Below are positions 1-64,000 of a stretch of 64,000 bases of DNA, piece by piece (the first letter of the stretch is position 1; each line of letters begins with the position of its first letter). This stretch comes from Marinobacterium sp. LSUCC0821. Lineage in GTDB: Bacteria > Pseudomonadota > Gammaproteobacteria > Pseudomonadales > Balneatricaceae. The stretch is taken from the NCBI RefSeq assembly GCF_012848475.1, contig NZ_CP051666.1:1763501-1827500 (forward strand), written 5' to 3'. The position numbers were made by a program, and so were the translations under genes. The notes below the pieces were generated by a model, which did not search any database, was not told where the DNA came from, and worked only from the letters and a program-made list of their open reading frames with translations.

Positions 1-667
1 TTGGGGCTAACATTGCTACACGTATTAACTTGATTAATGTTGCATCATCACCGGTCTCAGGTGACACGCTGTAGCCTGCTCCGACGACTTGGGCAACATC
101 GTGAATAGAAGACCCAAGAAAGAATCCCAGTTGACGATCATCCATTCCGAGCCAGTGACCTAAAAGCGGATAAGCAACCATAGCTATAGCGCTCATTACG
201 GTTATACCAATAATCGTTACAGCAGCGGCACGCTCAGAATTTTCATTTTTCGGGGAAACAGCGGCAATCGCAACTGTCGCCGACGCTCCGCAGATACCTA
301 CACCGCACCCCGTTAGAGTTCCTAAATCACGTTCTAGACCTAAAAACCTTGCGATAAAAGTGCCAAACATGATTGTGGCAACAACCATGAGAGCGAGAAG
401 GAAAAGAGTAAATGGACCGAAGTGGAGTAGAGCATCAAAAGATATTCTAGCCCCAAGTAGCGCGACACCTGCACGTAAAAGCGTTGTGGCACTGAAGTCC
501 ACACCTAAGGAAACACCTGGTGCTTCATACAAAAAATTGGTCGCCAATCCTAACAGAAGGGACAACAACAAAACGGGAGTACCATAATGTTCTCCTAAAA
601 AGGCAGCGGCTAACGCCACAATACCGACGACCAAAAAACCTGGCAGCCTTCGTTTAAATGCACTCAT
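1..667 (-). CDS. YeiH/UPF0324-family putative sulfate exporter, C-terminus cut off by window edge
   Basis: The minus strand stays open from an ATG at 667 to the window edge, about 222 residues. The protein is very hydrophobic, with repeated membrane segments. It contains the Gly/Cys-rich stretch CGVGICGASATVAIAAV and, further on, GSSIHDVAQVVGAGYSVS, both typical of the YeiH/UPF0324 family of inner-membrane proteins. The family is annotated as putative sulfate exporters, though transport is proven for few members. The ATG overlaps the stop codon of the upstream peroxidase gene (ATGA at 664-667), so the two are probably translationally coupled in one operon. The true C-terminus lies outside the window. 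Family assignment is confident; the substrate is not. Confidence 0.85.
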   Translation of the reverse strand, partial: MSAFKRRLPGFLVVGIVALAAAFLGEHYGTPVLLLSLLLGLATNFLYEAPGVSLGVDFSATTLLRAGVALLGARISFDALLHFGPFTLFLLALMVVATIMFGTFIARFLGLERDLGTLTGCGVGICGASATVAIAAVSPKNENSERAAAVTIIGITVMSAIAMVAYPLLGHWLGMDDRQLGFFLGSSIHDVAQVVGAGYSVSPETGDDATLIKLIRVAMLAP

Positions 668-1947
668 CGCTTCTGTAATTTATCTATTAATTCTGGTTCA
701 TCAAGCAACTTGAGAAACTCAATGATTTGCTCGATCTCGCTCTCGTTCAATCCAAGGGGCTTCAAATCCACTGAACGTTTAATTCGCTCTAACTCCCGTT
801 TATCGTTAAAGCCGATCCAATCAATTACTTCGATATGCGGAGCATTGGGTAAAACCGCCTGCTTACGATCATAATTTTCGAGCGCTTGAATTGGGTTGTT
901 ATGATGTTGAATCATCCCTTTTAAACTTGCATAGGCACCGTTATGACCATAAGGCGAGGTAAATGAAAGATTGCGCAGGGTAGGCACACGAAATGCGTAT
1001 GCGTCATCTGCATTATTCGTCACGCCCATACGTCCCACATCACGAGCCCATGGATCCCATTGACGAGTTCGACCAGGCCCCATGGGAGGCATGGCCAGGG
1101 AGTAGAATTTGCCATCACTAAAGAGCGGTCCTGAGTGACACTCTCCACATTGACCCTTGCCATAAAAAAGCTCCATTCCTTGGCGTTGATCACTGGTCAG
1201 ATCAACGGATTCTCCACGGGAGAGCTTATCAATAGGGGCATTGAAACTACGAAACTCAGAGTTGATGTAGTCTCCAATCGCATTCGTTAGATGTGTAATA
1301 TGGGTGTCGCGTCTATTCTGAAGCTCGGGATAGGCCGCTTTAATCAAAGCCCAGTAGTTATCTTCTGCAATAACCCGTTCAACAATTACAGGCCAAGCAT
1401 AATCAATACGCTGCCTCACAGCGCCAATAACTTCATTCTCACCTGTATTACCAGCCATCTCGAACTGGGCAGTCAACGGGAGGGTCGCCTGGACCGCAGA
1501 CAGACTTTTCAAGCCGTGTGGCAGCCAAGCCTCTGCTGGACTGTTAAATCCAGAGGGTGCGTCAGGATCTATTGAGATACGTCCATCCCAAAACTGTGCT
1601 GTTATAGACTTGTGACCGAGATTGAAAAGATGCGGTGAATGGCGAGGAACTCGTTTCTTAATTCCACTATTAGCTATTCGCTCGGTGCCAATGCCCATAG
1701 CACCTTCACCTAGCCCTAGCGACAATCCATCACCGGTTCCAAAATCAGGGTGATGGCAGGTCTGACAAGATATATTTTTGTTACCACTAAGTATCTCATC
1801 AGCAAAGAGTTTTCGGCCTAACTCGACAGCTTCAGGACGAGTGGTAAGATAGTCATCTATAACTATAGGCGGCCAAGGTAACTGCGCCGATACAGGCAAA
1901 GAGAAGAGAATAAAAATGGTAAAGAATTTAGCTTTAACGATCTGCAT
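664..1947 (-). CDS. Di-haem cytochrome c peroxidase / MauG-family protein, periplasmic
   Basis: The product is about 427 residues from the chosen start. Two c-type haem motifs are visible, CQTCH near residues 61-65 and CGECH near 267-271, the layout of bacterial cytochrome c peroxidases and MauG-like enzymes. These reduce peroxide or oxidise partner proteins in the periplasm. The open frame extends upstream to 2019, but the ATG at 1947 begins a clear signal peptide (MQIVKAKFFTIFILFSLPVSA) and has GGAG 11 bases upstream. This start lies inside the 5' end of the divergent Sel1 gene (ATG at 1916), so the two signal-peptide regions overlap antisense. The YeiH-type gene follows by an ATGA overlap. 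The natural substrate or electron donor cannot be read from sequence. Confidence 0.85.
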   Translation of the reverse strand: MQIVKAKFFTIFILFSLPVSAQLPWPPIVIDDYLTTRPEAVELGRKLFADEILSGNKNISCQTCHHPDFGTGDGLSLGLGEGAMGIGTERIANSGIKKRVPRHSPHLFNLGHKSITAQFWDGRISIDPDAPSGFNSPAEAWLPHGLKSLSAVQATLPLTAQFEMAGNTGENEVIGAVRQRIDYAWPVIVERVIAEDNYWALIKAAYPELQNRRDTHITHLTNAIGDYINSEFRSFNAPIDKLSRGESVDLTSDQRQGMELFYGKGQCGECHSGPLFSDGKFYSLAMPPMGPGRTRQWDPWARDVGRMGVTNNADDAYAFRVPTLRNLSFTSPYGHNGAYASLKGMIQHHNNPIQALENYDRKQAVLPNAPHIEVIDWIGFNDKRELERIKRSVDLKPLGLNESEIEQIIEFLKLLDEPELIDKLQKR

Positions 1948-2395
1948 CGCTATATCAACTCCGGTATTTGCTGTCGATGTTGAAGATGCAAAAAACATGA
2001 TGGAACGTGGCGAATACAAACGTGCCTATGATGTTCTTTACCCAATGGCTCAAACCGGCAATGCCGATGCGGAGGAACTCATTGGCAGTATGTATGCGTT
2101 GGGTACAGGCGTGGAGCGCGATGACATTAGAGCCTTTGAATGGTATCTGCGTGCCAGTTTGCGTGGTCACCCAGGTGCCCAGTCGGGTATTGGCTGGTAT
2201 TACGAAGTCGGCCGCGGAATGCCCGCTCCTGACCTTGTACGCGGGTACGCTTGGTATACGCTCTCGGCTATCGGCGGCGATCCGGACGCTGCAATCAGTC
2301 TGGAGGAGATCGTCAAAAAAATGACTCCCGAACAGATTCAACAGAGCCTTATCATAGTTAAAGACTACCGAGCACATATTTACCCATTCCAATAA
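1916..2395 (+). CDS. Secreted Sel1-repeat (TPR-like) protein
   Basis: The product is 159 residues. It begins with a signal peptide (MVKNLALTICIAISTPVFA) followed by Sel1-like helical repeats. Their signatures are visible as AEELIGSMYALGTGVERD near residues 53-70, then AQSGIGWYYEVGRGM, then a degenerate AWYTLSAIGGDPDA. Sel1 repeats are protein-protein interaction scaffolds found in periplasmic or envelope proteins; no enzymatic function is implied. The ATG at 1916 is supported by a purine-rich AGAGAAGAG seven bases upstream and by the signal peptide. The gene is divergent from the di-haem peroxidase and overlaps its 5' end by about 32 bases. It converges on the TRAP operon, separated by a terminator hairpin. 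Its specific role is unknown. Confidence 0.85.
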   Translation: MVKNLALTICIAISTPVFAVDVEDAKNMMERGEYKRAYDVLYPMAQTGNADAEELIGSMYALGTGVERDDIRAFEWYLRASLRGHPGAQSGIGWYYEVGRGMPAPDLVRGYAWYTLSAIGGDPDAAISLEEIVKKMTPEQIQQSLIIVKDYRAHIYPFQ

Positions 2396-2399
2396 AAGC

Positions 2400-2432
2400 G
2401 GGGGACCCGAAAGCCCCCTTATCTAGTCAACA
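2400..2432 (-). terminator. Rho-independent terminator of the TRAP operon (possibly bidirectional)
   Basis: GGGGG at 2400-2404 pairs with CCCCC at 2414-2418. On the minus strand the stem is followed by GCTTTTATT, so it fits termination of the dctQMP transcript ending at 2437. It lies in the 41-base gap between convergent genes, so it may also stop the Sel1 transcript. Confidence 0.7.
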
Positions 2433-2436
2433 CAAT

Positions 2437-3501
2437 TTACTTAAGGTCTTTTTCGTACTCTGCAGCAAACTTAGCTTCTGCTTCTTTAGACGCGGCTTGG
2501 AATGCTTTAAAGAAACGGTCGCCTTCGCGAACATTTGACTGGAACCAGCTGTAAACTGGCTTAGCTGCTTGTGCAAGAGCGGCTTTCTGATCTGGAGTCG
2601 GAACGTAAAGCTCTCCACCGATCTTCTTGAACTCCTGGTAAGCCTGAATAGATTTACGTTTTGGACTTGCAAATGTTGCCTGCTGAAGTGCAGCGAAACC
2701 ATCAACAACGACCTTACGCATCTCTTCTGGCATTGATTTGAACACTTCGTTGTTCATCATCCACAGTGCCGCCATATAAGCGTGACCGTCTAGAGTTACA
2801 TATTTAAGGCCAGCTTCTGGGAACTTCATACCCATGATGTCAGTAATACCGTTTTTAGAACCATCAACAACACCGGTCTGGAAGCTAGAGAATAGCTCTG
2901 GCCATGGGATTGGAGTTGGACTAGCGCCAAGCGCTTTTACCAGCTCCTGCGGCAGATCAGCAACAACTGTTCGAATTTTCAGACCTTTAAAATCTGCTGG
3001 CGTACGAAGGGTTCGCTTGGTGTTAGCGAAGTTACGCCAGCCACCAGTGTTACCAATCGTCATTAGGCGAACAACACCGTCTGAATCTTTCAAGATTTGG
3101 TCACGTAGATCACGAACGAAAGGACCCTGTAAAACCTCTTCCGCAACACGGTCGTTCGCCATTACGTATGGAAGGTCAAACATCTGAACATACGGGAAGG
3201 TACTAGCAACGCCGCCAGATGTTGATACATATATATCAACACTACCGTCTTCAATTGCCTGTAGACACTCTGTACCGTTAGCACATAGCTGAGTACCAAT
3301 GTATAGATCAACTTTAATTGCACCATTACTAGCCGCTTCTACATAATCTTTGAAGACAACAAGACCATCATAGTCCTCGTCATTCTCATTTGAGTTTGCG
3401 ACTGCTCGAAGGTTGAAATCAGCAGCGGCAGCAGCGCCAGATAAGGCAATGCTCGAGCCGATTAGGGCTGCACTCAACAATTTTTTTGTTTTATTAAACA
3501 T
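2437..3501 (-). CDS. dctP: TRAP transporter periplasmic substrate-binding protein (DctP family)
   Basis: The product is 354 residues with an N-terminal signal peptide ending around SGAAAAA. It has the DctP fold signatures, including SVDIYVSTSGGVAS, the LRTPADFKGLKIRT segment, and PIPWPELFSSFQTGVVDG near residues 200-215. The LKIR arginine typically contacts the substrate carboxylate. The protein delivers a carboxylate-type solute to the DctQM membrane complex for sodium-driven uptake. It is the last gene of a dctQ-dctM-dctP set, 51 bases after dctM, with a good ribosome site (GAGGAAACAAC before ATG). The ligand is not identifiable by eye. Neighbouring oxidoreductases and glycerol genes suggest a hydroxy- or sugar-acid-like compound, which is inference only. 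Confidence 0.93.
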   Translation of the reverse strand: MFNKTKKLLSAALIGSSIALSGAAAAADFNLRAVANSNENDEDYDGLVVFKDYVEAASNGAIKVDLYIGTQLCANGTECLQAIEDGSVDIYVSTSGGVASTFPYVQMFDLPYVMANDRVAEEVLQGPFVRDLRDQILKDSDGVVRLMTIGNTGGWRNFANTKRTLRTPADFKGLKIRTVVADLPQELVKALGASPTPIPWPELFSSFQTGVVDGSKNGITDIMGMKFPEAGLKYVTLDGHAYMAALWMMNNEVFKSMPEEMRKVVVDGFAALQQATFASPKRKSIQAYQEFKKIGGELYVPTPDQKAALAQAAKPVYSWFQSNVREGDRFFKAFQAASKEAEAKFAAEYEKDLK

Positions 3502-3552
3502 GTTGTTTCCTCTTGCTTGCTTTGTGAGGTCTTGCCTCGGTTTTAATCAGGG

Positions 3553-4845
3553 TTAGTTTGCTAGCCCTAATAATCTTGGAATTGTCATCGATATCGCAGG
3601 GATGTACGTGATCAGGAATATCACCAATACCTCCACTGCTAAAAACGGCAAAATAGCGCGACTAATCGTCTCAACTTTTTCTCCTGAGACCGAGCTCGCC
3701 ACAAAAAGCACCAACCCCATGGGTGGTGTCGCCAATCCTACCGTTAGGTTTACGCTCATGATTATCGCGAAGTGAATAGGATCAACTCCCATGCTAATAA
3801 ACACGGGGCCAAGAATAGGACCAAGAATAATGATTGCTGGACCTGCATCTAGGAACATCCCAACCACGAAGAGCAGTAAGTTGATCATAAACAGAAGCAT
3901 GTAGACCGAATCACTCAAACTCAGCACGTACTGAGCAAGGTCCTCAGCAATATGGGACAAACTTACAACGGTCTTGAATGCAATTGCAGCTCCTACAAGT
4001 AGGAGCACTACGGCACTCGATATCGCAGCTTTATTAAATATTTCAGGCAGCTCACGGGCTTTAAGCGTTCGCGTAATGAACAGGCTTAGTATCAGAGCAT
4101 AGGCAACAGCAATTGCGCTGGCTTCCGTAGGGGTAAAAATACCCCCCAAAATACCGCCTAGAATAATCACAGGAGTGAGCAGAGGGAGGAATGCTCCTCG
4201 GGCAGCCTCACCACGCTCGCGCCAGGTAGCTTTCTTGCTAGCCACTGGGAAGTCATATTTGCGAGCCATCACTGAGGTAATTGCCATCAAAGCTAAGCCG
4301 ACCAAAATCCCCGGCACAAGACCAGCAGCAAAAAGAGCAGCCACAGAAACTTCCATGGTGTAGGCATATATGATCATAATTCCGCTGGGCGGAATAATAG
4401 GCCCAATCACTGAGCTAGCAGCTGTTATAGCAGCAGCGAACTTTCGCTTATACCCATTTTTTTCCATGGCCGGAATCAACATCGAACCAAGCGCGCTTGT
4501 ATCAGCTACAGCACTGCCCGAAAGACCAGCAAAAAGCATGGAACTAAATATATTCACATGCGCTAAACCGCCACGGATATGCCCCAAGAGCGATTGGCTA
4601 AAATGAACTAGAGATAGCGTTATGCCACCGCGATTCATCAGTTCGCCTGCCAACATAAAGAAGGGGATCGCCATGAGTGGAAAGCTATCTATACCGTTAT
4701 AGATATTGCGGAACAGAAGCGGGATATCACGTTCCATATCCAGCAACATTAACATGGATCCAGGTGCAGCCAGCATCGCAAAGAAAACAGGCATTCCAAT
4801 CAGAATAAGTATCAGAAAGAGAGGCAAAAATAGGGTCAAACTCAT
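3553..4845 (-). CDS. dctM: TRAP transporter large permease subunit (DctM)
   Basis: The product is 430 residues and almost entirely hydrophobic, with about twelve membrane segments. Family hallmarks include LSGSAVADTSALGSMLIPAM near residue 108, the ASSVIGPIIPPSG segment, and ILGPILGPVFISMGVDPIHF near 340. DctM is the cation-coupled transport channel of the tripartite transporter. Its ATG overlaps the stop of dctQ by ATGA (4842-4845), a standard coupled arrangement for the two membrane subunits. It is full length for the family. Confidence 0.95.
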   Translation of the reverse strand: MSLTLFLPLFLILILIGMPVFFAMLAAPGSMLMLLDMERDIPLLFRNIYNGIDSFPLMAIPFFMLAGELMNRGGITLSLVHFSQSLLGHIRGGLAHVNIFSSMLFAGLSGSAVADTSALGSMLIPAMEKNGYKRKFAAAITAASSVIGPIIPPSGIMIIYAYTMEVSVAALFAAGLVPGILVGLALMAITSVMARKYDFPVASKKATWRERGEAARGAFLPLLTPVIILGGILGGIFTPTEASAIAVAYALILSLFITRTLKARELPEIFNKAAISSAVVLLLVGAAIAFKTVVSLSHIAEDLAQYVLSLSDSVYMLLFMINLLLFVVGMFLDAGPAIIILGPILGPVFISMGVDPIHFAIIMSVNLTVGLATPPMGLVLFVASSVSGEKVETISRAILPFLAVEVLVIFLITYIPAISMTIPRLLGLAN

Positions 4846-5357
4846 GACTCAACCTCCGGGCTAACGAGAGCTTTCAGATGCTTCAAAGCCATCTCTATGG
4901 TCACGAAGAGCATTGTGAAGTAGCAAACCGCCATGGCCAGATAGACCCAAGCACGAGCAAGATTAAAGCTCGCTGCACGAGTACGGAAGCCTCGTTGGAA
5001 AAAGTCTATTGAGATATCACTCAGAATCCACAAAATAGCGATAGCAAAACAGGTCAGAACCAATCTCAAAAGGCCACTGATAAAACGAGGTAGAGAATCT
5101 GGTAGAAGAGTAATAGCTACAAAATCACCCCGACGCAAAGCGGGCGCAGCAACGAGTGCCATCATCCAAATCATCAGAGCGCGAGCGACCTCTTCAGGCC
5201 ATGGAAGGGCGTTATTCAAAACATAACGCATAAATACCTGCAGCAAGATGGTTGCAACCATTACGGCCACCAGAATCCAGGCTATACCTAAACCCAACTT
5301 GCTTAAACGATCATTGACCCACCCCAAGAGGAGCAACGCCTTATTCACGACTATCAT
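4842..5357 (-). CDS. dctQ: TRAP transporter small permease subunit (DctQ)
   Basis: The product is 171 residues with four predicted membrane segments. It carries the DctQ signature RYVLNNALPWPEEVARALMIWM near residues 45-66, and then the ALRRGDFVAI region. DctQ forms the membrane complex with DctM. It heads the TRAP set and starts 91 bases after the end of the aldo/keto reductase gene, so the two could be co-transcribed or separately promoted. No obvious terminator lies between them. Confidence 0.92.
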   Translation of the reverse strand: MIVVNKALLLLGWVNDRLSKLGLGIAWILVAVMVATILLQVFMRYVLNNALPWPEEVARALMIWMMALVAAPALRRGDFVAITLLPDSLPRFISGLLRLVLTCFAIAILWILSDISIDFFQRGFRTRAASFNLARAWVYLAMAVCYFTMLFVTIEMALKHLKALVSPEVES

Positions 5358-5448
5358 CGACTGCCCTTGTTTATATTTATTATTAAACGCTGTTTTGATA
5401 ACACCAGAGTGGCTTATTCAGTCTGAAATGAGACACTCAATCTATTCT

Positions 5449-6351
5449 TTACGGCACCTCTTGCCCTGCAGCAGCAGTCCACAACTCATACCAGGTTTCA
5501 CGATCTAACTTGATGTCTAAAGCCTTAGATACACTTTTAATACGATCTAAGTTGTTAGTACCGATCACAGGTAATATTTTTGCTGGATGGGCCAGCAACC
5601 ATGCCAGAGCAATTAGGTCAGTGGTACAACCCTGCTCCGCCTGAATGCGAGAAAAAATGGGCTGCAAACGTATCGCAGCGTCTGTACCACCAAACAAGGA
5701 ACCACCACCCAATGGCGACCAAGCCATCGCACTCATTGCGTCTGACTGCATTGCCGAAAGCGTGCCATCGGTAAACACACGACGCTCCAACAGGCTCATC
5801 TCTATTTGATTAACCACCAAACGGTTACTCATATTCTGCTGAAGCAACTTCCAGTCCCAGACCTGAAAATTGGAAACACCAACTTGCTTAACTTTTCCGC
5901 TATCAATTAATTTATCGAGCGCAGCACCTGTTTCAACTGCGTCCATAAATGGATCTGGGCGATGGATAAGCAACAGATCCAGATAGTCTGTATGTAAATG
6001 CTGCAGACTATTTTCCACGCTTGTGTTGATGTACGTCTCGCTAGTGTCATAGTACTTCACACGTCGAGATGGGTACTTTTCAGAAATGAGGGCAATGTCG
6101 CACTTGCTCACCAACTCCATTGAGTCGCGAAGGCTCGGCTGCTCTTTCAACGCCTCACCAAAAAGGCGTTCGCATTCATAGTCCCCGTATATGTCAGCAT
6201 GATCAAAGCTAGTAATGCCCTGACTCAAGCATGCATCAATTTTTGCACGCACCGTAGCAGGAGATTGATCCTTACCATCAGCCAATCGCCATACGCCGTA
6301 TACAAGACGGCTAAGCGAAAGATCTGAATTACCAAGTGTGACACGCTGCAT
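5449..6351 (-). CDS. Aldo/keto reductase (YdhF-like)
   Basis: The product is 300 residues. It shows the aldo/keto reductase barrel pattern: ITSFDHADIYGDYECE near residues 46-61 with the catalytic Asp and Tyr, a lysine in ELVSKCDI, LLIHRPDP with the catalytic His, and GKVKQVGVSNF. The C-terminal cofactor region IIGTNN-like (PVIGTNNLDRIKS) is present. Such enzymes use NADPH to interconvert carbonyls and alcohols. The closest family by pattern is E. coli YdhF, whose own substrate is poorly defined. The ribosome site GAGGG sits close upstream of the ATG at 6351. It is divergent from the GntR regulator and upstream of dctQMP, so it probably belongs to the same regulated catabolic unit. Confidence 0.88.
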   Translation of the reverse strand: MQRVTLGNSDLSLSRLVYGVWRLADGKDQSPATVRAKIDACLSQGITSFDHADIYGDYECERLFGEALKEQPSLRDSMELVSKCDIALISEKYPSRRVKYYDTSETYINTSVENSLQHLHTDYLDLLLIHRPDPFMDAVETGAALDKLIDSGKVKQVGVSNFQVWDWKLLQQNMSNRLVVNQIEMSLLERRVFTDGTLSAMQSDAMSAMAWSPLGGGSLFGGTDAAIRLQPIFSRIQAEQGCTTDLIALAWLLAHPAKILPVIGTNNLDRIKSVSKALDIKLDRETWYELWTAAAGQEVP

Positions 6352-6389
6352 TTTTTACCCTCAGACTAAAAACTAAAACAGATTGATGT

Positions 6390-6414
6390 GCGAAAAACTG
6401 TGTTCTAATTTCGC
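6390..6414. promoter_or_regulatory. Inverted repeat upstream of the aldo/keto reductase, candidate operator
   Basis: GCGAAA (6390-6395) and TTTCGC (6409-6414) form an inverted repeat with a 13-base spacer. It lies about 40-60 bases upstream of the reductase start and between the divergent reductase and GntR genes. Candidate binding site only; no binding data. Confidence 0.35.
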
Positions 6415-6468
6415 TTGATCCTAACAACGACCTGAAATAATGTAAATGAATTATGAATGTATTTTCGT

Positions 6469-6490
6469 TATACTTTCGAAATTGTTCGAA
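6469..6490 (+). promoter_or_regulatory. Candidate -10 element and GntR-type operator upstream of the GntR gene
   Basis: TATACT at 6469-6474 resembles a -10 box. It is followed immediately by TTCGAA (6475-6480), ATTG, and TTCGAA again (6485-6490), so the palindrome recurs with 10-base periodicity. This position suits autorepression by the GntR protein encoded from 6511. A -35 element is not convincing. Confidence 0.45.
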
Positions 6491-6510
6491 ATCAACTAAG
6501 AATTGATCAT

Positions 6511-7224
6511 ATGTCGTTATCAAATACAAAACAGACGAAGAAGCTCCCAATCTACCAGCAGATCACAGAGTATCTCAGCAGGGAGATTAGCTCAGGGCGC
6601 TGGCTTGCTGGTGATCGCTTACCCATAGAAGCCGAACTTGCCGCCAATCTCGGTGTAGCGATCGGCACGCTTCGCAAGGCTCTAGCGAAACTTGAAGAGG
6701 ATGGGCTAATCGAGCGCCGCCAAGGGTCAGGCACCTATGTCTCACGTGCCCCGGATGGAAAACCAGTGTATGGATTCTTCCATCTAGAGTTGCTTGAGGG
6801 GGGCGGAGCACCCTCAGCCAATACGCTGATTGCAGAACAACGAGACGTCACTTTTCTTGCTTCTACTTTCCCAGGCGGATCTGTTTGGAGCATCCGCCGA
6901 GAGCGTATGCTTAACCGCCGACTAGTAGCCATGGAAGAGATCTTTTTCAACGCTGCCCATGTCAGATCCCTGAAGGTTGATGATCTGCACGAATCCCTAT
7001 ACCTACACTACGAAACCCAGTTCGGCTTCTGGATCAGTAAGGTTGAAGACCAGATCGACTGCGCGAAAGCGCCCACATGGGTCTGTGAGGCTCTGGGGTT
7101 TCCTGCTGGAACAGTCCTTCCTCGAGTGCAACGCTGGAGCTGGTCCAATGAGGACAAAGTAGAAGAGTTCTCATACACCTGGTTCGATCCCAACAAAGCG
7201 CGCTACATAGCCCGCTGGCGCTAA
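6511..7224 (+). CDS. GntR-family (HutC/UTRA) transcriptional regulator
   Basis: The product is 237 residues from the chosen ATG at 6511. The open frame begins at 6457, but the upstream 18 codons overlap the putative promoter and have no family similarity. The N-terminal winged helix contains GDRLPIEAELAANLGVAIGT then LRKALAKLEEDGLIERRQGS, ending in the usual QGSGTYV. The C-terminal part, including SIRRERMLN and the LPRVQRWSW segment, matches a UTRA effector domain. UTRA regulators sense small organic metabolites, often sugars, amino acids or histidine derivatives. It is divergent from the aldo/keto reductase-TRAP unit and 29 bases upstream of the Gfo/Idh gene. It therefore probably controls both directions. 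Confidence 0.9.
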   Translation: MSLSNTKQTKKLPIYQQITEYLSREISSGRWLAGDRLPIEAELAANLGVAIGTLRKALAKLEEDGLIERRQGSGTYVSRAPDGKPVYGFFHLELLEGGGAPSANTLIAEQRDVTFLASTFPGGSVWSIRRERMLNRRLVAMEEIFFNAAHVRSLKVDDLHESLYLHYETQFGFWISKVEDQIDCAKAPTWVCEALGFPAGTVLPRVQRWSWSNEDKVEEFSYTWFDPNKARYIARWR

Positions 7225-7253
7225 TAACTACCTCTTTTCGGAGCATAAAACTC

Positions 7254-8378
7254 ATGAGCAAGCTAGTAAGATACGGATTACTTGGTTCAGGAATGATGGG
7301 CCAAGAACACATCCGCAATTTAGCATTAATCGATGGTGCGCAGGTCGTGGCAATAATCGAACCCAACCCACAGATGCGCGAGCGCAGTCTAGCCCTTGCC
7401 CCCGGTGCAGCTACCTTTGACTCTTTAGAAGAGATGCTGCAGAGCGATATCAAAATTGACGCACTCGTTATTGTTACCCCCAACTACCAACACGCCGACC
7501 AACTGCTGACACTATTTGAACGTACTGAACTACCTATACTGGTCGAGAAGCCGGTGGTTACTTCTCTCGAACAAGCCGTCAAAGTGCATGCTGCAGCCAG
7601 CAAACATCCCGCCCCAGTTTGGGTAGCGATGGAGTATCGGTATATGCCGCCAGTAGCCAAATTCCGTCAACAAATTAGTAGCGGGGACCTTGGCGATATG
7701 AAGATGCTATCCATCCGCGAACATCGCTTCCCGTTCCTTGAAAAGGTAAACGACTGGAACCGTTTTAATCGTCAAACCGGCGGAACACTCGTTGAAAAGT
7801 GCTGCCACTTTTTTGACTTGATGCGTCTTATTGTGGAGTCGGAAGCGGTTCGTGTGTACGCATCCACAGGGCAAGATGCGAACCATCTAAATGAGAGCTA
7901 CTCAGGAGAAATGCCCGATATCATCGACAACGCATACGTCATTGTCGATTTTGCTAATGGCAAGCGCGCTTCCCTCGACCTGAACATGTTTGCCGAGGGA
8001 TCACGCTACCAAGAGGAGATCTGTGCGATTGGCCCCAAAGCGAAGCTAGAATGCTTTGTCCCTGGCCCAGGTCGATTCTGGCCTACAGATACACTTGGAC
8101 CAGCACCTATACCCAAGGTTGTCATCAGTCCGCGGAATCCAAAAGGACCAATTGAACTGGATATTCCTGTGGATGAAACCCTTCTTGAAGCAGGTGATCA
8201 CAACGGATCAACCTTCTATCAGCACCTTGGCTTCTACAAGGCGATCACAGAAGGCAACAAAGTTGATGTAACAATCGAAGATGGTTTAAAGGCGGTTGTT
8301 CTTGGTCTTGCAGCCCAAGAATCGGCACGGACCGGCCGTGCTATAGAGATCATTGAAAACGGATTAAGTTATCAATAG
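7254..8378 (+). CDS. Gfo/Idh/MocA-family NAD(P)-dependent oxidoreductase
   Basis: The product is 374 residues. The N-terminal Rossmann motif GLLGSGMMGQEH is at residues 8-19, with VIVTPNYQHAD near 76 and the family hallmark VEKPV near 97. The second-domain catalytic motif reads GGTLVEKCCHFFDLMR, keeping the His but with Glu-Lys where many relatives have an Asp. This suggests a particular subfamily. Enzymes of this family oxidise or reduce hydroxyl groups of sugars, inositols and sugar acids. The gene follows the GntR regulator closely (GGAG ribosome site) and precedes the dioxygenase. The substrate is not identifiable from sequence alone. Confidence 0.9.
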   Translation: MSKLVRYGLLGSGMMGQEHIRNLALIDGAQVVAIIEPNPQMRERSLALAPGAATFDSLEEMLQSDIKIDALVIVTPNYQHADQLLTLFERTELPILVEKPVVTSLEQAVKVHAAASKHPAPVWVAMEYRYMPPVAKFRQQISSGDLGDMKMLSIREHRFPFLEKVNDWNRFNRQTGGTLVEKCCHFFDLMRLIVESEAVRVYASTGQDANHLNESYSGEMPDIIDNAYVIVDFANGKRASLDLNMFAEGSRYQEEICAIGPKAKLECFVPGPGRFWPTDTLGPAPIPKVVISPRNPKGPIELDIPVDETLLEAGDHNGSTFYQHLGFYKAITEGNKVDVTIEDGLKAVVLGLAAQESARTGRAIEIIENGLSYQ

Positions 8379-8446
8379 CGAAAATTCATTCACTAATCAT
8401 TTACAAAAACGAACATATTATGTACTGTGCGTAAATTCATTCACTA
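8378..8446 (+). repeat. Pair of 18-bp direct repeats with an intervening GlpR-like half-site
   Basis: GCGAAAATTCATTCACTA at 8378-8395 recurs with one mismatch as GCGTAAATTCATTCACTA at 8429-8446, 51 bases apart start to start. Between them is ACGAACAT (8409-8416), which resembles the half-sites found around glpK/glpR/glpD. The array is directly upstream of the dioxygenase gene, so it is a likely regulatory region. Confidence 0.6.
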
Positions 8447-8477
8447 TTGATATATAAAATAATAGAGGTAAGTGGTC

Positions 8478-9467
8478 ATGAGTATTCAAATTTCGAAACT
8501 AGCAGAACAGAAACAAGTCGACGGACTCGACTTCCCTCTGCTAATTACACCGCCAAATGCTGATGTAAGTAATAGCGAAGAGGCTACTCTGAAATGGATA
8601 AAAGAAAATAAAGCGGATCTTCACAAGCTTTTGATAAAACACGGAGCCCTGTTGCTACGCGGGTTTCCTGTTTCTAGTTCGGACGCCTTTGAGCGTATGC
8701 TAGACAACACCGATTACGAAAACATGCCGTATATCGGCGGTGCCGCTCCTCGCACACAGGTAACGGCCTCGCGCATTGTGACGGCGAATGAATCTCCAGC
8801 CAGTGAGAAAATTCCGTTTCATCATGAGATGGCTCAAGTTCCAACCCCTCCGGGATATATCTTTTTCTACTGCGATATACCTTCGCCTGTGGGTGGAGCA
8901 ACTTCCATTCTGCACTCAGCTGAAATCTGTGACACTTTCTTCGAGATAAATCCTGAATTCGCAAACAAGGTTGCCGAACAGGGTGTACGTTACATTCGAG
9001 TGATGCCAGAAATTACTGACACTAGTTCAGCTATTGGACGCTCTTGGAAAGACACCTTCCAGGTTCAAACCCGTGAAGAAGCGGAGCGAGTGATGCGTGA
9101 AGCGGGTATGGATTGGGAGTGGATGGACAATGGTGATTGTAAAACTTATACCAATGTACTCCCAGCTATACGCGAAGACTCTGAGACCGGCCGCAAGGTG
9201 TTCTTCAACTCTTTAGCGGCTGTCTACACAGGCTGGAACGATAGTCGTAACAAGGGCGAAACCGCAGTACTTACTGCGAATGGGGACACTTTAGACGCAG
9301 AGGCTATGGCTCAATTGGTTAACGCCATGGACGAGAAGTGTGTCAACTTCAAATGGGAAAAAGGCGACGTCATGTGGATCAACAACCACACCGTACTGCA
9401 CGCACGCCAACCATTTGAAGGAGATCGCCGCATTCTTGCTTCGATCGCTTTTAAAGAGAGCGCCTAA
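8478..9467 (+). CDS. Fe(II)/2-oxoglutarate-dependent dioxygenase, TauD/TfdA superfamily (SyrP/clavaminate-synthase-like)
   Basis: The product is 329 residues from the ATG at 8478, which has AGAGG nine bases upstream; an in-frame GTG at 8472 is too close to that site. The iron ligands appear as PFHHEMAQ near residue 115 (HxE, as in clavaminate synthase and SyrP, rather than the HxD of TauD) and VLHARQPF near 305. The latter is followed by DRRILASIAF with the 2-oxoglutarate-binding Arg. GALLLRGF near residue 55 is typical of the superfamily. The enzyme should couple 2-oxoglutarate decarboxylation to hydroxylation or oxidative cleavage of a small molecule. It follows the Gfo/Idh gene and faces glpK. 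The substrate is unknown. Confidence 0.88.
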   Translation: MSIQISKLAEQKQVDGLDFPLLITPPNADVSNSEEATLKWIKENKADLHKLLIKHGALLLRGFPVSSSDAFERMLDNTDYENMPYIGGAAPRTQVTASRIVTANESPASEKIPFHHEMAQVPTPPGYIFFYCDIPSPVGGATSILHSAEICDTFFEINPEFANKVAEQGVRYIRVMPEITDTSSAIGRSWKDTFQVQTREEAERVMREAGMDWEWMDNGDCKTYTNVLPAIREDSETGRKVFFNSLAAVYTGWNDSRNKGETAVLTANGDTLDAEAMAQLVNAMDEKCVNFKWEKGDVMWINNHTVLHARQPFEGDRRILASIAFKESA

Positions 9468-9475
9468 CGCACATT

Positions 9476-9506
9476 GTGGGAAATACCGAGTAGCGGTATT
9501 TCCCAC
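9476..9506. terminator. Perfect 12-bp hairpin between convergent dioxygenase and glpK genes
   Basis: GTGGGAAATACC (9476-9487) and GGTATTTCCCAC (9495-9506) pair perfectly around a 7-base loop. Neither strand has a following T-run, so it is an atypical terminator or an mRNA 3'-end stabilising hairpin shared by the two convergent transcripts. Confidence 0.6.
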
Positions 9507-9513
9507 CTCAACT

Positions 9514-11019
9514 TTAAACCTTGGTTAAAACCCGCCCAACCGCGTCCAACCATCCAGCATAACGTTCGTCAGCATCCTGCGAACTCATTAGCGGTTCGAA
9601 ATGCCGCTCTAGAGCCCAGATTTGTGAAAACTGCTGTTGCGCAGGATAAATTCCTGCTCTGTAACCCGCTAACCAAGCAACACCTACTGCTGTGGTCTCG
9701 ATAACCTGAGGGCGGTCAACCGGGGCTTGGAGAATGTCGGCTAAGGATTGTGCCATCCAATCATTGGCAACCATACCACCATCAATACGCATCACTGCAT
9801 TGGCAGATTCGCCACTACTCTCCTCCCAGTCAGAACGCATTGCTTCATAGAGATCACGAGTTTGATAGCCAACTGATCGCAGCGCCGCACGAGCTAAATC
9901 AGCAAAGCCAGTATCACGAGTTAATCCAAAAATAGCGCCACGACACTCACTATCCCAATAAGGCGCTCCCAAACCTGTAAACGCAGGCACAAGGTAAACG
10001 CGATTCTCGGGATTTGCTCTGCTCGCCAGTGCTTCAGTCTCACTGGCACTTCGAATTATCTGCAAACCATCACGCAACCATTGGACAACCGCACCGGCAA
10101 TAAAAATGGAACCTTCAAGTGCATAGGTAGGCTTGCCATCCAGCTGGTAAGCAATGGTAGATAAGAGCCTATTACGCGATCGCACACATTGATCACCGGT
10201 ATTTAATAGAGCGAAACAGCCTGTGCCATAGGTAGATTTGAACATACCGGGTTCAAAGCAGGCCTGCCCGACTGTTGCAGCCTGTTGATCCCCGGCAACA
10301 CCGTATATTGGTAATGCATGCCCATCGAATAACTCTTTACGAGTAACACCAAAGTCAGCAGCACAGTCTTTGACCTCTGGCAGCATAGACATAGGTACAC
10401 CGAGCAGATCAAGCAACTCCTGATCCCAGCGACCCTCGCGAATGTTGTACATCAGAGTGCGCGACGCGTTAGTGGCATCTGTTACAAAGGAATCCCCGCC
10501 CGTAAGCATCCATATCAGATAGGTATCCACTGTACCGAACAGCAGCTCTCCACGCTCAGCCCGCTCACGAGCGCCGTCTACATTGCTGAGGATCCAGTTT
10601 ACTTTTGTGCCAGAGAAATATGGATCTAGTAATAAACCAGTTCGCTCCGTAAAGAGAGGTTCATGCCCCTCTATTTTAAGCGATTCACAGAAATCTGCTG
10701 TTCGTCGATCTTGCCAGACGATCGCGTTATAGACGGGTTCTCCAGTGTTTTTATCCCAAACCAGGGTTGTTTCGCGCTGGTTTGTAATACCTATAGCTGT
10801 TATTTGCGACGGGTTAATCCCAGCCTTATTAATAGCAGACCCACATACCGCAAGAGTAGATGACCAAATCTCCTCAGGTTTGTGCTCTACCCACCCCGAC
10901 TTAGGAAAGATCTGCTCAAACTCCTGCTGCCCTGTTGCTACAGGTTTTAACATTGAGTCGAAAACAATTGCTCGACTTGAAGTCGTACCCTGATCAATCG
11001 CCAATATGTAATCTGCCAC
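9514..11019 (-). CDS. glpK: Glycerol kinase
   Basis: The product is 501 residues, the usual length. FGGY-family signatures include [15 protein letters not shown] at the N-terminus, [12 protein letters not shown] near residue 77, the [17 protein letters not shown] nucleotide-binding segment near 260, and GLGAPYWD near 320. It phosphorylates cytoplasmic glycerol to glycerol-3-phosphate with ATP. The start is GTG at 11019 with GGAGG seven bases upstream. It is divergent from glpR, and glpD follows glpR, giving a complete glycerol-to-DHAP route. No glpF glycerol facilitator is in the window, so glycerol may enter otherwise or be released inside the cell by the adjacent catabolic genes. Confidence 0.97.
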
Positions 11020-11092
11020 GGAACGCCTCCACTCTTATTCGATTTATCTCCTGATATTCTCAAAGCTCCACATACGATTCAATAGAAAATAA

Positions 11093-11140
11093 ACGAACAA
11101 TTTAAATCTATTTATTTTTGAATTATTTAAAATACGAACA
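11093..11140. promoter_or_regulatory. Candidate GlpR half-sites between glpK and glpR
   Basis: ACGAACAA at 11093-11100 and ACGAACA at 11134-11140 match the CGAACA half-site of the known GlpR operator and lie in the divergent glpK-glpR region. Clear full palindromes are not visible, so these are candidate sites. Confidence 0.5.
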
Positions 11141-11218
11141 CAAGAGCGGGAATCTAGGCTGAATTCGAACAGAAATTCGAGTATTCTGGGCAAAGTGTGA
11201 AAAAATGAGACAGAGCAT

Positions 11219-11980
11219 ATGCGCCAACACCAGCGTCACGACCACATTATTGAGCTCGTAGAGAACCAAGGTTTTGTAAGCATCGACGAACTCGTAGAGA
11301 CCTTAGACGTCACCCCACAAACTATTCGCCGCGATCTAAATCAGATGGCAGAACGGAACCTAATCTCTCGCCACCATGGTGGTGCAGGCCCATTGGAGTC
11401 TTCCACTGAGAACACTTCGTACTCCACACGCGTGAATTATGGTTCGAAAGCTAAAGAGCGCATTGCGGCTCGCTTAATACAAGATATTCCTGACGGCGCG
11501 TCTATCTTCATCAATATCGGCACTACTACAGAAGCGGTAGCACGCGAACTCCTACAGCGTAAAAACCTCAGCGTGATCACAAACAACCTCCACGTAGCAG
11601 CAACTTTGTCTGAACGAGACGACTACCGAATTATAGTTGCAGGCGGCGAGGTACGCGCACGCGATGGGGGAATCATTGGTGAGGCTACAGTAGATCTTAT
11701 CCGCCAGTTCCAGACCGATTATGCGATTATCGGAGTCAGTGGCATTCAAGAGGATGGCACCCTACTAGACTTCGACTACCGCGAAGTACGAGTCTCTCAG
11801 GCGATCATGGAGAATGCTCGCAAGGTTATTCTTTGTGCTGATATCAGCAAGTTCGGACGCAATGCCATGGTGCGACTAGGACACGTTAGTAGCCTAGATG
11901 CACTTTACACCGACACACGTCCCTCAGAAGAGTTCGCCGAACTACTGGAATCAAATGGTGTTGAATTAATTACGGCGTAA
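11219..11980 (+). CDS. glpR: DeoR-family glycerol-3-phosphate regulon repressor
   Basis: The product is 253 residues. An N-terminal DeoR helix-turn-helix (GFVSIDELVETLDVTPQTIR, residues 19-38) is followed by RHHGGA. The C-terminal DeoRC sugar-phosphate sensor domain includes FINIGTTTEAVARELL, GEVRARDGGIIGE, and DYAIIGVSGIQEDGTLLDFD near residue 170. GlpR represses glycerol genes until it binds glycerol-3-phosphate. Its position between glpK and glpD supports this assignment. A shared half-site upstream of the dioxygenase gene hints that its regulon may extend there, which is inference. Confidence 0.93.
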   Translation: MRQHQRHDHIIELVENQGFVSIDELVETLDVTPQTIRRDLNQMAERNLISRHHGGAGPLESSTENTSYSTRVNYGSKAKERIAARLIQDIPDGASIFINIGTTTEAVARELLQRKNLSVITNNLHVAATLSERDDYRIIVAGGEVRARDGGIIGEATVDLIRQFQTDYAIIGVSGIQEDGTLLDFDYREVRVSQAIMENARKVILCADISKFGRNAMVRLGHVSSLDALYTDTRPSEEFAELLESNGVELITA

Positions 11981-12006
11981 TTTTTCACTTTATTTGATCA
12001 ATAATA

Positions 12007-12024
12007 TTCGTTAATGTTCGTTTT
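12007..12024. promoter_or_regulatory. Candidate GlpR operator upstream of glpD
   Basis: TTCGTTAATGTTCGTTTT carries two tandem TTCGTT half-sites 10 bases apart, 27 bases before the glpD ATG. It resembles the known GlpR operator half-site TGTTCG/CGAACA. Confidence 0.6.
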
Positions 12025-12050
12025 ATATTAAAACTTACATTAGCGAAGCT

Positions 12051-13547
12051 ATGAATCTATCCTCAAAGTCCCCAGAATATTATGACGTCGCAGTTATTGG
12101 CGCAGGCGTGAACGGCGCAGGCATTGCAATGGACGCAGCCGGCCGTGGATTAAAAGTCGCACTAATCGACATGGATGATCTAGGCGCGGCAACGTCATCC
12201 AACTCAAGCAAGCTTATACACGGCGGCTTGCGCTACCTGGAGCACTATGAATTCCGATTAGTCAAAGAGGCACTAGCAGAGCGGGAGTCCTTACTCCGCA
12301 ACTCTCCGCATATTATGTGGCCTTTGCGCTTTATACTGCCGCACCGACCACATCTAAGGCCTGCGTGGATGATACGAATCGGACTCTTTCTGTATGACAA
12401 CCTCGCTAAACGCGAGACTTTACGAGCTTCAGAGGGTTTTCGGTTTGACCAAGACTCGGATCTCAAATCTGAAATTACGAGGGGCTTCAAATACTCTGAT
12501 GGCTGGGTCGACGATGCGCGACTAGTAATTCTCTGCGCCCAAGCCGCTCAACAGCATGGGGCAGCCGTTCTACCTCGCACCAAGGTGATCAACGCGAAGC
12601 GAGCCGACGGGCTCTGGGAAGTCGAGCTACTCGACCAAATCAACGGCACCACACGAACACTTTTCGCCAAAGCAATGGTCAACGCAGCTGGTCCTTGGGT
12701 TAGCAGCCTATTTAATAATGCCATGCAATCCCAGGCACCGCGTGAAATCAGAATGGTCAAAGGAAGTCATATTGTTGTACCCAAAATTTTTGACCACGAT
12801 AACGCCTACATTCTCCAGAACGAAGATAACCGTATTGTATTTGTGATCCCATACGAAGAGGACTACTCACTTATTGGTACAACGGATGTGGACTACCAAG
12901 GCGACCCCAAGGCCGCGAAAATTTCCAAAGATGAGATTGATTACCTTATAGGCGTCGTAAATACCCACTTCAAAAAACAATTAAGCGAAGAAGATATGGT
13001 CTGGAGCTATTCTGGTGTCCGCCCGCTTATGGATGAAGAGGGTGGTTCGGCACAAAAAGCCTCAAGAGATTATAGTTTTGAATTAGATGCTTCCGACGGA
13101 GCAGCACCACTACTATCGATCTTTGGCGGCAAAATTACTACTTACCGCAAGCTGGCCGAAGCAGCAACAAATTCTATCTGCAAGCATTTTTCTGGAGCTG
13201 GCTCTGCGTGGACTAAATCTGCAACGTTACCAGGAGGAAACTTTAAGGATCATCAGTCACTAAACAGTGATCTTGAGCGCTTATATCCTTGGCTACCGAA
13301 AGAGGTACGCAAAAGATATGTCCGCACATACGGTACACTTTCACACCAAATTCTGATGGGAATACAAACAATAGAACAAATGGGACTTCACTTTGGCGGC
13401 ACCCTTTATGCCTGCGAAGTGGACTATCTAATTAAGTATGAATGGGCCTATAAAGCTGAGGATGTATTGTGGCGAAGAACTAAGCAAGGCCTTCGGTTAG
13501 ATGACCATCAGCAAGCTACACTAGAAGAGTACATAAGAAACTGTTGA
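12051..13547 (+). CDS. glpD: Aerobic glycerol-3-phosphate dehydrogenase (FAD-dependent)
   Basis: The product is 498 residues. The N-terminal FAD-binding motif AVIGAGVNGAGIAMDAAGRG is near residues 14-33, followed by SSNSSKLIHGGLRYLEH near 50, the GlpD signature. YSLIGTTDVDYQG and YSGVRPL are in the C-terminal half. The membrane-associated enzyme oxidises glycerol-3-phosphate to dihydroxyacetone phosphate and passes electrons to quinone. It follows glpR by 70 bases and is preceded by a GlpR-like operator. Together with glpK it completes glycerol catabolism. Confidence 0.97.
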   Translation: MNLSSKSPEYYDVAVIGAGVNGAGIAMDAAGRGLKVALIDMDDLGAATSSNSSKLIHGGLRYLEHYEFRLVKEALAERESLLRNSPHIMWPLRFILPHRPHLRPAWMIRIGLFLYDNLAKRETLRASEGFRFDQDSDLKSEITRGFKYSDGWVDDARLVILCAQAAQQHGAAVLPRTKVINAKRADGLWEVELLDQINGTTRTLFAKAMVNAAGPWVSSLFNNAMQSQAPREIRMVKGSHIVVPKIFDHDNAYILQNEDNRIVFVIPYEEDYSLIGTTDVDYQGDPKAAKISKDEIDYLIGVVNTHFKKQLSEEDMVWSYSGVRPLMDEEGGSAQKASRDYSFELDASDGAAPLLSIFGGKITTYRKLAEAATNSICKHFSGAGSAWTKSATLPGGNFKDHQSLNSDLERLYPWLPKEVRKRYVRTYGTLSHQILMGIQTIEQMGLHFGGTLYACEVDYLIKYEWAYKAEDVLWRRTKQGLRLDDHQQATLEEYIRNC

Positions 13548-13597
13548 CCCATTCAGATGCGCGTAGTTAAGTAACAACATCACTATTGGAGGTATTT

Positions 13598-14440
13598 ATG
13601 CGCTTGCTTCGAGTTGGTCCGCGAGGTTCCGAGAAACCTGCAGCTTTGGATTCAAATAGAAAGATACGAGATCTCTCTTCCATCATTAACGATGTTGATG
13701 GGGTAGCGCTCGCTCCTGATTCGCTGGCTATACTGGCCGCAACGGATTTAACCTCACTCCCCGAATTAGATGCAAAGTCCCGAATCGGCGCTTGCGTTGC
13801 AAAACCTGGCAAGGTTATCTGCATCGGCCTTAATTACTCGGATCACGCTGCAGAAGCGGGTATGGATTTGCCGACCGAACCAGTTGTGTTTATGAAGGCG
13901 ACCAGCGCGGTCTGTGGTCCAAACGACTCTATAGAGATTCCCCGAACATCAGAAAAGTGTGACTGGGAAGTTGAGCTTGGCGTGGTGATTGGATCACGTG
14001 CCAAATATATCTCGGAAGATGAGGTCGACTCTGTGATTGCTGGCTACTGCACCGGCAATGATCTTTCCGAGCGTGCTTTCCAACTTGAACGACTTGGTAC
14101 TTGGGATAAGGGCAAGTCACACGACTCGTTTGCACCACTTGGTCCGTACCTCGTCACCAAAGATGAGATACCAGATCCACAAAACCTAAAGCTCTGGACG
14201 CGCATCAATGGCGAAACCTTACAGAACGGAAATACCAGCACGATGGTGTTCAATGTCCGCCAAATCGTTGCATATCTTAGCAACTTCATGACATTAGAGC
14301 CTGGCGATGTGATTCTAACGGGCACTCCACCTGGTGTTGGTATGGGACAGAAACCACCCAGCTACCTGAAGGCAGGGGATCGAGTAGAGATTGGTATTGA
14401 AGGGCTAGGCGAGCAAGATCAGACCTGTATTCAGGCCTAA
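13598..14440 (+). CDS. Fumarylacetoacetate hydrolase (FAH) family protein
   Basis: The product is 280 residues from the ATG at 13598, preceded closely by GGAGGT at 13588-13593. A TTG at 13586 overlaps that site and is rejected. FAH-fold features are IGLNYSDHAAEAG near residue 75, metal ligands in CDWEVELGVVIG near 115-126, GNDLSERAFQ near 150, and ILTGTPPGVGMGQKPP near 243. Relatives include 2,4-diketo-3-deoxy-L-fuconate/rhamnonate hydrolases and acylpyruvases, which split diketo acids or hydrate keto-enoic acids. It lies downstream of glpD in the same direction and probably acts in the same catabolic cluster. The exact reaction is unresolved. Confidence 0.88.
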   Translation: MRLLRVGPRGSEKPAALDSNRKIRDLSSIINDVDGVALAPDSLAILAATDLTSLPELDAKSRIGACVAKPGKVICIGLNYSDHAAEAGMDLPTEPVVFMKATSAVCGPNDSIEIPRTSEKCDWEVELGVVIGSRAKYISEDEVDSVIAGYCTGNDLSERAFQLERLGTWDKGKSHDSFAPLGPYLVTKDEIPDPQNLKLWTRINGETLQNGNTSTMVFNVRQIVAYLSNFMTLEPGDVILTGTPPGVGMGQKPPSYLKAGDRVEIGIEGLGEQDQTCIQA

Positions 14441-14458
14441 ACTGTAGTACAGCTATCG

Positions 14459-15310
14459 TTAAAAACCGAGGTGGACGACAGACTCCCCTAAGTTTGTCAC
14501 AGCCATAACAGGGAAGCGCTCCGGATGCGTTGTCGCTTCCCGCAACTCCGCTTCGCTGGTTGGCAAAAGGTTAGCTTGCAAGAAGTAACCTACGAGCGCC
14601 TTTCGTATCTCAAACGCCGCAAGTTGCACCAGATCGAAATCTTCACGCACCAACTGCTGCTGTGCGTCACTCAAGGCATCGTTTACAACCAAACGGATAT
14701 AGACGCTCTCTTCCCATGCACTGTCAGCTGGGAGCTCTTCACCGCCACCACCTTGCAGCGTCAAGGTGCCTCGGAAGCGACTTAGAACGAAATCGCGATA
14801 AGCTTTGCGGTCCCAGCAGTATGCACGCACATGAAGACGGTTGCTGGCACTGATAATAGCGCAAGGGGTAATGGTACGCGTTGCACCTGTTGGGTTCTGC
14901 ATAGAGACATAGACCGCCTCTATACGACTACGGTTCTCAATCGCAGAAAGAATCGTAGCCAAAGCACCCGGCGCCGTTGAACGACTCAACACTGGCACTG
15001 AATGGAAGTCAGGGTTTACCGGTGTCGAAAGGCGCGCAATGGTAATCAAGGAATCAGCAGAATCAGGAATTAAGCGCGGTTTAAAGACAGGACTTGGCTT
15101 ATAGGAGCGGTCATTTGCAGCGTAAGGTCGAAGATTCTCAGGAGCAAACTCACGGTAGGTGTAGATCGCATCTTGCGCTTCGGGGCGCGTAATACCAAAG
15201 GCTCCAACCAGCATGGCAGCTGTCACCTCACGCTCCCAGAGCAACTGACGCTCTATAAAGCGCAAGCGTTGCAGTTGTGGCCATGAGGTTTCGTTAATGG
15301 TGACTGCCAT
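14459..15310 (-). CDS. WYL-domain transcriptional regulator
   Basis: The product is 283 residues. The N-terminal winged-helix part contains RLRFIERQLLWEREVTAAML then FGITRPEAQDAIYTY. The central WYL-like domain has RSRIEAVYVSMQNP and RLHVRAYCWDRKAYRDFVLS near residues 165-185, and a C-terminal WCX-like extension follows. The layout resembles stand-alone WYL repressors such as BrxR and CapW, which sense a ligand and control defence or stress genes. No defence genes are adjacent here. The gene converges on the FAH gene with an 18-base gap. Target genes and ligand are unknown. Confidence 0.8.
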   Translation of the reverse strand: MAVTINETSWPQLQRLRFIERQLLWEREVTAAMLVGAFGITRPEAQDAIYTYREFAPENLRPYAANDRSYKPSPVFKPRLIPDSADSLITIARLSTPVNPDFHSVPVLSRSTAPGALATILSAIENRSRIEAVYVSMQNPTGATRTITPCAIISASNRLHVRAYCWDRKAYRDFVLSRFRGTLTLQGGGGEELPADSAWEESVYIRLVVNDALSDAQQQLVREDFDLVQLAAFEIRKALVGYFLQANLLPTSEAELREATTHPERFPVMAVTNLGESVVHLGF

Positions 15311-15355
15311 CTATCTCTTCCCGTTCTCTTCTGTTTGTAGCTACTTATCTCGAAA

Positions 15356-15640
15356 CTATTTATCAGTAAGGCGCTTTTTCGCAAACGCTGCCGAGATGTA
15401 ATAGATCAACAACAGAAAGGCGCCAATTCCATACTGCAGCAGGGAGACATCAAAGCGAGGCACGCCCGATGTTGCATTCATATAGCCGCCGGCGATCGAT
15501 GCAACCATCCAAGCTAAAGGCAGGGCAAAGAGCTCCCGTTTGGGTGACTCTTTTTTCTTAAACAACAAGTTACTGAATAGGAATACGAGAAACCAAACAC
15601 TAATTAGCGAAGTAAATACTGCGATTAAAAGGGTCGTCAT
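15356..15640 (-). CDS. Small inner-membrane protein of unknown function
   Basis: The product is 94 residues. Three hydrophobic stretches suggest membrane helices at about 3-26, 38-58 and 66-88, separated by a KKKESPKRE-type basic loop and ending in a basic tail (AKKRLTDK). I recognise no family. It lies 30 bases downstream of the RRM protein gene in the same direction and may be co-transcribed. A plausible ribosome site (AGGAGAGAC) precedes the ATG. Confidence 0.7.
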   Translation of the reverse strand: MTTLLIAVFTSLISVWFLVFLFSNLLFKKKESPKRELFALPLAWMVASIAGGYMNATSGVPRFDVSLLQYGIGAFLLLIYYISAAFAKKRLTDK

Positions 15641-15670
15641 TGTCTCTCCTATTCTTTTAGTAACTTGAGT

Positions 15671-15919
15671 TTAGCTCGGCTTATCTTCAGCCTTTTTAAC
15701 ACGGATGTTGTTACGACCTACTAGCGTGTCGTTAAGGCTCTTCATGGCTGCTTTAGCTTCGCCCGACTTTGGCATTTCAACAAAACCAAAACCTTTCGAA
15801 CCGCCGGTCACTGCATCCATCACCAAAGTACAAGACTGAACCATGCCATAGCCTTGGAATAGCTCTAATAGTTCAGCTTCGGTGGTGTTGCGATCAAGGT
15901 TACGCACTAATAATTTCAT
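15671..15919 (-). CDS. Small RRM-type RNA-binding protein
   Basis: The product is 82 residues, a single RNA-recognition motif. RNP2 is seen as KLLVRNL at residues 2-8 and RNP1 as SKGFGFVEM near 41-49, with NNIRVKKA at the end. Such proteins, common in marine and cyanobacterial genomes, bind single-stranded RNA and are often cold-inducible. It lies 16 bases after the VF530-type gene in the trmB run. Ribosome site AAGGGGAAAG is near the ATG. RNA targets are unknown. Confidence 0.92.
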   Translation of the reverse strand: MKLLVRNLDRNTTEAELLELFQGYGMVQSCTLVMDAVTGGSKGFGFVEMPKSGEAKAAMKSLNDTLVGRNNIRVKKAEDKPS

Positions 15920-15935
15920 ACTTTCCCCTTAGGAA

Positions 15936-16154
15936 TTAATTACAAAAGGTGTCGATATAGAGTTGCTCTACCTTATCGCGCGCCCACTGTTGTTTTCGTA
16001 AAAATTTGAGCGACGACTTAACCGATGGATCAATCTGAAAACAGTTGATATCGATTCGATCGCCAAGTTCATCCCAACCATAGTGCTCGACTAGCTTCTC
16101 AACAACATCTGCAAGCTTCACGCCGTGCAGCGGATTGTTTGGCTGGTTATCCAT
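15936..16154 (-). CDS. VF530-family (DUF2132) small DNA-binding protein
   Basis: The product is 72 residues. It matches the VF530 pattern throughout: [20 protein letters not shown] near residues 7-26, the [17 protein letters not shown] core, and [13 protein letters not shown] at the end. The family was structurally characterised from Vibrio as a DNA-binding-like fold, but its role is unknown. It starts one base after the trmB stop, so it is translationally linked to trmB. Confidence 0.9.
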
Positions 16155-16155
16155 T

Positions 16156-16854
16156 TTAGCTTACTCGCTCAAACATCAGATCCCAAACACCATGACCAAG
16201 GTTCTCACCGCGTTTCTGGAATTTGGTGACTGGTCGGAAGTCTGGCTGTGGTGAGAACTGTCCCTCGCCCGCTTGGTTCTTGTAACCCTCTGCGGCAGAC
16301 ATAACCTCCATCATATGTTCTGAGTAGGGTTCCCAATCAGTTGCCATATGGAAGACGCCGCCAATTGCCAACTTCTGACGAATGGTCTGGGCAAACTCTG
16401 GCTGAACGATACGACGCTTATTGTGCTTTTTCTTATGCCAAGGGTCTGGGAAGAAGAGCTGTACACCAGCAAGCGAACTATCCGGCACACACTGCGCAAG
16501 TACCTCAATCGCATCTTCACAGTAGACGCGGATGTTTTCGATACCATCTGCTCGGGCATCAGCCAACAGGCGACCTACGCCCGGTGGATGTACCTCGATA
16601 CCAACAAATCCTTTCTCTGGAGCGCGACGAGCCATCTCAACCAGTGACGCCCCCATACCAAAACCGATCTCCAAAACAACTGGGCGGTCATCGCCAAACA
16701 GGGTTTTGAAGTCCACCATGCCATCTGCAAGCTCCAGGCCATAGATAGGCCAGTTCTCTTTCATGGCACGCTCTTGGCCTTCGGTCATCCTTCCTGCACG
16801 CACAACAAAACTACGAATGGTGCGACGAGGACGGTTATCTTGGGTTTCACTCAT
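16156..16854 (-). CDS. trmB: tRNA (guanine-N7-)-methyltransferase
   Basis: The product is 232 residues. It has the SAM-binding motif [16 protein letters not shown] near residues 60-75, [14 protein letters not shown], the TrmB signature [15 protein letters not shown] near 129-143, and [10 protein letters not shown]. The enzyme methylates G46 in the variable loop of tRNAs using S-adenosylmethionine. It is followed immediately by the VF530 gene and preceded by the DUF423 gene. Length and motifs are normal. Confidence 0.97.
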
Positions 16855-16876
16855 GTTCTATTTCCTAAAGCAGTCA

Positions 16877-17251
16877 CTATTTAAAGTGACGAAGCGACCA
16901 GGCAAAAAGCGCCCAGCCAATAATCATTAATGTTCCGCCAATTGGGGTAACTGCACCCAACCAACTAATACCTGTGTATACCAACAGGTATAAACTACCA
17001 CTGAAGATCAGTGTGCCGATAAAGAGGAGTAGCCCTGCCAAATACCAGCGACCCTTCTCCATCCTGCTACCCGCCAGTGCAACAGCTAGCAGACCAAGTG
17101 CATGCCAAAACTGGTATTCAACAGCGGTTTGATAGGTAGAGAAGCGATCTGCTGTGACGACATCTTTAATGATATGGGCGCCAAATGCGCCAAAAATCAC
17201 CGAAAACATCGCTAAAATAGCACCTAACTGCAAAAGTAATCTGCTATGCAT
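16877..17251 (-). CDS. DUF423-family (YgdD-like) inner-membrane protein
   Basis: The product is 124 residues with four predicted membrane helices. The DUF423 pattern is visible: FGAFGAHIIKD near residues 21-31, TAVEYQFWHALGLLAVAL near 42-59, FSGSLYLLVYTG near 83, and TPIGGTLMIIGWALFAW near 101. The family is widespread and its function is unknown. It lies 22 bases upstream of trmB, so co-transcription is likely. Confidence 0.92.
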   Translation of the reverse strand: MHSRLLLQLGAILAMFSVIFGAFGAHIIKDVVTADRFSTYQTAVEYQFWHALGLLAVALAGSRMEKGRWYLAGLLLFIGTLIFSGSLYLLVYTGISWLGAVTPIGGTLMIIGWALFAWSLRHFK

Positions 17252-17294
17252 TTTTATCTCTAATTCGAAACAGACCCTATTATGGCTCTATCCA

Positions 17295-17323
17295 TAAAAA
17301 AAAGCCGCAAAAGCGGCTTTTTT
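17295..17323 (-). terminator. Rho-independent terminator of rpoH
   Basis: AAAGCCGC (17301-17308), loop AAAA, GCGGCTTT (17313-17320) forms a perfect 8-bp stem. It is flanked by A- and T-runs, so the minus-strand rpoH transcript ends in a T-run. Confidence 0.9.
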
Positions 17324-17338
17324 CAGGTCTTAAATGCA

Positions 17339-18199
17339 CTAGATAACCATGAGTGCATTTTTAATCTTTTTCATCGCGTTCTTTTCAAGCTGACGAATAC
17401 GCTCTGCAGAGACCTCATATTTTGCTGCAAGTTCGTGCAGGGTCGCTTTCTCATCAACAAGCCAGCGCTGTGCAAGGATATCGCGGCTACGCTCATCTAA
17501 CTCGCTCATCGCATCAGCCAATTGACGCTGTGAGTTATCTTCCCAATCTGCATTCTCTAGCATCAATGCTGGGTCTGCAGAGTGGTCTTCAAGATACAGC
17601 GATGGCGCAACGATAGACGACTCTTCACCATCGTCATCTGCTGGGGCATCAAATGCGAGATCAGTTGCCGCCATACGGCCTTCCATCTGACGAACAACCG
17701 CAGCATCAACACCAAGATCAGAAGCGATCGCCTCGACCTCATCATTGTTCATCCACCCTAGGCTCTTCTTCTGCGAGCGCAGGTTAAAGAACAACTTACG
17801 CTGCGCCTTAGTGGTAGCCACTTTAACGATACGCCAGTTACGCAGAATGAACTCATGCATCTCAGCTTTGATCCAATGCACTGCGAAACTCACCAGACGG
17901 ACACCCATGGTAGGATCAAAACGTTTAACCGCTTTCATCAAACCAACGTTACCCTCTTGGATTAGATCGCCCAGTGGCAGACCGTAACCCTTGTAGCTAC
18001 GTGCAATGTGAACAACAAAGCGCAGATGCGACATGACAAGTAGACGTGCCGCCTCAAGGTCCTGCTCAAAATGCAGACGCTCTGCTAGCTCCCTCTCTTC
18101 CTCTGGAGTGAGGATAGGGATAGTACTCACATTCTGCACGTAAGCGTCGAGATCACGCCCCGGTGTCAGATGTTCAACTATTTGCAAGCTAGTGCCCAT
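17339..18199 (-). CDS. rpoH: RNA polymerase sigma-32 (heat-shock sigma factor)
   Basis: The product is 286 residues. Region 2 contains [20 protein letters not shown] and [19 protein letters not shown]. The RpoH box reads [18 protein letters not shown] near residues 130-147, diagnostic for sigma-32. Region 4 ends with [20 protein letters not shown]. It directs RNA polymerase to heat-shock promoters and is normally controlled by mRNA structure and by DnaK/FtsH. It is downstream of ftsYEX as in other gammaproteobacteria. The 156-base gap before ftsX leaves room for its own promoter(s), but I could not assign one firmly. Confidence 0.98.
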
Positions 18200-18355
18200 A
18201 TCTCGTTTTAAACCTCAAATTCAACTTAACGATTTCTACTTCGTTAGACCCAATATAGACCAAAAAGTTCATTAGAAAATACTAATATAGATCAATATCG
18301 GATCAAAAAAGATACCAGACTCGCCAATAAACGCAACTCCTTGCGCTTTGGATCA

Positions 18356-19330
18356 TCAGGTATCGCTGTGCAATTGCCCCATTTGGCGTGACACTGCGAT
18401 ATATGCACCGATCCAGCCTAAAGCTGAACCGCCACCAATCAACAATCCCAACAACCCTAATTCCGGGCCTTTGAGATCAAATCGCCCTACATAGAGTGCT
18501 GTTAGATCGCTCAAGGGCGACTCGACAAGCGCCAACGAGAAGTAGACCAAACACAACCCCAACAGGGCGCCAAAAAATCCGTAGAGCAGGCCTGTATATA
18601 GAAACGGGCGCCTTACCCAAGCGTGCGTTGCACCGATTAAAAGACTGACCTCAATCTCCTCTTGGCGGGCACTGATTAGGGTTCTAATCGTATTTGTCAC
18701 AACCAACAGGACAGTTAGCGCCAGCAACAATGCAAGCACCAAACTGATATTGGCAAAGGAGTTGATGATCGTGCCCAAACGCTCGAGCCACTCAATATCT
18801 AATTCTGCCACCTCAACCTCAGGCAACTGAGCAAGCTCAGACTGCAGAGCTTTCATCGACTCAGGTGACTGATCACGTGGTATTGCAAAGATAACCGCCG
18901 GGAGCGGATTATCTTTCAACAGTGAGATCAACTCACCCAGATCAGAGAAGGCCTTAAACTCAGCAGCACCCGTTTCACTACTTATGAGTTCAACAGATAC
19001 CAAATCATCTCTAAGCAATAGTGTACGACTGAACCTGTCAACCGACTGAACATCTAGAGCAGGATCTAAGTAGAGGGCTAACTGGGGTTCAAACTCAGCA
19101 CCCGGGGTAAGCTGCTGCAGATTACCTAGAAGCGAATACATGAAGGTTGGCACAGCAAGCACTACCGCAAGTAAGAATAAAGTTACTAAGGTTGAAACCG
19201 GGGCTAATAGCAGTCGTCTCAGCGCCTCTCGACTCTCTAGTTGATGCTGCTTGAACCAGTGCCCCAAACGCTGTCCTGGGGTAACAACGATGCCACTTGC
19301 GCCGCGAGAGCGCTGTTCACTCTTAGACAT
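18356..19330 (-). CDS. ftsX: Cell-division ABC transporter permease-like subunit FtsX
   Basis: The product is 324 residues. A cytoplasmic N-terminus precedes a membrane helix at about 50-72, then a periplasmic extracellular domain containing LYLDPALDVQSVDRF. Three helices lie in the C-terminal half, with SARQEEIEVSLLIGATHAWV near 218 at the FtsE interface. FtsX with FtsE recruits and activates envelope amidase activators at the septum; EnvC, encoded at 41742, is its known partner in E. coli. It overlaps ftsE by 8 bases. Confidence 0.95.
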   Translation of the reverse strand: MSKSEQRSRGASGIVVTPGQRLGHWFKQHQLESREALRRLLLAPVSTLVTLFLLAVVLAVPTFMYSLLGNLQQLTPGAEFEPQLALYLDPALDVQSVDRFSRTLLLRDDLVSVELISSETGAAEFKAFSDLGELISLLKDNPLPAVIFAIPRDQSPESMKALQSELAQLPEVEVAELDIEWLERLGTIINSFANISLVLALLLALTVLLVVTNTIRTLISARQEEIEVSLLIGATHAWVRRPFLYTGLLYGFFGALLGLCLVYFSLALVESPLSDLTALYVGRFDLKGPELGLLGLLIGGGSALGWIGAYIAVSRQMGQLHSDT

Positions 19331-19985
19331 TACGCAAGCGCCCCTTATCTAAAATCAGCACACGGTGACGCATACGCTTAATCAGCGCGACATCATGCGT
19401 TGCGATTAGGACCGTGGTTCCAATGCGATTGAACTGCTCAAAAAGATGCATGATATCGAGCGATAGACGCGGATCTAAGTTACCTGTCGGCTCATCGGCA
19501 ATCAGTACCCGCGGCTTGTGAACTATTGCACGGGCGATACCAATACGTTGCTGCTCACCACTAGAAAGCGCTTGTGGATTTTTATCCTCAGCCTCCAAAA
19601 GCCCAACACGATCTAACGCAGCTCTAACACGGCGCGCTATATCATCCTCGTTGTAGCCTGCAATACGCAGTGGCAACGCGATGTTTTGAAAAACTGAGCG
19701 ATCTTCCAGTAGGCGATGGTTCTGATAGACCACACCCAGGGTACGACGATAGTGCGGAATTTGACGGCGGCTCAACTCAGATAGATTCTGATCACCAACC
19801 AACACCTCACCCCGACTCGGCTGCTCTACACGGGTCAAAAGTTTCAACAGAGTACTTTTACCTGCACCAGAGTGGCCTGTTAGGAATGCCATCTCACCCG
19901 ATTCCAATTCAAAATCGACACCACGCAACGCCTCCTGACCGGAGTCATAGCGCTTGCTTACATTGTTGAATTGGATGGCTGCCAT
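19323..19985 (-). CDS. ftsE: Cell-division ATP-binding protein FtsE
   Basis: The product is 220 residues. Walker A is GHSGAGKSTLLK near residues 38-49, the ABC signature is LSSGEQQRIGIARA near 137-150, and Walker B is VLIADEPTGNLD near 158-169. With FtsX it forms the septal complex that couples ATP hydrolysis to peptidoglycan hydrolase activation. The order ftsY-ftsE-ftsX-rpoH is the classical operon, and only 14 bases separate it from ftsY. Confidence 0.97.
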   Translation of the reverse strand: MAAIQFNNVSKRYDSGQEALRGVDFELESGEMAFLTGHSGAGKSTLLKLLTRVEQPSRGEVLVGDQNLSELSRRQIPHYRRTLGVVYQNHRLLEDRSVFQNIALPLRIAGYNEDDIARRVRAALDRVGLLEAEDKNPQALSSGEQQRIGIARAIVHKPRVLIADEPTGNLDPRLSLDIMHLFEQFNRIGTTVLIATHDVALIKRMRHRVLILDKGRLRNV

Positions 19986-19999
19986 GATCTGCGTCTCAA

Positions 20000-21397
<1,398 letters not shown>

Positions 21398-21579
21398 TAG
21401 ATTCGGTATCCAAAGCCCCGCAAAAACAGATATTGACGGAGCAAAAATAAGATTTGATACGCTCAAACATGAGCACTTAAATTTGTGGGGCCTATCTTAC
21501 CATAGGGTGCGCCAAGGTTAACCTGCCAAGATAGTCAGGATTAGGCTAAACTCTCACCAAATTTTGAAGAACAGACACT

Positions 21580-22200
21580 ATGGCTCCAAGACATAACCAT
21601 CCAGCGAAGCAGCAGCGCAAGTCACAGACAGAGATAGACTCATTTGTTCGTATCATTGGCGGTGAGTGGCGCTCGCGAAAACTCGCTTTTCCTGAAAGCG
21701 AAGGTCTGCGCCCAACTCCCGACAGAGTCCGTGAAACTCTCTTCAATTGGCTGCAGGGCTATACTGCAGGCGCGCGCTGTCTGGACCTATTCAGCGGCAG
21801 TGGCGCCCTATCCTTTGAGGCTCTATCACGAGGCGCCGCTCATGCCACGCTAATCGATGCGTCAGGTAAGGTTTGTCAGTTTCTTAAACAGAATCTACAC
21901 ACCCTAAAAGCACAGAACGCTGAAGTTCTTCAGCTCGATGCTGCACAGTGGTTGAGCCAAAAAGCACTCACGGGCACGACCCCTTTTGACTTAGTTTTTC
22001 TAGATCCGCCCTTTAACAAGGGATTTCTAGAGCCTACCTGCCGAATGCTTGAGGAAAATCAAATCCTTGCCGACGGAGCAATGGTATATATTGAGTCTGA
22101 ATCAACCCTAGGTGTGCCGCAGGTACCAGAAAACTGGTCTCTGCACCGGGAGAAGCAGGCGGGACAAGTAAGTTACCGCCTCTATAAAAGAGATCTTTAA
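21580..22200 (+). CDS. rsmD: 16S rRNA (guanine(966)-N(2))-methyltransferase
   Basis: The product is 206 residues. It shows the RsmD order of motifs: IGGEWRSRKLAFPE near residue 25, LRPTPDRVRETLFNWLQ near 44, SAM-binding CLDLFSGSGALSFEALSRGA near 65-84, and catalytic DLVFLDPPFNKGF near 130-142. It methylates G966 of 16S rRNA in the 30S subunit. It is divergent from ftsY and upstream of coaD, as in related genomes. Confidence 0.96.
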   Translation: MAPRHNHPAKQQRKSQTEIDSFVRIIGGEWRSRKLAFPESEGLRPTPDRVRETLFNWLQGYTAGARCLDLFSGSGALSFEALSRGAAHATLIDASGKVCQFLKQNLHTLKAQNAEVLQLDAAQWLSQKALTGTTPFDLVFLDPPFNKGFLEPTCRMLEENQILADGAMVYIESESTLGVPQVPENWSLHREKQAGQVSYRLYKRDL

Positions 22201-22211
22201 TACCCAAAAGG

Positions 22212-23096
<885 letters not shown>

Positions 23097-23110
23097 TCTG
23101 CGAGATGATT

Positions 23111-23140
23111 AAAAAACGCGACCCATGGTCGCGTTTTTTT
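23111..23140. terminator. Bidirectional Rho-independent terminator (fdx / DUF501 gene)
   Basis: CGCGACC (23117-23123) and GGTCGCG (23127-23133) form a perfect stem flanked by A6 and T7 runs. It sits between convergent genes ending at 23096 and 23143. Confidence 0.92.
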
Positions 23141-23142
23141 TA

Positions 23143-23652
23143 TTAAAACTCCAACGCCAGCTCGTTCAACTTAAACTCTGCATCCAGTCTCTCACCAACC
23201 ACACTTGGCTCAATCAGGTGATACGCATAGTTCATATGCAAACAGCGCACCTTATCCCAGTTAGCGATTCCGCCAATTCCGACTTCGTTAAACATTGCCG
23301 TAAAACCAAGCTCATCGATTCGCGCTTTATCGGAAGGATCCATCAACTCCCAACGACGCTCCATGTAGCGGCGCTGTTGACCCATGTAAGTTTCACGTAA
23401 GGCAGCATCTTCCTGAAGCTCATCTTCAAAGCGTTTGATCCAGCCAGTCATTTCAATACGGCTAATTTCACGGCTTAAATCACGGCTCGACATCCAGTAG
23501 AGCGTAGGGAAAGGCTTATCGTTAACCAAAGAGCGCATTTGAAGAATCAGCGGCACGCCCTTCTCGTTTTGGTAAGCAATCGCAGCTATACCGCGCGGCT
23601 CACGGCCAATCTGTTCACGAATAATCTCTAACTGTTGGTAATCTGGCTGCAT
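23143..23652 (-). CDS. DUF501-family protein
   Basis: The product is 169 residues. It matches the DUF501 pattern: IREQIGREPRGIAAIAYQNE near residues 10-29, FPTLYWMSSRDLSREISRIE near 48-67, and the conserved GIGGIANWDKVRCLHMNYA near 124-142 with a His. The family is widespread and uncharacterised. It is only 3 bases downstream of recG, so it is probably the last gene of the oxyR-recG transcript. Confidence 0.9.
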   Translation of the reverse strand: MQPDYQQLEIIREQIGREPRGIAAIAYQNEKGVPLILQMRSLVNDKPFPTLYWMSSRDLSREISRIEMTGWIKRFEDELQEDAALRETYMGQQRRYMERRWELMDPSDKARIDELGFTAMFNEVGIGGIANWDKVRCLHMNYAYHLIEPSVVGERLDAEFKLNELALEF

Positions 23653-23655
23653 TCT

Positions 23656-25740
23656 CTAAACCTGTGCATATTGGTCTGCGTCATTAATCCAACGATCACA
23701 AAGCAGACGTGCTGTACCTGAATCCGAATCAAAGCGCTGGGCGCACTCCTGAACATCATCCATAAGATCTGCGTCACGTTGCAGGTCAGCAATTCTAAAA
23801 CTCATCACTCCAGTCTGGCGGGTACCTAAAACCTCACCGGGACCACGCAACTCAAGGTCACGTTCAGCGATTTTAAATCCATCACTGGTATCACGCATGA
23901 CACTCAGGCGCTCTCGCCCTTGCTGCGATAGGGGCGCATGATACATCAGAACGCAAAAACTCTCTCGCGAACCTCGACCTACACGGCCACGCAACTGGTG
24001 AAGCTGGGAAAGACCTAGGCGTTCTGGGTTCTCAATAATCATTAGACTGGCATTAGGCACATCGACACCCACCTCAATCACGGTAGTTGCGACGAGCAGA
24101 TCCAGCTCATGGGCTTTGAATTTTGCCATCACTTCGGCCTTGTCGGCGGGCTTAAGGCGCCCATGTACCAAGCCAATACGCAGATCTGGCAGCGCCTCTT
24201 GTAGCTCAATCGCAGTCGTTTCAGCAGCCTGACACTGCAGGGCCTCAGACTCCTCTACGAGTGTACATACCCAGTAGGCCTGCAATCCGCCCAAACAGTT
24301 CTGCTGAACACGCTCAATCACCTGCTCACGACGACCATCATCCAGCACCACGGTTTGCACTGGGGTGCGCCCCGGCGGAAGCTCATCAATAATTGAGCAG
24401 TCGAGATCAGCATAAGCGCTCATCGCCAATGTACGAGGAATCGGTGTGGCCGTCATTATCAACTGATGAGGCAACTTACCATCTTTTCGCCCCTTTTCGC
24501 GTAACGTTAGACGCTGATCGACACCAAATCGATGCTGTTCATCTATCACCACCATCGCCAACTCTTTAAACTCGACCTCGTCCTGGAAAAGCGCGTGGGT
24601 ACCAACAACAATCTGCCCCTCCCCTGATGCGATCTCCTCAAGCACCGCTTGGCGCGCTTTACCCTTTACCTTGCCCGCTAACCAAGAGACCTTAATACCC
24701 AACGGCTCTAACCAACCACTAAAGTTGATAAAGTGCTGCTCTGCTAGGATCTCAGTCGGCGCCATCACTGCTGCTTGATAGCCATTCTCAACAGCTTGCA
24801 GGGCCGAGAGTACAGCGATCATTGTCTTACCAGAGCCCACATCACCTTGTACTAACCGCAACATAGGAATAGGGCGTGACATATCTCGCGCCACCTCTCT
24901 AGCCACACGAAGCTGCGCGTCGGTGAGTGAGAATGGCAGCTGATCTAAAAAGGGGCGACTCAAGCGACCAGAGGGTTTCAGTTGCGGCGCCCCTAATATC
25001 TGCAGGTTTTGCCGAACGGTTCGCAAAGAGAGGTTGTGCGCCAGCAGCTCCTCAAACGCGAGTCGACGCTGCGCCGGATGCATACCTTCCATCAATGCAG
25101 TTTGATCTGCCCCGACTGGCGGCTGGTGAATATAACGAATCGCATCCGTTAATGGTGGGTAGTTAAAACGCTCTAACTCAGAGTGAGGCAATAGTTCATC
25201 AAGCGGTTCTGACCCCAAAGCTTGTAAAACCTGACTAACCAGACTGCGCATCCGCGGTTGCGTTAATCCCTCGGTCGCGGGGTAGATTGGCGTTAGGGTC
25301 TGTTCTAAAGCCCCCTGCTCACCCTCTTTAAGCACCTTGTACTCTGGGTGAACAATCTCAAGACCTGAAGGACCGGGCCTCACTTCACCAAAGCAGCGAA
25401 TGCGTGAATGGTTAAGCCCACTTTTTTGCGCAGCACTGAAATGGAAAAAACGAAGTGTCAGCGTGCCCGTGCCATCTTGTATGCGACAAAGAAGACTTCG
25501 GCGCCTTCCCATCACGATATCCGCGGCAACTACATCCGCTTCAATCACCACCTCATCACCAGGACGCAGAGCACCAATCGCAGTGATTCGGGTTCGATCT
25601 TGGTAACGCATTGGCAAATGAAAAAGGAGATCTTGGTAGTTCTCTATACCCAACTTCGCAAGCTTATTCACCAGCGCAGCACCAACTCCCTTAAGGTCAG
25701 CAACAGAGCGCGCAGCGATGGATGAGGTTGAGCGATTAAT
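23656..25740 (-). CDS. recG: ATP-dependent DNA helicase RecG, apparently with an ATT start codon
   Basis: With the proposed start the protein is 694 residues, matching the family's usual ~690. It has an N-terminal GVGAALVNKLAKLG helix-hairpin-helix-like motif then the wedge domain, Walker A GDVGSGKTMIAV, DEQHRFG as the DExH box, and TATPIPRTLAM with later helicase motifs. It remodels stalled replication forks. The first ordinary start in frame is GTG at 25671, which would remove the conserved GVG region. Upstream, the frame has no ATG, GTG or TTG before the stop at 25744-25746. It does have ATT at 25738-25740 with GGAG nine bases upstream, sitting on the oxyR stop. oxyR-recG linkage is known in Pseudomonas. 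Confidence 0.93.
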   Translation of the reverse strand: MNRSTSSIAARSVADLKGVGAALVNKLAKLGIENYQDLLFHLPMRYQDRTRITAIGALRPGDEVVIEADVVAADIVMGRRRSLLCRIQDGTGTLTLRFFHFSAAQKSGLNHSRIRCFGEVRPGPSGLEIVHPEYKVLKEGEQGALEQTLTPIYPATEGLTQPRMRSLVSQVLQALGSEPLDELLPHSELERFNYPPLTDAIRYIHQPPVGADQTALMEGMHPAQRRLAFEELLAHNLSLRTVRQNLQILGAPQLKPSGRLSRPFLDQLPFSLTDAQLRVAREVARDMSRPIPMLRLVQGDVGSGKTMIAVLSALQAVENGYQAAVMAPTEILAEQHFINFSGWLEPLGIKVSWLAGKVKGKARQAVLEEIASGEGQIVVGTHALFQDEVEFKELAMVVIDEQHRFGVDQRLTLREKGRKDGKLPHQLIMTATPIPRTLAMSAYADLDCSIIDELPPGRTPVQTVVLDDGRREQVIERVQQNCLGGLQAYWVCTLVEESEALQCQAAETTAIELQEALPDLRIGLVHGRLKPADKAEVMAKFKAHELDLLVATTVIEVGVDVPNASLMIIENPERLGLSQLHQLRGRVGRGSRESFCVLMYHAPLSQQGRERLSVMRDTSDGFKIAERDLELRGPGEVLGTRQTGVMSFRIADLQRDADLMDDVQECAQRFDSDSGTARLLCDRWINDADQYAQV

Positions 25741-25746
25741 GGTCTA

Positions 25747-26649
25747 TCACTCCGTCTCTTTGTGACAGCTAGCGATAGCTTCAACTAGAACATCAATCGC
25801 TTGTGGACGCGGGAAACTTGCGCGCCAAGCTACAGCCACAGTCCGGGATGGCTTGGGATCAACGAACGGAACCACTTCAACCAGGGTGTTTGATGGGTGG
25901 TTTTTAATAGCCGACTCAGGGAGCACGCTGGTACCAAGCCCCGATGCTACCATCATGCGTATCGTCTCTAGTGAGCTACCCTCAGTGACACGGTGCTGAT
26001 CATGGAAAGATTGATTGAGGCTTGGGCAAGACTCCAATACCTGGTCACGAAAACAGTGCCCCTCACCCAACAACAACATATCCAACTCGTTCAACTGTTG
26101 TGAAGAGACAGAGCCGGCTTTTGCGAGCGGGTGTGCTTTAGGGGTGATGAGGCTGAAGGTCTCATCGTAAAGCGGACGTGTCAGCACATCAGGCTCATGG
26201 AAAGGGAGCGCAATAATTATTGCGTCTAACTCGCCGGTACGTATTTTCGAACGGAGCGTTTCGGTGAAATTCTCTTCGATATAGAGCGGCATCTGCGGCG
26301 CAATTTTCTGCACCTCAGGAATCAATTTTGGAAACAGGTAAGGTCCAATCGTATAGATAGCGCCAACTCGCAACGGACTTGCCAACTGATCTTTGCCTTC
26401 GCGTGATAACTCCTTTATCGCTTCAGCCTGCTCCAACACCCGCTGCGCTTGGCGAACAATTTTCTCTCCGATAGGCGTGACACGCACGGCATTCTTGCTG
26501 CGTTCGAAAAGCGCCACACCCAACTCATCCTCTAATTTTTTCACGGCAATTGAGAGTGTTGGCTGACTGACAAAACAGCGTTCTGCTGCGTGACCAAAAT
26601 GCTGTTCACGCGCGAGAGTAACGATATAGCGAAGTTCGGTGAGCGTCAT
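25747..26649 (-). CDS. oxyR: Hydrogen-peroxide-sensing LysR-type regulator
   Basis: The product is 300 residues. The N-terminal LysR helix-turn-helix contains HFGHAAERCFVSQPTLSIAV and KKLEDELGVALFERS. The OxyR-specific redox pair appears in GEGHCFRDQVLESC near residues 195-208, where the two cysteines form a disulfide on peroxide exposure. Reduced and oxidised OxyR control catalase, peroxidase and iron-handling genes. The gene lies directly upstream of recG, and its final codons carry the recG ribosome site. Only 44 bases separate its start from the divergent epimerase gene. Confidence 0.95.
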   Translation of the reverse strand: MTLTELRYIVTLAREQHFGHAAERCFVSQPTLSIAVKKLEDELGVALFERSKNAVRVTPIGEKIVRQAQRVLEQAEAIKELSREGKDQLASPLRVGAIYTIGPYLFPKLIPEVQKIAPQMPLYIEENFTETLRSKIRTGELDAIIIALPFHEPDVLTRPLYDETFSLITPKAHPLAKAGSVSSQQLNELDMLLLGEGHCFRDQVLESCPSLNQSFHDQHRVTEGSSLETIRMMVASGLGTSVLPESAIKNHPSNTLVEVVPFVDPKPSRTVAVAWRASFPRPQAIDVLVEAIASCHKETE

Positions 26650-26693
26650 GATAGAACCTCTGATAATCTTAGCCCTACAAAGAGGGAGCTAAA

Positions 26694-27542
26694 TTGACCG
26701 TGCAAAAAACCATTCTCATCGCAGGCTGTGGCGACTTAGGTAATGCGATCGGCACACGCCTAATCGAGTTAGGCCACCGTGTGTATGGCCTTAGACGTAA
26801 TATAGACCAGCTATCAGAAAGCATACAACCAATAGCTTTCGACCTGTTATCAAATAATCCACTTCCTGCCCTTCCGGCGATCGATTTTCTAATTTACACC
26901 GCCGCCGCTAAGAGTCGTGACGAGGCCACTTACAGGCAAATCTACTTGGAAGCACCACGTCAGTTAGCAGATGCCTTAGTGGGTCAGAGCTACCAGGCGA
27001 TTTTAGTCAGTTCCACAGGTGTCTACAGCCAGGATGATGGCAATTGGATTGATGAAAGCTCCCCGGCCGAACCTAACAACCCTTTTGGCGCCCTAATGCT
27101 AGAGGGAGAACTCGCACTCGCAGCCCAAACACCGGAATGCTCTGTCGTTCGAAGCTCAGGTATCTACGGTCCCGGGCGCAATCACCTTATAAAGCGCGTC
27201 CTCAGCGGCACCCTTGCACCTGAGGCGCCCATTCACTTCAGTAACCGCATTCATCGTGATGACCTGGCAAGTTTCATCGTCCATCTAGTTTCAAAGCGGG
27301 CATCAGGCGAAACCTTGCAGCCACTCTACCTAGCCTCAGATGGCGAACCAGCGCCCATTCACGAAGTGACCTCATGGCTTGCAGAGCAATTAGAAGTTAC
27401 GCCACAACAGTACGAGATGATTCAACGTGGCGGAAATAAGAGAGTTGCGAATAGAGCGATGAGGGAGAGTGGATTTGTCTGCCGCTACCCCAACTACCAG
27501 TCGGGATTTGCGGCAAACATTGAAGAGTTTAAATCACGCTAA
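26694..27542 (+). CDS. NAD(P)-dependent epimerase/dehydratase-like SDR protein (YeeZ-like)
   Basis: The product is 282 residues. An N-terminal Rossmann motif ILIAGCGDLGNAIGTRLIEL (residues 7-26) is followed by AILVSSTGVYSQ near residue 103. An extended-SDR C-terminal region has IYGPGRNHLIKRVLSG and RIHRDDLASFI. It resembles E. coli YeeZ; no reaction is established. The usual YxxxK is not evident, suggesting an atypical SDR. The start is TTG at 26694 with AGGGAG five bases upstream; GTG at 26700 is an alternative. It is divergent from oxyR and could be peroxide-regulated through the 44-base shared region. Confidence 0.82.
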   Translation: MTVQKTILIAGCGDLGNAIGTRLIELGHRVYGLRRNIDQLSESIQPIAFDLLSNNPLPALPAIDFLIYTAAAKSRDEATYRQIYLEAPRQLADALVGQSYQAILVSSTGVYSQDDGNWIDESSPAEPNNPFGALMLEGELALAAQTPECSVVRSSGIYGPGRNHLIKRVLSGTLAPEAPIHFSNRIHRDDLASFIVHLVSKRASGETLQPLYLASDGEPAPIHEVTSWLAEQLEVTPQQYEMIQRGGNKRVANRAMRESGFVCRYPNYQSGFAANIEEFKSR

Positions 27543-27546
27543 GAAG

Positions 27547-28572
<1,026 letters not shown>

Positions 28573-28744
28573 TCATAAACTTAAATTACTGGGCCAAGTA
28601 TACCCTGTCTCAAGGTTAAGTTGCGACGCTGCAATCAGGCCGCACTGAACAGCGTAATTAAGATATTCTAAAACGGTATTAAAATTTAATGTTTTTAATA
28701 CATTGAGCTCTATGAAACTTTCGTCGAAATCATTAAAATACACG

Positions 28745-28902
28745 CCATGGACTGAGCGGGACCGAGGGATCGGAAACGCGAAATCACGGAATTGATTTCA
28801 CTGAGGTTTGTAGCAACACAGGGACATCGCAGGAGCGACTTGGTTGCAGGGAATTCAAATCTCGAGAGGCGAGCTACGGATTGGCTCGCCTTTCTTTTTT
28901 TT
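28745..28902 (+). ncRNA. RsmZ/CsrB-like small RNA that titrates CsrA/RsmA
   Basis: No open reading frame is here, but nine GGA motifs occur within about 130 bases (28749, 28759, 28767, 28772, 28788, 28822, 28832, 28850, 28878). Several sit in loops of short perfect hairpins: CCGA-GGGA-TCGG (28762-28773), GAAATCA-CGGAAT-TGATTTC (28780-28799), TCGC-AGGA-GCGA (28827-28838), and the terminator loop. GGACATCGCAGGAGCGA closely resembles the RsmZ core as I recall it. Such RNAs sequester the translational repressor CsrA. A -10-like TAAAAT is at 28734-28739. The canonical GacA upstream site (TGTAAG-N6-CTTACA) was not found, so control may differ. The 5' end is approximate. Confidence 0.85.
28867..28902 (+). 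terminator. Terminator of the RsmZ-like RNA
   Basis: AGGCGAGC (28867-28874) pairs with GCTCGCCT (28884-28891) around a loop containing GGA, followed by TTCTTTTTTTT. This is a classic intrinsic terminator on the plus strand. Confidence 0.92.
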
Positions 28903-28926
28903 ATAGGTTGTCTTTAGACAACCTAT
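28903..28926. repeat. Perfect 10-bp inverted repeat immediately after the sRNA terminator
   Basis: ATAGGTTGTC (28903-28912), TTTA, GACAACCTAT (28917-28926). The stem is perfect but has no following T-run on either strand. Function is unknown; it could be a second hairpin of the sRNA 3' region or an operator. Confidence 0.75.
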
Positions 28927-28987
28927 TCATGGTTCAGCGTGACATACGCTAGTTTCAAGATAATCTTACGAACAAAACTCTCACTTC

Positions 28988-29114
28988 GAAAACAGTTTTC
29001 AATTGTCACGCCCTTCGGCGTCTTCCAGACTGCCTTATCAACTTCGTTGGGTCTTTTTGACTTAGCTCCACTAAGCCTGCAAATCCCCGCCTAGCTGACA
29101 AACCAATCTGAAAG
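28988..29114 (-). repeat. Structured intergenic element with long imperfect hairpin (3' of the hydrolase gene)
   Basis: On the minus strand, an arm at 29114-29094 pairs with 29042-29022 over 21 positions. Fifteen are Watson-Crick and five of the remaining six are G-U pairs, which suggests selection for RNA structure. The apex carries a 7-bp stem (CTTAG...CTAAG near 29061-29075). Downstream are a perfect ACGCC-GAAG-GGCGT hairpin (29008-29021) and GAAAACAGTTTTC (28988-29000). No coding frame is evident, and the element lies in the 3' region of the hydrolase transcript. Confidence 0.6.
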
Positions 29115-29159
29115 CCTGAGACATAAATAGGCCATCTAAAAACGCCCTGGGGCTATCGT

Positions 29160-30041
29160 TTACCGAAGCACAACAGCTACTTTGTTAGCTAGAAGCGCAG
29201 GGTCATCCCAAGGCAGCATGTGGCCTGCGCCGGGAATTACTTCAACATGTATTGGTTGTTTTACGTAGTTCGCGACTCGGTATGCGTATTCAAGTGATAG
29301 CACTTCATCTTGGTCGCCCTGGAGTATGGTGAGTTCGAAGGGGTAGGAATGGGTCGCTATGCCAGCGCGATGAGTAAAGAGTGACGAGAGCGTTCCGAGT
29401 GGGTAGTCGAAAATAATCTTGGGATCTTGGTTTATGTAGGGGCCTGCTGGGTGATCACCCAAAAGAGATTCCCAATCGATAAAACTCTTCAATGGCACTC
29501 GAGACGCCGGGAACCACAGGGCGCCAAAGCTTGTCCATGACCAACCCAAAGCGTGCATAAAGTCGGGTGGCACCTCAGTTAGCAAAAGAGTATCGCACAC
29601 CACTTTTTTAATTCGCGGATCATGTTCAGCAAGCGATACAGCATGGAGAGAGCCAATTGAGTAACCAAATACTGACCAATCACCTATGAATCTATCACTC
29701 ACACGATCAATCACATGAGTGAGCTGATGTCTGAACTGTTCAACGCTATAGCGTCCTTTATCCCCAGCACTGTAGCCATGCCCAGGTGGATCGACAGCGA
29801 TGACGTTAAAGCCCTGCTCAACCAGTTTCACTGCCAGCTCTGCATAGAGCTCAACATAAGTTCCTATGCCTGCTAGAAACAGCAAGTTAGGTGCATCGTC
29901 AGAACAGCGATAGATTTCGACATTTACTGCAGCATCGTAGCGCCACACTTCACGCCGTTTAAGATCTTCACGGATTCCAAGCCCATCACGTAAAGCTCGC
30001 TGCTCGGGGGTTTCAGATAGAACAACCTGCTTCCAACTCAT
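29160..30041 (-). CDS. Alpha/beta-hydrolase fold protein
   Basis: The product is 293 residues from the ATG at 30041; an in-frame GTG at 30053 is possible. The fold shows NVIAVDPPGHGYSAGDKG near residue 93, the nucleophile elbow FGYSIGSLHAVSLAEHD near 142, ILQGDQDEVLSLEYA near 241 with the acid, and GAGHMLPWD near 271 with the catalytic His. The substrate is unidentified. The start forms TAATG with the mutM stop, so translation is coupled to mutM. The structured RNA element lies downstream of its stop. Confidence 0.85.
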   Translation of the reverse strand: MSWKQVVLSETPEQRALRDGLGIREDLKRREVWRYDAAVNVEIYRCSDDAPNLLFLAGIGTYVELYAELAVKLVEQGFNVIAVDPPGHGYSAGDKGRYSVEQFRHQLTHVIDRVSDRFIGDWSVFGYSIGSLHAVSLAEHDPRIKKVVCDTLLLTEVPPDFMHALGWSWTSFGALWFPASRVPLKSFIDWESLLGDHPAGPYINQDPKIIFDYPLGTLSSLFTHRAGIATHSYPFELTILQGDQDEVLSLEYAYRVANYVKQPIHVEVIPGAGHMLPWDDPALLANKVAVVLR

Positions 30042-30853
30042 TAACGCTGACACCCACTACAGAAAACGGTTGTGCGCTGCCCCATTCGTATCTCTTTAAG
30101 TGGTTTTTCACACTGCTTACAGGGCTCGCCACCGCGTCCGTAGACAGAGAGTTCTTGGGCAAAATAACCAGGTTTACCATCACTCGATAGGAAGTCGCGC
30201 AGGGTTGTTCCACCGCGCGTGATGGCATAGTCCAGTACAGTTTTTATCTCATCTACCAGGCGAGCATAGCGCTGCTTGGTGATTTTGCCTGCCGGTTTTC
30301 TAGGATCGATACCTGCCTTAAATAGCGATTCGTTTGCGTAGATATTACCAACACCCACCACCACCTCTGAGGTCATGATGAACTGTTTCACAGGCAGTGA
30401 ACGGTTACGCGAAGCCTTGAAAAGGTAATCGACATCAAAGGCTTCAGAGAGAGGTTCCGGTCCCAATTTTGAAAGCAGCGGATGTGCGGATTCTTTGCCT
30501 TGCCAGAGGACTGAACCGAAGCGGCGAGGATCCGTAAGTCGCACCAACTTGCCATTATCAAACTCAATATCAACATGGTCATGCTTAGCTGGCGGCGTAC
30601 CTGTAGGTAAAACACGAAGACTGCCAGACATGCCAAGGTGAATCATTAGATCCCCTTCATCAAAGCGAATCAGCAGATATTTGCCACGACGCGCCACTGA
30701 GCGAACCTGCTGATCCAGAATATATTGAGGGATCTCTGCAGGTACGGGCCAACGCAGACGAGGCTCTCTGACAACAAAGGCAGTCACGGACTGTTGGTCG
30801 ACGTGAGGCTCTATGCCGCGTCGCGTGGTCTCAACTTCTGGTAATTCTGGCAC
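30041..30853 (-). CDS. mutM: Formamidopyrimidine-DNA glycosylase
   Basis: The product is 270 residues. It starts [16 protein letters not shown], with the N-terminal Pro nucleophile and Glu2 catalytic pair after Met removal. [10 protein letters not shown] near residue 70, [19 protein letters not shown] near 168, and a C-terminal zinc finger (CKQC near 244 and CSGC near 265) are present. The enzyme excises 8-oxoguanine and formamidopyrimidines and nicks the abasic site. It is full length. Oxidative-damage repair next to oxyR/recG is typical of this chromosomal neighbourhood but not evidence of a shared operon. Confidence 0.97.
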
Positions 30854-30982
30854 CTAATTTCCTAATTAAAACTGCTCGATCTATAGCAAATTATTCTCGA
30901 GCTTAGACCTATTTAGAGATGAACCTTAACCTACTAGACGGTACAGTATCACTATCTGCAATTCATCAAGAAAGAGAAATCT

Positions 30983-32143
30983 ATGAAAAAAGTGATGCTA
31001 CTCGGTTCTGGCGAACTCGGGAAAGAGGTTGTTATTGCTCTGCAGCGCCTTGGCCATACCGTAATTGCTTGTGACTCTTACGAAAATGCCCCAGCGATGC
31101 AGGTTGCTGATGGCTTTGAGGTCTTCTCAATGCTGGATGGCGATGCGCTAGACGCCGCTGTCGCTAAACATGCGCCCGACATCATCGTGCCAGAAGTTGA
31201 GAGTATCCGTACCGACCGTTTCTACGACTATGAAGCGCAGGGTATTCAAGTGACGCCTAGCGCCAAAGCGGCCAATTTCACAATGAACCGCAAATTGATT
31301 CGTGATCTTGCGGCTAAAGACCTTGGGCTGCGCACCGCTCCTTACGACTACGCGACCAACTTTGAAGAGTTCAAAGCAGCCGTAGCAAAAGTAGGAATCC
31401 CGTGTGTCGTTAAGCCGCTTATGTCGAGCTCTGGCAAAGGGCAATCTGTAGTGAAGAGCGAAGCGGATATGCAGTTCGCGTTTGACTATGCTCTTGAGGG
31501 TTCGCGCGGCGATATCAAAGAGATGATTGTTGAGGGCTTTATCGACTTTGATTTCGAAATCACCCTTCTGACAGTGACTCAAAAAAGTGGCGATACGCTC
31601 TTCTGTGCGCCTATCGGCCACCGCCAAGAGCGAGGTGATTACCAAGAGAGCTGGCAGCCATGTTATGTAGATCCGGCGCAGCTTGAAGAGTGTAAAGAGA
31701 TGGCCGCCAAAGTGACTCAAGCCTTGGGCGGCGCTGGCATCTGGGGTATCGAATTCTTTATCTCTAGTGATGCAGTCTACTTCTCTGAGCTAAGTCCACG
31801 TCCACACGATACAGGCATGGTTACGCTTGCGGGCACACAGAACTTCAACGAGTTTGAACTTCATGCGCGCGCTCTGCTTGGCCTGCCTATCCCTGAGATC
31901 GAACAACGTTACCCAGGTGTAAGTGCTGTCATTCTTGCAGCTCAAGATGGTGTACCCAACTTCTCTGGGATCGAAGAGGCATGCAGCTACCCACAGGCAG
32001 ACCTTAAAATCTTCGGCAAACCAACAACACGTCCATACCGTCGTATGGGTGTAGCTCTCGCCTACGACCGAACTGGTGATGAGAGTATGGATGCACTGCG
32101 TGCCCGTGCTGCAGAGATCGCCTCTAAAGTGAAAGTGCACTAA
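30983..32143 (+). CDS. purT: Formate-dependent phosphoribosylglycinamide formyltransferase
   Basis: The product is 386 residues. It is an ATP-grasp enzyme with N-terminal [35 protein letters not shown] near residue 141, [16 protein letters not shown] near 180, and [20 protein letters not shown] near 253-272. It makes formyl-GAR from GAR, ATP and formate, a folate-independent alternative to PurN in purine synthesis. It is divergent from mutM with 129 bases between the starts. A strong terminator follows. Confidence 0.97.
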
Positions 32144-32173
32144 GTCTGATTCAGACTGCAAAATAGCATTAAA

Positions 32174-32201
32174 AAGGGGAGCGTCAGCTCCCCTTTCTTT
32201 T
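32174..32201 (+). terminator. Terminator after purT
   Basis: AAAGGGGAGC (32174-32183), GTCA, GCTCCCCTTT (32188-32197), then CTTTT. It may act in both directions, since the EamA gene converges at 32214. Confidence 0.9.
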
Positions 32202-32213
32202 ACAATTTGTAGA

Positions 32214-33095
32214 TCACGCCTGTTTAGTTGACGCCTTTTGTGTCAGATAGACACCCAATACGGTGACCACCACGCCTAGAAGAGTAAGAGCGGATAAACG
32301 CTCATCAAAGAGATACCAAGCCTCCAACGCTGTAGCAGGTGGCACAAGGTAGAAGTAACTCGCGACCTTAGCGGACTCACCCTCGCGGATCATCAGCAGT
32401 AGAAGCAAGATTGCAGAGACTGACAGACCAAATACCAACCAGATCAGGCCGCCAATAAGCTCTGGATCCCACACAACTTCACGGGTCTCAAAAGTGAATG
32501 TCAGCACACCCATCCAGACAGCTGTGGCGACATACTGGATAAACGAACCCGTCAGAAGATCTGCTCCAGTACCGAAACGCTTCTGGTAGAGCGTACCAAT
32601 CGATATAGCAAAGAGCGCGACAATTGCGGCAACCACAGCGCCTGCATTAAGTGTAAAGTTGTGATCAACCAGTCCAGATCCCAACACAATCACTACACCG
32701 AGCAGACCTAACCAAAGACCAAACCAGGCTAAACGGTTTAAGCGAGCGCCTAACCAGTACTTCGATAGAAAGGCGGTTAGAAGAGGCTGAAGACCGACGA
32801 CAATGGCTGTTACACCAGCCGGCATGTCCATCTTAATAGCGGCAAAAACACCGCCAAGGTAACCAGCGTGGATCAGCGAGCCTGTGACCAATTGATGTTT
32901 AGCGACATCCCACGATGGCCACTTAGCTCGAAATATCTGAATAAGAATAAAGAACGCGCCCAAGGTAAGAAGCATTCTGATGAAGAGATAGTTGAACGGC
33001 TCAATATAGGGCAGGCCAAAACGTGCCCCGATAAAACCGGTACTCCAGAGCAGCACAAAAGCAAAAGGTACAACACTCATCCATGATTTTGTCAT
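32214..33095 (-). CDS. DMT-superfamily (EamA) transporter
   Basis: The product is 293 residues with about ten hydrophobic helices in two EamA repeats. Signatures are VVPFAFVLLWSTGFIGARFG at the N-terminus, AIKMDMPAGVTAIVVGLQPL near residue 85, and a second-half LVPPATALEAWYLFDERLSA near 247 before LLGVVVTVLGVYL. These proteins export or import small metabolites such as amino acids. The substrate cannot be predicted here. It is convergent with purT. Confidence 0.9.
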   Translation of the reverse strand: MTKSWMSVVPFAFVLLWSTGFIGARFGLPYIEPFNYLFIRMLLTLGAFFILIQIFRAKWPSWDVAKHQLVTGSLIHAGYLGGVFAAIKMDMPAGVTAIVVGLQPLLTAFLSKYWLGARLNRLAWFGLWLGLLGVVIVLGSGLVDHNFTLNAGAVVAAIVALFAISIGTLYQKRFGTGADLLTGSFIQYVATAVWMGVLTFTFETREVVWDPELIGGLIWLVFGLSVSAILLLLLMIREGESAKVASYFYLVPPATALEAWYLFDERLSALTLLGVVVTVLGVYLTQKASTKQA

Positions 33096-33128
33096 CTGTT
33101 AATCCCAATCAAAAACCGCAGGCAAAAA

Positions 33129-33165
33129 AATACCCGCGTTAGCTTAACTAAACGCGGGTATTTTC
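33129..33165 (-). terminator. Terminator of rpmBG
   Basis: AATACCCGCGTT (33129-33140) pairs perfectly with AACGCGGGTATT (33151-33162). On the minus strand the stem is followed by a run of T residues. Confidence 0.9.
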
Positions 33166-33179
33166 AGAAGATAAAAATC

Positions 33180-33347
33180 TTATTTGATTTTAGCTTCTTT
33201 GTAGACAACGTGCTTACGTACTACTGGATCGTATTTCTTGAATTCGAATTTATCCGGAGTGTTACGCTTGTTCTTGTCAGTTGTGTAAAAGTGACCTGTA
33301 CCAGCAGAAGAAACCAAACGGATCTTTTCGCGTGCGCCTTTAGCCAT
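33180..33347 (-). CDS. rpmG: 50S ribosomal protein L33
   Basis: The product is 55 residues, starting [18 protein letters not shown] and ending [11 protein letters not shown], with the L33 core [20 protein letters not shown]. It lacks the four zinc-binding cysteines of the Zn-type form, so it is the zinc-independent version usual in this group. It lies 16 bases after rpmB, preceded by AAAGGAGCTAG as ribosome site. It is a basic component of the large subunit near the E site. Confidence 0.97.
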
Positions 33348-33363
33348 GATCTAGCTCCTTTGC

Positions 33364-33600
33364 TTAAACTTTGATGCCACGTGAACGAACATCAGCAAGA
33401 ACTGTATCGATACCGTTCTTGTCGATGATACGCATACCTTTAGAAGATACACGTAGACGTACGAATTTGTTTTCGCTTTCTACCCAAAAACGGTGCCAGT
33501 GCAGGTTTGGTAGGAAACGGCGGCGTGTTTTACGTTGTGAGTGAGAAACGTTGTTTCCCGTTACTGGTGCTTTACCAGTAACCATACATACTCGAGACAT
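33364..33600 (-). CDS. rpmB: 50S ribosomal protein L28
   Basis: The product is 78 residues. It begins [20 protein letters not shown] followed by [18 protein letters not shown], the L28 signature, and ends [12 protein letters not shown]. It is a large-subunit protein contacting 23S rRNA. It forms the conserved rpmB-rpmG operon. Its roughly 100-base or longer leader contains a small hairpin and is followed upstream by a REP doublet. Confidence 0.97.
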
Positions 33601-33641
33601 TTTTAAACCTCATCTATTAACTCTGTCAGATGTTTATTGAT

Positions 33642-33656
33642 ATCTGCTAAGCAGAT
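33642..33656 (-). promoter_or_regulatory. Hairpin in the rpmB 5' leader
   Basis: ATCTGC (33642-33647) and GCAGAT (33651-33656) form a perfect 6-bp stem about 42-56 bases upstream of the rpmB start. Ribosomal protein operons often have leader structures, but no known L28 leader motif could be matched. A -10-like TATTAT lies further upstream near 33720. Confidence 0.35.
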
Positions 33657-33777
33657 CTCTCAGGCGGAGCGTCCAATCAAAGGACAAAAACCCATACCGG
33701 TGAGACAGAGGCGCACAATAATACAGAAGATCCGCCATATGCGCTACCCTTTTGTTGGTTTTTTGAACAAAGAACTA

Positions 33778-33855
33778 GGTCGCGGTTTTTCGCTTTGCTC
33801 AAATTAACTCCTACAACATCGCCCTGTAGGAACGAATTGCGCAGGCAAACCGTGA
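33778..33855. repeat. REP doublet (REPIN-like) between rpmB and radC
   Basis: Two inverted arms are present: GGTCGCGG...CTCCTAC (33778-33813) and GTAGGA...ACCGTGAC (33826-33855). The right arm matches that of the element at 58451-58522 except for one inserted base. The GTAGGA head and GCAGGCAAACCGTG tail resemble REP sequences of Pseudomonas and relatives. Confidence 0.8.
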
Positions 33856-33858
33856 CAG

Positions 33859-34533
33859 TTACAAAAACCCCCGCTCGGCAAAGCTGAGCGTTTGGTTACC
33901 AGCAATAATAAGGTGATCCAGAACTCTAATATCCACTAGATCAAGCGCTGCGATAATGCGATCGGTGATTTGCTGATCGGCAAGTGATGGCTCTGACACA
34001 CCTGATGGGTGGTTGTGCGCCAGGATTATCGCGCTGCAATTAAGCTCCAGCGCCTCTTGCACAATCACTCTGGGATAGACCGCAGCCGCATTAATTGTGC
34101 CGGAGAAGAGCACGCGCCACTCGATAACACGGTGCTGAGCATCTAGAAATAGACAACCAAAATGTTCACGCACTTGCCCTGCCAGCTGGGTTTGTAGATA
34201 ACGTTTCACATCATCAGGATTGTTCAAAGCAGCCCCAACTGCCAGCTGCTCTGCAAGGTAGCGCCGTCCGAGCTCTAATGCAGCTTGAAGTAGCACATAA
34301 CGTGCATCACCGGCACCCGCTAGCTGCTTAAACTGCTTACGATCCCTGTTTAACAACGATCGTAAACTGCCTGAATCTTTCAACCAGTTACGCGCTAACT
34401 CAACCGCATTACAGCCCGGCAACCCCTGCCCGACAAACAGGGCAACAAGCTCTGCATCACTCAAAACTGATGCATCTTGGTTCAAAAGACGCTCACGGGG
34501 CCGTTCATTAGCGGGCCAATCAAGTATTTTCAT
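33859..34533 (-). CDS. radC: RadC-family JAB-domain protein
   Basis: The product is 224 residues. N-terminal PANERPRERLLNQDASVLSD and LVALFVGQGLPGCNAVELA precede the helix-hairpin-helix-like region. The C-terminal metalloprotease-like JAB motif ILAHNHPSGVSEPSLADQQI is near residues 170-189. Despite the historical name, no clear DNA repair role is established. It is divergent from coaBC by 92 bases and adjoins a REP doublet. Confidence 0.95.
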   Translation of the reverse strand: MKILDWPANERPRERLLNQDASVLSDAELVALFVGQGLPGCNAVELARNWLKDSGSLRSLLNRDRKQFKQLAGAGDARYVLLQAALELGRRYLAEQLAVGAALNNPDDVKRYLQTQLAGQVREHFGCLFLDAQHRVIEWRVLFSGTINAAAVYPRVIVQEALELNCSAIILAHNHPSGVSEPSLADQQITDRIIAALDLVDIRVLDHLIIAGNQTLSFAERGFL

Positions 34534-34625
34534 AACACCTCCCTGTGTTTTTCACTACTCTGCAATCAGTATAGGTGATAATCTAGCAACCAGTTTCAAC
34601 TCAGGTTTCATAGGGCTCCCGGGGT

Positions 34626-35822
34626 ATGCATAGACTTACTAACCGCCACATTCTTATTGGTATTACTGGTGGTATCGCAGCGTATAAAGCAGCGGAATTG
34701 ACCCGCCTATTCAAAGGTGTGGGCGCTGAGGTGCGCGTTGTTCTTACTGATGCAGGTGCTGAATTCATCACGCCACTGACCCTACAAGCGCTCTCTGGCA
34801 ACCCTGTGCACCAATCGTTACTGGATCCAGAAGCCGAACAAGGGATGGGCCATATTGAGCTCGCGCGCTGGGCAGATCTGATTATTGTGGCGCCAGCGAC
34901 CGCTGATTTTATGGCGCGTCTCTCCTCTGGAATGGCGAACGATCTTCTGACGACACTCTGTCTCGCAACTGATGCGCCCATCGCATTGGCACCTGCGATG
35001 AATCAAGCGATGTGGCGTGACCCACGTACCCAGCAAAATCTTGAAGCACTGCTTTCACAAGGTGTAAACATCTTTGGCCCAGGCAGTGGTGAACAGGCAT
35101 GTGGCGATACAGGTCCAGGCCGAATGTTAGAGCCAACGCAGATAATGCAAGCCTGTGCAAATCTTATTGCGGCAGGTCCTCTAGAGGGAAAACGAGTTGT
35201 TATCACTGCCGGTCCTACGCGTGAAGCGCTCGATCCGGTGCGTTTTATTTCAAACCACAGCTCCGGCAAGATGGGTTATGCCCTAGCAGAAGCTGCGGCT
35301 AAAGCTGGCGCAGCTGTCACGCTAATAAGCGGCCCTGTTGCTCTTGCCACCCCTAAGGGTGTGCAACGAGTAGGTGTTGAGTCTGCGCAAGAGATGTTAG
35401 ATGCATCACTTATCGCTGCATCAGCTGCTGACATCTTTATTGGTGCAGCAGCCGTCGCTGACTACCGTCCAGTGATGGTCGCTGATCAGAAGATTAAGAA
35501 AGGCGCAGAAGAGGTGATGGAGATTCTGCTAACCAAAAACCCTGACATCATTGCGACTATAGCCACACTAGAACCACGACCATTTATGGTCGGCTTCGCT
35601 GCCGAGACAGAGAATGTGATCGCCTATGCTCGTTCAAAACTGGAGCGTAAGGGGCTAGACCTAGTCATCGCCAATGATGTGTCACAAAGCGATATAGGTT
35701 TTAACTCAGATGACAACGAGGTGGTGGTTGTCGGTGCAGGCGGAGAGATTGCCATGCCTCGCGCCTCGAAAGCTGCACTGGCTGAAAATTTAATCGCTCT
35801 AATTGCTGAACAGATAAATTGA
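34626..35822 (+). CDS. coaBC: Bifunctional phosphopantothenoylcysteine decarboxylase / phosphopantothenate-cysteine ligase
   Basis: The product is 398 residues. The CoaC flavoprotein half has [20 protein letters not shown] near residues 9-28, [12 protein letters not shown] near 122 and [13 protein letters not shown] near 155. The CoaB half starts with [20 protein letters not shown] and includes [18 protein letters not shown]. Together they convert phosphopantothenate and cysteine to phosphopantetheine, with CoaD (22329) acting next. It is followed by dut with one base between stop and start, as in many proteobacteria. Confidence 0.97.
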
Positions 35823-35823
35823 T

Positions 35824-36279
35824 ATGAAAAAGCTACAAGTTAAGATTTTAGATAGCCGCCTAGGCAACAGCATTCCAATGCCGACCTACGCTACCGAGGG
35901 CTCTGCTGGTTTGGATCTGCGTGCTTGTGTAGAAGTACCAATGACTTTAGAGCCTGGCCAGACCGAACTTATCCCAACGGGCATGGCGATCTATATTGAA
36001 GACCCTTCACTTTGCGCAATGATCTTGCCACGTTCTGGTTTGGGGCATAAGCACGGTATCGTACTGGGCAACCTAGTGGGACTCATCGACTCCGATTATC
36101 AGGGCCAGCTATTTGTCTCTTGTTGGAATCGCGGCGATACAACCTTCACCATCGAACCTGGCGAGCGTATTGCACAGCTGGTTCTTGTGCCGGTAGTACA
36201 GGGCGATTTTGAGATTGTTGATGAGTTTACCGCGACTGACCGCGGCGAAGGCGGCTTCGGCTCTTCAGGTCGTCACTGA
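35824..36279 (+). CDS. dut: Deoxyuridine 5'-triphosphate nucleotidohydrolase
   Basis: The product is 151 residues. The five dUTPase motifs are visible: AGLDLRAC near residue 29, [12 protein letters not shown] near 68, [15 protein letters not shown] near 81 with the catalytic Asp, [10 protein letters not shown] near 120, and C-terminal [10 protein letters not shown]. It hydrolyses dUTP to dUMP and keeps uracil out of DNA. It lies between coaBC and algC. Confidence 0.97.
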
Positions 36280-36308
36280 TTAAGCACACCTTTGGCAATT
36301 AACTCTTG

Positions 36309-39236
<2,928 letters not shown>

Positions 39237-39238
39237 TA

Positions 39239-40426
39239 ATGCAGAAGGGGCATTTCGAGTCACACTCGCTGAAGTTTTTCTTAGCCATCTTTGCTCTGAT
39301 GCTCGCCGCTGCGAACCTGCGCGGAGGGCTCGTAGTCATCGGTCCGCTTGTTGCTGATATTCGGGCATCGCTTGATATCTCTGCAGCGGCTTTTGGCTTC
39401 CTAATGACTCTGCCTCTGCTCTGTTTTGCAGGCTTCTCGTTGATTGTCCCTTGGGTCGCGAATCGATTGGCACCGATGCAGGTGGTTGCGATATCACTGC
39501 TTGTTCTCGCTATAGGTGCAATAGCGAGGGTCTTTGGCGATTACAGCATGATGGTTGCTGGCACTCTTGTGTTGGGGGCTGGCATCGCAGTTTTGAACGT
39601 ACTCATCCCATCTCTCGTGAAAGGGCTATTTCCGGGGCAAGCGAGCTGGTTAACCGGTGTTTATACGCTCGTCCTGACCACCTGTGCAGCGTTTAGCTTC
39701 TACTCGGCCATACCTTTGCGAGACTACTTTGGCGATTGGCACGCGCCTATGTATATCTGGGCAGCACTCCCGCTTTTAGCATTAGTGGTATGGCTACCGA
39801 TGCTTAAAGTGAGCTTCAAACCAGCCGCCCCAACCAACGTCAGTAGCAGCGTTTGGCGCCTGCCGAGGGCCTGGTCACTCGCCTTCTTTATGGGGCTACA
39901 GTCGGTGCAATTCTATGTATTGGCGACCTGGTTACCGCGCATATTCATGGATGCTGGTTTGAGCGATAGTGAATCGGGACTTATGACCGCGGTCTTTACC
40001 GTAATTGGGGTTCCGGCTGCACTCATGACACCGGTCATTGCCGCTAAATTACGCACCCAGCACCCTATTATTTTTATCATTACCCTGTTCGGTTTGATCG
40101 GTGTTGGCGGGCTGTGGGTTGCTCCCGCTGAGGGTCGCTATCTATGGGTTGTCTGCCTTGGTCTTTATGGCGGCTCTTCGCTTTCTCTTGCGTTGGCTTT
40201 AATTGCAATGAAGTCACACGACATGCGCCAAGCGACTGCGCTATCAGCAATGGTTCAGGGATTTGGTTATTTCCTAGCGAGCTTCGCACCGAGTCTGTTT
40301 GGTGCACTCTATGACTGGCAGCAAGATTGGTTACTGCCCATTGCAGTTCTTATCGCCCTACTCTTTGCTCAGGCAATTGCGGGCTGGCCTATTGCCAGCG
40401 CCGGTAAAGTAGATGAGCTAGCGTAG
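39239..40426 (+). CDS. MFS transporter, CynX/NimT-like
   Basis: The product is 395 residues from the ATG at 39239 (AAGG ten bases upstream). There are about twelve membrane helices. The N-terminal LAAANLRGGLVVIGPLVADI near residues 22-41 is characteristic of the CynX/NimT group, which carries cyanate, nitroimidazole resistance or unknown substrates. The gene lies 2 bases downstream of slmA, so it is probably co-transcribed. The substrate is unknown. Confidence 0.88.
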   Translation: MQKGHFESHSLKFFLAIFALMLAAANLRGGLVVIGPLVADIRASLDISAAAFGFLMTLPLLCFAGFSLIVPWVANRLAPMQVVAISLLVLAIGAIARVFGDYSMMVAGTLVLGAGIAVLNVLIPSLVKGLFPGQASWLTGVYTLVLTTCAAFSFYSAIPLRDYFGDWHAPMYIWAALPLLALVVWLPMLKVSFKPAAPTNVSSSVWRLPRAWSLAFFMGLQSVQFYVLATWLPRIFMDAGLSDSESGLMTAVFTVIGVPAALMTPVIAAKLRTQHPIIFIITLFGLIGVGGLWVAPAEGRYLWVVCLGLYGGSSLSLALALIAMKSHDMRQATALSAMVQGFGYFLASFAPSLFGALYDWQQDWLLPIAVLIALLFAQAIAGWPIASAGKVDELA

Positions 40427-40448
40427 CCAAAGTGAAAGAAACTGCAGT

Positions 40449-41738
40449 TTAGCGTTTCAATACATTAAGGGCTTTTAGCATGGTGTATGCTTGATATAGC
40501 TGAAAGTCCTCAACCGCAAGACGATCGTCATCGATCACCTCAGCAACTTTTGCATCAGTTGGGTTATCTAAATGCCCCTCTAGGTCCGCTTCGCGAATCT
40601 GACCTACCGGCGCATTCACCACATCAAGCTTATGCTCTTTAACGACGATGTCAGGCGTAATGCCCTGGGCTTGGATTGAGCGTCCATTTGGAGTGAAGTA
40701 GCGAGCAGTTGTGATCTTCACCGCACGCGAATCAGATAGTGGCAACACAGACTGTACAGAGCCCTTACCGAAACTCTGAGTACCCATCACAACTGCACGA
40801 CCCTGATCCTGAAGAGCTCCCGCGACGATCTCTGAAGCTGAAGCGGATCCGCCGTTGATCAGAACCACCATTGGGATATCTGGAACGGCCGTTTCTGCCG
40901 TGGCATTAAACTCCATCGCAGCACGCTCTACTCGGCCCTCTGTGTAGACCACAAGTCCTTCACTTAAGAAGGCATCGGATACCTCAACCGCCGCCTGCAA
41001 GACACCACCTGGGTTGTTACGCAAGTCGAGAACCAAGGCTTTCAGTTCGTTTTTTTCGTTCAGTTTTGTGATGGCGCTCTTTAGATCAGCACCCGTATTG
41101 GCTTGGAATTCACTGATGCGGATAACGCCGTATCCAGGTGCCAGTTCACGAGTACGCACACTGCGGATTTTGATTGCCGCGCGAACCACCTCAAACTGCA
41201 AAGGGGCATCTTCACCTTCGCGCATGATGGTGATTGCGATGGGCTCACCTATCTTACCGCGCATAAGGTCAACCGCTTCGCTGAGACTCATCCCCTGAAT
41301 TGAGATCTCACCTAGCTTGATAATCAGGTCGCCCGACTTAATACCTGCCTCTTTTGCTGGCGTATCGTCGAGTGGGGTGATGACGTGGACAAAACCATCC
41401 TTCATACCCACTTCGATGCCGATGCCGCCAAACTCACCGTTGGTGTGTTCCTGAAGATTTGAAAAATCGTTATCGGCCAGGTAATCAGAGTGAGGATCAA
41501 GCCCAGAAACCATGCCTCGAATAGCGTCTTCGAGAAGTTGCTTATCAGTCACTGGCTCGACATAAGAGGCTTTAATGCGGCTAAAGACCTCCGCGAACAT
41601 ACGAAGCTCCTCTAACGGAAGTTCCGTGCTCTCACTCATAGGGAGTGCGGTATGTGGCACTGGCTCAGCAGCAACGACCGAAAACGATAGGAGTGTCGCA
41701 AAAATTGCTGCCAAAGGTTTCATCTGTGCCATGTTCAA
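40449..41738 (-). CDS. Carboxyl-terminal processing peptidase (S41 family) with PDZ domain
   Basis: The product is 429 residues with a signal peptide (FATLLSFSVVAAEP). A PDZ domain lies near residues 95-170 (GGIGIEVGMKDGFVHVITPL, AKEAGIKSGDLIIKLGE). The S41 catalytic domain has LVLDLRNNPGGVL near 235, INGGSASASEIVAGAL near 294 with the catalytic Ser, and GTQSFGKGSVQSV near 317 with the Lys. It trims or degrades periplasmic proteins, in some species murein hydrolases. It lies 3 bases downstream of envC, suggesting a shared role in cell-wall turnover. Confidence 0.95.
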   Translation of the reverse strand: MNMAQMKPLAAIFATLLSFSVVAAEPVPHTALPMSESTELPLEELRMFAEVFSRIKASYVEPVTDKQLLEDAIRGMVSGLDPHSDYLADNDFSNLQEHTNGEFGGIGIEVGMKDGFVHVITPLDDTPAKEAGIKSGDLIIKLGEISIQGMSLSEAVDLMRGKIGEPIAITIMREGEDAPLQFEVVRAAIKIRSVRTRELAPGYGVIRISEFQANTGADLKSAITKLNEKNELKALVLDLRNNPGGVLQAAVEVSDAFLSEGLVVYTEGRVERAAMEFNATAETAVPDIPMVVLINGGSASASEIVAGALQDQGRAVVMGTQSFGKGSVQSVLPLSDSRAVKITTARYFTPNGRSIQAQGITPDIVVKEHKLDVVNAPVGQIREADLEGHLDNPTDAKVAEVIDDDRLAVEDFQLYQAYTMLKALNVLKR

Positions 41739-41741
41739 ATC

Positions 41742-42878
41742 CTACTTCTGTTTAGCCAACCAAGGGATAGGGTTGAAGCTTTTACCATCTCGTCGAAGCG
41801 AGAAGTAGAGGCCGCTTTTATCGTAACCGCCGCTATCGCCTGTCAGTGCTATCGGATCGCCTGCAATCACCCAATCACCGGTATTACGTAACAAACTCTG
41901 ATTGTGACCATAGAGTGAGAGGTAACCACCACCATGATCAACAATAATCAACAAGCCGTAACCACGCAGCCATTCAGCGAAAACCACGCGGCCTGGATGA
42001 ACTACTTTAACGCTCTTACCTGAATCTGCGCTGATAAAGATACCATCTTTAGAGAGGGCGCTCTTTTGGCTACCGTAATTCAACTCAAGACGCCCCTTAA
42101 TAGGCCAGCTAAGCTTGCCTTTACGCGTCGCAATATCAGGCGCATCAACATCGATTAGATTATTTGCTAGCGACGCCTCCAGCTCGACAATCAGTTGCTC
42201 TAACTGCTTCTGATCCTGCTGTAATTTATCGATTTTGCTCTTTTCGGAACCGATTGATTGGTCAATTGAATCAAGTGTCGCCAGACGCTTTTTATACGCC
42301 TCTCTAAGCTGCTCTTCACGCTTCTGAAGAGCCGACATCTCCTCCTGAAGCTGCGACTCAGACTGGGTAAGCTCAGCCTGGTTTGAATCAAAACGTGCCA
42401 GAAGTTGCTGATAATCCTTGAGCCTGCTCGCAAGAACCCCACTAAAGTGGTCGTAGTAGCGAAGCATACGGTCTGTAGCAAGCGGATCTTCACTGGAGAG
42501 CAGCATCTTCAACCTTGGTTGCCGACCCTGTTGGTACTCTTCTCGAACCAGTTTAATCAGCAGTGTTTTTTCCCGGGCTAAGGACTTTTGAAGTTGCTTC
42601 TGCTCGCCATTTAACGAGCCCACTCGTGAATTGAGATTGGCAATTTTGGCTTCGATTTCGCGTTTCTGCGCAGCGATGTCGGCGATCTGCTTCTCATCAT
42701 CTCGAAGATCTCGCTGCAATAGCTTCTTATCGCCTAAGCGATCTTCCACTTTTGATGCGAGCTGCGAGATATCTCTCTTGAGTCGCTCAAGGCGCTGGCT
42801 CGCCTCTTCCGGTGTCTCAGCGAAGGCTGATTGAACTAGAAGAAGCGAACAGCAGATTGCGAGGAGCTGCTTGTGCAA
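41742..42878 (-). CDS. envC: Murein hydrolase activator EnvC
   Basis: The product is 378 residues. A signal peptide (LLAICCSLLLVQSAFA) precedes a long coiled coil at about 22-235 rich in Glu, Lys, Gln and Leu. A C-terminal LytM/M23 domain follows, with GIFISADSGKSVKVVHPGRV near 278. LYGHNQSLL keeps a single His, but the second metal His region reads LYFSLRRDG. The domain is thus degenerate and non-catalytic, as in EnvC. EnvC is recruited by FtsEX (18356-19985) to activate septal amidases. It lies between gpmI and the S41 peptidase. Confidence 0.93.
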   Translation of the reverse strand: MHKQLLAICCSLLLVQSAFAETPEEASQRLERLKRDISQLASKVEDRLGDKKLLQRDLRDDEKQIADIAAQKREIEAKIANLNSRVGSLNGEQKQLQKSLAREKTLLIKLVREEYQQGRQPRLKMLLSSEDPLATDRMLRYYDHFSGVLASRLKDYQQLLARFDSNQAELTQSESQLQEEMSALQKREEQLREAYKKRLATLDSIDQSIGSEKSKIDKLQQDQKQLEQLIVELEASLANNLIDVDAPDIATRKGKLSWPIKGRLELNYGSQKSALSKDGIFISADSGKSVKVVHPGRVVFAEWLRGYGLLIIVDHGGGYLSLYGHNQSLLRNTGDWVIAGDPIALTGDSGGYDKSGLYFSLRRDGKSFNPIPWLAKQK

Positions 42879-42894
42879 AGCTAGACCTTAAGAC

Positions 42895-44445
42895 CTAAAA
42901 CTTAGCCAGATTGTGACCGGTCATCTCTGCAGGTGGCTGAATGTCCATCAGCGCGAGCAGTGTTGGTGCTAGGTCACATAGCGCACCATCTTCAAGTTTG
43001 AGCGCAGCTTTGCGAGGACCGTCGTAGATCAGCGCCACTGGCCAAGTTGTGTGTGATGTGTGTGGCTGGCCTGATTTAGGATCCACCATCAACTCAACGT
43101 TACCGTGGTCGGCCGTTATAAGGGTTTCGCCGCCCACTTCAGCCATGGCTGCAAGCACCTTTGCTAGTGCTGCATCGACTGCTTCACAAGCTTTAACTGC
43201 TGCATCAAATTTACCGGTGTGGCCCACCATGTCACCATTGGCGAAGTTACAGATGATCAGATCATATTTGCGAGCACGAATCGCTTCACATAGCTTCTCT
43301 GATACCTCTGGCAGACTCATCTCTGGTTTTAGATCGTAAGTTGCCACATCAGGAGATGGCACGAGGATACGATCTTCACCCGGGTAGACCTCTTCCTGAC
43401 CGCCGTTAAAGAAGAAGGTCACGTGCGCATACTTCTCAGTTTCAGAGATGCGTAGCTGGGTTTTACCCATGCCCGATAGGAACTCACCGATATCATTCGA
43501 AAGCTTCTCTGGAGGGTAGGCACAAGAGGCCGGTATATCGGCAGCGTACTCAGTTAGCATTACGAAATCAGCAAGTGCTGGGCGCTTAGTACGGACGAAA
43601 CCATCAAAGCTGTCGTCTGCAACAAACGCACGTGTAATCTCACGTGAACGGTCTGGGCGGAAGTTGGCACAGATCACAGCATCGCCATCATTCACAGTTC
43701 CAACAGCTGTTCCATCTGCATTAACAACTACTGTAGCCGCAACAAACTCATCGTTCTCATCGCGGGCATAGGCTGCAGCAAGAGCTTCTTGTGCTGAAGC
43801 GGCACTCTGCACACCCTGACCGAGAGTCATCGCATCGTAGGCTTGCTGGACACGGTCCCAACGGTTATCGCGGTCCATTGCATAGTAACGACCAACAACC
43901 GTTGCGATTGCACCGATACCCAGTTCGGCAAGCTTCGCTTCAGTCGCAGCGATTGACGGCTCTGCAGAGCGAGGCGGCATATCGCGACCATCCAAAATCG
44001 CGTGCAGGTAGATTGCTTTAGCGCCACGCTTAGCGGCTAATTCCGCCAAAGCTAAAATGTGATCTTCATGGCTGTGGACACCGCCCGGTGATAGAAGACC
44101 GGTAATGTGCACCGCACCGCCATTAGCAACAGCCTTATCGATAGCGCTACAGAGCACGCTATTCTCGAAGAAATCACCATCGCTAATCGCTTTAGTGATA
44201 CGCGTAAGATTCTGATAAACCACACGGCCAGCACCAATGTTCATGTGGCCAACTTCCGAGTTGCCCATCTGGCCATCTGGAAGACCAACCGCCATTCCAG
44301 AGGTTTGAATACGAGCATTTGGATTATCTTTTAAAAGAGCATCCCAAACAGGGGTATTGGCCGCCGCAATCGCTGATGATTCAGTCGCCTCTACTCCATA
44401 ACCATCAAGGATAAGGAGTGCTCTTGGGGTACGCATATCACTCAT
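42895..44445 (-). CDS. gpmI: 2,3-bisphosphoglycerate-independent phosphoglycerate mutase
   Basis: The product is 516 residues. [10 protein letters not shown] at the N-terminus, the catalytic serine in [20 protein letters not shown] near residues 58-77, [13 protein letters not shown] near 124, [10 protein letters not shown] near 153, and the metal site [10 protein letters not shown] near 443 identify it. It interconverts 3- and 2-phosphoglycerate using Mn2+. It precedes envC and is divergent from the rhodanese gene, matching E. coli and Pseudomonas order. Confidence 0.97.
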
Positions 44446-44606
44446 GAGTATAAAAAATTCCGTTCTAATACTTTAGGATGAGTCGATTCTACCGAACACT
44501 GGGGGGTAAAACCATTAAACCTTGGTGAATTTTGCCCTAAGCACTTATCGATAAAGCCCGCGCAGGGTATACTCTCGCGCTAGAAAAATTTGTAGGAAAT
44601 CCTTAC

Positions 44607-45023
44607 ATGGAACAGCTAATCGATTTTATTGGTAACCACACGATGATGGTTGTTGCCTGGGTTATGACTCTAGGCATGCTGCTTTTCACCGAAAATCTTA
44701 AATCTGGCAAGTCGGTTTCGGCTGCAGAGGCGACTCGAATGATCAACAAAGAGAACGCTGTTGTTCTCGATATTCGTGCCACTAAAGATTTCAGTGCAGG
44801 TCACGTAGCCAACTCGATTAACATTCCTCTTGCCGATTTTGATCGCCGCATGAGTGAGCTAAATCAGTACAAGGATAAGCCTGTTATCGTAGTGTGTAAC
44901 ATGGGTCAAACGGCAGGCACTGCATGCCGTAAGATGAAGAAAGCTGGCTTCAGTCAGGCGGTTCGTCTATCAGGCGGTATCACTGACTGGCGCCACCAGA
45001 ACATGCCTGTGGTAGCTAAATGA
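44607..45023 (+). CDS. Membrane-anchored rhodanese-like protein (YibN)
   Basis: The product is 138 residues. An N-terminal membrane helix (HTMMVVAWVMTLGMLLF, about 11-27) is followed by a rhodanese domain with VVLDIRATKDFSAGHVANSI near 51-70 and the cysteine-containing VVCNMGQTAGTACRKM near 95. YibN-type proteins are inner-membrane rhodaneses of unclear function, recently linked in E. coli to protein translocation/insertion. It overlaps grxC by 4 bases and is upstream of secB, which fits an export context. Confidence 0.9.
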   Translation: MEQLIDFIGNHTMMVVAWVMTLGMLLFTENLKSGKSVSAAEATRMINKENAVVLDIRATKDFSAGHVANSINIPLADFDRRMSELNQYKDKPVIVVCNMGQTAGTACRKMKKAGFSQAVRLSGGITDWRHQNMPVVAK

Positions 45024-45280
45024 CAATTGAAATTTACAGCTCTGCTCTATGCGGTTTTTGCATGCGCGCCAAGATGTTGCTTGAACATAAGGGTGTTGAA
45101 TACAACGAAATCAGTGTAGATCACGATCCAACAAAACGCGCTGAAATGATGGAGCGCAGTGGCCGTAGAACCGTGCCACAAATCTTCATCGGCGAGCACC
45201 ATGTTGGCGGATGCGACGATCTGTTCGCACTTGAGCGTGCTGGTGAACTGGACGGTCTGCTCGCAAACGCGGGCCAATAA
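45020..45280 (+). CDS. grxC: Glutaredoxin 3 (GrxC type) with CGFC active site
   Basis: The product is 86 residues. The redox motif is CGFC at residues 11-14 (LCGFCMRAKMLL), where most GrxC proteins have CPYC. RRTVPQIFIGEHHVGGCDDL near 50-69 carries the cis-Pro and the glutathione-binding GG-CDD. It reduces disulfides using glutathione. The start overlaps the rhodanese stop (ATGA). The Gly in place of Pro should alter redox potential, which is inference. Confidence 0.95.
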   Translation: MTIEIYSSALCGFCMRAKMLLEHKGVEYNEISVDHDPTKRAEMMERSGRRTVPQIFIGEHHVGGCDDLFALERAGELDGLLANAGQ

Positions 45281-45311
45281 TTAGAAGTAGTAAAAATAAT
45301 AGGGAGCAACG

Positions 45312-45785
45312 ATGTCTGAAGAGAATCAACAGGCACAACCACAGTTCGGCATGAAGCGCGTTTACCTTAAAGACGCTTCACTTGAGACGCCGGCTGCGCC
45401 AGCAGTATTTAACCAGCCATGGGCACCACAGGTTAACCTAGACGTTAATTCACAGGCTAACCAGCTTGATGAAGAGCACTACGAAGTAAACCTTACGCTA
45501 ACAGTGACTGTTGTTAACCAGGAGCAGACTGCATTCCTGATTGAAATCCAACAGGCTGCGATCTTCATGATCTCTGGTTTCGAACCTGCTCAGCTACACC
45601 ACACACTAGGTGCATACTGCCCTAACCTACTATTCCCATATGCTCGTGAAGCAGTGGATAACCTGGCAACCAAAGCGAGCTTCCCAGCTCTTATGCTTGC
45701 CCAGGTAAACTTCGACGCTCTATACGCTGCAAAAATGCAGGAAGTGATGGAAGCGCAGAAAGCTGAAGGTGAAGCAGCAGAGTAA
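45312..45785 (+). CDS. secB: Protein-export chaperone SecB
   Basis: The product is 157 residues. FGMKRVYLKDASLETPAAP near the N-terminus, YEVNLTLTVTVVNQEQTAFL near 60-79, and CPNLLFPYAREAVDNLATKA near 112-131 are the SecB core that forms the tetramer. It holds preproteins unfolded and delivers them to SecA. It follows grxC by 31 bases, with its own GGGAGC ribosome site and a strong terminator after it. Confidence 0.97.
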   Translation: MSEENQQAQPQFGMKRVYLKDASLETPAAPAVFNQPWAPQVNLDVNSQANQLDEEHYEVNLTLTVTVVNQEQTAFLIEIQQAAIFMISGFEPAQLHHTLGAYCPNLLFPYAREAVDNLATKASFPALMLAQVNFDALYAAKMQEVMEAQKAEGEAAE

Positions 45786-45804
45786 TCTGCACTTTGCTTT
45801 GCAG

Positions 45805-45829
45805 AAGGAGGCCTCGGCCTCCTTTTTTG
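45805..45829 (+). terminator. Terminator after secB
   Basis: GGAGGC (45807-45812), CTCG, GCCTCC (45817-45822), then TTTTTT. Confidence 0.92.
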
Positions 45830-45915
45830 TTGGCAGTAAATTGACCTATCTCCTATCAACTCAAGCCAATCATTGTTAAGCTGTTTCTAATATATGCATT
45901 TAACAGGAGATAAGC

Positions 45916-46287
45916 ATGGCAATTGTTGAATTAAACGAAGCGAATTTTGAAGAGGTTGTATCGGGTAACGACTTTGTGATCGTTGATTACTGGGCGCCTT
46001 GGTGTGGACCATGTAAATCTTTTGCACCAACTTTTGAAGCAGTATCTGAAGAGTTCCCGAATATTGTATTTGCAAAAGTGAACACTGAAGCAGAACAGGG
46101 TATCGCAGGCCACTTCCAGATCCGCTCTATCCCAACCCTGATGATCTTCCGCGACAACATCATCATCTACAGCGAAGGCGGTGCCCTTCCAGCCGGTCAA
46201 CTACGTGAGCTACTCACCAAAGCAAGCGAGTTGGATATGGATGAAGTGCGTAAGCAGATTGCGGAGTCTCAAGAGAGCGGAGAGTAA
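45916..46287 (+). CDS. Thioredoxin-like protein (WCGPC)
   Basis: The product is 123 residues. The active site is YWAPWCGPCKSF near residues 26-37, with the cis-Pro loop IRSIPTLMIFRD near 73-84. The body is a standard thioredoxin domain, but a C-terminal helix of about 25 acidic/polar residues (DEVRKQIAESQ) extends beyond ordinary TrxA. It reduces protein disulfides in the cytoplasm. AGGAGA lies seven bases upstream of the ATG. It is a single-gene unit bordered by the secB terminator and a REP doublet. Confidence 0.93.
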   Translation: MAIVELNEANFEEVVSGNDFVIVDYWAPWCGPCKSFAPTFEAVSEEFPNIVFAKVNTEAEQGIAGHFQIRSIPTLMIFRDNIIIYSEGGALPAGQLRELLTKASELDMDEVRKQIAESQESGE

Positions 46288-46293
46288 TCACAT

Positions 46294-46381
46294 CGCGGCT
46301 TGCCTCTTCGAGGCAATGCGCTCCTACTCAAAGCTTCGAACAGAGCACCGTAGGAGCGCATTACCCGAAGGGGAAGCCGCG
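46294..46381. repeat. REP doublet (REPIN-like) after the thioredoxin gene
   Basis: Two inverted arms (46294-46327 and 46350-46381) share CGCGGCTT at the outer ends and CGCTCCTAC/GTAGGAGCG at the inner ends, separated by 22 bases. Each arm has its own internal hairpin (TTGCCTC-TTC-GAGGCAA on the left, CCC-GAA-GGG on the right). This is the typical structure of a REP pair. Confidence 0.85.
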
Positions 46382-46394
46382 AAAATATTGAAAG

Positions 46395-47072
46395 CTACAC
46401 CAGCTCCCCAGTCTCTCTATCCCGCTTCGCTAGCCGTCCACGGCTCGCTACGTAGTGTTTATTGAATCGATCGAAATAGGCTGCGAGATGATCTGCTGCA
46501 GACTGATCTTCCATCTGCTCTAACAGGGCAACAGCCACCTCAGCGGTACAGAGCTGCCCTTCATGGATCGCTTTGCGCAAACCATAGTTTGACACTCTCA
46601 TCTCATCAAGACTGATCACAGGCAGGTTCTGAAGGTAATCTGAGTGCCTAAACATTCTTCGCGCTTGGCGCCAGGTGCCATCAAGAAGAATAAATAGCGG
46701 CTTACGTCCGTCGGCCAATACCGCAGCCGAACTTGTCATTCTATCGAGGTAATCCTCAGAGGGTGGGAATACGATAATCGGCTGATAACTAGGATCATTA
46801 AGCAGTGATTGCAAAACCTCACCCGGCTCTTTACGCCCCTGCCACTCGATAGTACGCGTATTGGCGATGGAGTCTGCGATAAGTCGACCTGTATTGGTGG
46901 GTTTATAGGTTTCATAGCGATGCATCAGAAGAACAAACTCAACGGATGCTTCTACTTCAGATCGATATTCACAGATACAGGTACTGATTGCCAAACGACA
47001 CTGTTCGCAGCGGCGCACATTAGCGCCGCGCGTAACAAAGGGTTTACGAGGAGGGTTTTCGACCTGTGCCAT
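46395..47072 (-). CDS. DTW-domain protein, probable tRNA-uridine aminocarboxypropyltransferase
   Basis: The product is 225 residues. N-terminal cysteines (RCEQCRLAISTCIC near residues 21-34) and the family motif LLDGTWRQARRM near 124-135 (the D-T-W signature) identify a DTW/TapT-like protein. E. coli TapT adds the 3-amino-3-carboxypropyl group from S-adenosylmethionine to uridine 47 of tRNA. The exact tRNA target here is inferred from family only. Its 3' end is close to the REP doublet, and it follows tatC by 12 bases on the same strand. Confidence 0.9.
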   Translation of the reverse strand: MAQVENPPRKPFVTRGANVRRCEQCRLAISTCICEYRSEVEASVEFVLLMHRYETYKPTNTGRLIADSIANTRTIEWQGRKEPGEVLQSLLNDPSYQPIIVFPPSEDYLDRMTSSAAVLADGRKPLFILLDGTWRQARRMFRHSDYLQNLPVISLDEMRVSNYGLRKAIHEGQLCTAEVAVALLEQMEDQSAADHLAAYFDRFNKHYVASRGRLAKRDRETGELV

Positions 47073-47084
47073 TGCTATTAGAGT

Positions 47085-47909
47085 TTAGCTTTTAGCAGAC
47101 TCATCATCCGACGCAGAGTCGCGATTGGCGTTATCTTCAGCTTCAGCCGCTTCAAACTCGTCATCAAACTCTTTATCGCGATCTTTGATGAAGATACGAC
47201 CGAGTACCAGACCTAGCTCAAAGAGAAGCCACATCGGGATCGCAAGCAACGACTGTGAAATGATATCTGGCGGCGTTAGCAGCATACCAATAACAAAACA
47301 GCCAACAATAACGTATGAGCGCTTCGCACCCAGATCTTTCGGAGTAGTAACGCCGGTCCAAAGAATAAGTAGAGTCGCGATTGGAATCTCAAACACCACA
47401 CCGAAGGCGAAAAATAGCTTCAGCACGAAGTTGAGGTAGCTACTAATATCGGTCATTACCGCAACGTTTTCAGGCCCTACACTGGTGAAGAAGCCAAACA
47501 CCAACGGGAACACAACGTAGTAGGCAAAAGCGATGCCGCAATAGAAGAGAACGATAGATGAGAGTAGCAACGGAACCGCTAGGTGCTTCTCATTCTCATA
47601 GAGACCCGGCGCGATGAAGCCCCACACCTGATGCAATATAAATGGGATACCAATGAAGATCGCCAAGACAAGTGCCAGCTTAAACGGAGCGAAGAATGGC
47701 GAGGTGACATCCGTCGCAATCATGCTTGTACCTGGCGGCAACAACGCGGTTAACGGTGCCGATAGGTAGTCGTAGAGATCATTGGCGAAATAGAAGAGAC
47801 CCGCAAAGATCACCAACACAAATAGAACAATGCGCATTAAGCGCTGACGAAGTTCTATAAGGTGAGCGATGAGGGGCTGCTCGTTATCCGATGTTTTTGT
47901 GTTGCTCAT
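47085..47909 (-). CDS. tatC: Sec-independent translocase subunit TatC
   Basis: The product is 274 residues with six membrane helices. HLIELRQRLMRIVLF near residue 16 and FAYYVVFPLVFGFF near 128, plus SYLNFVLKLFFAFGVVFEIP near 151, are TatC hallmarks. The C-terminal tail of about 35 residues is strikingly acidic (KEFDDEFEAAEAEDNANRDS), longer than in E. coli. TatC recognises twin-arginine signal peptides. Its start overlaps the end of tatB by 26 bases. Confidence 0.96.
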   Translation of the reverse strand: MSNTKTSDNEQPLIAHLIELRQRLMRIVLFVLVIFAGLFYFANDLYDYLSAPLTALLPPGTSMIATDVTSPFFAPFKLALVLAIFIGIPFILHQVWGFIAPGLYENEKHLAVPLLLSSIVLFYCGIAFAYYVVFPLVFGFFTSVGPENVAVMTDISSYLNFVLKLFFAFGVVFEIPIATLLILWTGVTTPKDLGAKRSYVIVGCFVIGMLLTPPDIISQSLLAIPMWLLFELGLVLGRIFIKDRDKEFDDEFEAAEAEDNANRDSASDDESAKS

Positions 47910-48408
47910 TTGGCTCGCTGTTATCCGCTAGCTGCTCTGATGGCTGATCACTTGATGAGGTTTGGTTACCCGCATCAGCAATCTCTGCAGCGCTCTCTGT
48001 TTGAGCATTATCTGTAGTCTGTTCATCCTGCTTAGGTGCATATGCTTCTTGATACGCTGCCACTACATCAGGATCGTTTGTCCAAGCTGCTGGATTGAAT
48101 TCCGGCTTAGGTGCATCTTCAGCGGTTTTGCTGACGGCAGAGTCATCACCAAACGAGGGGCGCTTAAACTGATCAGTTACATCACCTAACTCTTCGGCAA
48201 GTCTCTCTTTAGTCATAGCCGTTTTACGCTGAAGCTCTTCAACTTTAAGCTCTTCAGAGATTTCACGCTGAATTGAAGTCACCGATCGGCGAATACGCCC
48301 AACCCACATACCAATAGTACGTGCGGTGCCAGGAAGTTTGTCGGGTCCAATGACAATTAGCCCGACAAGTCCGACCATTAACAGCTCGGAAAAACCGATA
48401 TCAAACAT
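47884..48408 (-). CDS. tatB: Sec-independent translocase subunit TatB
   Basis: The product is 174 residues. The N-terminal MFDIGFSELLMVGLVGLIVI is the TatB membrane helix, followed by the amphipathic segment with GPDKLPGTARTIGMWVG. A long, low-complexity acidic/Gln-rich tail follows (about residues 90-174). TatB with TatC binds twin-arginine precursors. It lies 6 bases after tatA. Confidence 0.95.
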   Translation of the reverse strand: MFDIGFSELLMVGLVGLIVIGPDKLPGTARTIGMWVGRIRRSVTSIQREISEELKVEELQRKTAMTKERLAEELGDVTDQFKRPSFGDDSAVSKTAEDAPKPEFNPAAWTNDPDVVAAYQEAYAPKQDEQTTDNAQTESAAEIADAGNQTSSSDQPSEQLADNSEPNEQHKNIG

Positions 48409-48414
48409 CTTAGA

Positions 48415-48666
48415 TTAAGACTTAGATTCAGTTTTTTCTTCAGTCTTTGCAGCGTCTGCAGCTTTGAATTCTGCGTCTTTCTGCTCCTGTTCGATCTGTT
48501 TCTTAGGCTCTTCAGCTGAAGCGTCATCGCTCATCGCTTTTTTGAAGCCTTTGACAGCAGAACCTACGTCACCACCTAGGTTACGAAGTTTTTTAGTGCC
48601 GAATAGCAGAATGATAATGCCAAGTACAATTACCAACTGCCAAATGCTAATACCACCAAAACCCAT
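48415..48666 (-). CDS. tatA: Sec-independent translocase subunit TatA
   Basis: The product is 83 residues. [20 protein letters not shown] at residues 6-25 is the TatA helix with the FGTKKLR hinge, followed by [18 protein letters not shown] and a charged tail. TatA assembles the pore on demand for folded protein export. The order hisE-tatA-tatB-tatC matches Pseudomonas. An AGGAG-like ribosome site is present close to the ATG. Confidence 0.96.
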
Positions 48667-48711
48667 TACATTTCTCCTAACGCGTTGTTGTTCTTAATTG
48701 TTCTACACCTA

Positions 48712-49041
48712 TTATTTGGTGCGGTTTGCTTTTTCTTCAAGGCCTGACAGACCAAAACGGCGTGCCAGCTCCTCTAAAACTTGTTCTGCAGGTACGCCCA
48801 GATGCGCCAAAGCGACCATCGAGTGAAACCAAAGATCAGCAGTTTCGTAGATTAGATCCGAATTGTCACCACTCTTTTCAGCATCTTTTGCAGCAAGAAT
48901 GGTTTCGGTCGCCTCTTCACCAACCTTCTCCAGTATTTTGTTGAGTCCCTTACTGTAAAGACTAGCAACATAACTAGAGTCTGCTGAAGCGCCTTTGCGA
49001 GACTCAAGAATAACCGAGAGTTCACTAATAACGTTATTCAC
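48712..49041 (-). CDS. hisE: Phosphoribosyl-ATP pyrophosphatase
   Basis: The product is 109 residues from the GTG at 49041. It is preferred over the ATG at 49062 because the resulting N-terminus aligns with other HisE starts and GGGG lies 7 bases upstream. Motifs are [20 protein letters not shown] and [12 protein letters not shown], then [17 protein letters not shown]. It hydrolyses PR-ATP to PR-AMP, the second histidine step. The start overlaps the hisI stop by 8 bases. In enterobacteria the two activities are fused, here separate. Confidence 0.94.
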
Positions 49042-49441
49042 CTTTTGTCCCCTTGTTTCCATAAAGCTCTTCTGGATCTTGGATCACATCTGCATCAATC
49101 ACCCACTCACCAGAAGTGACATCTAACTTGCGGTAGAAGCAACTGCGACGGCCTGTATGACAAGCAACGCCACCGATTTGCTCTACTTCAAGAAGCAGTA
49201 CATCGGCATCACAATCTAGGCGTAACTGATGTAGACGCTGAACATTACCCGACTCTTCGCCCTTGCGCCAAAGCTTTTGCCGTGAACGCGACCAATAGAT
49301 AGCGCGCTGCTCTTGAATACTCAACTCAATAGATTCACGGTTCATCCAAGCGACCATAAGAATTTCGCCTGTTTTGTGATCCTGAGCGATAGCAGGGATC
49401 AAACCACGATCATCCCACTTAATTTCATCTAACCAAGACAT
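49034..49441 (-). CDS. hisI: Phosphoribosyl-AMP cyclohydrolase
   Basis: The product is 135 residues. [20 protein letters not shown] near residues 17-36, [20 protein letters not shown] near 49-68, [20 protein letters not shown] near 76-95, and [11 protein letters not shown] near 96 form the HisI core, with zinc- and magnesium-binding Asp/Cys residues. It opens the purine ring of PR-AMP. It sits between ubiB and hisE, as in Pseudomonas. Confidence 0.97.
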
Positions 49442-49450
49442 CTCTATTTC

Positions 49451-51079
49451 CTATGCTCGCCAGATCAATAGCCAAGCGGCTGCAGCCGCGGCCCAACCGA
49501 ACCAGGGCATCTGCTGCGCCCACTGGTTGATAGCTGGATCTGTTGAAACTGCCAGCAAGCCCAGTGAAGATGCTAATAACATCATTCTACGGGTTCTCTG
49601 AGCCTGCTTCTGTTTAAGACTCTGTTCATGCTGAATACGTTGCAGCTTTTGTTCATGCGACTGGCGGCTCTGTTGTAGAGAGTCGAAAACCAACTGCGGA
49701 AGCTGAGGTAACTTCTCAATCCAATCAGGGGCCTGCTGCTTAATGTTTTTCAACATCGCTTTGACGCCCATTCGCTCACGCATCCAATTTTCTAGGAACG
49801 GCTTACCCGTTTTCCAAAGATCGAGATCCGGATAGAGCTGACGACCAAGGCCTTCAATGTTCAGCAGGGTCTTTTGAAGCAGAATAAGCTGAGGTTGCAC
49901 CACCATGTTAAAGCGTCGTGCTGTCTGGAATAGGCCCAAGAGCACCATACCAAACGAGATATCTTTGAGCGGCTTCTCAAAAATCGGTTCACAGACACTA
50001 CGAATCGCAGTCTCAAAGGCGTGCACATTGGTATTTGCTGGCACCCAGCCTGAATCGATATGCAGTTGTGCCACTAACCGGTAATCACGCTGGAAGAATG
50101 CGAGAATATTTCGAGCAAGGTAACTCTGATCTTCAGCTGACAATGACCCAACGATACCGAAGTCGACCGCAATATATTGTGGCTCACTCGGATTTTCACG
50201 AGAGACAAAGATGTTGCCTGGGTGCATATCCGCATGGAAGAAGCTGTCTCTGAACACCTGGGTAAAGAAGATCTCCACTCCGCGTTCCGCCAGTTTCTCC
50301 ATATCCGTCCCTTGCGCATGCAGGGCTTCAATATCGGCCACCGGAATACCTGATATGCGCTCCATTACCATCACGCGCTGGCGTGTCAGATCCCAATAGA
50401 TCTCTGGCACATAGAGAATAGATGAGTTCTCAAAGTTACGACGCAGCTGAGTTGCGTTGGCCGCCTCTTTGCGAAGATCCAGCTCATCAAAGATGGTCTG
50501 TTCATACTCTTCAACCACCTCAACCGGACGCAAGCGCTTACCCTCTGACCAGAGATTTTGAACCATGCGAGCCATGACATAGAGAAGGCCGACATCCTGA
50601 CGAATAACACGCTCTATACCTGGGCGAATAACCTTAACAACAACCGATTTACCATCTTTAAGGCGTGCCGGGTGAACCTGAGCGACAGACGCCGATGCAA
50701 GCGGCTCTGGATCAAACTCTGCAAACAACTCATCAACAGTTGCACCCAATTGCGACTCAATAAGCGCGCGTGCTTTTACACCACTGAAAGGGGGCACTCG
50801 ATCCTGCAGCTGCGCCAGCTCAATTGCCAAATCGGGCGGTAGCAGGTCACGGCGGGTCGATAGGGTTTGTCCAAACTTGATGAATACTGGACCCAGTGCG
50901 ATCAACGCAAGGCGCAGACGAGACTCTGAAGATCCCTTAGCACGGAAGAAAATTCGCCAAGGCAATAAAGCGACGATAACTCGTACATACCAAGGCAGGC
51001 GCGCGCCAATCAGAAAGGTATCGAGACGAAAACGGGCGATGACCCAGTAAATTTTTAAAAGTCGGAAAAAGCTTTGCAC
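49451..51079 (-). CDS. ubiB: UbiB-family atypical kinase for ubiquinone biosynthesis
   Basis: The product is 542 residues. The KxGQ motif appears in [17 protein letters not shown] near residues 68-84. [20 protein letters not shown] near 131 is the modified nucleotide loop, and [18 protein letters not shown] near 281-298 is the catalytic loop. Two C-terminal membrane helices are near 500-540. UbiB is needed for coenzyme Q synthesis as a lipid-linked ATPase. A Gln/Lys-rich segment at about 470-490 precedes the membrane helices. It is first in the ubiB-hisIE-tatABC run. Confidence 0.96.
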
Positions 51080-51144
51080 GCAGAGCCCGCCAGCGTCGAA
51101 GGGTTAATTAACTCGGCTATTATGCCAGCTAAAGCGCAGACAAA

Positions 51145-51182
51145 AAACAACCGTGCAAACTGCAAAGCAGCGGCACGGTTGA
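51145..51182 (-). terminator. Terminator after dsbA
   Basis: CAACCGTGC (51148-51156) pairs perfectly with GCACGGTTG (51173-51181). The minus strand then runs into TTTTTT. It lies downstream of dsbA. Confidence 0.82.
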
Positions 51183-51217
51183 ATCAGTGCTTCGTTTGGA
51201 GAACAAACAATGAGAAG

Positions 51218-51850
51218 TTACTTAGCTGAACGCTCTTTTTCGATCAGATAGTCGGCAACTTTCAACATATTTTCGTGTGAACCCACCATATCTGAACTGA
51301 TCAGGTATTTACCGTTCACAATTAAGCTTGGTACACCTTGAACCTGGTAACCACGCATACGTGCATCACCCTGTTTCAACTGCATACCAACAGCGAAAGA
51401 GTTGTACTGTTTCATGAAGGTCGCTTCATCAACACCATAGTTAGCAAAGATTTTTGCTAGATCTTCTGGGCCGCGGATACGCTCACGCTGAAGGTGGATT
51501 GCATCAAACAGAGCCTGGTGGGTCTTCTCTTTAACGCCAAGCAACTTAGAAACGTAATAAGCGCGCGCTAGAGGTTCCCAGCTACGACCAAATACAACAG
51601 GCATGTTTTCAAACGTTACATCAGACGCCAGATTCTCGCTCCAGCTGTGTAGCATCGGTTCGAATGCATTACAGTGCGGGCAAAGGTAACCAAAGGCTTC
51701 AACCACCTCTACCTTAGATGCGTCAGCTGTCGGTACAGGCTGTGGCAAAACTTTGTAGTGCTCATTAGCCTTCCAGTCCGCTGCAACTGCAACAGTTGAC
51801 CCCAGCGCTAACAGGGCAGCTGCAAATAAATTGAATGTACGTCTTAACAT
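51218..51850 (-). CDS. dsbA: Thiol:disulfide interchange protein DsbA
   Basis: The product is 210 residues. The signal peptide (LFAAALLALGSTVAVAA) precedes the CPHC active site in FGYLCPHCNAFEPML near residues 54-68. The cis-Pro loop VQGVPSLIVNGKYLI is near 170-184. It introduces disulfides into exported proteins. The neighbouring cytochrome c4 gene is upstream, as in Pseudomonas. The -PH- dipeptide is the normal strongly oxidising form. Confidence 0.97.
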   Translation of the reverse strand: MLRRTFNLFAAALLALGSTVAVAADWKANEHYKVLPQPVPTADASKVEVVEAFGYLCPHCNAFEPMLHSWSENLASDVTFENMPVVFGRSWEPLARAYYVSKLLGVKEKTHQALFDAIHLQRERIRGPEDLAKIFANYGVDEATFMKQYNSFAVGMQLKQGDARMRGYQVQGVPSLIVNGKYLISSDMVGSHENMLKVADYLIEKERSAK

Positions 51851-51916
51851 GACCTGGTTCCTTGAAGTGGATCTTTAAAAGCTAAGGTAAAGAACTTGGC
51901 TGAATTGAAGCTGAAA

Positions 51917-51946
51917 TCAAAAAAGGCAGCCGAAGCTGCCTCTATT
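51917..51946 (-). terminator. Terminator after the cytochrome c4 gene
   Basis: GGCAGC (51925-51930), CGAA, GCTGCC (51935-51940). On the minus strand the stem is followed by TTTTTT. Confidence 0.88.
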
Positions 51947-51959
51947 TTAACTGTTACGA

Positions 51960-52553
51960 TTACTCGTAAAGACCCTGAATGTAAGCAGATACCGCTTTCA
52001 TTTCAGACTCTTTCATCGCTGCAGCGACTGTGCGCATCATAGCGTTAGGGTCGTTAGCGCGCTGTCCTTTAGAGAACTTAACTAACGAGCTCTCAACGTA
52101 AGCAGCGTGTTGACCAGCGAGTGCAGGGAATGCTGCAGAATCTACGCCTTTACCTGCCGGGCCGTGACATGCAGTACATGCAGAGACACCTGATTTCTCG
52201 TTACCGGCACGGTAGATCTTCTGACCAAGCTCAACAAGGGCTGGATCAGCCTGGCCGCCCTGCATCTTCTTACCAGCATAGTGAGCTGAAATTGCAGCAA
52301 GATCGTCTGCACTCATTTTGTCTAGAAGACCTGTCATTTCAGGAATTGCACGCGCACCTGATTTAATGTCATTTAGCTGTTTAAGAAGGTAACGCTCACC
52401 TTGACCTGCCAGCTTTGGAAAAGTTGGCACCATGCTGTTACCGTCTGGACCGTGACAGCCAGCACATACAGCAGTTAGTTGAGCTACATCTGCAGCCTGA
52501 ACACCGCTAACCAAACCAAGGCTGATTAGCATTCCGAGCAGTACTTTTTTCAT
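51960..52553 (-). CDS. Di-haem cytochrome c4
   Basis: The product is 197 residues with a signal peptide (LGMLISLGLVSGVQAA). Two haem-binding motifs are present, CAGCH in TAVCAGCHGPDGNS near residue 30 and CTACH near 125, with distal methionines in EMTGLLDKM and NAMMRTVAAAM. This two-domain layout is cytochrome c4, which carries electrons in the periplasm to terminal oxidases, probably cbb3-type. It is divergent from engB. Confidence 0.95.
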   Translation of the reverse strand: MKKVLLGMLISLGLVSGVQAADVAQLTAVCAGCHGPDGNSMVPTFPKLAGQGERYLLKQLNDIKSGARAIPEMTGLLDKMSADDLAAISAHYAGKKMQGGQADPALVELGQKIYRAGNEKSGVSACTACHGPAGKGVDSAAFPALAGQHAAYVESSLVKFSKGQRANDPNAMMRTVAAAMKESEMKAVSAYIQGLYE

Positions 52554-52865
52554 AACAATCTACCCAATCTCATCATTGAAGAGGTATACGAGCCCAGTTT
52601 TGCTGAACTCACTGAATCCGTTCGACTGTTTTTAACGATCACTTTTGGTGACGCAAGACAGGTAACAGCACTAAATTTGGGCGGCATTATAAACCGAATC
52701 CGCTATAACGAAAACCGACCTTGGTCAAAGAACTTCAATACCTTTTCGCTATAAAGTTATTACTTCGCAACCAGTAATGCGCTTGGAACAACTCCTGAGA
52801 ACGGCTAGTACCAAAACTCGGAGTAATACATAATAGGCACTTAGCTAATCTAAACCGAGTTTTTC
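52554..52865. other. 312-bp divergent intergenic region between cytochrome c4 and engB
   Basis: No gene is visible. A good -10 element (TATAAT on the minus strand, 52691-52686) with a weak TTTTCG -35 17 bases upstream could serve the cytochrome gene. Spot 42/ErsA-like sRNA genes are known near polA/engB elsewhere, but no terminator-bearing transcript of that kind was seen here. Confidence 0.5.
52686..52714 (-). promoter_or_regulatory. Candidate sigma-70 promoter for cytochrome c4
   Basis: TATAAT at 52691-52686 (minus strand) is a consensus -10. TTTTCG at 52714-52709 is a poor -35 with 17-base spacing. Confidence 0.42.
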
Positions 52866-53516
52866 ATGACCCAAGAGTTGCCAAAAATACACTACAACAC
52901 TGCACGCTTTCTAATCAGTGCAGCCAAACTCAACCAGTGTCCTGAAGATATCGGTTCTGAAGTTGCCTTTGCAGGCCGTTCAAATGCTGGCAAATCCAGT
53001 GCAATTAACTCGCTAACTCAACAGACACGCCTTGCTCGTACCTCTAAAACACCGGGCCGAACGCAGCTGATCAACTTTTTCGACCTGAACTTGGATGGTT
53101 GTCGCATCGTCGACCTACCTGGCTACGGCTACGCGAAGGTACCCATCGCGATGAAAGAGCATTGGCAGCAGCACCTCGATGAGTACCTACAAAAGCGCGC
53201 ATGCCTAAAAGGTGTAGTGCTGGTGATGGATATTCGCCATCCGATGAAAGAGTTCGATGAGATGATGGTGCAGTGGTGTGAAGCGACCGGCATTCCTCTT
53301 CACATTCTGCTTACAAAGTCAGACAAACTGAAACGTGGCCCTGCCCAAGCAACCATGCTATCAGTGAAGAAAGAGCTGAAAGCACGTCTTGCAGATAAGG
53401 TGAGCGTACAGACCTTCTCGGCACTTAAAAACGATGGTGTCGAGGCATTACGCGCCCGCTTAGATACCTGGATGCTCGCTGACCTAATTGAAGAGTTAGA
53501 GCAGGAAGAGGGCTAA
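52866..53516 (+). CDS. engB: Ribosome biogenesis GTPase EngB (YihA)
   Basis: The product is 216 residues. The P-loop is [16 protein letters not shown] near residues 36-51, [13 protein letters not shown] near 61, [10 protein letters not shown] near 80 (G3), LLTKSDKL near 143 (G4), and TFSALKNDG near 179 (G5). It assists 50S assembly and is essential in many bacteria. It is convergent with azlD, while polA lies beyond the azl pair; in E. coli and Pseudomonas engB and polA are direct neighbours. Confidence 0.97.
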
Positions 53517-53534
53517 CCCTTTTCGCGCAGCTCA

Positions 53535-53855
53535 TCACATCATTAAATAGTGCAGGCTAAAGTAGATAACTAGGCCTGCCGCAATCGATTTCAGCATATT
53601 CTGCGTCCAAATCCCTATCCCAAGAATTACGAGTGCTGAGATTATCCTCGCCGGTTCAATCCCTATTCCAGGCGCCTGCAAAACCACCGGTGCGGCAAGT
53701 CCGGGCAATACCGCGACTGCCGTGTAATTGAGCATCTGTTTGAAGTAGGTCGGTAGCGGTTTATCGCCTATCAGCCCAAGAAACGAGAAGCGAATTAGCC
53801 AGGTACCAAGACCAAGCAACACAATTACTGTCCAGAGATACGCTTTATCTTCCAT
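53535..53855 (-). CDS. azlD: AzlD-family branched-chain amino-acid exporter small subunit
   Basis: The product is 106 residues with four hydrophobic helices. LLGLGTWLIRFSFLGLIGDK near residues 14-33 and TYFKQMLNYTAVAVLPGLAA near 37-56 are characteristic of AzlD. It pairs with AzlC to export branched-chain amino acids or analogues. It starts one base after the azlC stop. Confidence 0.93.
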   Translation of the reverse strand: MEDKAYLWTVIVLLGLGTWLIRFSFLGLIGDKPLPTYFKQMLNYTAVAVLPGLAAPVVLQAPGIGIEPARIISALVILGIGIWTQNMLKSIAAGLVIYFSLHYLMM

Positions 53856-53856
53856 C

Positions 53857-54579
53857 TCATACGCCTCCCTTTTTCGGAAGGCGACGCTCTATCTCAGACC
53901 CCACTAGCATCGCAGCAAGAGCCGCAATCAATAGCCCAGTGTTAAACGGCAGAGATTGCAGTAGCAACGTCCCTAAAACAGAGACGAAAGCGGCAGCCAA
54001 GTGGGCAGGAGAACGCAGCAAGGGGGCAATTAGCGACAGAAAGGTTGCAGCAATTGCAAAGTCCAAACCGATATTGGTTGGGAAAAACTCGCCCAAATAG
54101 GCGCCAATAAAGGTAGCGCTGTACCAGAAGATCGAGAGCGGAATCCCAACCCCAAAAAAGAATCCCAATCTCTCATCGACAGAGCGGTTTGGATTTTTCT
54201 TTAAATCTAGGGAGGTAAGAGCGAATGGCTGATCAAACAACCAATAACAGGCCAGACTTCGCTTCCATAGCGGCAACTTACCAAAGGTGGGAACAAGGGC
54301 GGCTGAGTAGAGCCCCATTCGAAGATTAACGGCAAGAGAGATAGCTAGAACAATTAGGACTGGGGCATTTTCGCTCATTAAGCTGACAGCAGATAGCTGC
54401 GCAGCGCCTGCGATGACCAATACCGAAAACGCCATCACCTCATAAATATTGAGGCCCGCTTCAGTCGCTACAACTCCAAACAGCATGCCAAAAGGCACCA
54501 GCACGAGCGAGAATGGCAAACCACTAAAGACACCGTCACGAAAACCGCGATAGAACAAACCTGATGTTGCCACTAGCAC
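53857..54579 (-). CDS. azlC: AzlC-family branched-chain amino-acid exporter large subunit
   Basis: The product is 240 residues with about five to six membrane helices. The AzlC signatures are FRDGVFSGLPFSLVLVPFGM near residues 13-32 and VIAGAAQLSAVSLMSENAPV near 57-76, then LRMGLYSAALVPTFGKLPLW. The AzlCD pair exports small branched or analogue amino acids. It is inserted between polA and engB, which are usually adjacent, and may be co-transcribed after polA with a 36-base gap. Confidence 0.94.
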   Translation of the reverse strand: MLVATSGLFYRGFRDGVFSGLPFSLVLVPFGMLFGVVATEAGLNIYEVMAFSVLVIAGAAQLSAVSLMSENAPVLIVLAISLAVNLRMGLYSAALVPTFGKLPLWKRSLACYWLFDQPFALTSLDLKKNPNRSVDERLGFFFGVGIPLSIFWYSATFIGAYLGEFFPTNIGLDFAIAATFLSLIAPLLRSPAHLAAAFVSVLGTLLLQSLPFNTGLLIAALAAMLVGSEIERRLPKKGGV

Positions 54580-54615
54580 CCCAGCAAAGATCGCCTAAAA
54601 TAGCGTAAAAAGAAA

Positions 54616-57375
54616 TTAGTGAGCCTGTTCCCAATTTTCACCGACACCCACTTCGACAACCAAAGGCACATCAAGCTTAGCAGCGCCCTCCATCAATCGA
54701 ATGATCTCTAGCTTAAACTGCTCAACCTGCCCTTCTGCCACCTCAAATACCAACTCATCGTGCACCTGCATAATCATGCGTGCATCGAAACCGCTCTCAT
54801 TGAGCCATTGATCAACGGCCAGCATGGCCAACTTGATAATGTCTGCAGCCGTCCCCTGCATCGGGGCGTTAATAGCGGTACGTTCGGCCGCTTGGCGTAA
54901 CATTGGATTACGCGCTTCGATATCTGGAAGGTACAAACGACGGCCAAACACAGTCTCTACAAAACCTGCATCACGAGCTTGCTCGCGCGTGCGTTCCATA
55001 TAGTTTTGCACGCCGGGATAGGTCGCAAAGTAGTGTTCGATGTAGCTAGCAGCTTCACCACGTGTTGTCCCAAGTTGTTTCGCCAAACCAAAGGCAGACA
55101 TGCCGTAGATGAGACCGAAGTTGATCGCCTTTGCACTGCGACGCTGATCATTTGTAACCTCCAGAGGGGTCACTTTGAAAACCTCTGCGGCCGTTGCGCG
55201 GTGAATATCGTCACCCGCTGCAAAAGCGTTCACTAAACCGGCATCGCCTGATAGATGCGCCATAATGCGAAGTTCAATTTGCGAGTAGTCGGCTGCCACC
55301 ACTTTGTAGCCCTGAGGTGCAACAAACGCATGGCGAATCCGGCGCCCTTCCGCGGTACGCACTGGAATATTCTGCAAGTTAGGGTCGGTAGAGGATAGAC
55401 GACCCGTCGCGGTCACTGCCTGATGGTATGAGGTGTGAATGCGGCCCGTGCCCTTATCAATCATCAACGGTAACTTGTCGGTGTAGGTCGACTTTAGCTT
55501 CGTCAGACCACGGTGTTCCATAATCAACTTTGGAAGTGGGTACTCAAGCGCCAGCTCCTGCAGAACCTCTTCAGCTGTTGAAGGGGCCCCTTTCGGTGTC
55601 TTCTTGATCACGGGCAGGCCCTGTTTCTCAAACAGAATCGCCTGAAGCTGTTTCGGAGATGCGAGGTTAAACGGCTCACCCGCCGCTTCAAACGCCTCTG
55701 CCTCCAGCACTTTAAGACGAGCTTCTAACTCAAGACTCTGCTGCCCTAGCATTGCCGCATCCACCAAAGCACCGTTGCGCTCGATTCGTGACAAGACAGG
55801 AATCAGTGGAATTTCAATCTCGTTTAACACCTTAGCAAGCGGTGCGACATCTTTCAGATTCGCTTGTAGCAGCTCGTGCAAACGCCAAGTAATATCGGCA
55901 TCTTCTGCAGCATACTCGCCAGCAGGTTCAATCTCGATCTGATTGAAAGTGAGCTGGTTTTTACCCTTGCCCGCTAGAGACTCAAAGCTAGTGGTTGACT
56001 CACCTAGATAGAAATTCGCAAGGCTATCCATATCATGACGCGTCGCCGTGCTGTTGAGTACATAAGACTCCAGCATGGTGTCACTACCTATGCCTTTAAC
56101 GTCGATTCCGTAACGCGCCAAAACATTCATGTCGTACTTAAGATGCTGTCCCACTTTCTTCAGTGACGCATCTTCAAGCAGTGATTTTAATTGATCCAAC
56201 GCCCAACCGAAGTCGACCTGGGCTGGGGCACCTACATAGTCATGTCCAAGCGGAAGGTAAGCGGCCACGCCCGCTTCACAACAAAAAGAAACACCGACCA
56301 ACTGAGCTTCCATGTAGTTCAGACTGGTTGTCTCAGTATCAAACGCAAAAGTCCCCGCAGCACGCAGCGTATTAAACCAACGCTCCGCATCCGCTTGAGT
56401 AAGAATCGTCTCGTAACGACGCTCAACCACCACTTTAGTTGTTGCTGGTGCTGCTGATTCGACTACTGCAGTTTCAGACGAGCCCTCAGGAGCACCCTCT
56501 AAAAGAGTCGCCCATGAGCGGAATTCGAAGCTTTTGAAGAGTTCAATCAACGCAGTATTATCTGGTGCAGGTTTGGTGATGTCGTTCAGTGAAATATGCA
56601 GTTCGACATCGGTTTTGATCGTTGCCAATAAGTAAGAGAGCTCCGCTGCTTCACGGTGCTCTTCAAGTTTAGCCGCCATCGTTTTGGCGCCACGAAACTC
56701 GAGCGTCGCAACCTTATCCAAATTCTCATAGATCGACTTAATGCTACCGATACCCTGCAGCAGACCCAGAGCAGTCTTTTCACCAACGCCAGGCACTCCG
56801 GGAATGTTATCGACCTTATCACCCATCAGCGCTAGGAAATCGATGATGAGTTCTGGTGGGATACCGAATTTATCGACAACACCCTGAGGGTCCATGGTTG
56901 TTTCAGTCATGGTGTTGATGAGCGTCACCTTATCATCCACCAACTGCGCCATATCTTTGTCACCGGTAGAGATAACTACATTGAGGTTATGCTGTTCAGC
57001 CTGACGCGCTAGAGTACCGATAACATCATCAGCTTCAACGCCCTCCTCAACAAAAAGAGGAATACCCATAGCTTTAATGATGTCATGTACTGGCTCCACC
57101 TGTAGTCTAAGATCGTCAGGCATAGGTGGGCGCTGTGCTTTGTACTCTGGATAGATCTCATCACGGAAGGTTTTACCCTTGGCATCGAAGATGACCGCAA
57201 CTGGAGAGTCAGGATAGCTCTTTAATAAGCTTCGCATCATCGAGGTTAGAAGACGGATAGCACCCGTAGGTCGGCCATCAGAGGTACGCAAATTTGCACG
57301 CTCTGAAGCGAAGTAAGCACGGTAAAGATATGAAGAGCCGTCAACGAGGACTACAGGAGCAGATGCATCAGCCAT
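54616..57375 (-). CDS. polA: DNA polymerase I
   Basis: The product is 919 residues. The 5'-3' exonuclease domain begins VLVDGSSYLYRAYFA and contains STGDKDMAQLVDD. The 3'-5' proofreading domain is intact (FAFDTETTSLNYM near 344, KYDMNVLARYGID near 413, YAAEDADITWRLH near 486). The polymerase has VAADYSQIELRIMAHLSG near 696, RSAKAINFGLIYGMSAFGL near 745, and QVHDELVFEV near 870. It fills gaps and removes RNA primers. It is divergent from thrB. Confidence 0.98.
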   Translation of the reverse strand: MADASAPVVLVDGSSYLYRAYFASERANLRTSDGRPTGAIRLLTSMMRSLLKSYPDSPVAVIFDAKGKTFRDEIYPEYKAQRPPMPDDLRLQVEPVHDIIKAMGIPLFVEEGVEADDVIGTLARQAEQHNLNVVISTGDKDMAQLVDDKVTLINTMTETTMDPQGVVDKFGIPPELIIDFLALMGDKVDNIPGVPGVGEKTALGLLQGIGSIKSIYENLDKVATLEFRGAKTMAAKLEEHREAAELSYLLATIKTDVELHISLNDITKPAPDNTALIELFKSFEFRSWATLLEGAPEGSSETAVVESAAPATTKVVVERRYETILTQADAERWFNTLRAAGTFAFDTETTSLNYMEAQLVGVSFCCEAGVAAYLPLGHDYVGAPAQVDFGWALDQLKSLLEDASLKKVGQHLKYDMNVLARYGIDVKGIGSDTMLESYVLNSTATRHDMDSLANFYLGESTTSFESLAGKGKNQLTFNQIEIEPAGEYAAEDADITWRLHELLQANLKDVAPLAKVLNEIEIPLIPVLSRIERNGALVDAAMLGQQSLELEARLKVLEAEAFEAAGEPFNLASPKQLQAILFEKQGLPVIKKTPKGAPSTAEEVLQELALEYPLPKLIMEHRGLTKLKSTYTDKLPLMIDKGTGRIHTSYHQAVTATGRLSSTDPNLQNIPVRTAEGRRIRHAFVAPQGYKVVAADYSQIELRIMAHLSGDAGLVNAFAAGDDIHRATAAEVFKVTPLEVTNDQRRSAKAINFGLIYGMSAFGLAKQLGTTRGEAASYIEHYFATYPGVQNYMERTREQARDAGFVETVFGRRLYLPDIEARNPMLRQAAERTAINAPMQGTAADIIKLAMLAVDQWLNESGFDARMIMQVHDELVFEVAEGQVEQFKLEIIRLMEGAAKLDVPLVVEVGVGENWEQAH

Positions 57376-57478
57376 AAGTAACTATCTATTGTATTTTTTA
57401 ACAAGGCACACAATCATAGACAAAACCCCGTCAGCACCCAAGTGATTGGCTGACATTTAATCGCGATTAGAGAAAAGC

Positions 57479-58447
57479 ATGGCTGTTTACACCCAAGTAA
57501 CTGACGAACAACTTCATCAACTGCTAGCAGACTTTGATTTGGGTGAGGCGATCGCTTTGAAAGGGATCGACGGTGGCATCGAAAATACCAACTACTTCCT
57601 CACCACGTCACTCAACGGCCAGCAGCATGAATATGTGCTCACCCTTTTTGAGGAGCTAAACCGAGATGAGGTGCCATTCTTCGTTGAACTTGGTAGCTGG
57701 TTGGGCAAACGCAATGTTCCGGTTTCTCACGCGCTTGAAGATAGAAATGGGATCGGCTTAAAAACTGTAGCTAAACGACCTGCGATTATTCAGCCACGTT
57801 ATCCTGGTGCACACCTCAACCGCACCGAGCTGACAGCCAACCACTGTGCACAGATAGGTACTGCACTTGCGCACTATCATCAGGGGGGCAGCGACTTCTA
57901 CCTAAAACGCCAAGCACATCGTGGCGTATTCTGGTGGCGCCGTGAAAGTGAGCGCCTTGCACCACAAATCGCTAAAGCTGATGCAGAGCTGCTAACCGAA
58001 GAGGTCCGCCGTTTTGATGAGCTGCGCGATCAATTTGGCGAGCAACTTCCCAGCGGCATCATTCATGGCGATCTGTTCCATGACAACGCTCTCTTTCATG
58101 AAGACCGTCTCACAGCCATTTTAGATATCTACAATGCAGCAAGCGCATACTACCTATTCGACCTTGCCATCGTTGCCAATGACTGGTGTATCGATAGCAA
58201 TCTACAAATCGACCCGCTCAAAGAGCAGGCACTGCTGAAAGCCTACGCAGCGATTCGCCCATTCAGTGATGACGAATACAAGGTCTGGCCACAACTGACT
58301 CGCACTGCAGCGATGCGCTTTTGGCTATCTCGTTTAGAACCATGGGTTGAGGCTCACCAAGGAAAAGGCAGCGGCAAAACGCTTAAAGATCCGGATGAGT
58401 TTAAGCAGGTGCTTTTGCATAGGATTGCGAAGCCGAGTTCAATATAA
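57479..58447 (+). CDS. thrB: Homoserine kinase (ThrB type II, aminoglycoside-phosphotransferase fold)
   Basis: The product is 322 residues. ALKGIDGGIENTNYFLTT near residue 22, SGIIHGDLFHDNALFHEDRL near 196-215 with the catalytic Asp, and AILDIYNAASAYYLFDLA near 217 match the kinase-fold homoserine kinase found in Pseudomonas, not the GHMP-type of E. coli. It phosphorylates homoserine for threonine synthesis. It is divergent from polA and followed by a REP doublet. Confidence 0.94.
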   Translation: MAVYTQVTDEQLHQLLADFDLGEAIALKGIDGGIENTNYFLTTSLNGQQHEYVLTLFEELNRDEVPFFVELGSWLGKRNVPVSHALEDRNGIGLKTVAKRPAIIQPRYPGAHLNRTELTANHCAQIGTALAHYHQGGSDFYLKRQAHRGVFWWRRESERLAPQIAKADAELLTEEVRRFDELRDQFGEQLPSGIIHGDLFHDNALFHEDRLTAILDIYNAASAYYLFDLAIVANDWCIDSNLQIDPLKEQALLKAYAAIRPFSDDEYKVWPQLTRTAAMRFWLSRLEPWVEAHQGKGSGKTLKDPDEFKQVLLHRIAKPSSI

Positions 58448-58450
58448 AAT

Positions 58451-58522
58451 GGTCGGGGCTTGCTGCGCAATTCCCTCCTACAACACCCTGTAGGAACGAA
58501 TTGCCGCAGGCAAACCGTGACC
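58451..58522. repeat. REP doublet (REPIN-like) between thrB and uvrD
   Basis: The left arm 58451-58481 (GGTC...CTCCTAC) is inverted relative to the right arm 58490-58522 (GTAGGA...CCGTGACC), with eight bases between. The right arm is identical to that at 33826-33855 apart from one base, showing a common repeat family. Confidence 0.85.
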
Positions 58523-58601
58523 GCTCTTACTTTGGAAGGTGACGCTGCATACTCCTTCTCGTATACTGTACGCCCATTCAGTAGAACCCGAAGATTGAGC
58601 C

Positions 58602-60800
58602 ATGGACGTTACCCATATCATCGACTCCCTCAACGACGCACAACGTGATGCTGTGACGGCGGATATCAGTAACCTCTTGGTGCTGGCGGGAGCGGGTTCC
58701 GGTAAAACACGTGTGCTTGTTCACCGTATTGCATGGCTTATCGAAGCCGAGCAGATCTCGCCCTACTCCATCCTTGCCGTAACCTTTACTAACAAGGCCG
58801 CTAAAGAGATGCGAGGCCGTATCGAAAGCCTACTTAACATCAACGTCCAAGGAATGTGGGTAGGCACCTTCCACGGTTTGGCGCACCGCTTACTTCGTTC
58901 TCACTGGCAGGATGCTGGGCTGCGAGAAAACTTCCAGATCATGGATAGCGATGACCAACTGCGGTTGGTTAAGCGACTCTGTAAAGAGATGGGTTTAGAT
59001 GATTCACGCTGGCCTCCAAAGCAGATTCAATGGTTTATTAATGCTCAAAAAGATGAGGGGCTTCGCAGCCATCACTTAGAGCGCACCGGCGACCTAGTTC
59101 AAGACACGCTGATCCGTGTCTATGAAGCGTATGAGCAGGCATGTGACCGAGGCGGCATGATCGATTTCGGTGAACTACTGCTGCGCTGTTTAGAGTTACT
59201 TCGCGATAAAAATCCACAGCTACTCGCCCACTATCGTGACCGTTTCCGATACGTGCTTGTCGACGAGTTTCAGGATACCAACGCCATTCAGTACGCCTGG
59301 CTACGACTTCTTTGTCAGGGTGAACACAAGCTGATGGCGGTGGGTGATGATGACCAATCAATCTACGGCTGGCGTGGCGCGCGCATTGAGAATATCCAAA
59401 ACCTAGAGACTCACTTTAGCAACCTGCGCACCATTAAGCTGGAGCAGAACTACCGCTCAACCAGTAATATTTTGACGGCTGCCAATGGTGTCATCAGCAA
59501 TAACTTCGGCCGCTTGGGTAAAGAGCTCTGGACCGATGGCAATCAAGGTGAACCGATTAGCCTCTATGCCGCCTTTAACGAGCAAGATGAGGCGCGTTTT
59601 ATAGTCGATCGCATCGCTGCTTGGATAGACGAAGGCAATCGCAGAGACGAGAGTGCCATTCTCTACCGCTCCAACGCCCAGTCACGCGTGCTCGAGGAGA
59701 TGCTGATTCGGGCGGGTATCCCATACCGCATCTATGGTGGCCAACGCTTCTATGATCGTTTGGAGATCAAAAACGCGCTGGCATACCTGCGCCTAGTCTC
59801 TAACCGAGATGATGACACCGCAATGGAGCGTGTCATCAATGTTCCAGTGCGCGGCATTGGCACCAGTACTATCGAGAAGATTCGCGACTATGCGCGTGAA
59901 CAGGGTATCTCGATGTGGCGCGCGAGTAATGAGATCGTCGAGCACAATGCACTTCCCGCAAGAGCCAATAATGCTCTGCAGGGTTTTTTAGATCTCGTTA
60001 ATCGACTCGATACAGACACCGAAGAGACATCTCTTCAAGAGCAGACCGACCACGCGATTAAACTCTCTGGCCTTATCGCTCACCACGAAAAGGAGAAGGG
60101 AGAGAAAGCGCAATCACGTATAGAGAACTTAGAAGAGCTTGTGACAGCTGCCCGCCAGTTTGAGCAACAGTGGTCTCTGGAAGAGAATCCAGAGTTCCCA
60201 TCAGTCCTATCTGCATTCTTAGACCAAGCCGCTTTGGATGCTGGCGAAGCACAGGCGGATCAGTTCACCGATTCGGTACAGTTGATGACTCTGCACTCCG
60301 CCAAAGGCTTGGAATTCCCACTAGTATTTCTTGCAGGCATGGAAGAGGGTCTGTTCCCGCACAGCATGTCTGCAGAGGAGCCTGGTCGTCTCGAAGAGGA
60401 GCGCCGCCTCTGTTATGTAGGCATCACACGCGCCATGCAGAAACTCTTCCTAACCTACGCTGAGAGTCGTCGCCTGCACGGACAAGATAACTACAACCGC
60501 CCTTCTCGCTTTATCCAAGAGATTCCAATGGAGACGATAGAAGAGGTGCGTTTGAATGCCACCGTTCGCCGCCCCTACTCAAGCGGCTCCGATGTGGAGT
60601 TCACCCCATCTAAAGCCTTTGCCAGCGAAGTACCCGACACCCAGCTCAGTTTAGGCCAACGCGTTAACCACCCTAAATTTGGTGAGGGCATGGTCATCAA
60701 TTTTGAAGGCTCGGGTCCTAAAGCACGCGTACAGGTTAACTTCGATTACGAAGGGACCAAGTGGCTGGTTGTTGGGTTTGCAAATCTAACCGCGCTTTAA
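58602..60800 (+). CDS. uvrD: DNA helicase II (UvrD)
   Basis: The product is 732 residues. Superfamily 1A motifs are QRDAVTADISNLLVLAGAGS then GKTRVL (Walker A), AVTFTNKAAKEMRGRI near 68, VLVDEFQDTNAIQYAWLR near 216, GDDDQSIYGWRGA near 248, and LMTLHSAKGLEFPLVFLAG near 563. The C-terminal region (GQRVNHPKFGEGMVINFEG) resembles the Tudor-like domain. It acts in mismatch and nucleotide excision repair. No upstream partner gene. Confidence 0.97.
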   Translation: MDVTHIIDSLNDAQRDAVTADISNLLVLAGAGSGKTRVLVHRIAWLIEAEQISPYSILAVTFTNKAAKEMRGRIESLLNINVQGMWVGTFHGLAHRLLRSHWQDAGLRENFQIMDSDDQLRLVKRLCKEMGLDDSRWPPKQIQWFINAQKDEGLRSHHLERTGDLVQDTLIRVYEAYEQACDRGGMIDFGELLLRCLELLRDKNPQLLAHYRDRFRYVLVDEFQDTNAIQYAWLRLLCQGEHKLMAVGDDDQSIYGWRGARIENIQNLETHFSNLRTIKLEQNYRSTSNILTAANGVISNNFGRLGKELWTDGNQGEPISLYAAFNEQDEARFIVDRIAAWIDEGNRRDESAILYRSNAQSRVLEEMLIRAGIPYRIYGGQRFYDRLEIKNALAYLRLVSNRDDDTAMERVINVPVRGIGTSTIEKIRDYAREQGISMWRASNEIVEHNALPARANNALQGFLDLVNRLDTDTEETSLQEQTDHAIKLSGLIAHHEKEKGEKAQSRIENLEELVTAARQFEQQWSLEENPEFPSVLSAFLDQAALDAGEAQADQFTDSVQLMTLHSAKGLEFPLVFLAGMEEGLFPHSMSAEEPGRLEEERRLCYVGITRAMQKLFLTYAESRRLHGQDNYNRPSRFIQEIPMETIEEVRLNATVRRPYSSGSDVEFTPSKAFASEVPDTQLSLGQRVNHPKFGEGMVINFEGSGPKARVQVNFDYEGTKWLVVGFANLTAL

Positions 60801-60844
60801 TGCATTTGGACTATATTGCAGATTGTTTAAAGAAAAATGACACT

Positions 60845-60866
60845 CGTGTAACAATCGTGTAACAAA
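60845..60866 (+). promoter_or_regulatory. Pho-box-like tandem repeat upstream of the PiT transporter
   Basis: CGTGTAACAAT (60845-60855) is followed directly by CGTGTAACAAA (60856-60866). Two 11-base direct repeats with a TGTAACA core match the spacing of PhoB-binding Pho boxes (TGTCATA...). Confidence 0.65.
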
Positions 60867-60944
60867 AGTGTTTTTAAATAGTCCGTAATTGAGTGATACG
60901 TCACCCGAAACGTTTAAACGCAAACCTAACAAGAGGAGATACTC

Positions 60945-62510
60945 TTGGACATTAAACAGATGAACAAGCTTGAAAAAGCGACGGCTTCAAATCAATCAGA
61001 TGTGATGCGTATCGGATACGCTCTACTATTCATGGTTGGTATCATTCTATATATCGGCGCACAGGCTGCAGACATCCCAGGTGGCTTCACGCTCATCGTC
61101 GCTGCTGTAGTTGGCGGCTACATGGCAATGAACATTGGTGCCAACGACGTTGCGAACAACGTGGGTCCAGCAGTAGGCTCTAAAGCTCTTTCGATGACTG
61201 GCGCTATTATCATCGCGGCTATTTTCGAAGCGAGCGGTGCCCTCATTGCGGGTGGTGACGTAGTTAGTACAATCAGTAAAGGGATTATCAACCCTGCTGC
61301 GATTGGTGATGCTGATACCTTCATCTGGTTAATGCTTGCAGCACTTTTAGCAGGCGCGCTTTGGCTGAACCTTGCAACTGCTGTCGGTGCTCCAGTTTCG
61401 ACAACGCACTCTATTGTGGGTGGTGTACTAGGTGCTGGTATTGCCGCTGGCGGATTTGGAATCGCAAACTGGGACCAGATGAGCGCCATTGCGGCAAGCT
61501 GGGTAATCTCCCCTGTCCTTGGCGGTTTAATCGCAGCGGGTTTCTTGTACCTGATCAAACGCACCATTACCTATAAGTCAGACATGCGTGTCGCGGCTAA
61601 GAAGATGGTTCCTGTTCTTATTATGATCATGGCTTGGGCGTTCTCTACTTATCTAGCGCTTAAAGGCCTAAAGAAGATCGTCAAATTGGATTTCATGACT
61701 GCTCTAGGTGTTGGTCTTGCGATCGCGGTTGTTGTTTACGTTATCGTTAAAGGTTTGGTTAGCAAGGCCGCTGACAAGCTCGATAACGACAAAGCAGGTG
61801 TAAACAAACTATTCACTATCCCACTAATCTTCGCTGCTGCACTGCTAAGTTTTGCTCACGGTGCTAACGATGTTGCGAACGCTGTAGGTCCTCTAGCTGC
61901 TATCACAGATGCAATCATGAGCCACGGGGTTTCAACTAAAGCGAGCATTCCTCTTTGGGTTATGATGATTGGTGCTATCGGTATCGCCTTGGGTCTTGCC
62001 CTATTCGGTCCTAAACTGATCAAGACTGTTGGCTCTGAGATCACTGAGCTTGATCAGATGCGTGCTTTCTCGATTGCGATGGCTGCTGCGATCACCGTTA
62101 TTGTTGCATCACAGCTCGGTCTTCCAGTGTCATCTACTCACATCGCTGTGGGTGGTGTATTCGGCGTTGGCTTCCTACGTGAGTTCCTAAAGTCTAGCCA
62201 TGCTCGCATGATCAATGAAATCAAAGATCATCACCAGGGTGCAGACCAGGAAGAGGTAGAAGAGTTCCTAGCTAAGTTTGAGAATGCATCGATCGATGAG
62301 AAAGGTGCAATGCTTAAGCAACTGAAGAAGAAAACAGCTTCTGCAGAACTGAGCAAAAAAGAGCGCAAACAGCTTAAGAAAGCTTACAAGCAAGAACTAG
62401 TGAAACGTTCTGCAGTCTACAAAATTGCTGCAGCATGGATCATCACTGTACCTGCTTCAGGCGGCCTAGCAGCGATCCTATTCTTCGTAATTCGTGGTGT
62501 AATGGTCTAA
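60945..62510 (+). CDS. PiT-family inorganic phosphate transporter
   Basis: The product is 521 residues from the TTG at 60945, with GAGGAG six bases upstream; the ATG at 60960 is less well spaced. Two PiT signature halves are seen: GANDVANNVGPAVGSKALSM near residues 65-84 and GANDVANAVGPLAAITDAIM near 306-325. About ten membrane helices flank a charged loop near 430-490 rich in Lys and Glu. PiT carriers import phosphate with cations, typically constitutively. A Pho-box-like repeat upstream suggests phosphate control here. Confidence 0.95.
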   Translation: MDIKQMNKLEKATASNQSDVMRIGYALLFMVGIILYIGAQAADIPGGFTLIVAAVVGGYMAMNIGANDVANNVGPAVGSKALSMTGAIIIAAIFEASGALIAGGDVVSTISKGIINPAAIGDADTFIWLMLAALLAGALWLNLATAVGAPVSTTHSIVGGVLGAGIAAGGFGIANWDQMSAIAASWVISPVLGGLIAAGFLYLIKRTITYKSDMRVAAKKMVPVLIMIMAWAFSTYLALKGLKKIVKLDFMTALGVGLAIAVVVYVIVKGLVSKAADKLDNDKAGVNKLFTIPLIFAAALLSFAHGANDVANAVGPLAAITDAIMSHGVSTKASIPLWVMMIGAIGIALGLALFGPKLIKTVGSEITELDQMRAFSIAMAAAITVIVASQLGLPVSSTHIAVGGVFGVGFLREFLKSSHARMINEIKDHHQGADQEEVEEFLAKFENASIDEKGAMLKQLKKKTASAELSKKERKQLKKAYKQELVKRSAVYKIAAAWIITVPASGGLAAILFFVIRGVMV

Positions 62511-62525
62511 AACCATTCATCTTCT

Positions 62526-62551
62526 AAAAGCCCCTTCTGGGGCTTTTTTTA
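62526..62551 (+). terminator. Terminator after the PiT gene
   Basis: AAAAGCCCC (62526-62534), TTCT, GGGGCTTTTTTT (62539-62550). Confidence 0.93.
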
Positions 62552-62570
62552 TTTTTATATCATCATGAAA

Positions 62571-62603
62571 TTGTCATAAACGCTTCACAGAGTTGTAACA
62601 GAG
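62571..62603 (+). promoter_or_regulatory. Pho-box-like array upstream of pstS
   Basis: Three 11-base units are in phase: TTGTCATAAAC, GCTTCACAGAG and TTGTAACAGAG. The first is close to the PhoB consensus half-site. The array lies 72-104 bases upstream of the pstS ATG. A -10-like TTCTAAT follows. Confidence 0.7.
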
Positions 62604-62674
62604 AAAACTTCTAATAGACATCAGACAGGTTGTGATTGAAACAACCTTCAGATTTCTAAAACAAGGAGTTGGAT

Positions 62675-63706
62675 ATGATTCTACGTGTTGCAACCGCAGC
62701 GGCTACAGTAGCTGCTCTAATGAGTACTCCAGCAATGGCTCGTGACAATGTGAGCATCGCTGGTTCTTCAACAGTTCTTCCTTTCGCAACGATCGTTGCA
62801 GAGCGTCTAGGTCGTAACCCAGCATTCAACACTCCAGTAGTTGAATCAGGTGGTTCTTCTGTTGGTAAAAAAGGTGTTTGTGACGGTATCGGTACTGAGT
62901 TCATCGATATCGGTAACGCCTCTTCACGCATGAAAACTAAAGAGCTCGAGTACTGTGATACCAACGGCGTAAAACTTACTGAGATTAAAGTAGGTTACGA
63001 CGGGATCGTTGTTGCTAACTCTAAATCAGCGCCACAGCTAAAAGTTTCACTATCAGATCTTGGTAAAGCTCTAACTGCCAAAGTGGCTATCGACGGCAAG
63101 ATGGTCGATAACCCATACAAAACTTGGAACGATGTGAACCCAGCGCTGCCAAATATCGCTATTCGCGTATATGGCCCACCAACAACTTCAGGTACTCGCG
63201 CATCTTTCGCAGAGATCGTGAACGAGAAAGCATACTGTGGCAAAGATGCAGATGCTAAAGCAGCTCTAAAAGCGGCAGGCCTAAAATCTAAACAGTGTCG
63301 TGCGATGCGTACTGATGGCGCGTACATCGAAGCTGGCGAGCAGGACAACCTAATCGTACAGAAACTACAGGAAGATAAAGATGCTTTCGGTATCTTCGGT
63401 TTCTCTTACCTAGACCAGAACTCAGACAGCATCCAGGGCTCTGAGCTAAGCGGCGTTGCTCCAACGTTTGAAGCCATTGCAGACGGCTCTTACAAAGCTT
63501 CACGTGCACTCTACTTCTATGTTAAGCACCAACACATTGGTGTAGTGCCAGGTATCGAAGAGTACATGGCTGAATGGACTAAGTACTGGGATGAGGACGG
63601 TATCCTTGCTGATGCAGGCATGATTCCAATGCCAACAACTGAACGCGAAGAGATGGCTGCACGCATGAAATCTCTACCTGTTCTTAAGGCAAGTGATCTT
63701 AAGTAA
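62675..63706 (+). CDS. pstS: PstS-family periplasmic phosphate-binding protein
   Basis: The product is 343 residues from the ATG at 62675 (AAGGAG six bases upstream; an in-frame TTG at 62669 is too close). A signal peptide (MILRVATAAATVAALMSTPA) precedes VSIAGSSTVLPFATIVAERL near residue 27 with the phosphate-binding Ser-Ser-Thr. VESGGSSVGKKGVCDG near 57, GTRASFAEIVNEKAYCG near 173, and FGFSYLDQNSD near 245 are also present. It delivers phosphate to PstCAB. It is preceded by a Pho-box-like array and followed by a terminator before pstC, a usual way to make excess binding protein. Confidence 0.96.
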   Translation: MILRVATAAATVAALMSTPAMARDNVSIAGSSTVLPFATIVAERLGRNPAFNTPVVESGGSSVGKKGVCDGIGTEFIDIGNASSRMKTKELEYCDTNGVKLTEIKVGYDGIVVANSKSAPQLKVSLSDLGKALTAKVAIDGKMVDNPYKTWNDVNPALPNIAIRVYGPPTTSGTRASFAEIVNEKAYCGKDADAKAALKAAGLKSKQCRAMRTDGAYIEAGEQDNLIVQKLQEDKDAFGIFGFSYLDQNSDSIQGSELSGVAPTFEAIADGSYKASRALYFYVKHQHIGVVPGIEEYMAEWTKYWDEDGILADAGMIPMPTTEREEMAARMKSLPVLKASDLK

Positions 63707-63728
63707 ATCAGACTCTGGTTTATCGATA

Positions 63729-63758
63729 TCCGACCTGTGATTCAGGTCGGATTTTTCT
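63729..63758 (+). terminator. Terminator between pstS and pstC
   Basis: ATCCGACCTG (63727-63736) pairs with CAGGTCGGAT (63742-63751) and is followed by TTTTT. Its position inside the operon suggests partial termination. Confidence 0.88.
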
Positions 63759-63774
63759 ACGTCTGGATAACCAA

Positions 63775-64000
63775 ATGACACTCACATCAATACTGCTCAC
63801 TCTTGTTGTAATTGCTATTGGCTTCTACGTTGCTGGCAACAAGTCTGTGAAGTCAGAGCTTGTTCAAGGGATTAAGTTCCACTCCTTAACCAACTACTAT
63901 GGTTTATGGAATGCAGCGCTTGCATTTTTCCCAGCCACTATCGTTTTAATTCTTTGGTCAACGATAGATCTTCAACTATTCAAAATTTGGATTAGAGATT
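63775..64000 (+). CDS. pstC: PstC phosphate permease, N-terminus only (cut by window edge)
   Basis: The frame runs from the ATG at 63775 to the window edge, 75 codons. It begins MTLTSILLTLVVIAIGFYVA, a membrane helix, and then has the segment HSLTNYYGLWNAALAFFPAT, typical of the longer PstC subunits that follow pstS in Pseudomonas-like genomes. PstC and PstA form the transmembrane channel. Function is inferred from position and N-terminal pattern. Confidence 0.85.
   Translation, partial: MTLTSILLTLVVIAIGFYVAGNKSVKSELVQGIKFHSLTNYYGLWNAALAFFPATIVLILWSTIDLQLFKIWIRD

Follow-up and report, generated by a model that had tools for sequence, protein, structure and literature searches.

The window analysed here, a 64-kb stretch of the Marinobacterium sp. 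LSUCC0821 chromosome, contains a predicted small RNA (sRNA) in the space between hemB and an alpha/beta hydrolase gene. The features of the locus are:

27547 to 28563, minus strand: hemB, the conserved left-hand neighbour (gene annotation and ortholog loci)
28697 to 28711: place homologous to the palindrome TAGGAA-N3-TTCCTA of related genera, centre at about -41, with no recognisable site and at least 7 of 12 positions different (ortholog comparison)
28712 to 28739, plus strand: weak sigma70-like promoter, ATGAAA-16-TAAAAT (consensus match only)
28745 to 28903, plus strand: Csr/Rsm-type sRNA, predicted transcript of ~158 nt (GGA count, fold, orthologs and covariation)
28756 to 28779, plus strand: hairpin 1, with GGA in the loop (fold; covaries across six genomes as helix 1)
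28780 to 28799, plus strand: hairpin 2, with an ACGGAA loop (fold; helix 2 in the six-genome alignment)
28803 to 28862, plus strand: outer stem around the core, 6 of 6 modelled pairs changing on both sides between genomes (fold; helix 3)
28813 to 28847, plus strand: most conserved core, GCAACACAGGGACATCGCAGGAGCGACTTGGTTGC, with the GCAGGA-GC hairpin (fold and ortholog alignment)
28864 to 28902, plus strand: intrinsic terminator with a CGGA loop, then a T run (fold and terminator prediction)
29160 to 30053, minus strand: alpha/beta hydrolase gene, the conserved right-hand neighbour in three congeneric genomes, G001-G003 (ortholog loci)

Both hemB and the hydrolase gene lie on the minus strand, so the plus-strand sRNA unit stands alone, and a leader or 3' UTR of either neighbour was rejected on the same grounds. 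A coding explanation was also rejected: the open reading frames of the region are short and differ among the orthologs, with none long or conserved, and it is the helices that covary. What remains is an intergenic unit with its own intrinsic terminator and a predicted transcript, which, judging from promoter, terminator and homology, probably runs rightwards from ~28745 and ends with the terminator (28902).

The 158 nt at 28745-28902 contain nine GGA motifs, of which seven have the form A(N)GGA. A stretch of that length holds ~1.5 on average, and no second one in the 64 kb, whichever strand is read, reaches nine; 31 of 20,000 base shuffles do. The minimum-energy fold, at -59.2 kcal/mol, is far more stable than those of shuffled sequences (mean -41.3; z = -5.14; none of 200 equally stable) and places GGA in four hairpin loops, as GGGA in hairpin 1, ACGGAA in hairpin 2, GCAGGAGC in the core hairpin and CGGAT in the terminator loop. 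The core itself, GGACATCGCAGGAGCGA, lies at 28822-28838, and the terminator hairpin at 28864-28894 is followed by a T run. The motif count and fold bear out the initial annotation of this DNA, which had reported nine GGA motifs, four of them in hairpin loops, and the strong terminator it described is likewise there. Immediately past the T run, at 28903-28928, lies a perfect inverted repeat, AGGTTGTC-TTTA-GACAACCT, which draws chance Rfam matches on the minus strand; the snoZ194 match falls on the inverted repeat beside the sRNA and was dismissed as one of these.

No Rfam model matched the window copy or its orthologs at gathering or relaxed thresholds, apart from chance matches such as snoZ194, and the CsrB, PrrB_RsmZ, RsmX and RsmY models found nothing even when E-values of up to 10 (window copy) or 5 (orthologs) were allowed. 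By covariance model, then, the sRNA is not a member of Rfam RsmZ, CsrB or RsmX/Y, a non-match that is not decisive because Rfam does not cover the lineage of the window. The label "RsmZ-like" given earlier thus holds as a description of design and fails as a family assignment; the Rfam covariance search suggested at the same time gave no match, and a model built in this work does recover the orthologs.

A plain DNA search located the sRNA between hemB and the hydrolase gene in three congeneric genomes (G001-G003) and reached no further, covariance and palindrome searches being needed beyond them. The covariance model R1, built from these three orthologs, recovers the window copy (E = 2.6e-19) and finds a copy adjoining hemB in G005; with a further copy upstream of hemB in G004, the genus has hemB-adjacent orthologs with the same helices in five genomes besides that of the window. 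R1 also matched sequences in genera g4, g6 and g15, and the weak matches L103-L106 and L109 were rejected as having at most one GGA each. In the window's own genome R1 returns the window copy only, and siblings of another sequence type could be missed by it because it was trained on close relatives. In the six-genome alignment 93.9% of cells are paired, a figure biased towards the modelled structure, because the model used for aligning had been built from three of the six sequences. Stronger evidence than the pairing percentage comes from the changes on both sides, which affect 22 of 42 pairs; none of 500 shuffles was as good, and sliding the partners by 1-3 columns destroyed the signal.

Across the six genomes the GGA loops are kept while the stems change sequence. 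Given the known mode of A(N)GGA recognition (PMC4066749), such constant loops on changing stems would be the mark of a CsrA-type ligand, and the AAGGAU-type loops found among the orthologs resemble that of RsmZ stem-loop 2 (PMC4066749). The lack of an Rfam match might instead point to a structured GGA-loop RNA whose action does not involve CsrA, for instance a base-pairing sRNA that merely looks Csr-like. We consider this improbable, since a base-pairing seed would be expected to show the reverse of varying stems with fixed GGA loops, and since sibling GGA-rich RNAs in the family share one upstream site (see below).

CsrB and RsmZ of other bacteria soak up the global regulator CsrA, and such RNAs are normally turned on by the two-component system GacS/GacA. 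The window genome has one intact csrA, which scores 90 bits against PF02599 and clears the NCBIfam cut-offs, and given this gene the best reading of 28745-28903 is a CsrA-sequestering RNA, as had been proposed initially and as is supported by the conserved architecture, the compensatory changes and the several A(N)GGA motifs held in hairpin loops across six genomes. From its anatomy and conservation, we infer that the GGA hairpin loops would bind several CsrA dimers and titrate CsrA away from its target mRNAs. The RNA resembles Pseudomonas RsmX, RsmY and RsmZ in its several A(N)GGA loops and Rho-independent terminator, and differs from them in that neither a covariance match, nor a TGTAAG-N6-CTTACA box, nor a GacA in the genome was found. 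With CsrB/CsrC of E. coli and Marinomonas mediterranea (PMC8523701) it shares the sequestration design, GGA loops and terminator. Those RNAs are governed by BarA-UvrY or PpoS-PpoR through the canonical GacA box, TGTAAG-N6-CTTACA (PMC4682653, PMC8523701), whereas for the window sRNA neither this box nor the regulator was found. The initial annotation had noted that no palindromic GacA site lies upstream, and a scan for TGTAAG-N6-CTTACA with up to three mismatches agrees: there is none near the sRNA promoter, and the 25 matches across the window are at chance level.

The wider family provides a different site. In related genera the hemB-linked RNA and sibling GGA-rich RNAs lie downstream of the palindrome TAGGAA-N3-TTCCTA or a close variant, and the canonical box was not found at these promoters either. 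The palindrome is present in 71 of the 116 genomes of the surveyed family, which we take to be the one containing Marinobacterium because its nearest named hemB is from that genus, and it has far more matches than the reversed control. A GGA-rich stretch, meaning at least seven GGA within 150 nt on one side of the site, flanks 18 of 30 sampled sites as against 60 of 1200 control positions, and many sites precede a full sRNA with a terminator. The hemB-linked sRNA recurs with the palindrome in genera g4, g6 and g10, and among the 23 promoters examined in these genera and in G004 and G005 the palindrome has at most one mismatch at 19. In the hemB-linked copies its centre lies at -39 to -41 relative to the inferred 5' end. 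Position next to hemB and RNA architecture are both common to the window sRNA and those with a palindrome promoter. Among 80 named genomes, the hemB neighbourhood lacks the palindrome in all except Marinobacterium weihaiense, on a contig of which the palindrome adjoins hemB with ten GGA beside it, a second pointer to Marinobacterium as part of the family. Neither the palindrome nor any Csr sRNA of Marinobacterium was described in the papers searched. In the window the site is missing from its place at about -41, and G001-G003 retain only TAG...CTA there, with five mismatches; the family site has decayed in the window lineage.

A profile of the family's GacA-like proteins gives one strong match in 103 of 116 family genomes. 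The best model for these proteins is UvrY/SirA/GacA (NCBIfam NF007018), at scores below its cut-off of 280 bits (184-202 for two typical members and 144 for one from the window genus), and in genus g2 the gene adjoins uvrC and pgsA; both the best-scoring family and this linkage liken the regulators of the sister genera to UvrY. They form one group in a tree whose deep forks are poorly resolved and which includes long branches. Identity to UvrY/GacA is 49-60% in most other families of the order and mostly 37-46% for the best matches in the window family, where the recognition helix reads SPKTVHAHRANI instead of SPKTVNSYRYR. From their co-occurrence, we infer that this diverged GacA may bind TAGGAA-N3-TTCCTA. 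No GacA/UvrY regulator was detected in the window genome, a single contig at 99% completeness, with either UvrY or the family profile as query; its four LuxR-type proteins are one ErdR-like protein and three others without the GacA layout. The profile search, in which negatives were rechecked and all candidates scored, found no GacA-like regulator in the window genome (G000), its three closest relatives (G001-G003) or G005. As for the kinase, BarA homologs are anchored at the N-terminus in nine of the family genomes tested, whereas searches of G000-G005 and two g2 genomes gave matches to the kinase core only; in the window genome, where 47 of 57 candidates were scored, these begin no earlier than BarA residue 265. 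The match between regulator and site is imperfect because G005 (94% complete) and G086 (87% complete) have the palindrome and no detectable GacA-like gene, and because G004 has a GacA-like protein and no BarA-like match. The G004 protein (L120, 2241-2903) is the most divergent of those aligned, at ~33% identity to UvrY, and in its genome no BarA homolog matching from the N-terminus was found, which would fit a system already undergoing erosion. As the loss rests on one clade, the co-loss amounts to essentially one or two events.

The initial suspicion that the trigger differs from the usual one thus gains support from the missing GacA ortholog, the absence of a recognisable GacS and the decayed family palindrome. 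A plausible history is that the family ancestor had a hemB-linked RNA activated by a diverged GacA-like regulator at TAGGAA-N3-TTCCTA, at about -41, as the co-occurrence of the two would suggest, and that the window lineage lost the GacA-like gene and any recognisable GacS, the site decaying while the RNA was retained. If so, its level must now come from basal sigma70 transcription and/or another regulator. The loss of regulator and site together with the weak promoter could also mean that the RNA is a non-functional relic decaying after the loss of Gac. To us this is likewise improbable: G000-G003, the four genomes lacking both regulator and site, all retain intact loops, stems and terminator, and the sRNA is 63-66% conserved from the window to G001-G003 against 42-49% for the upstream intergenic DNA.

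Another response regulator of the window genome could have taken over. A dedicated replacement for GacA, either the ErdR-like regulator or a protein acting at an AT-rich inverted repeat at ~28677-28702, is a real though tentative possibility: the ErdR-like regulator is kept, AT-rich inverted repeats lie upstream in the window and in G001-G003, and the -35 element is poor, as in activated promoters. The repeats of the window and G001-G003, however, differ in sequence and distance and so reveal no common new site, and the ErdR-like gene adjoins an acetyl-CoA synthetase gene, which fits a role of its own. The window repeat reads GTATTAAAA...TTTTAATAC and that of G001 (L003), ~83 bp upstream of the sRNA, TTTGGTTAT...ATAACCAAA; in both sequence and distance, the AT-rich repeats vary across the Gac-less lineage. 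We regard it as quite likely that the locus encodes a stand-alone sRNA serving as a CsrA sponge, retained in the window lineage after its ancestral control through a GacA-like protein and the palindrome was lost. We lean, with less assurance, towards a broader proposal: that Csr sRNAs in Marinobacterium and its relatives run from a previously undescribed TAGGAA-N3-TTCCTA operator read by a diverged GacA, and that the small-genome lineage of the window lost this switch, its sponge surviving and being rewired to other control.

Accounts of gammaproteobacteria usually treat the chain from Gac through sRNA to CsrA as a single fixed circuit. Because sponge and CsrA appear to outlive the switch in the window lineage, the role of a CsrA sponge without Gac can be asked there. 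A GacA recognition helix that changed together with the operator it reads would offer a clean example of regulator-site co-evolution, and the family-wide palindrome makes Csr sRNAs easy to look for by sequence in a lineage outside Rfam coverage. Behind the same palindrome, the genus g15 loci L127, L133 and L134 show a GGA-rich RNA of a longer type, which is probably a sibling resembling CsrB and measuring ~200 nt or more, and further GGA-rich sRNA types occur at L151, L149, L152, L136, L140, L143 and L145. In several family genomes the palindrome occurs three to nine times, which makes multiple sibling Csr sRNAs per genome likely.
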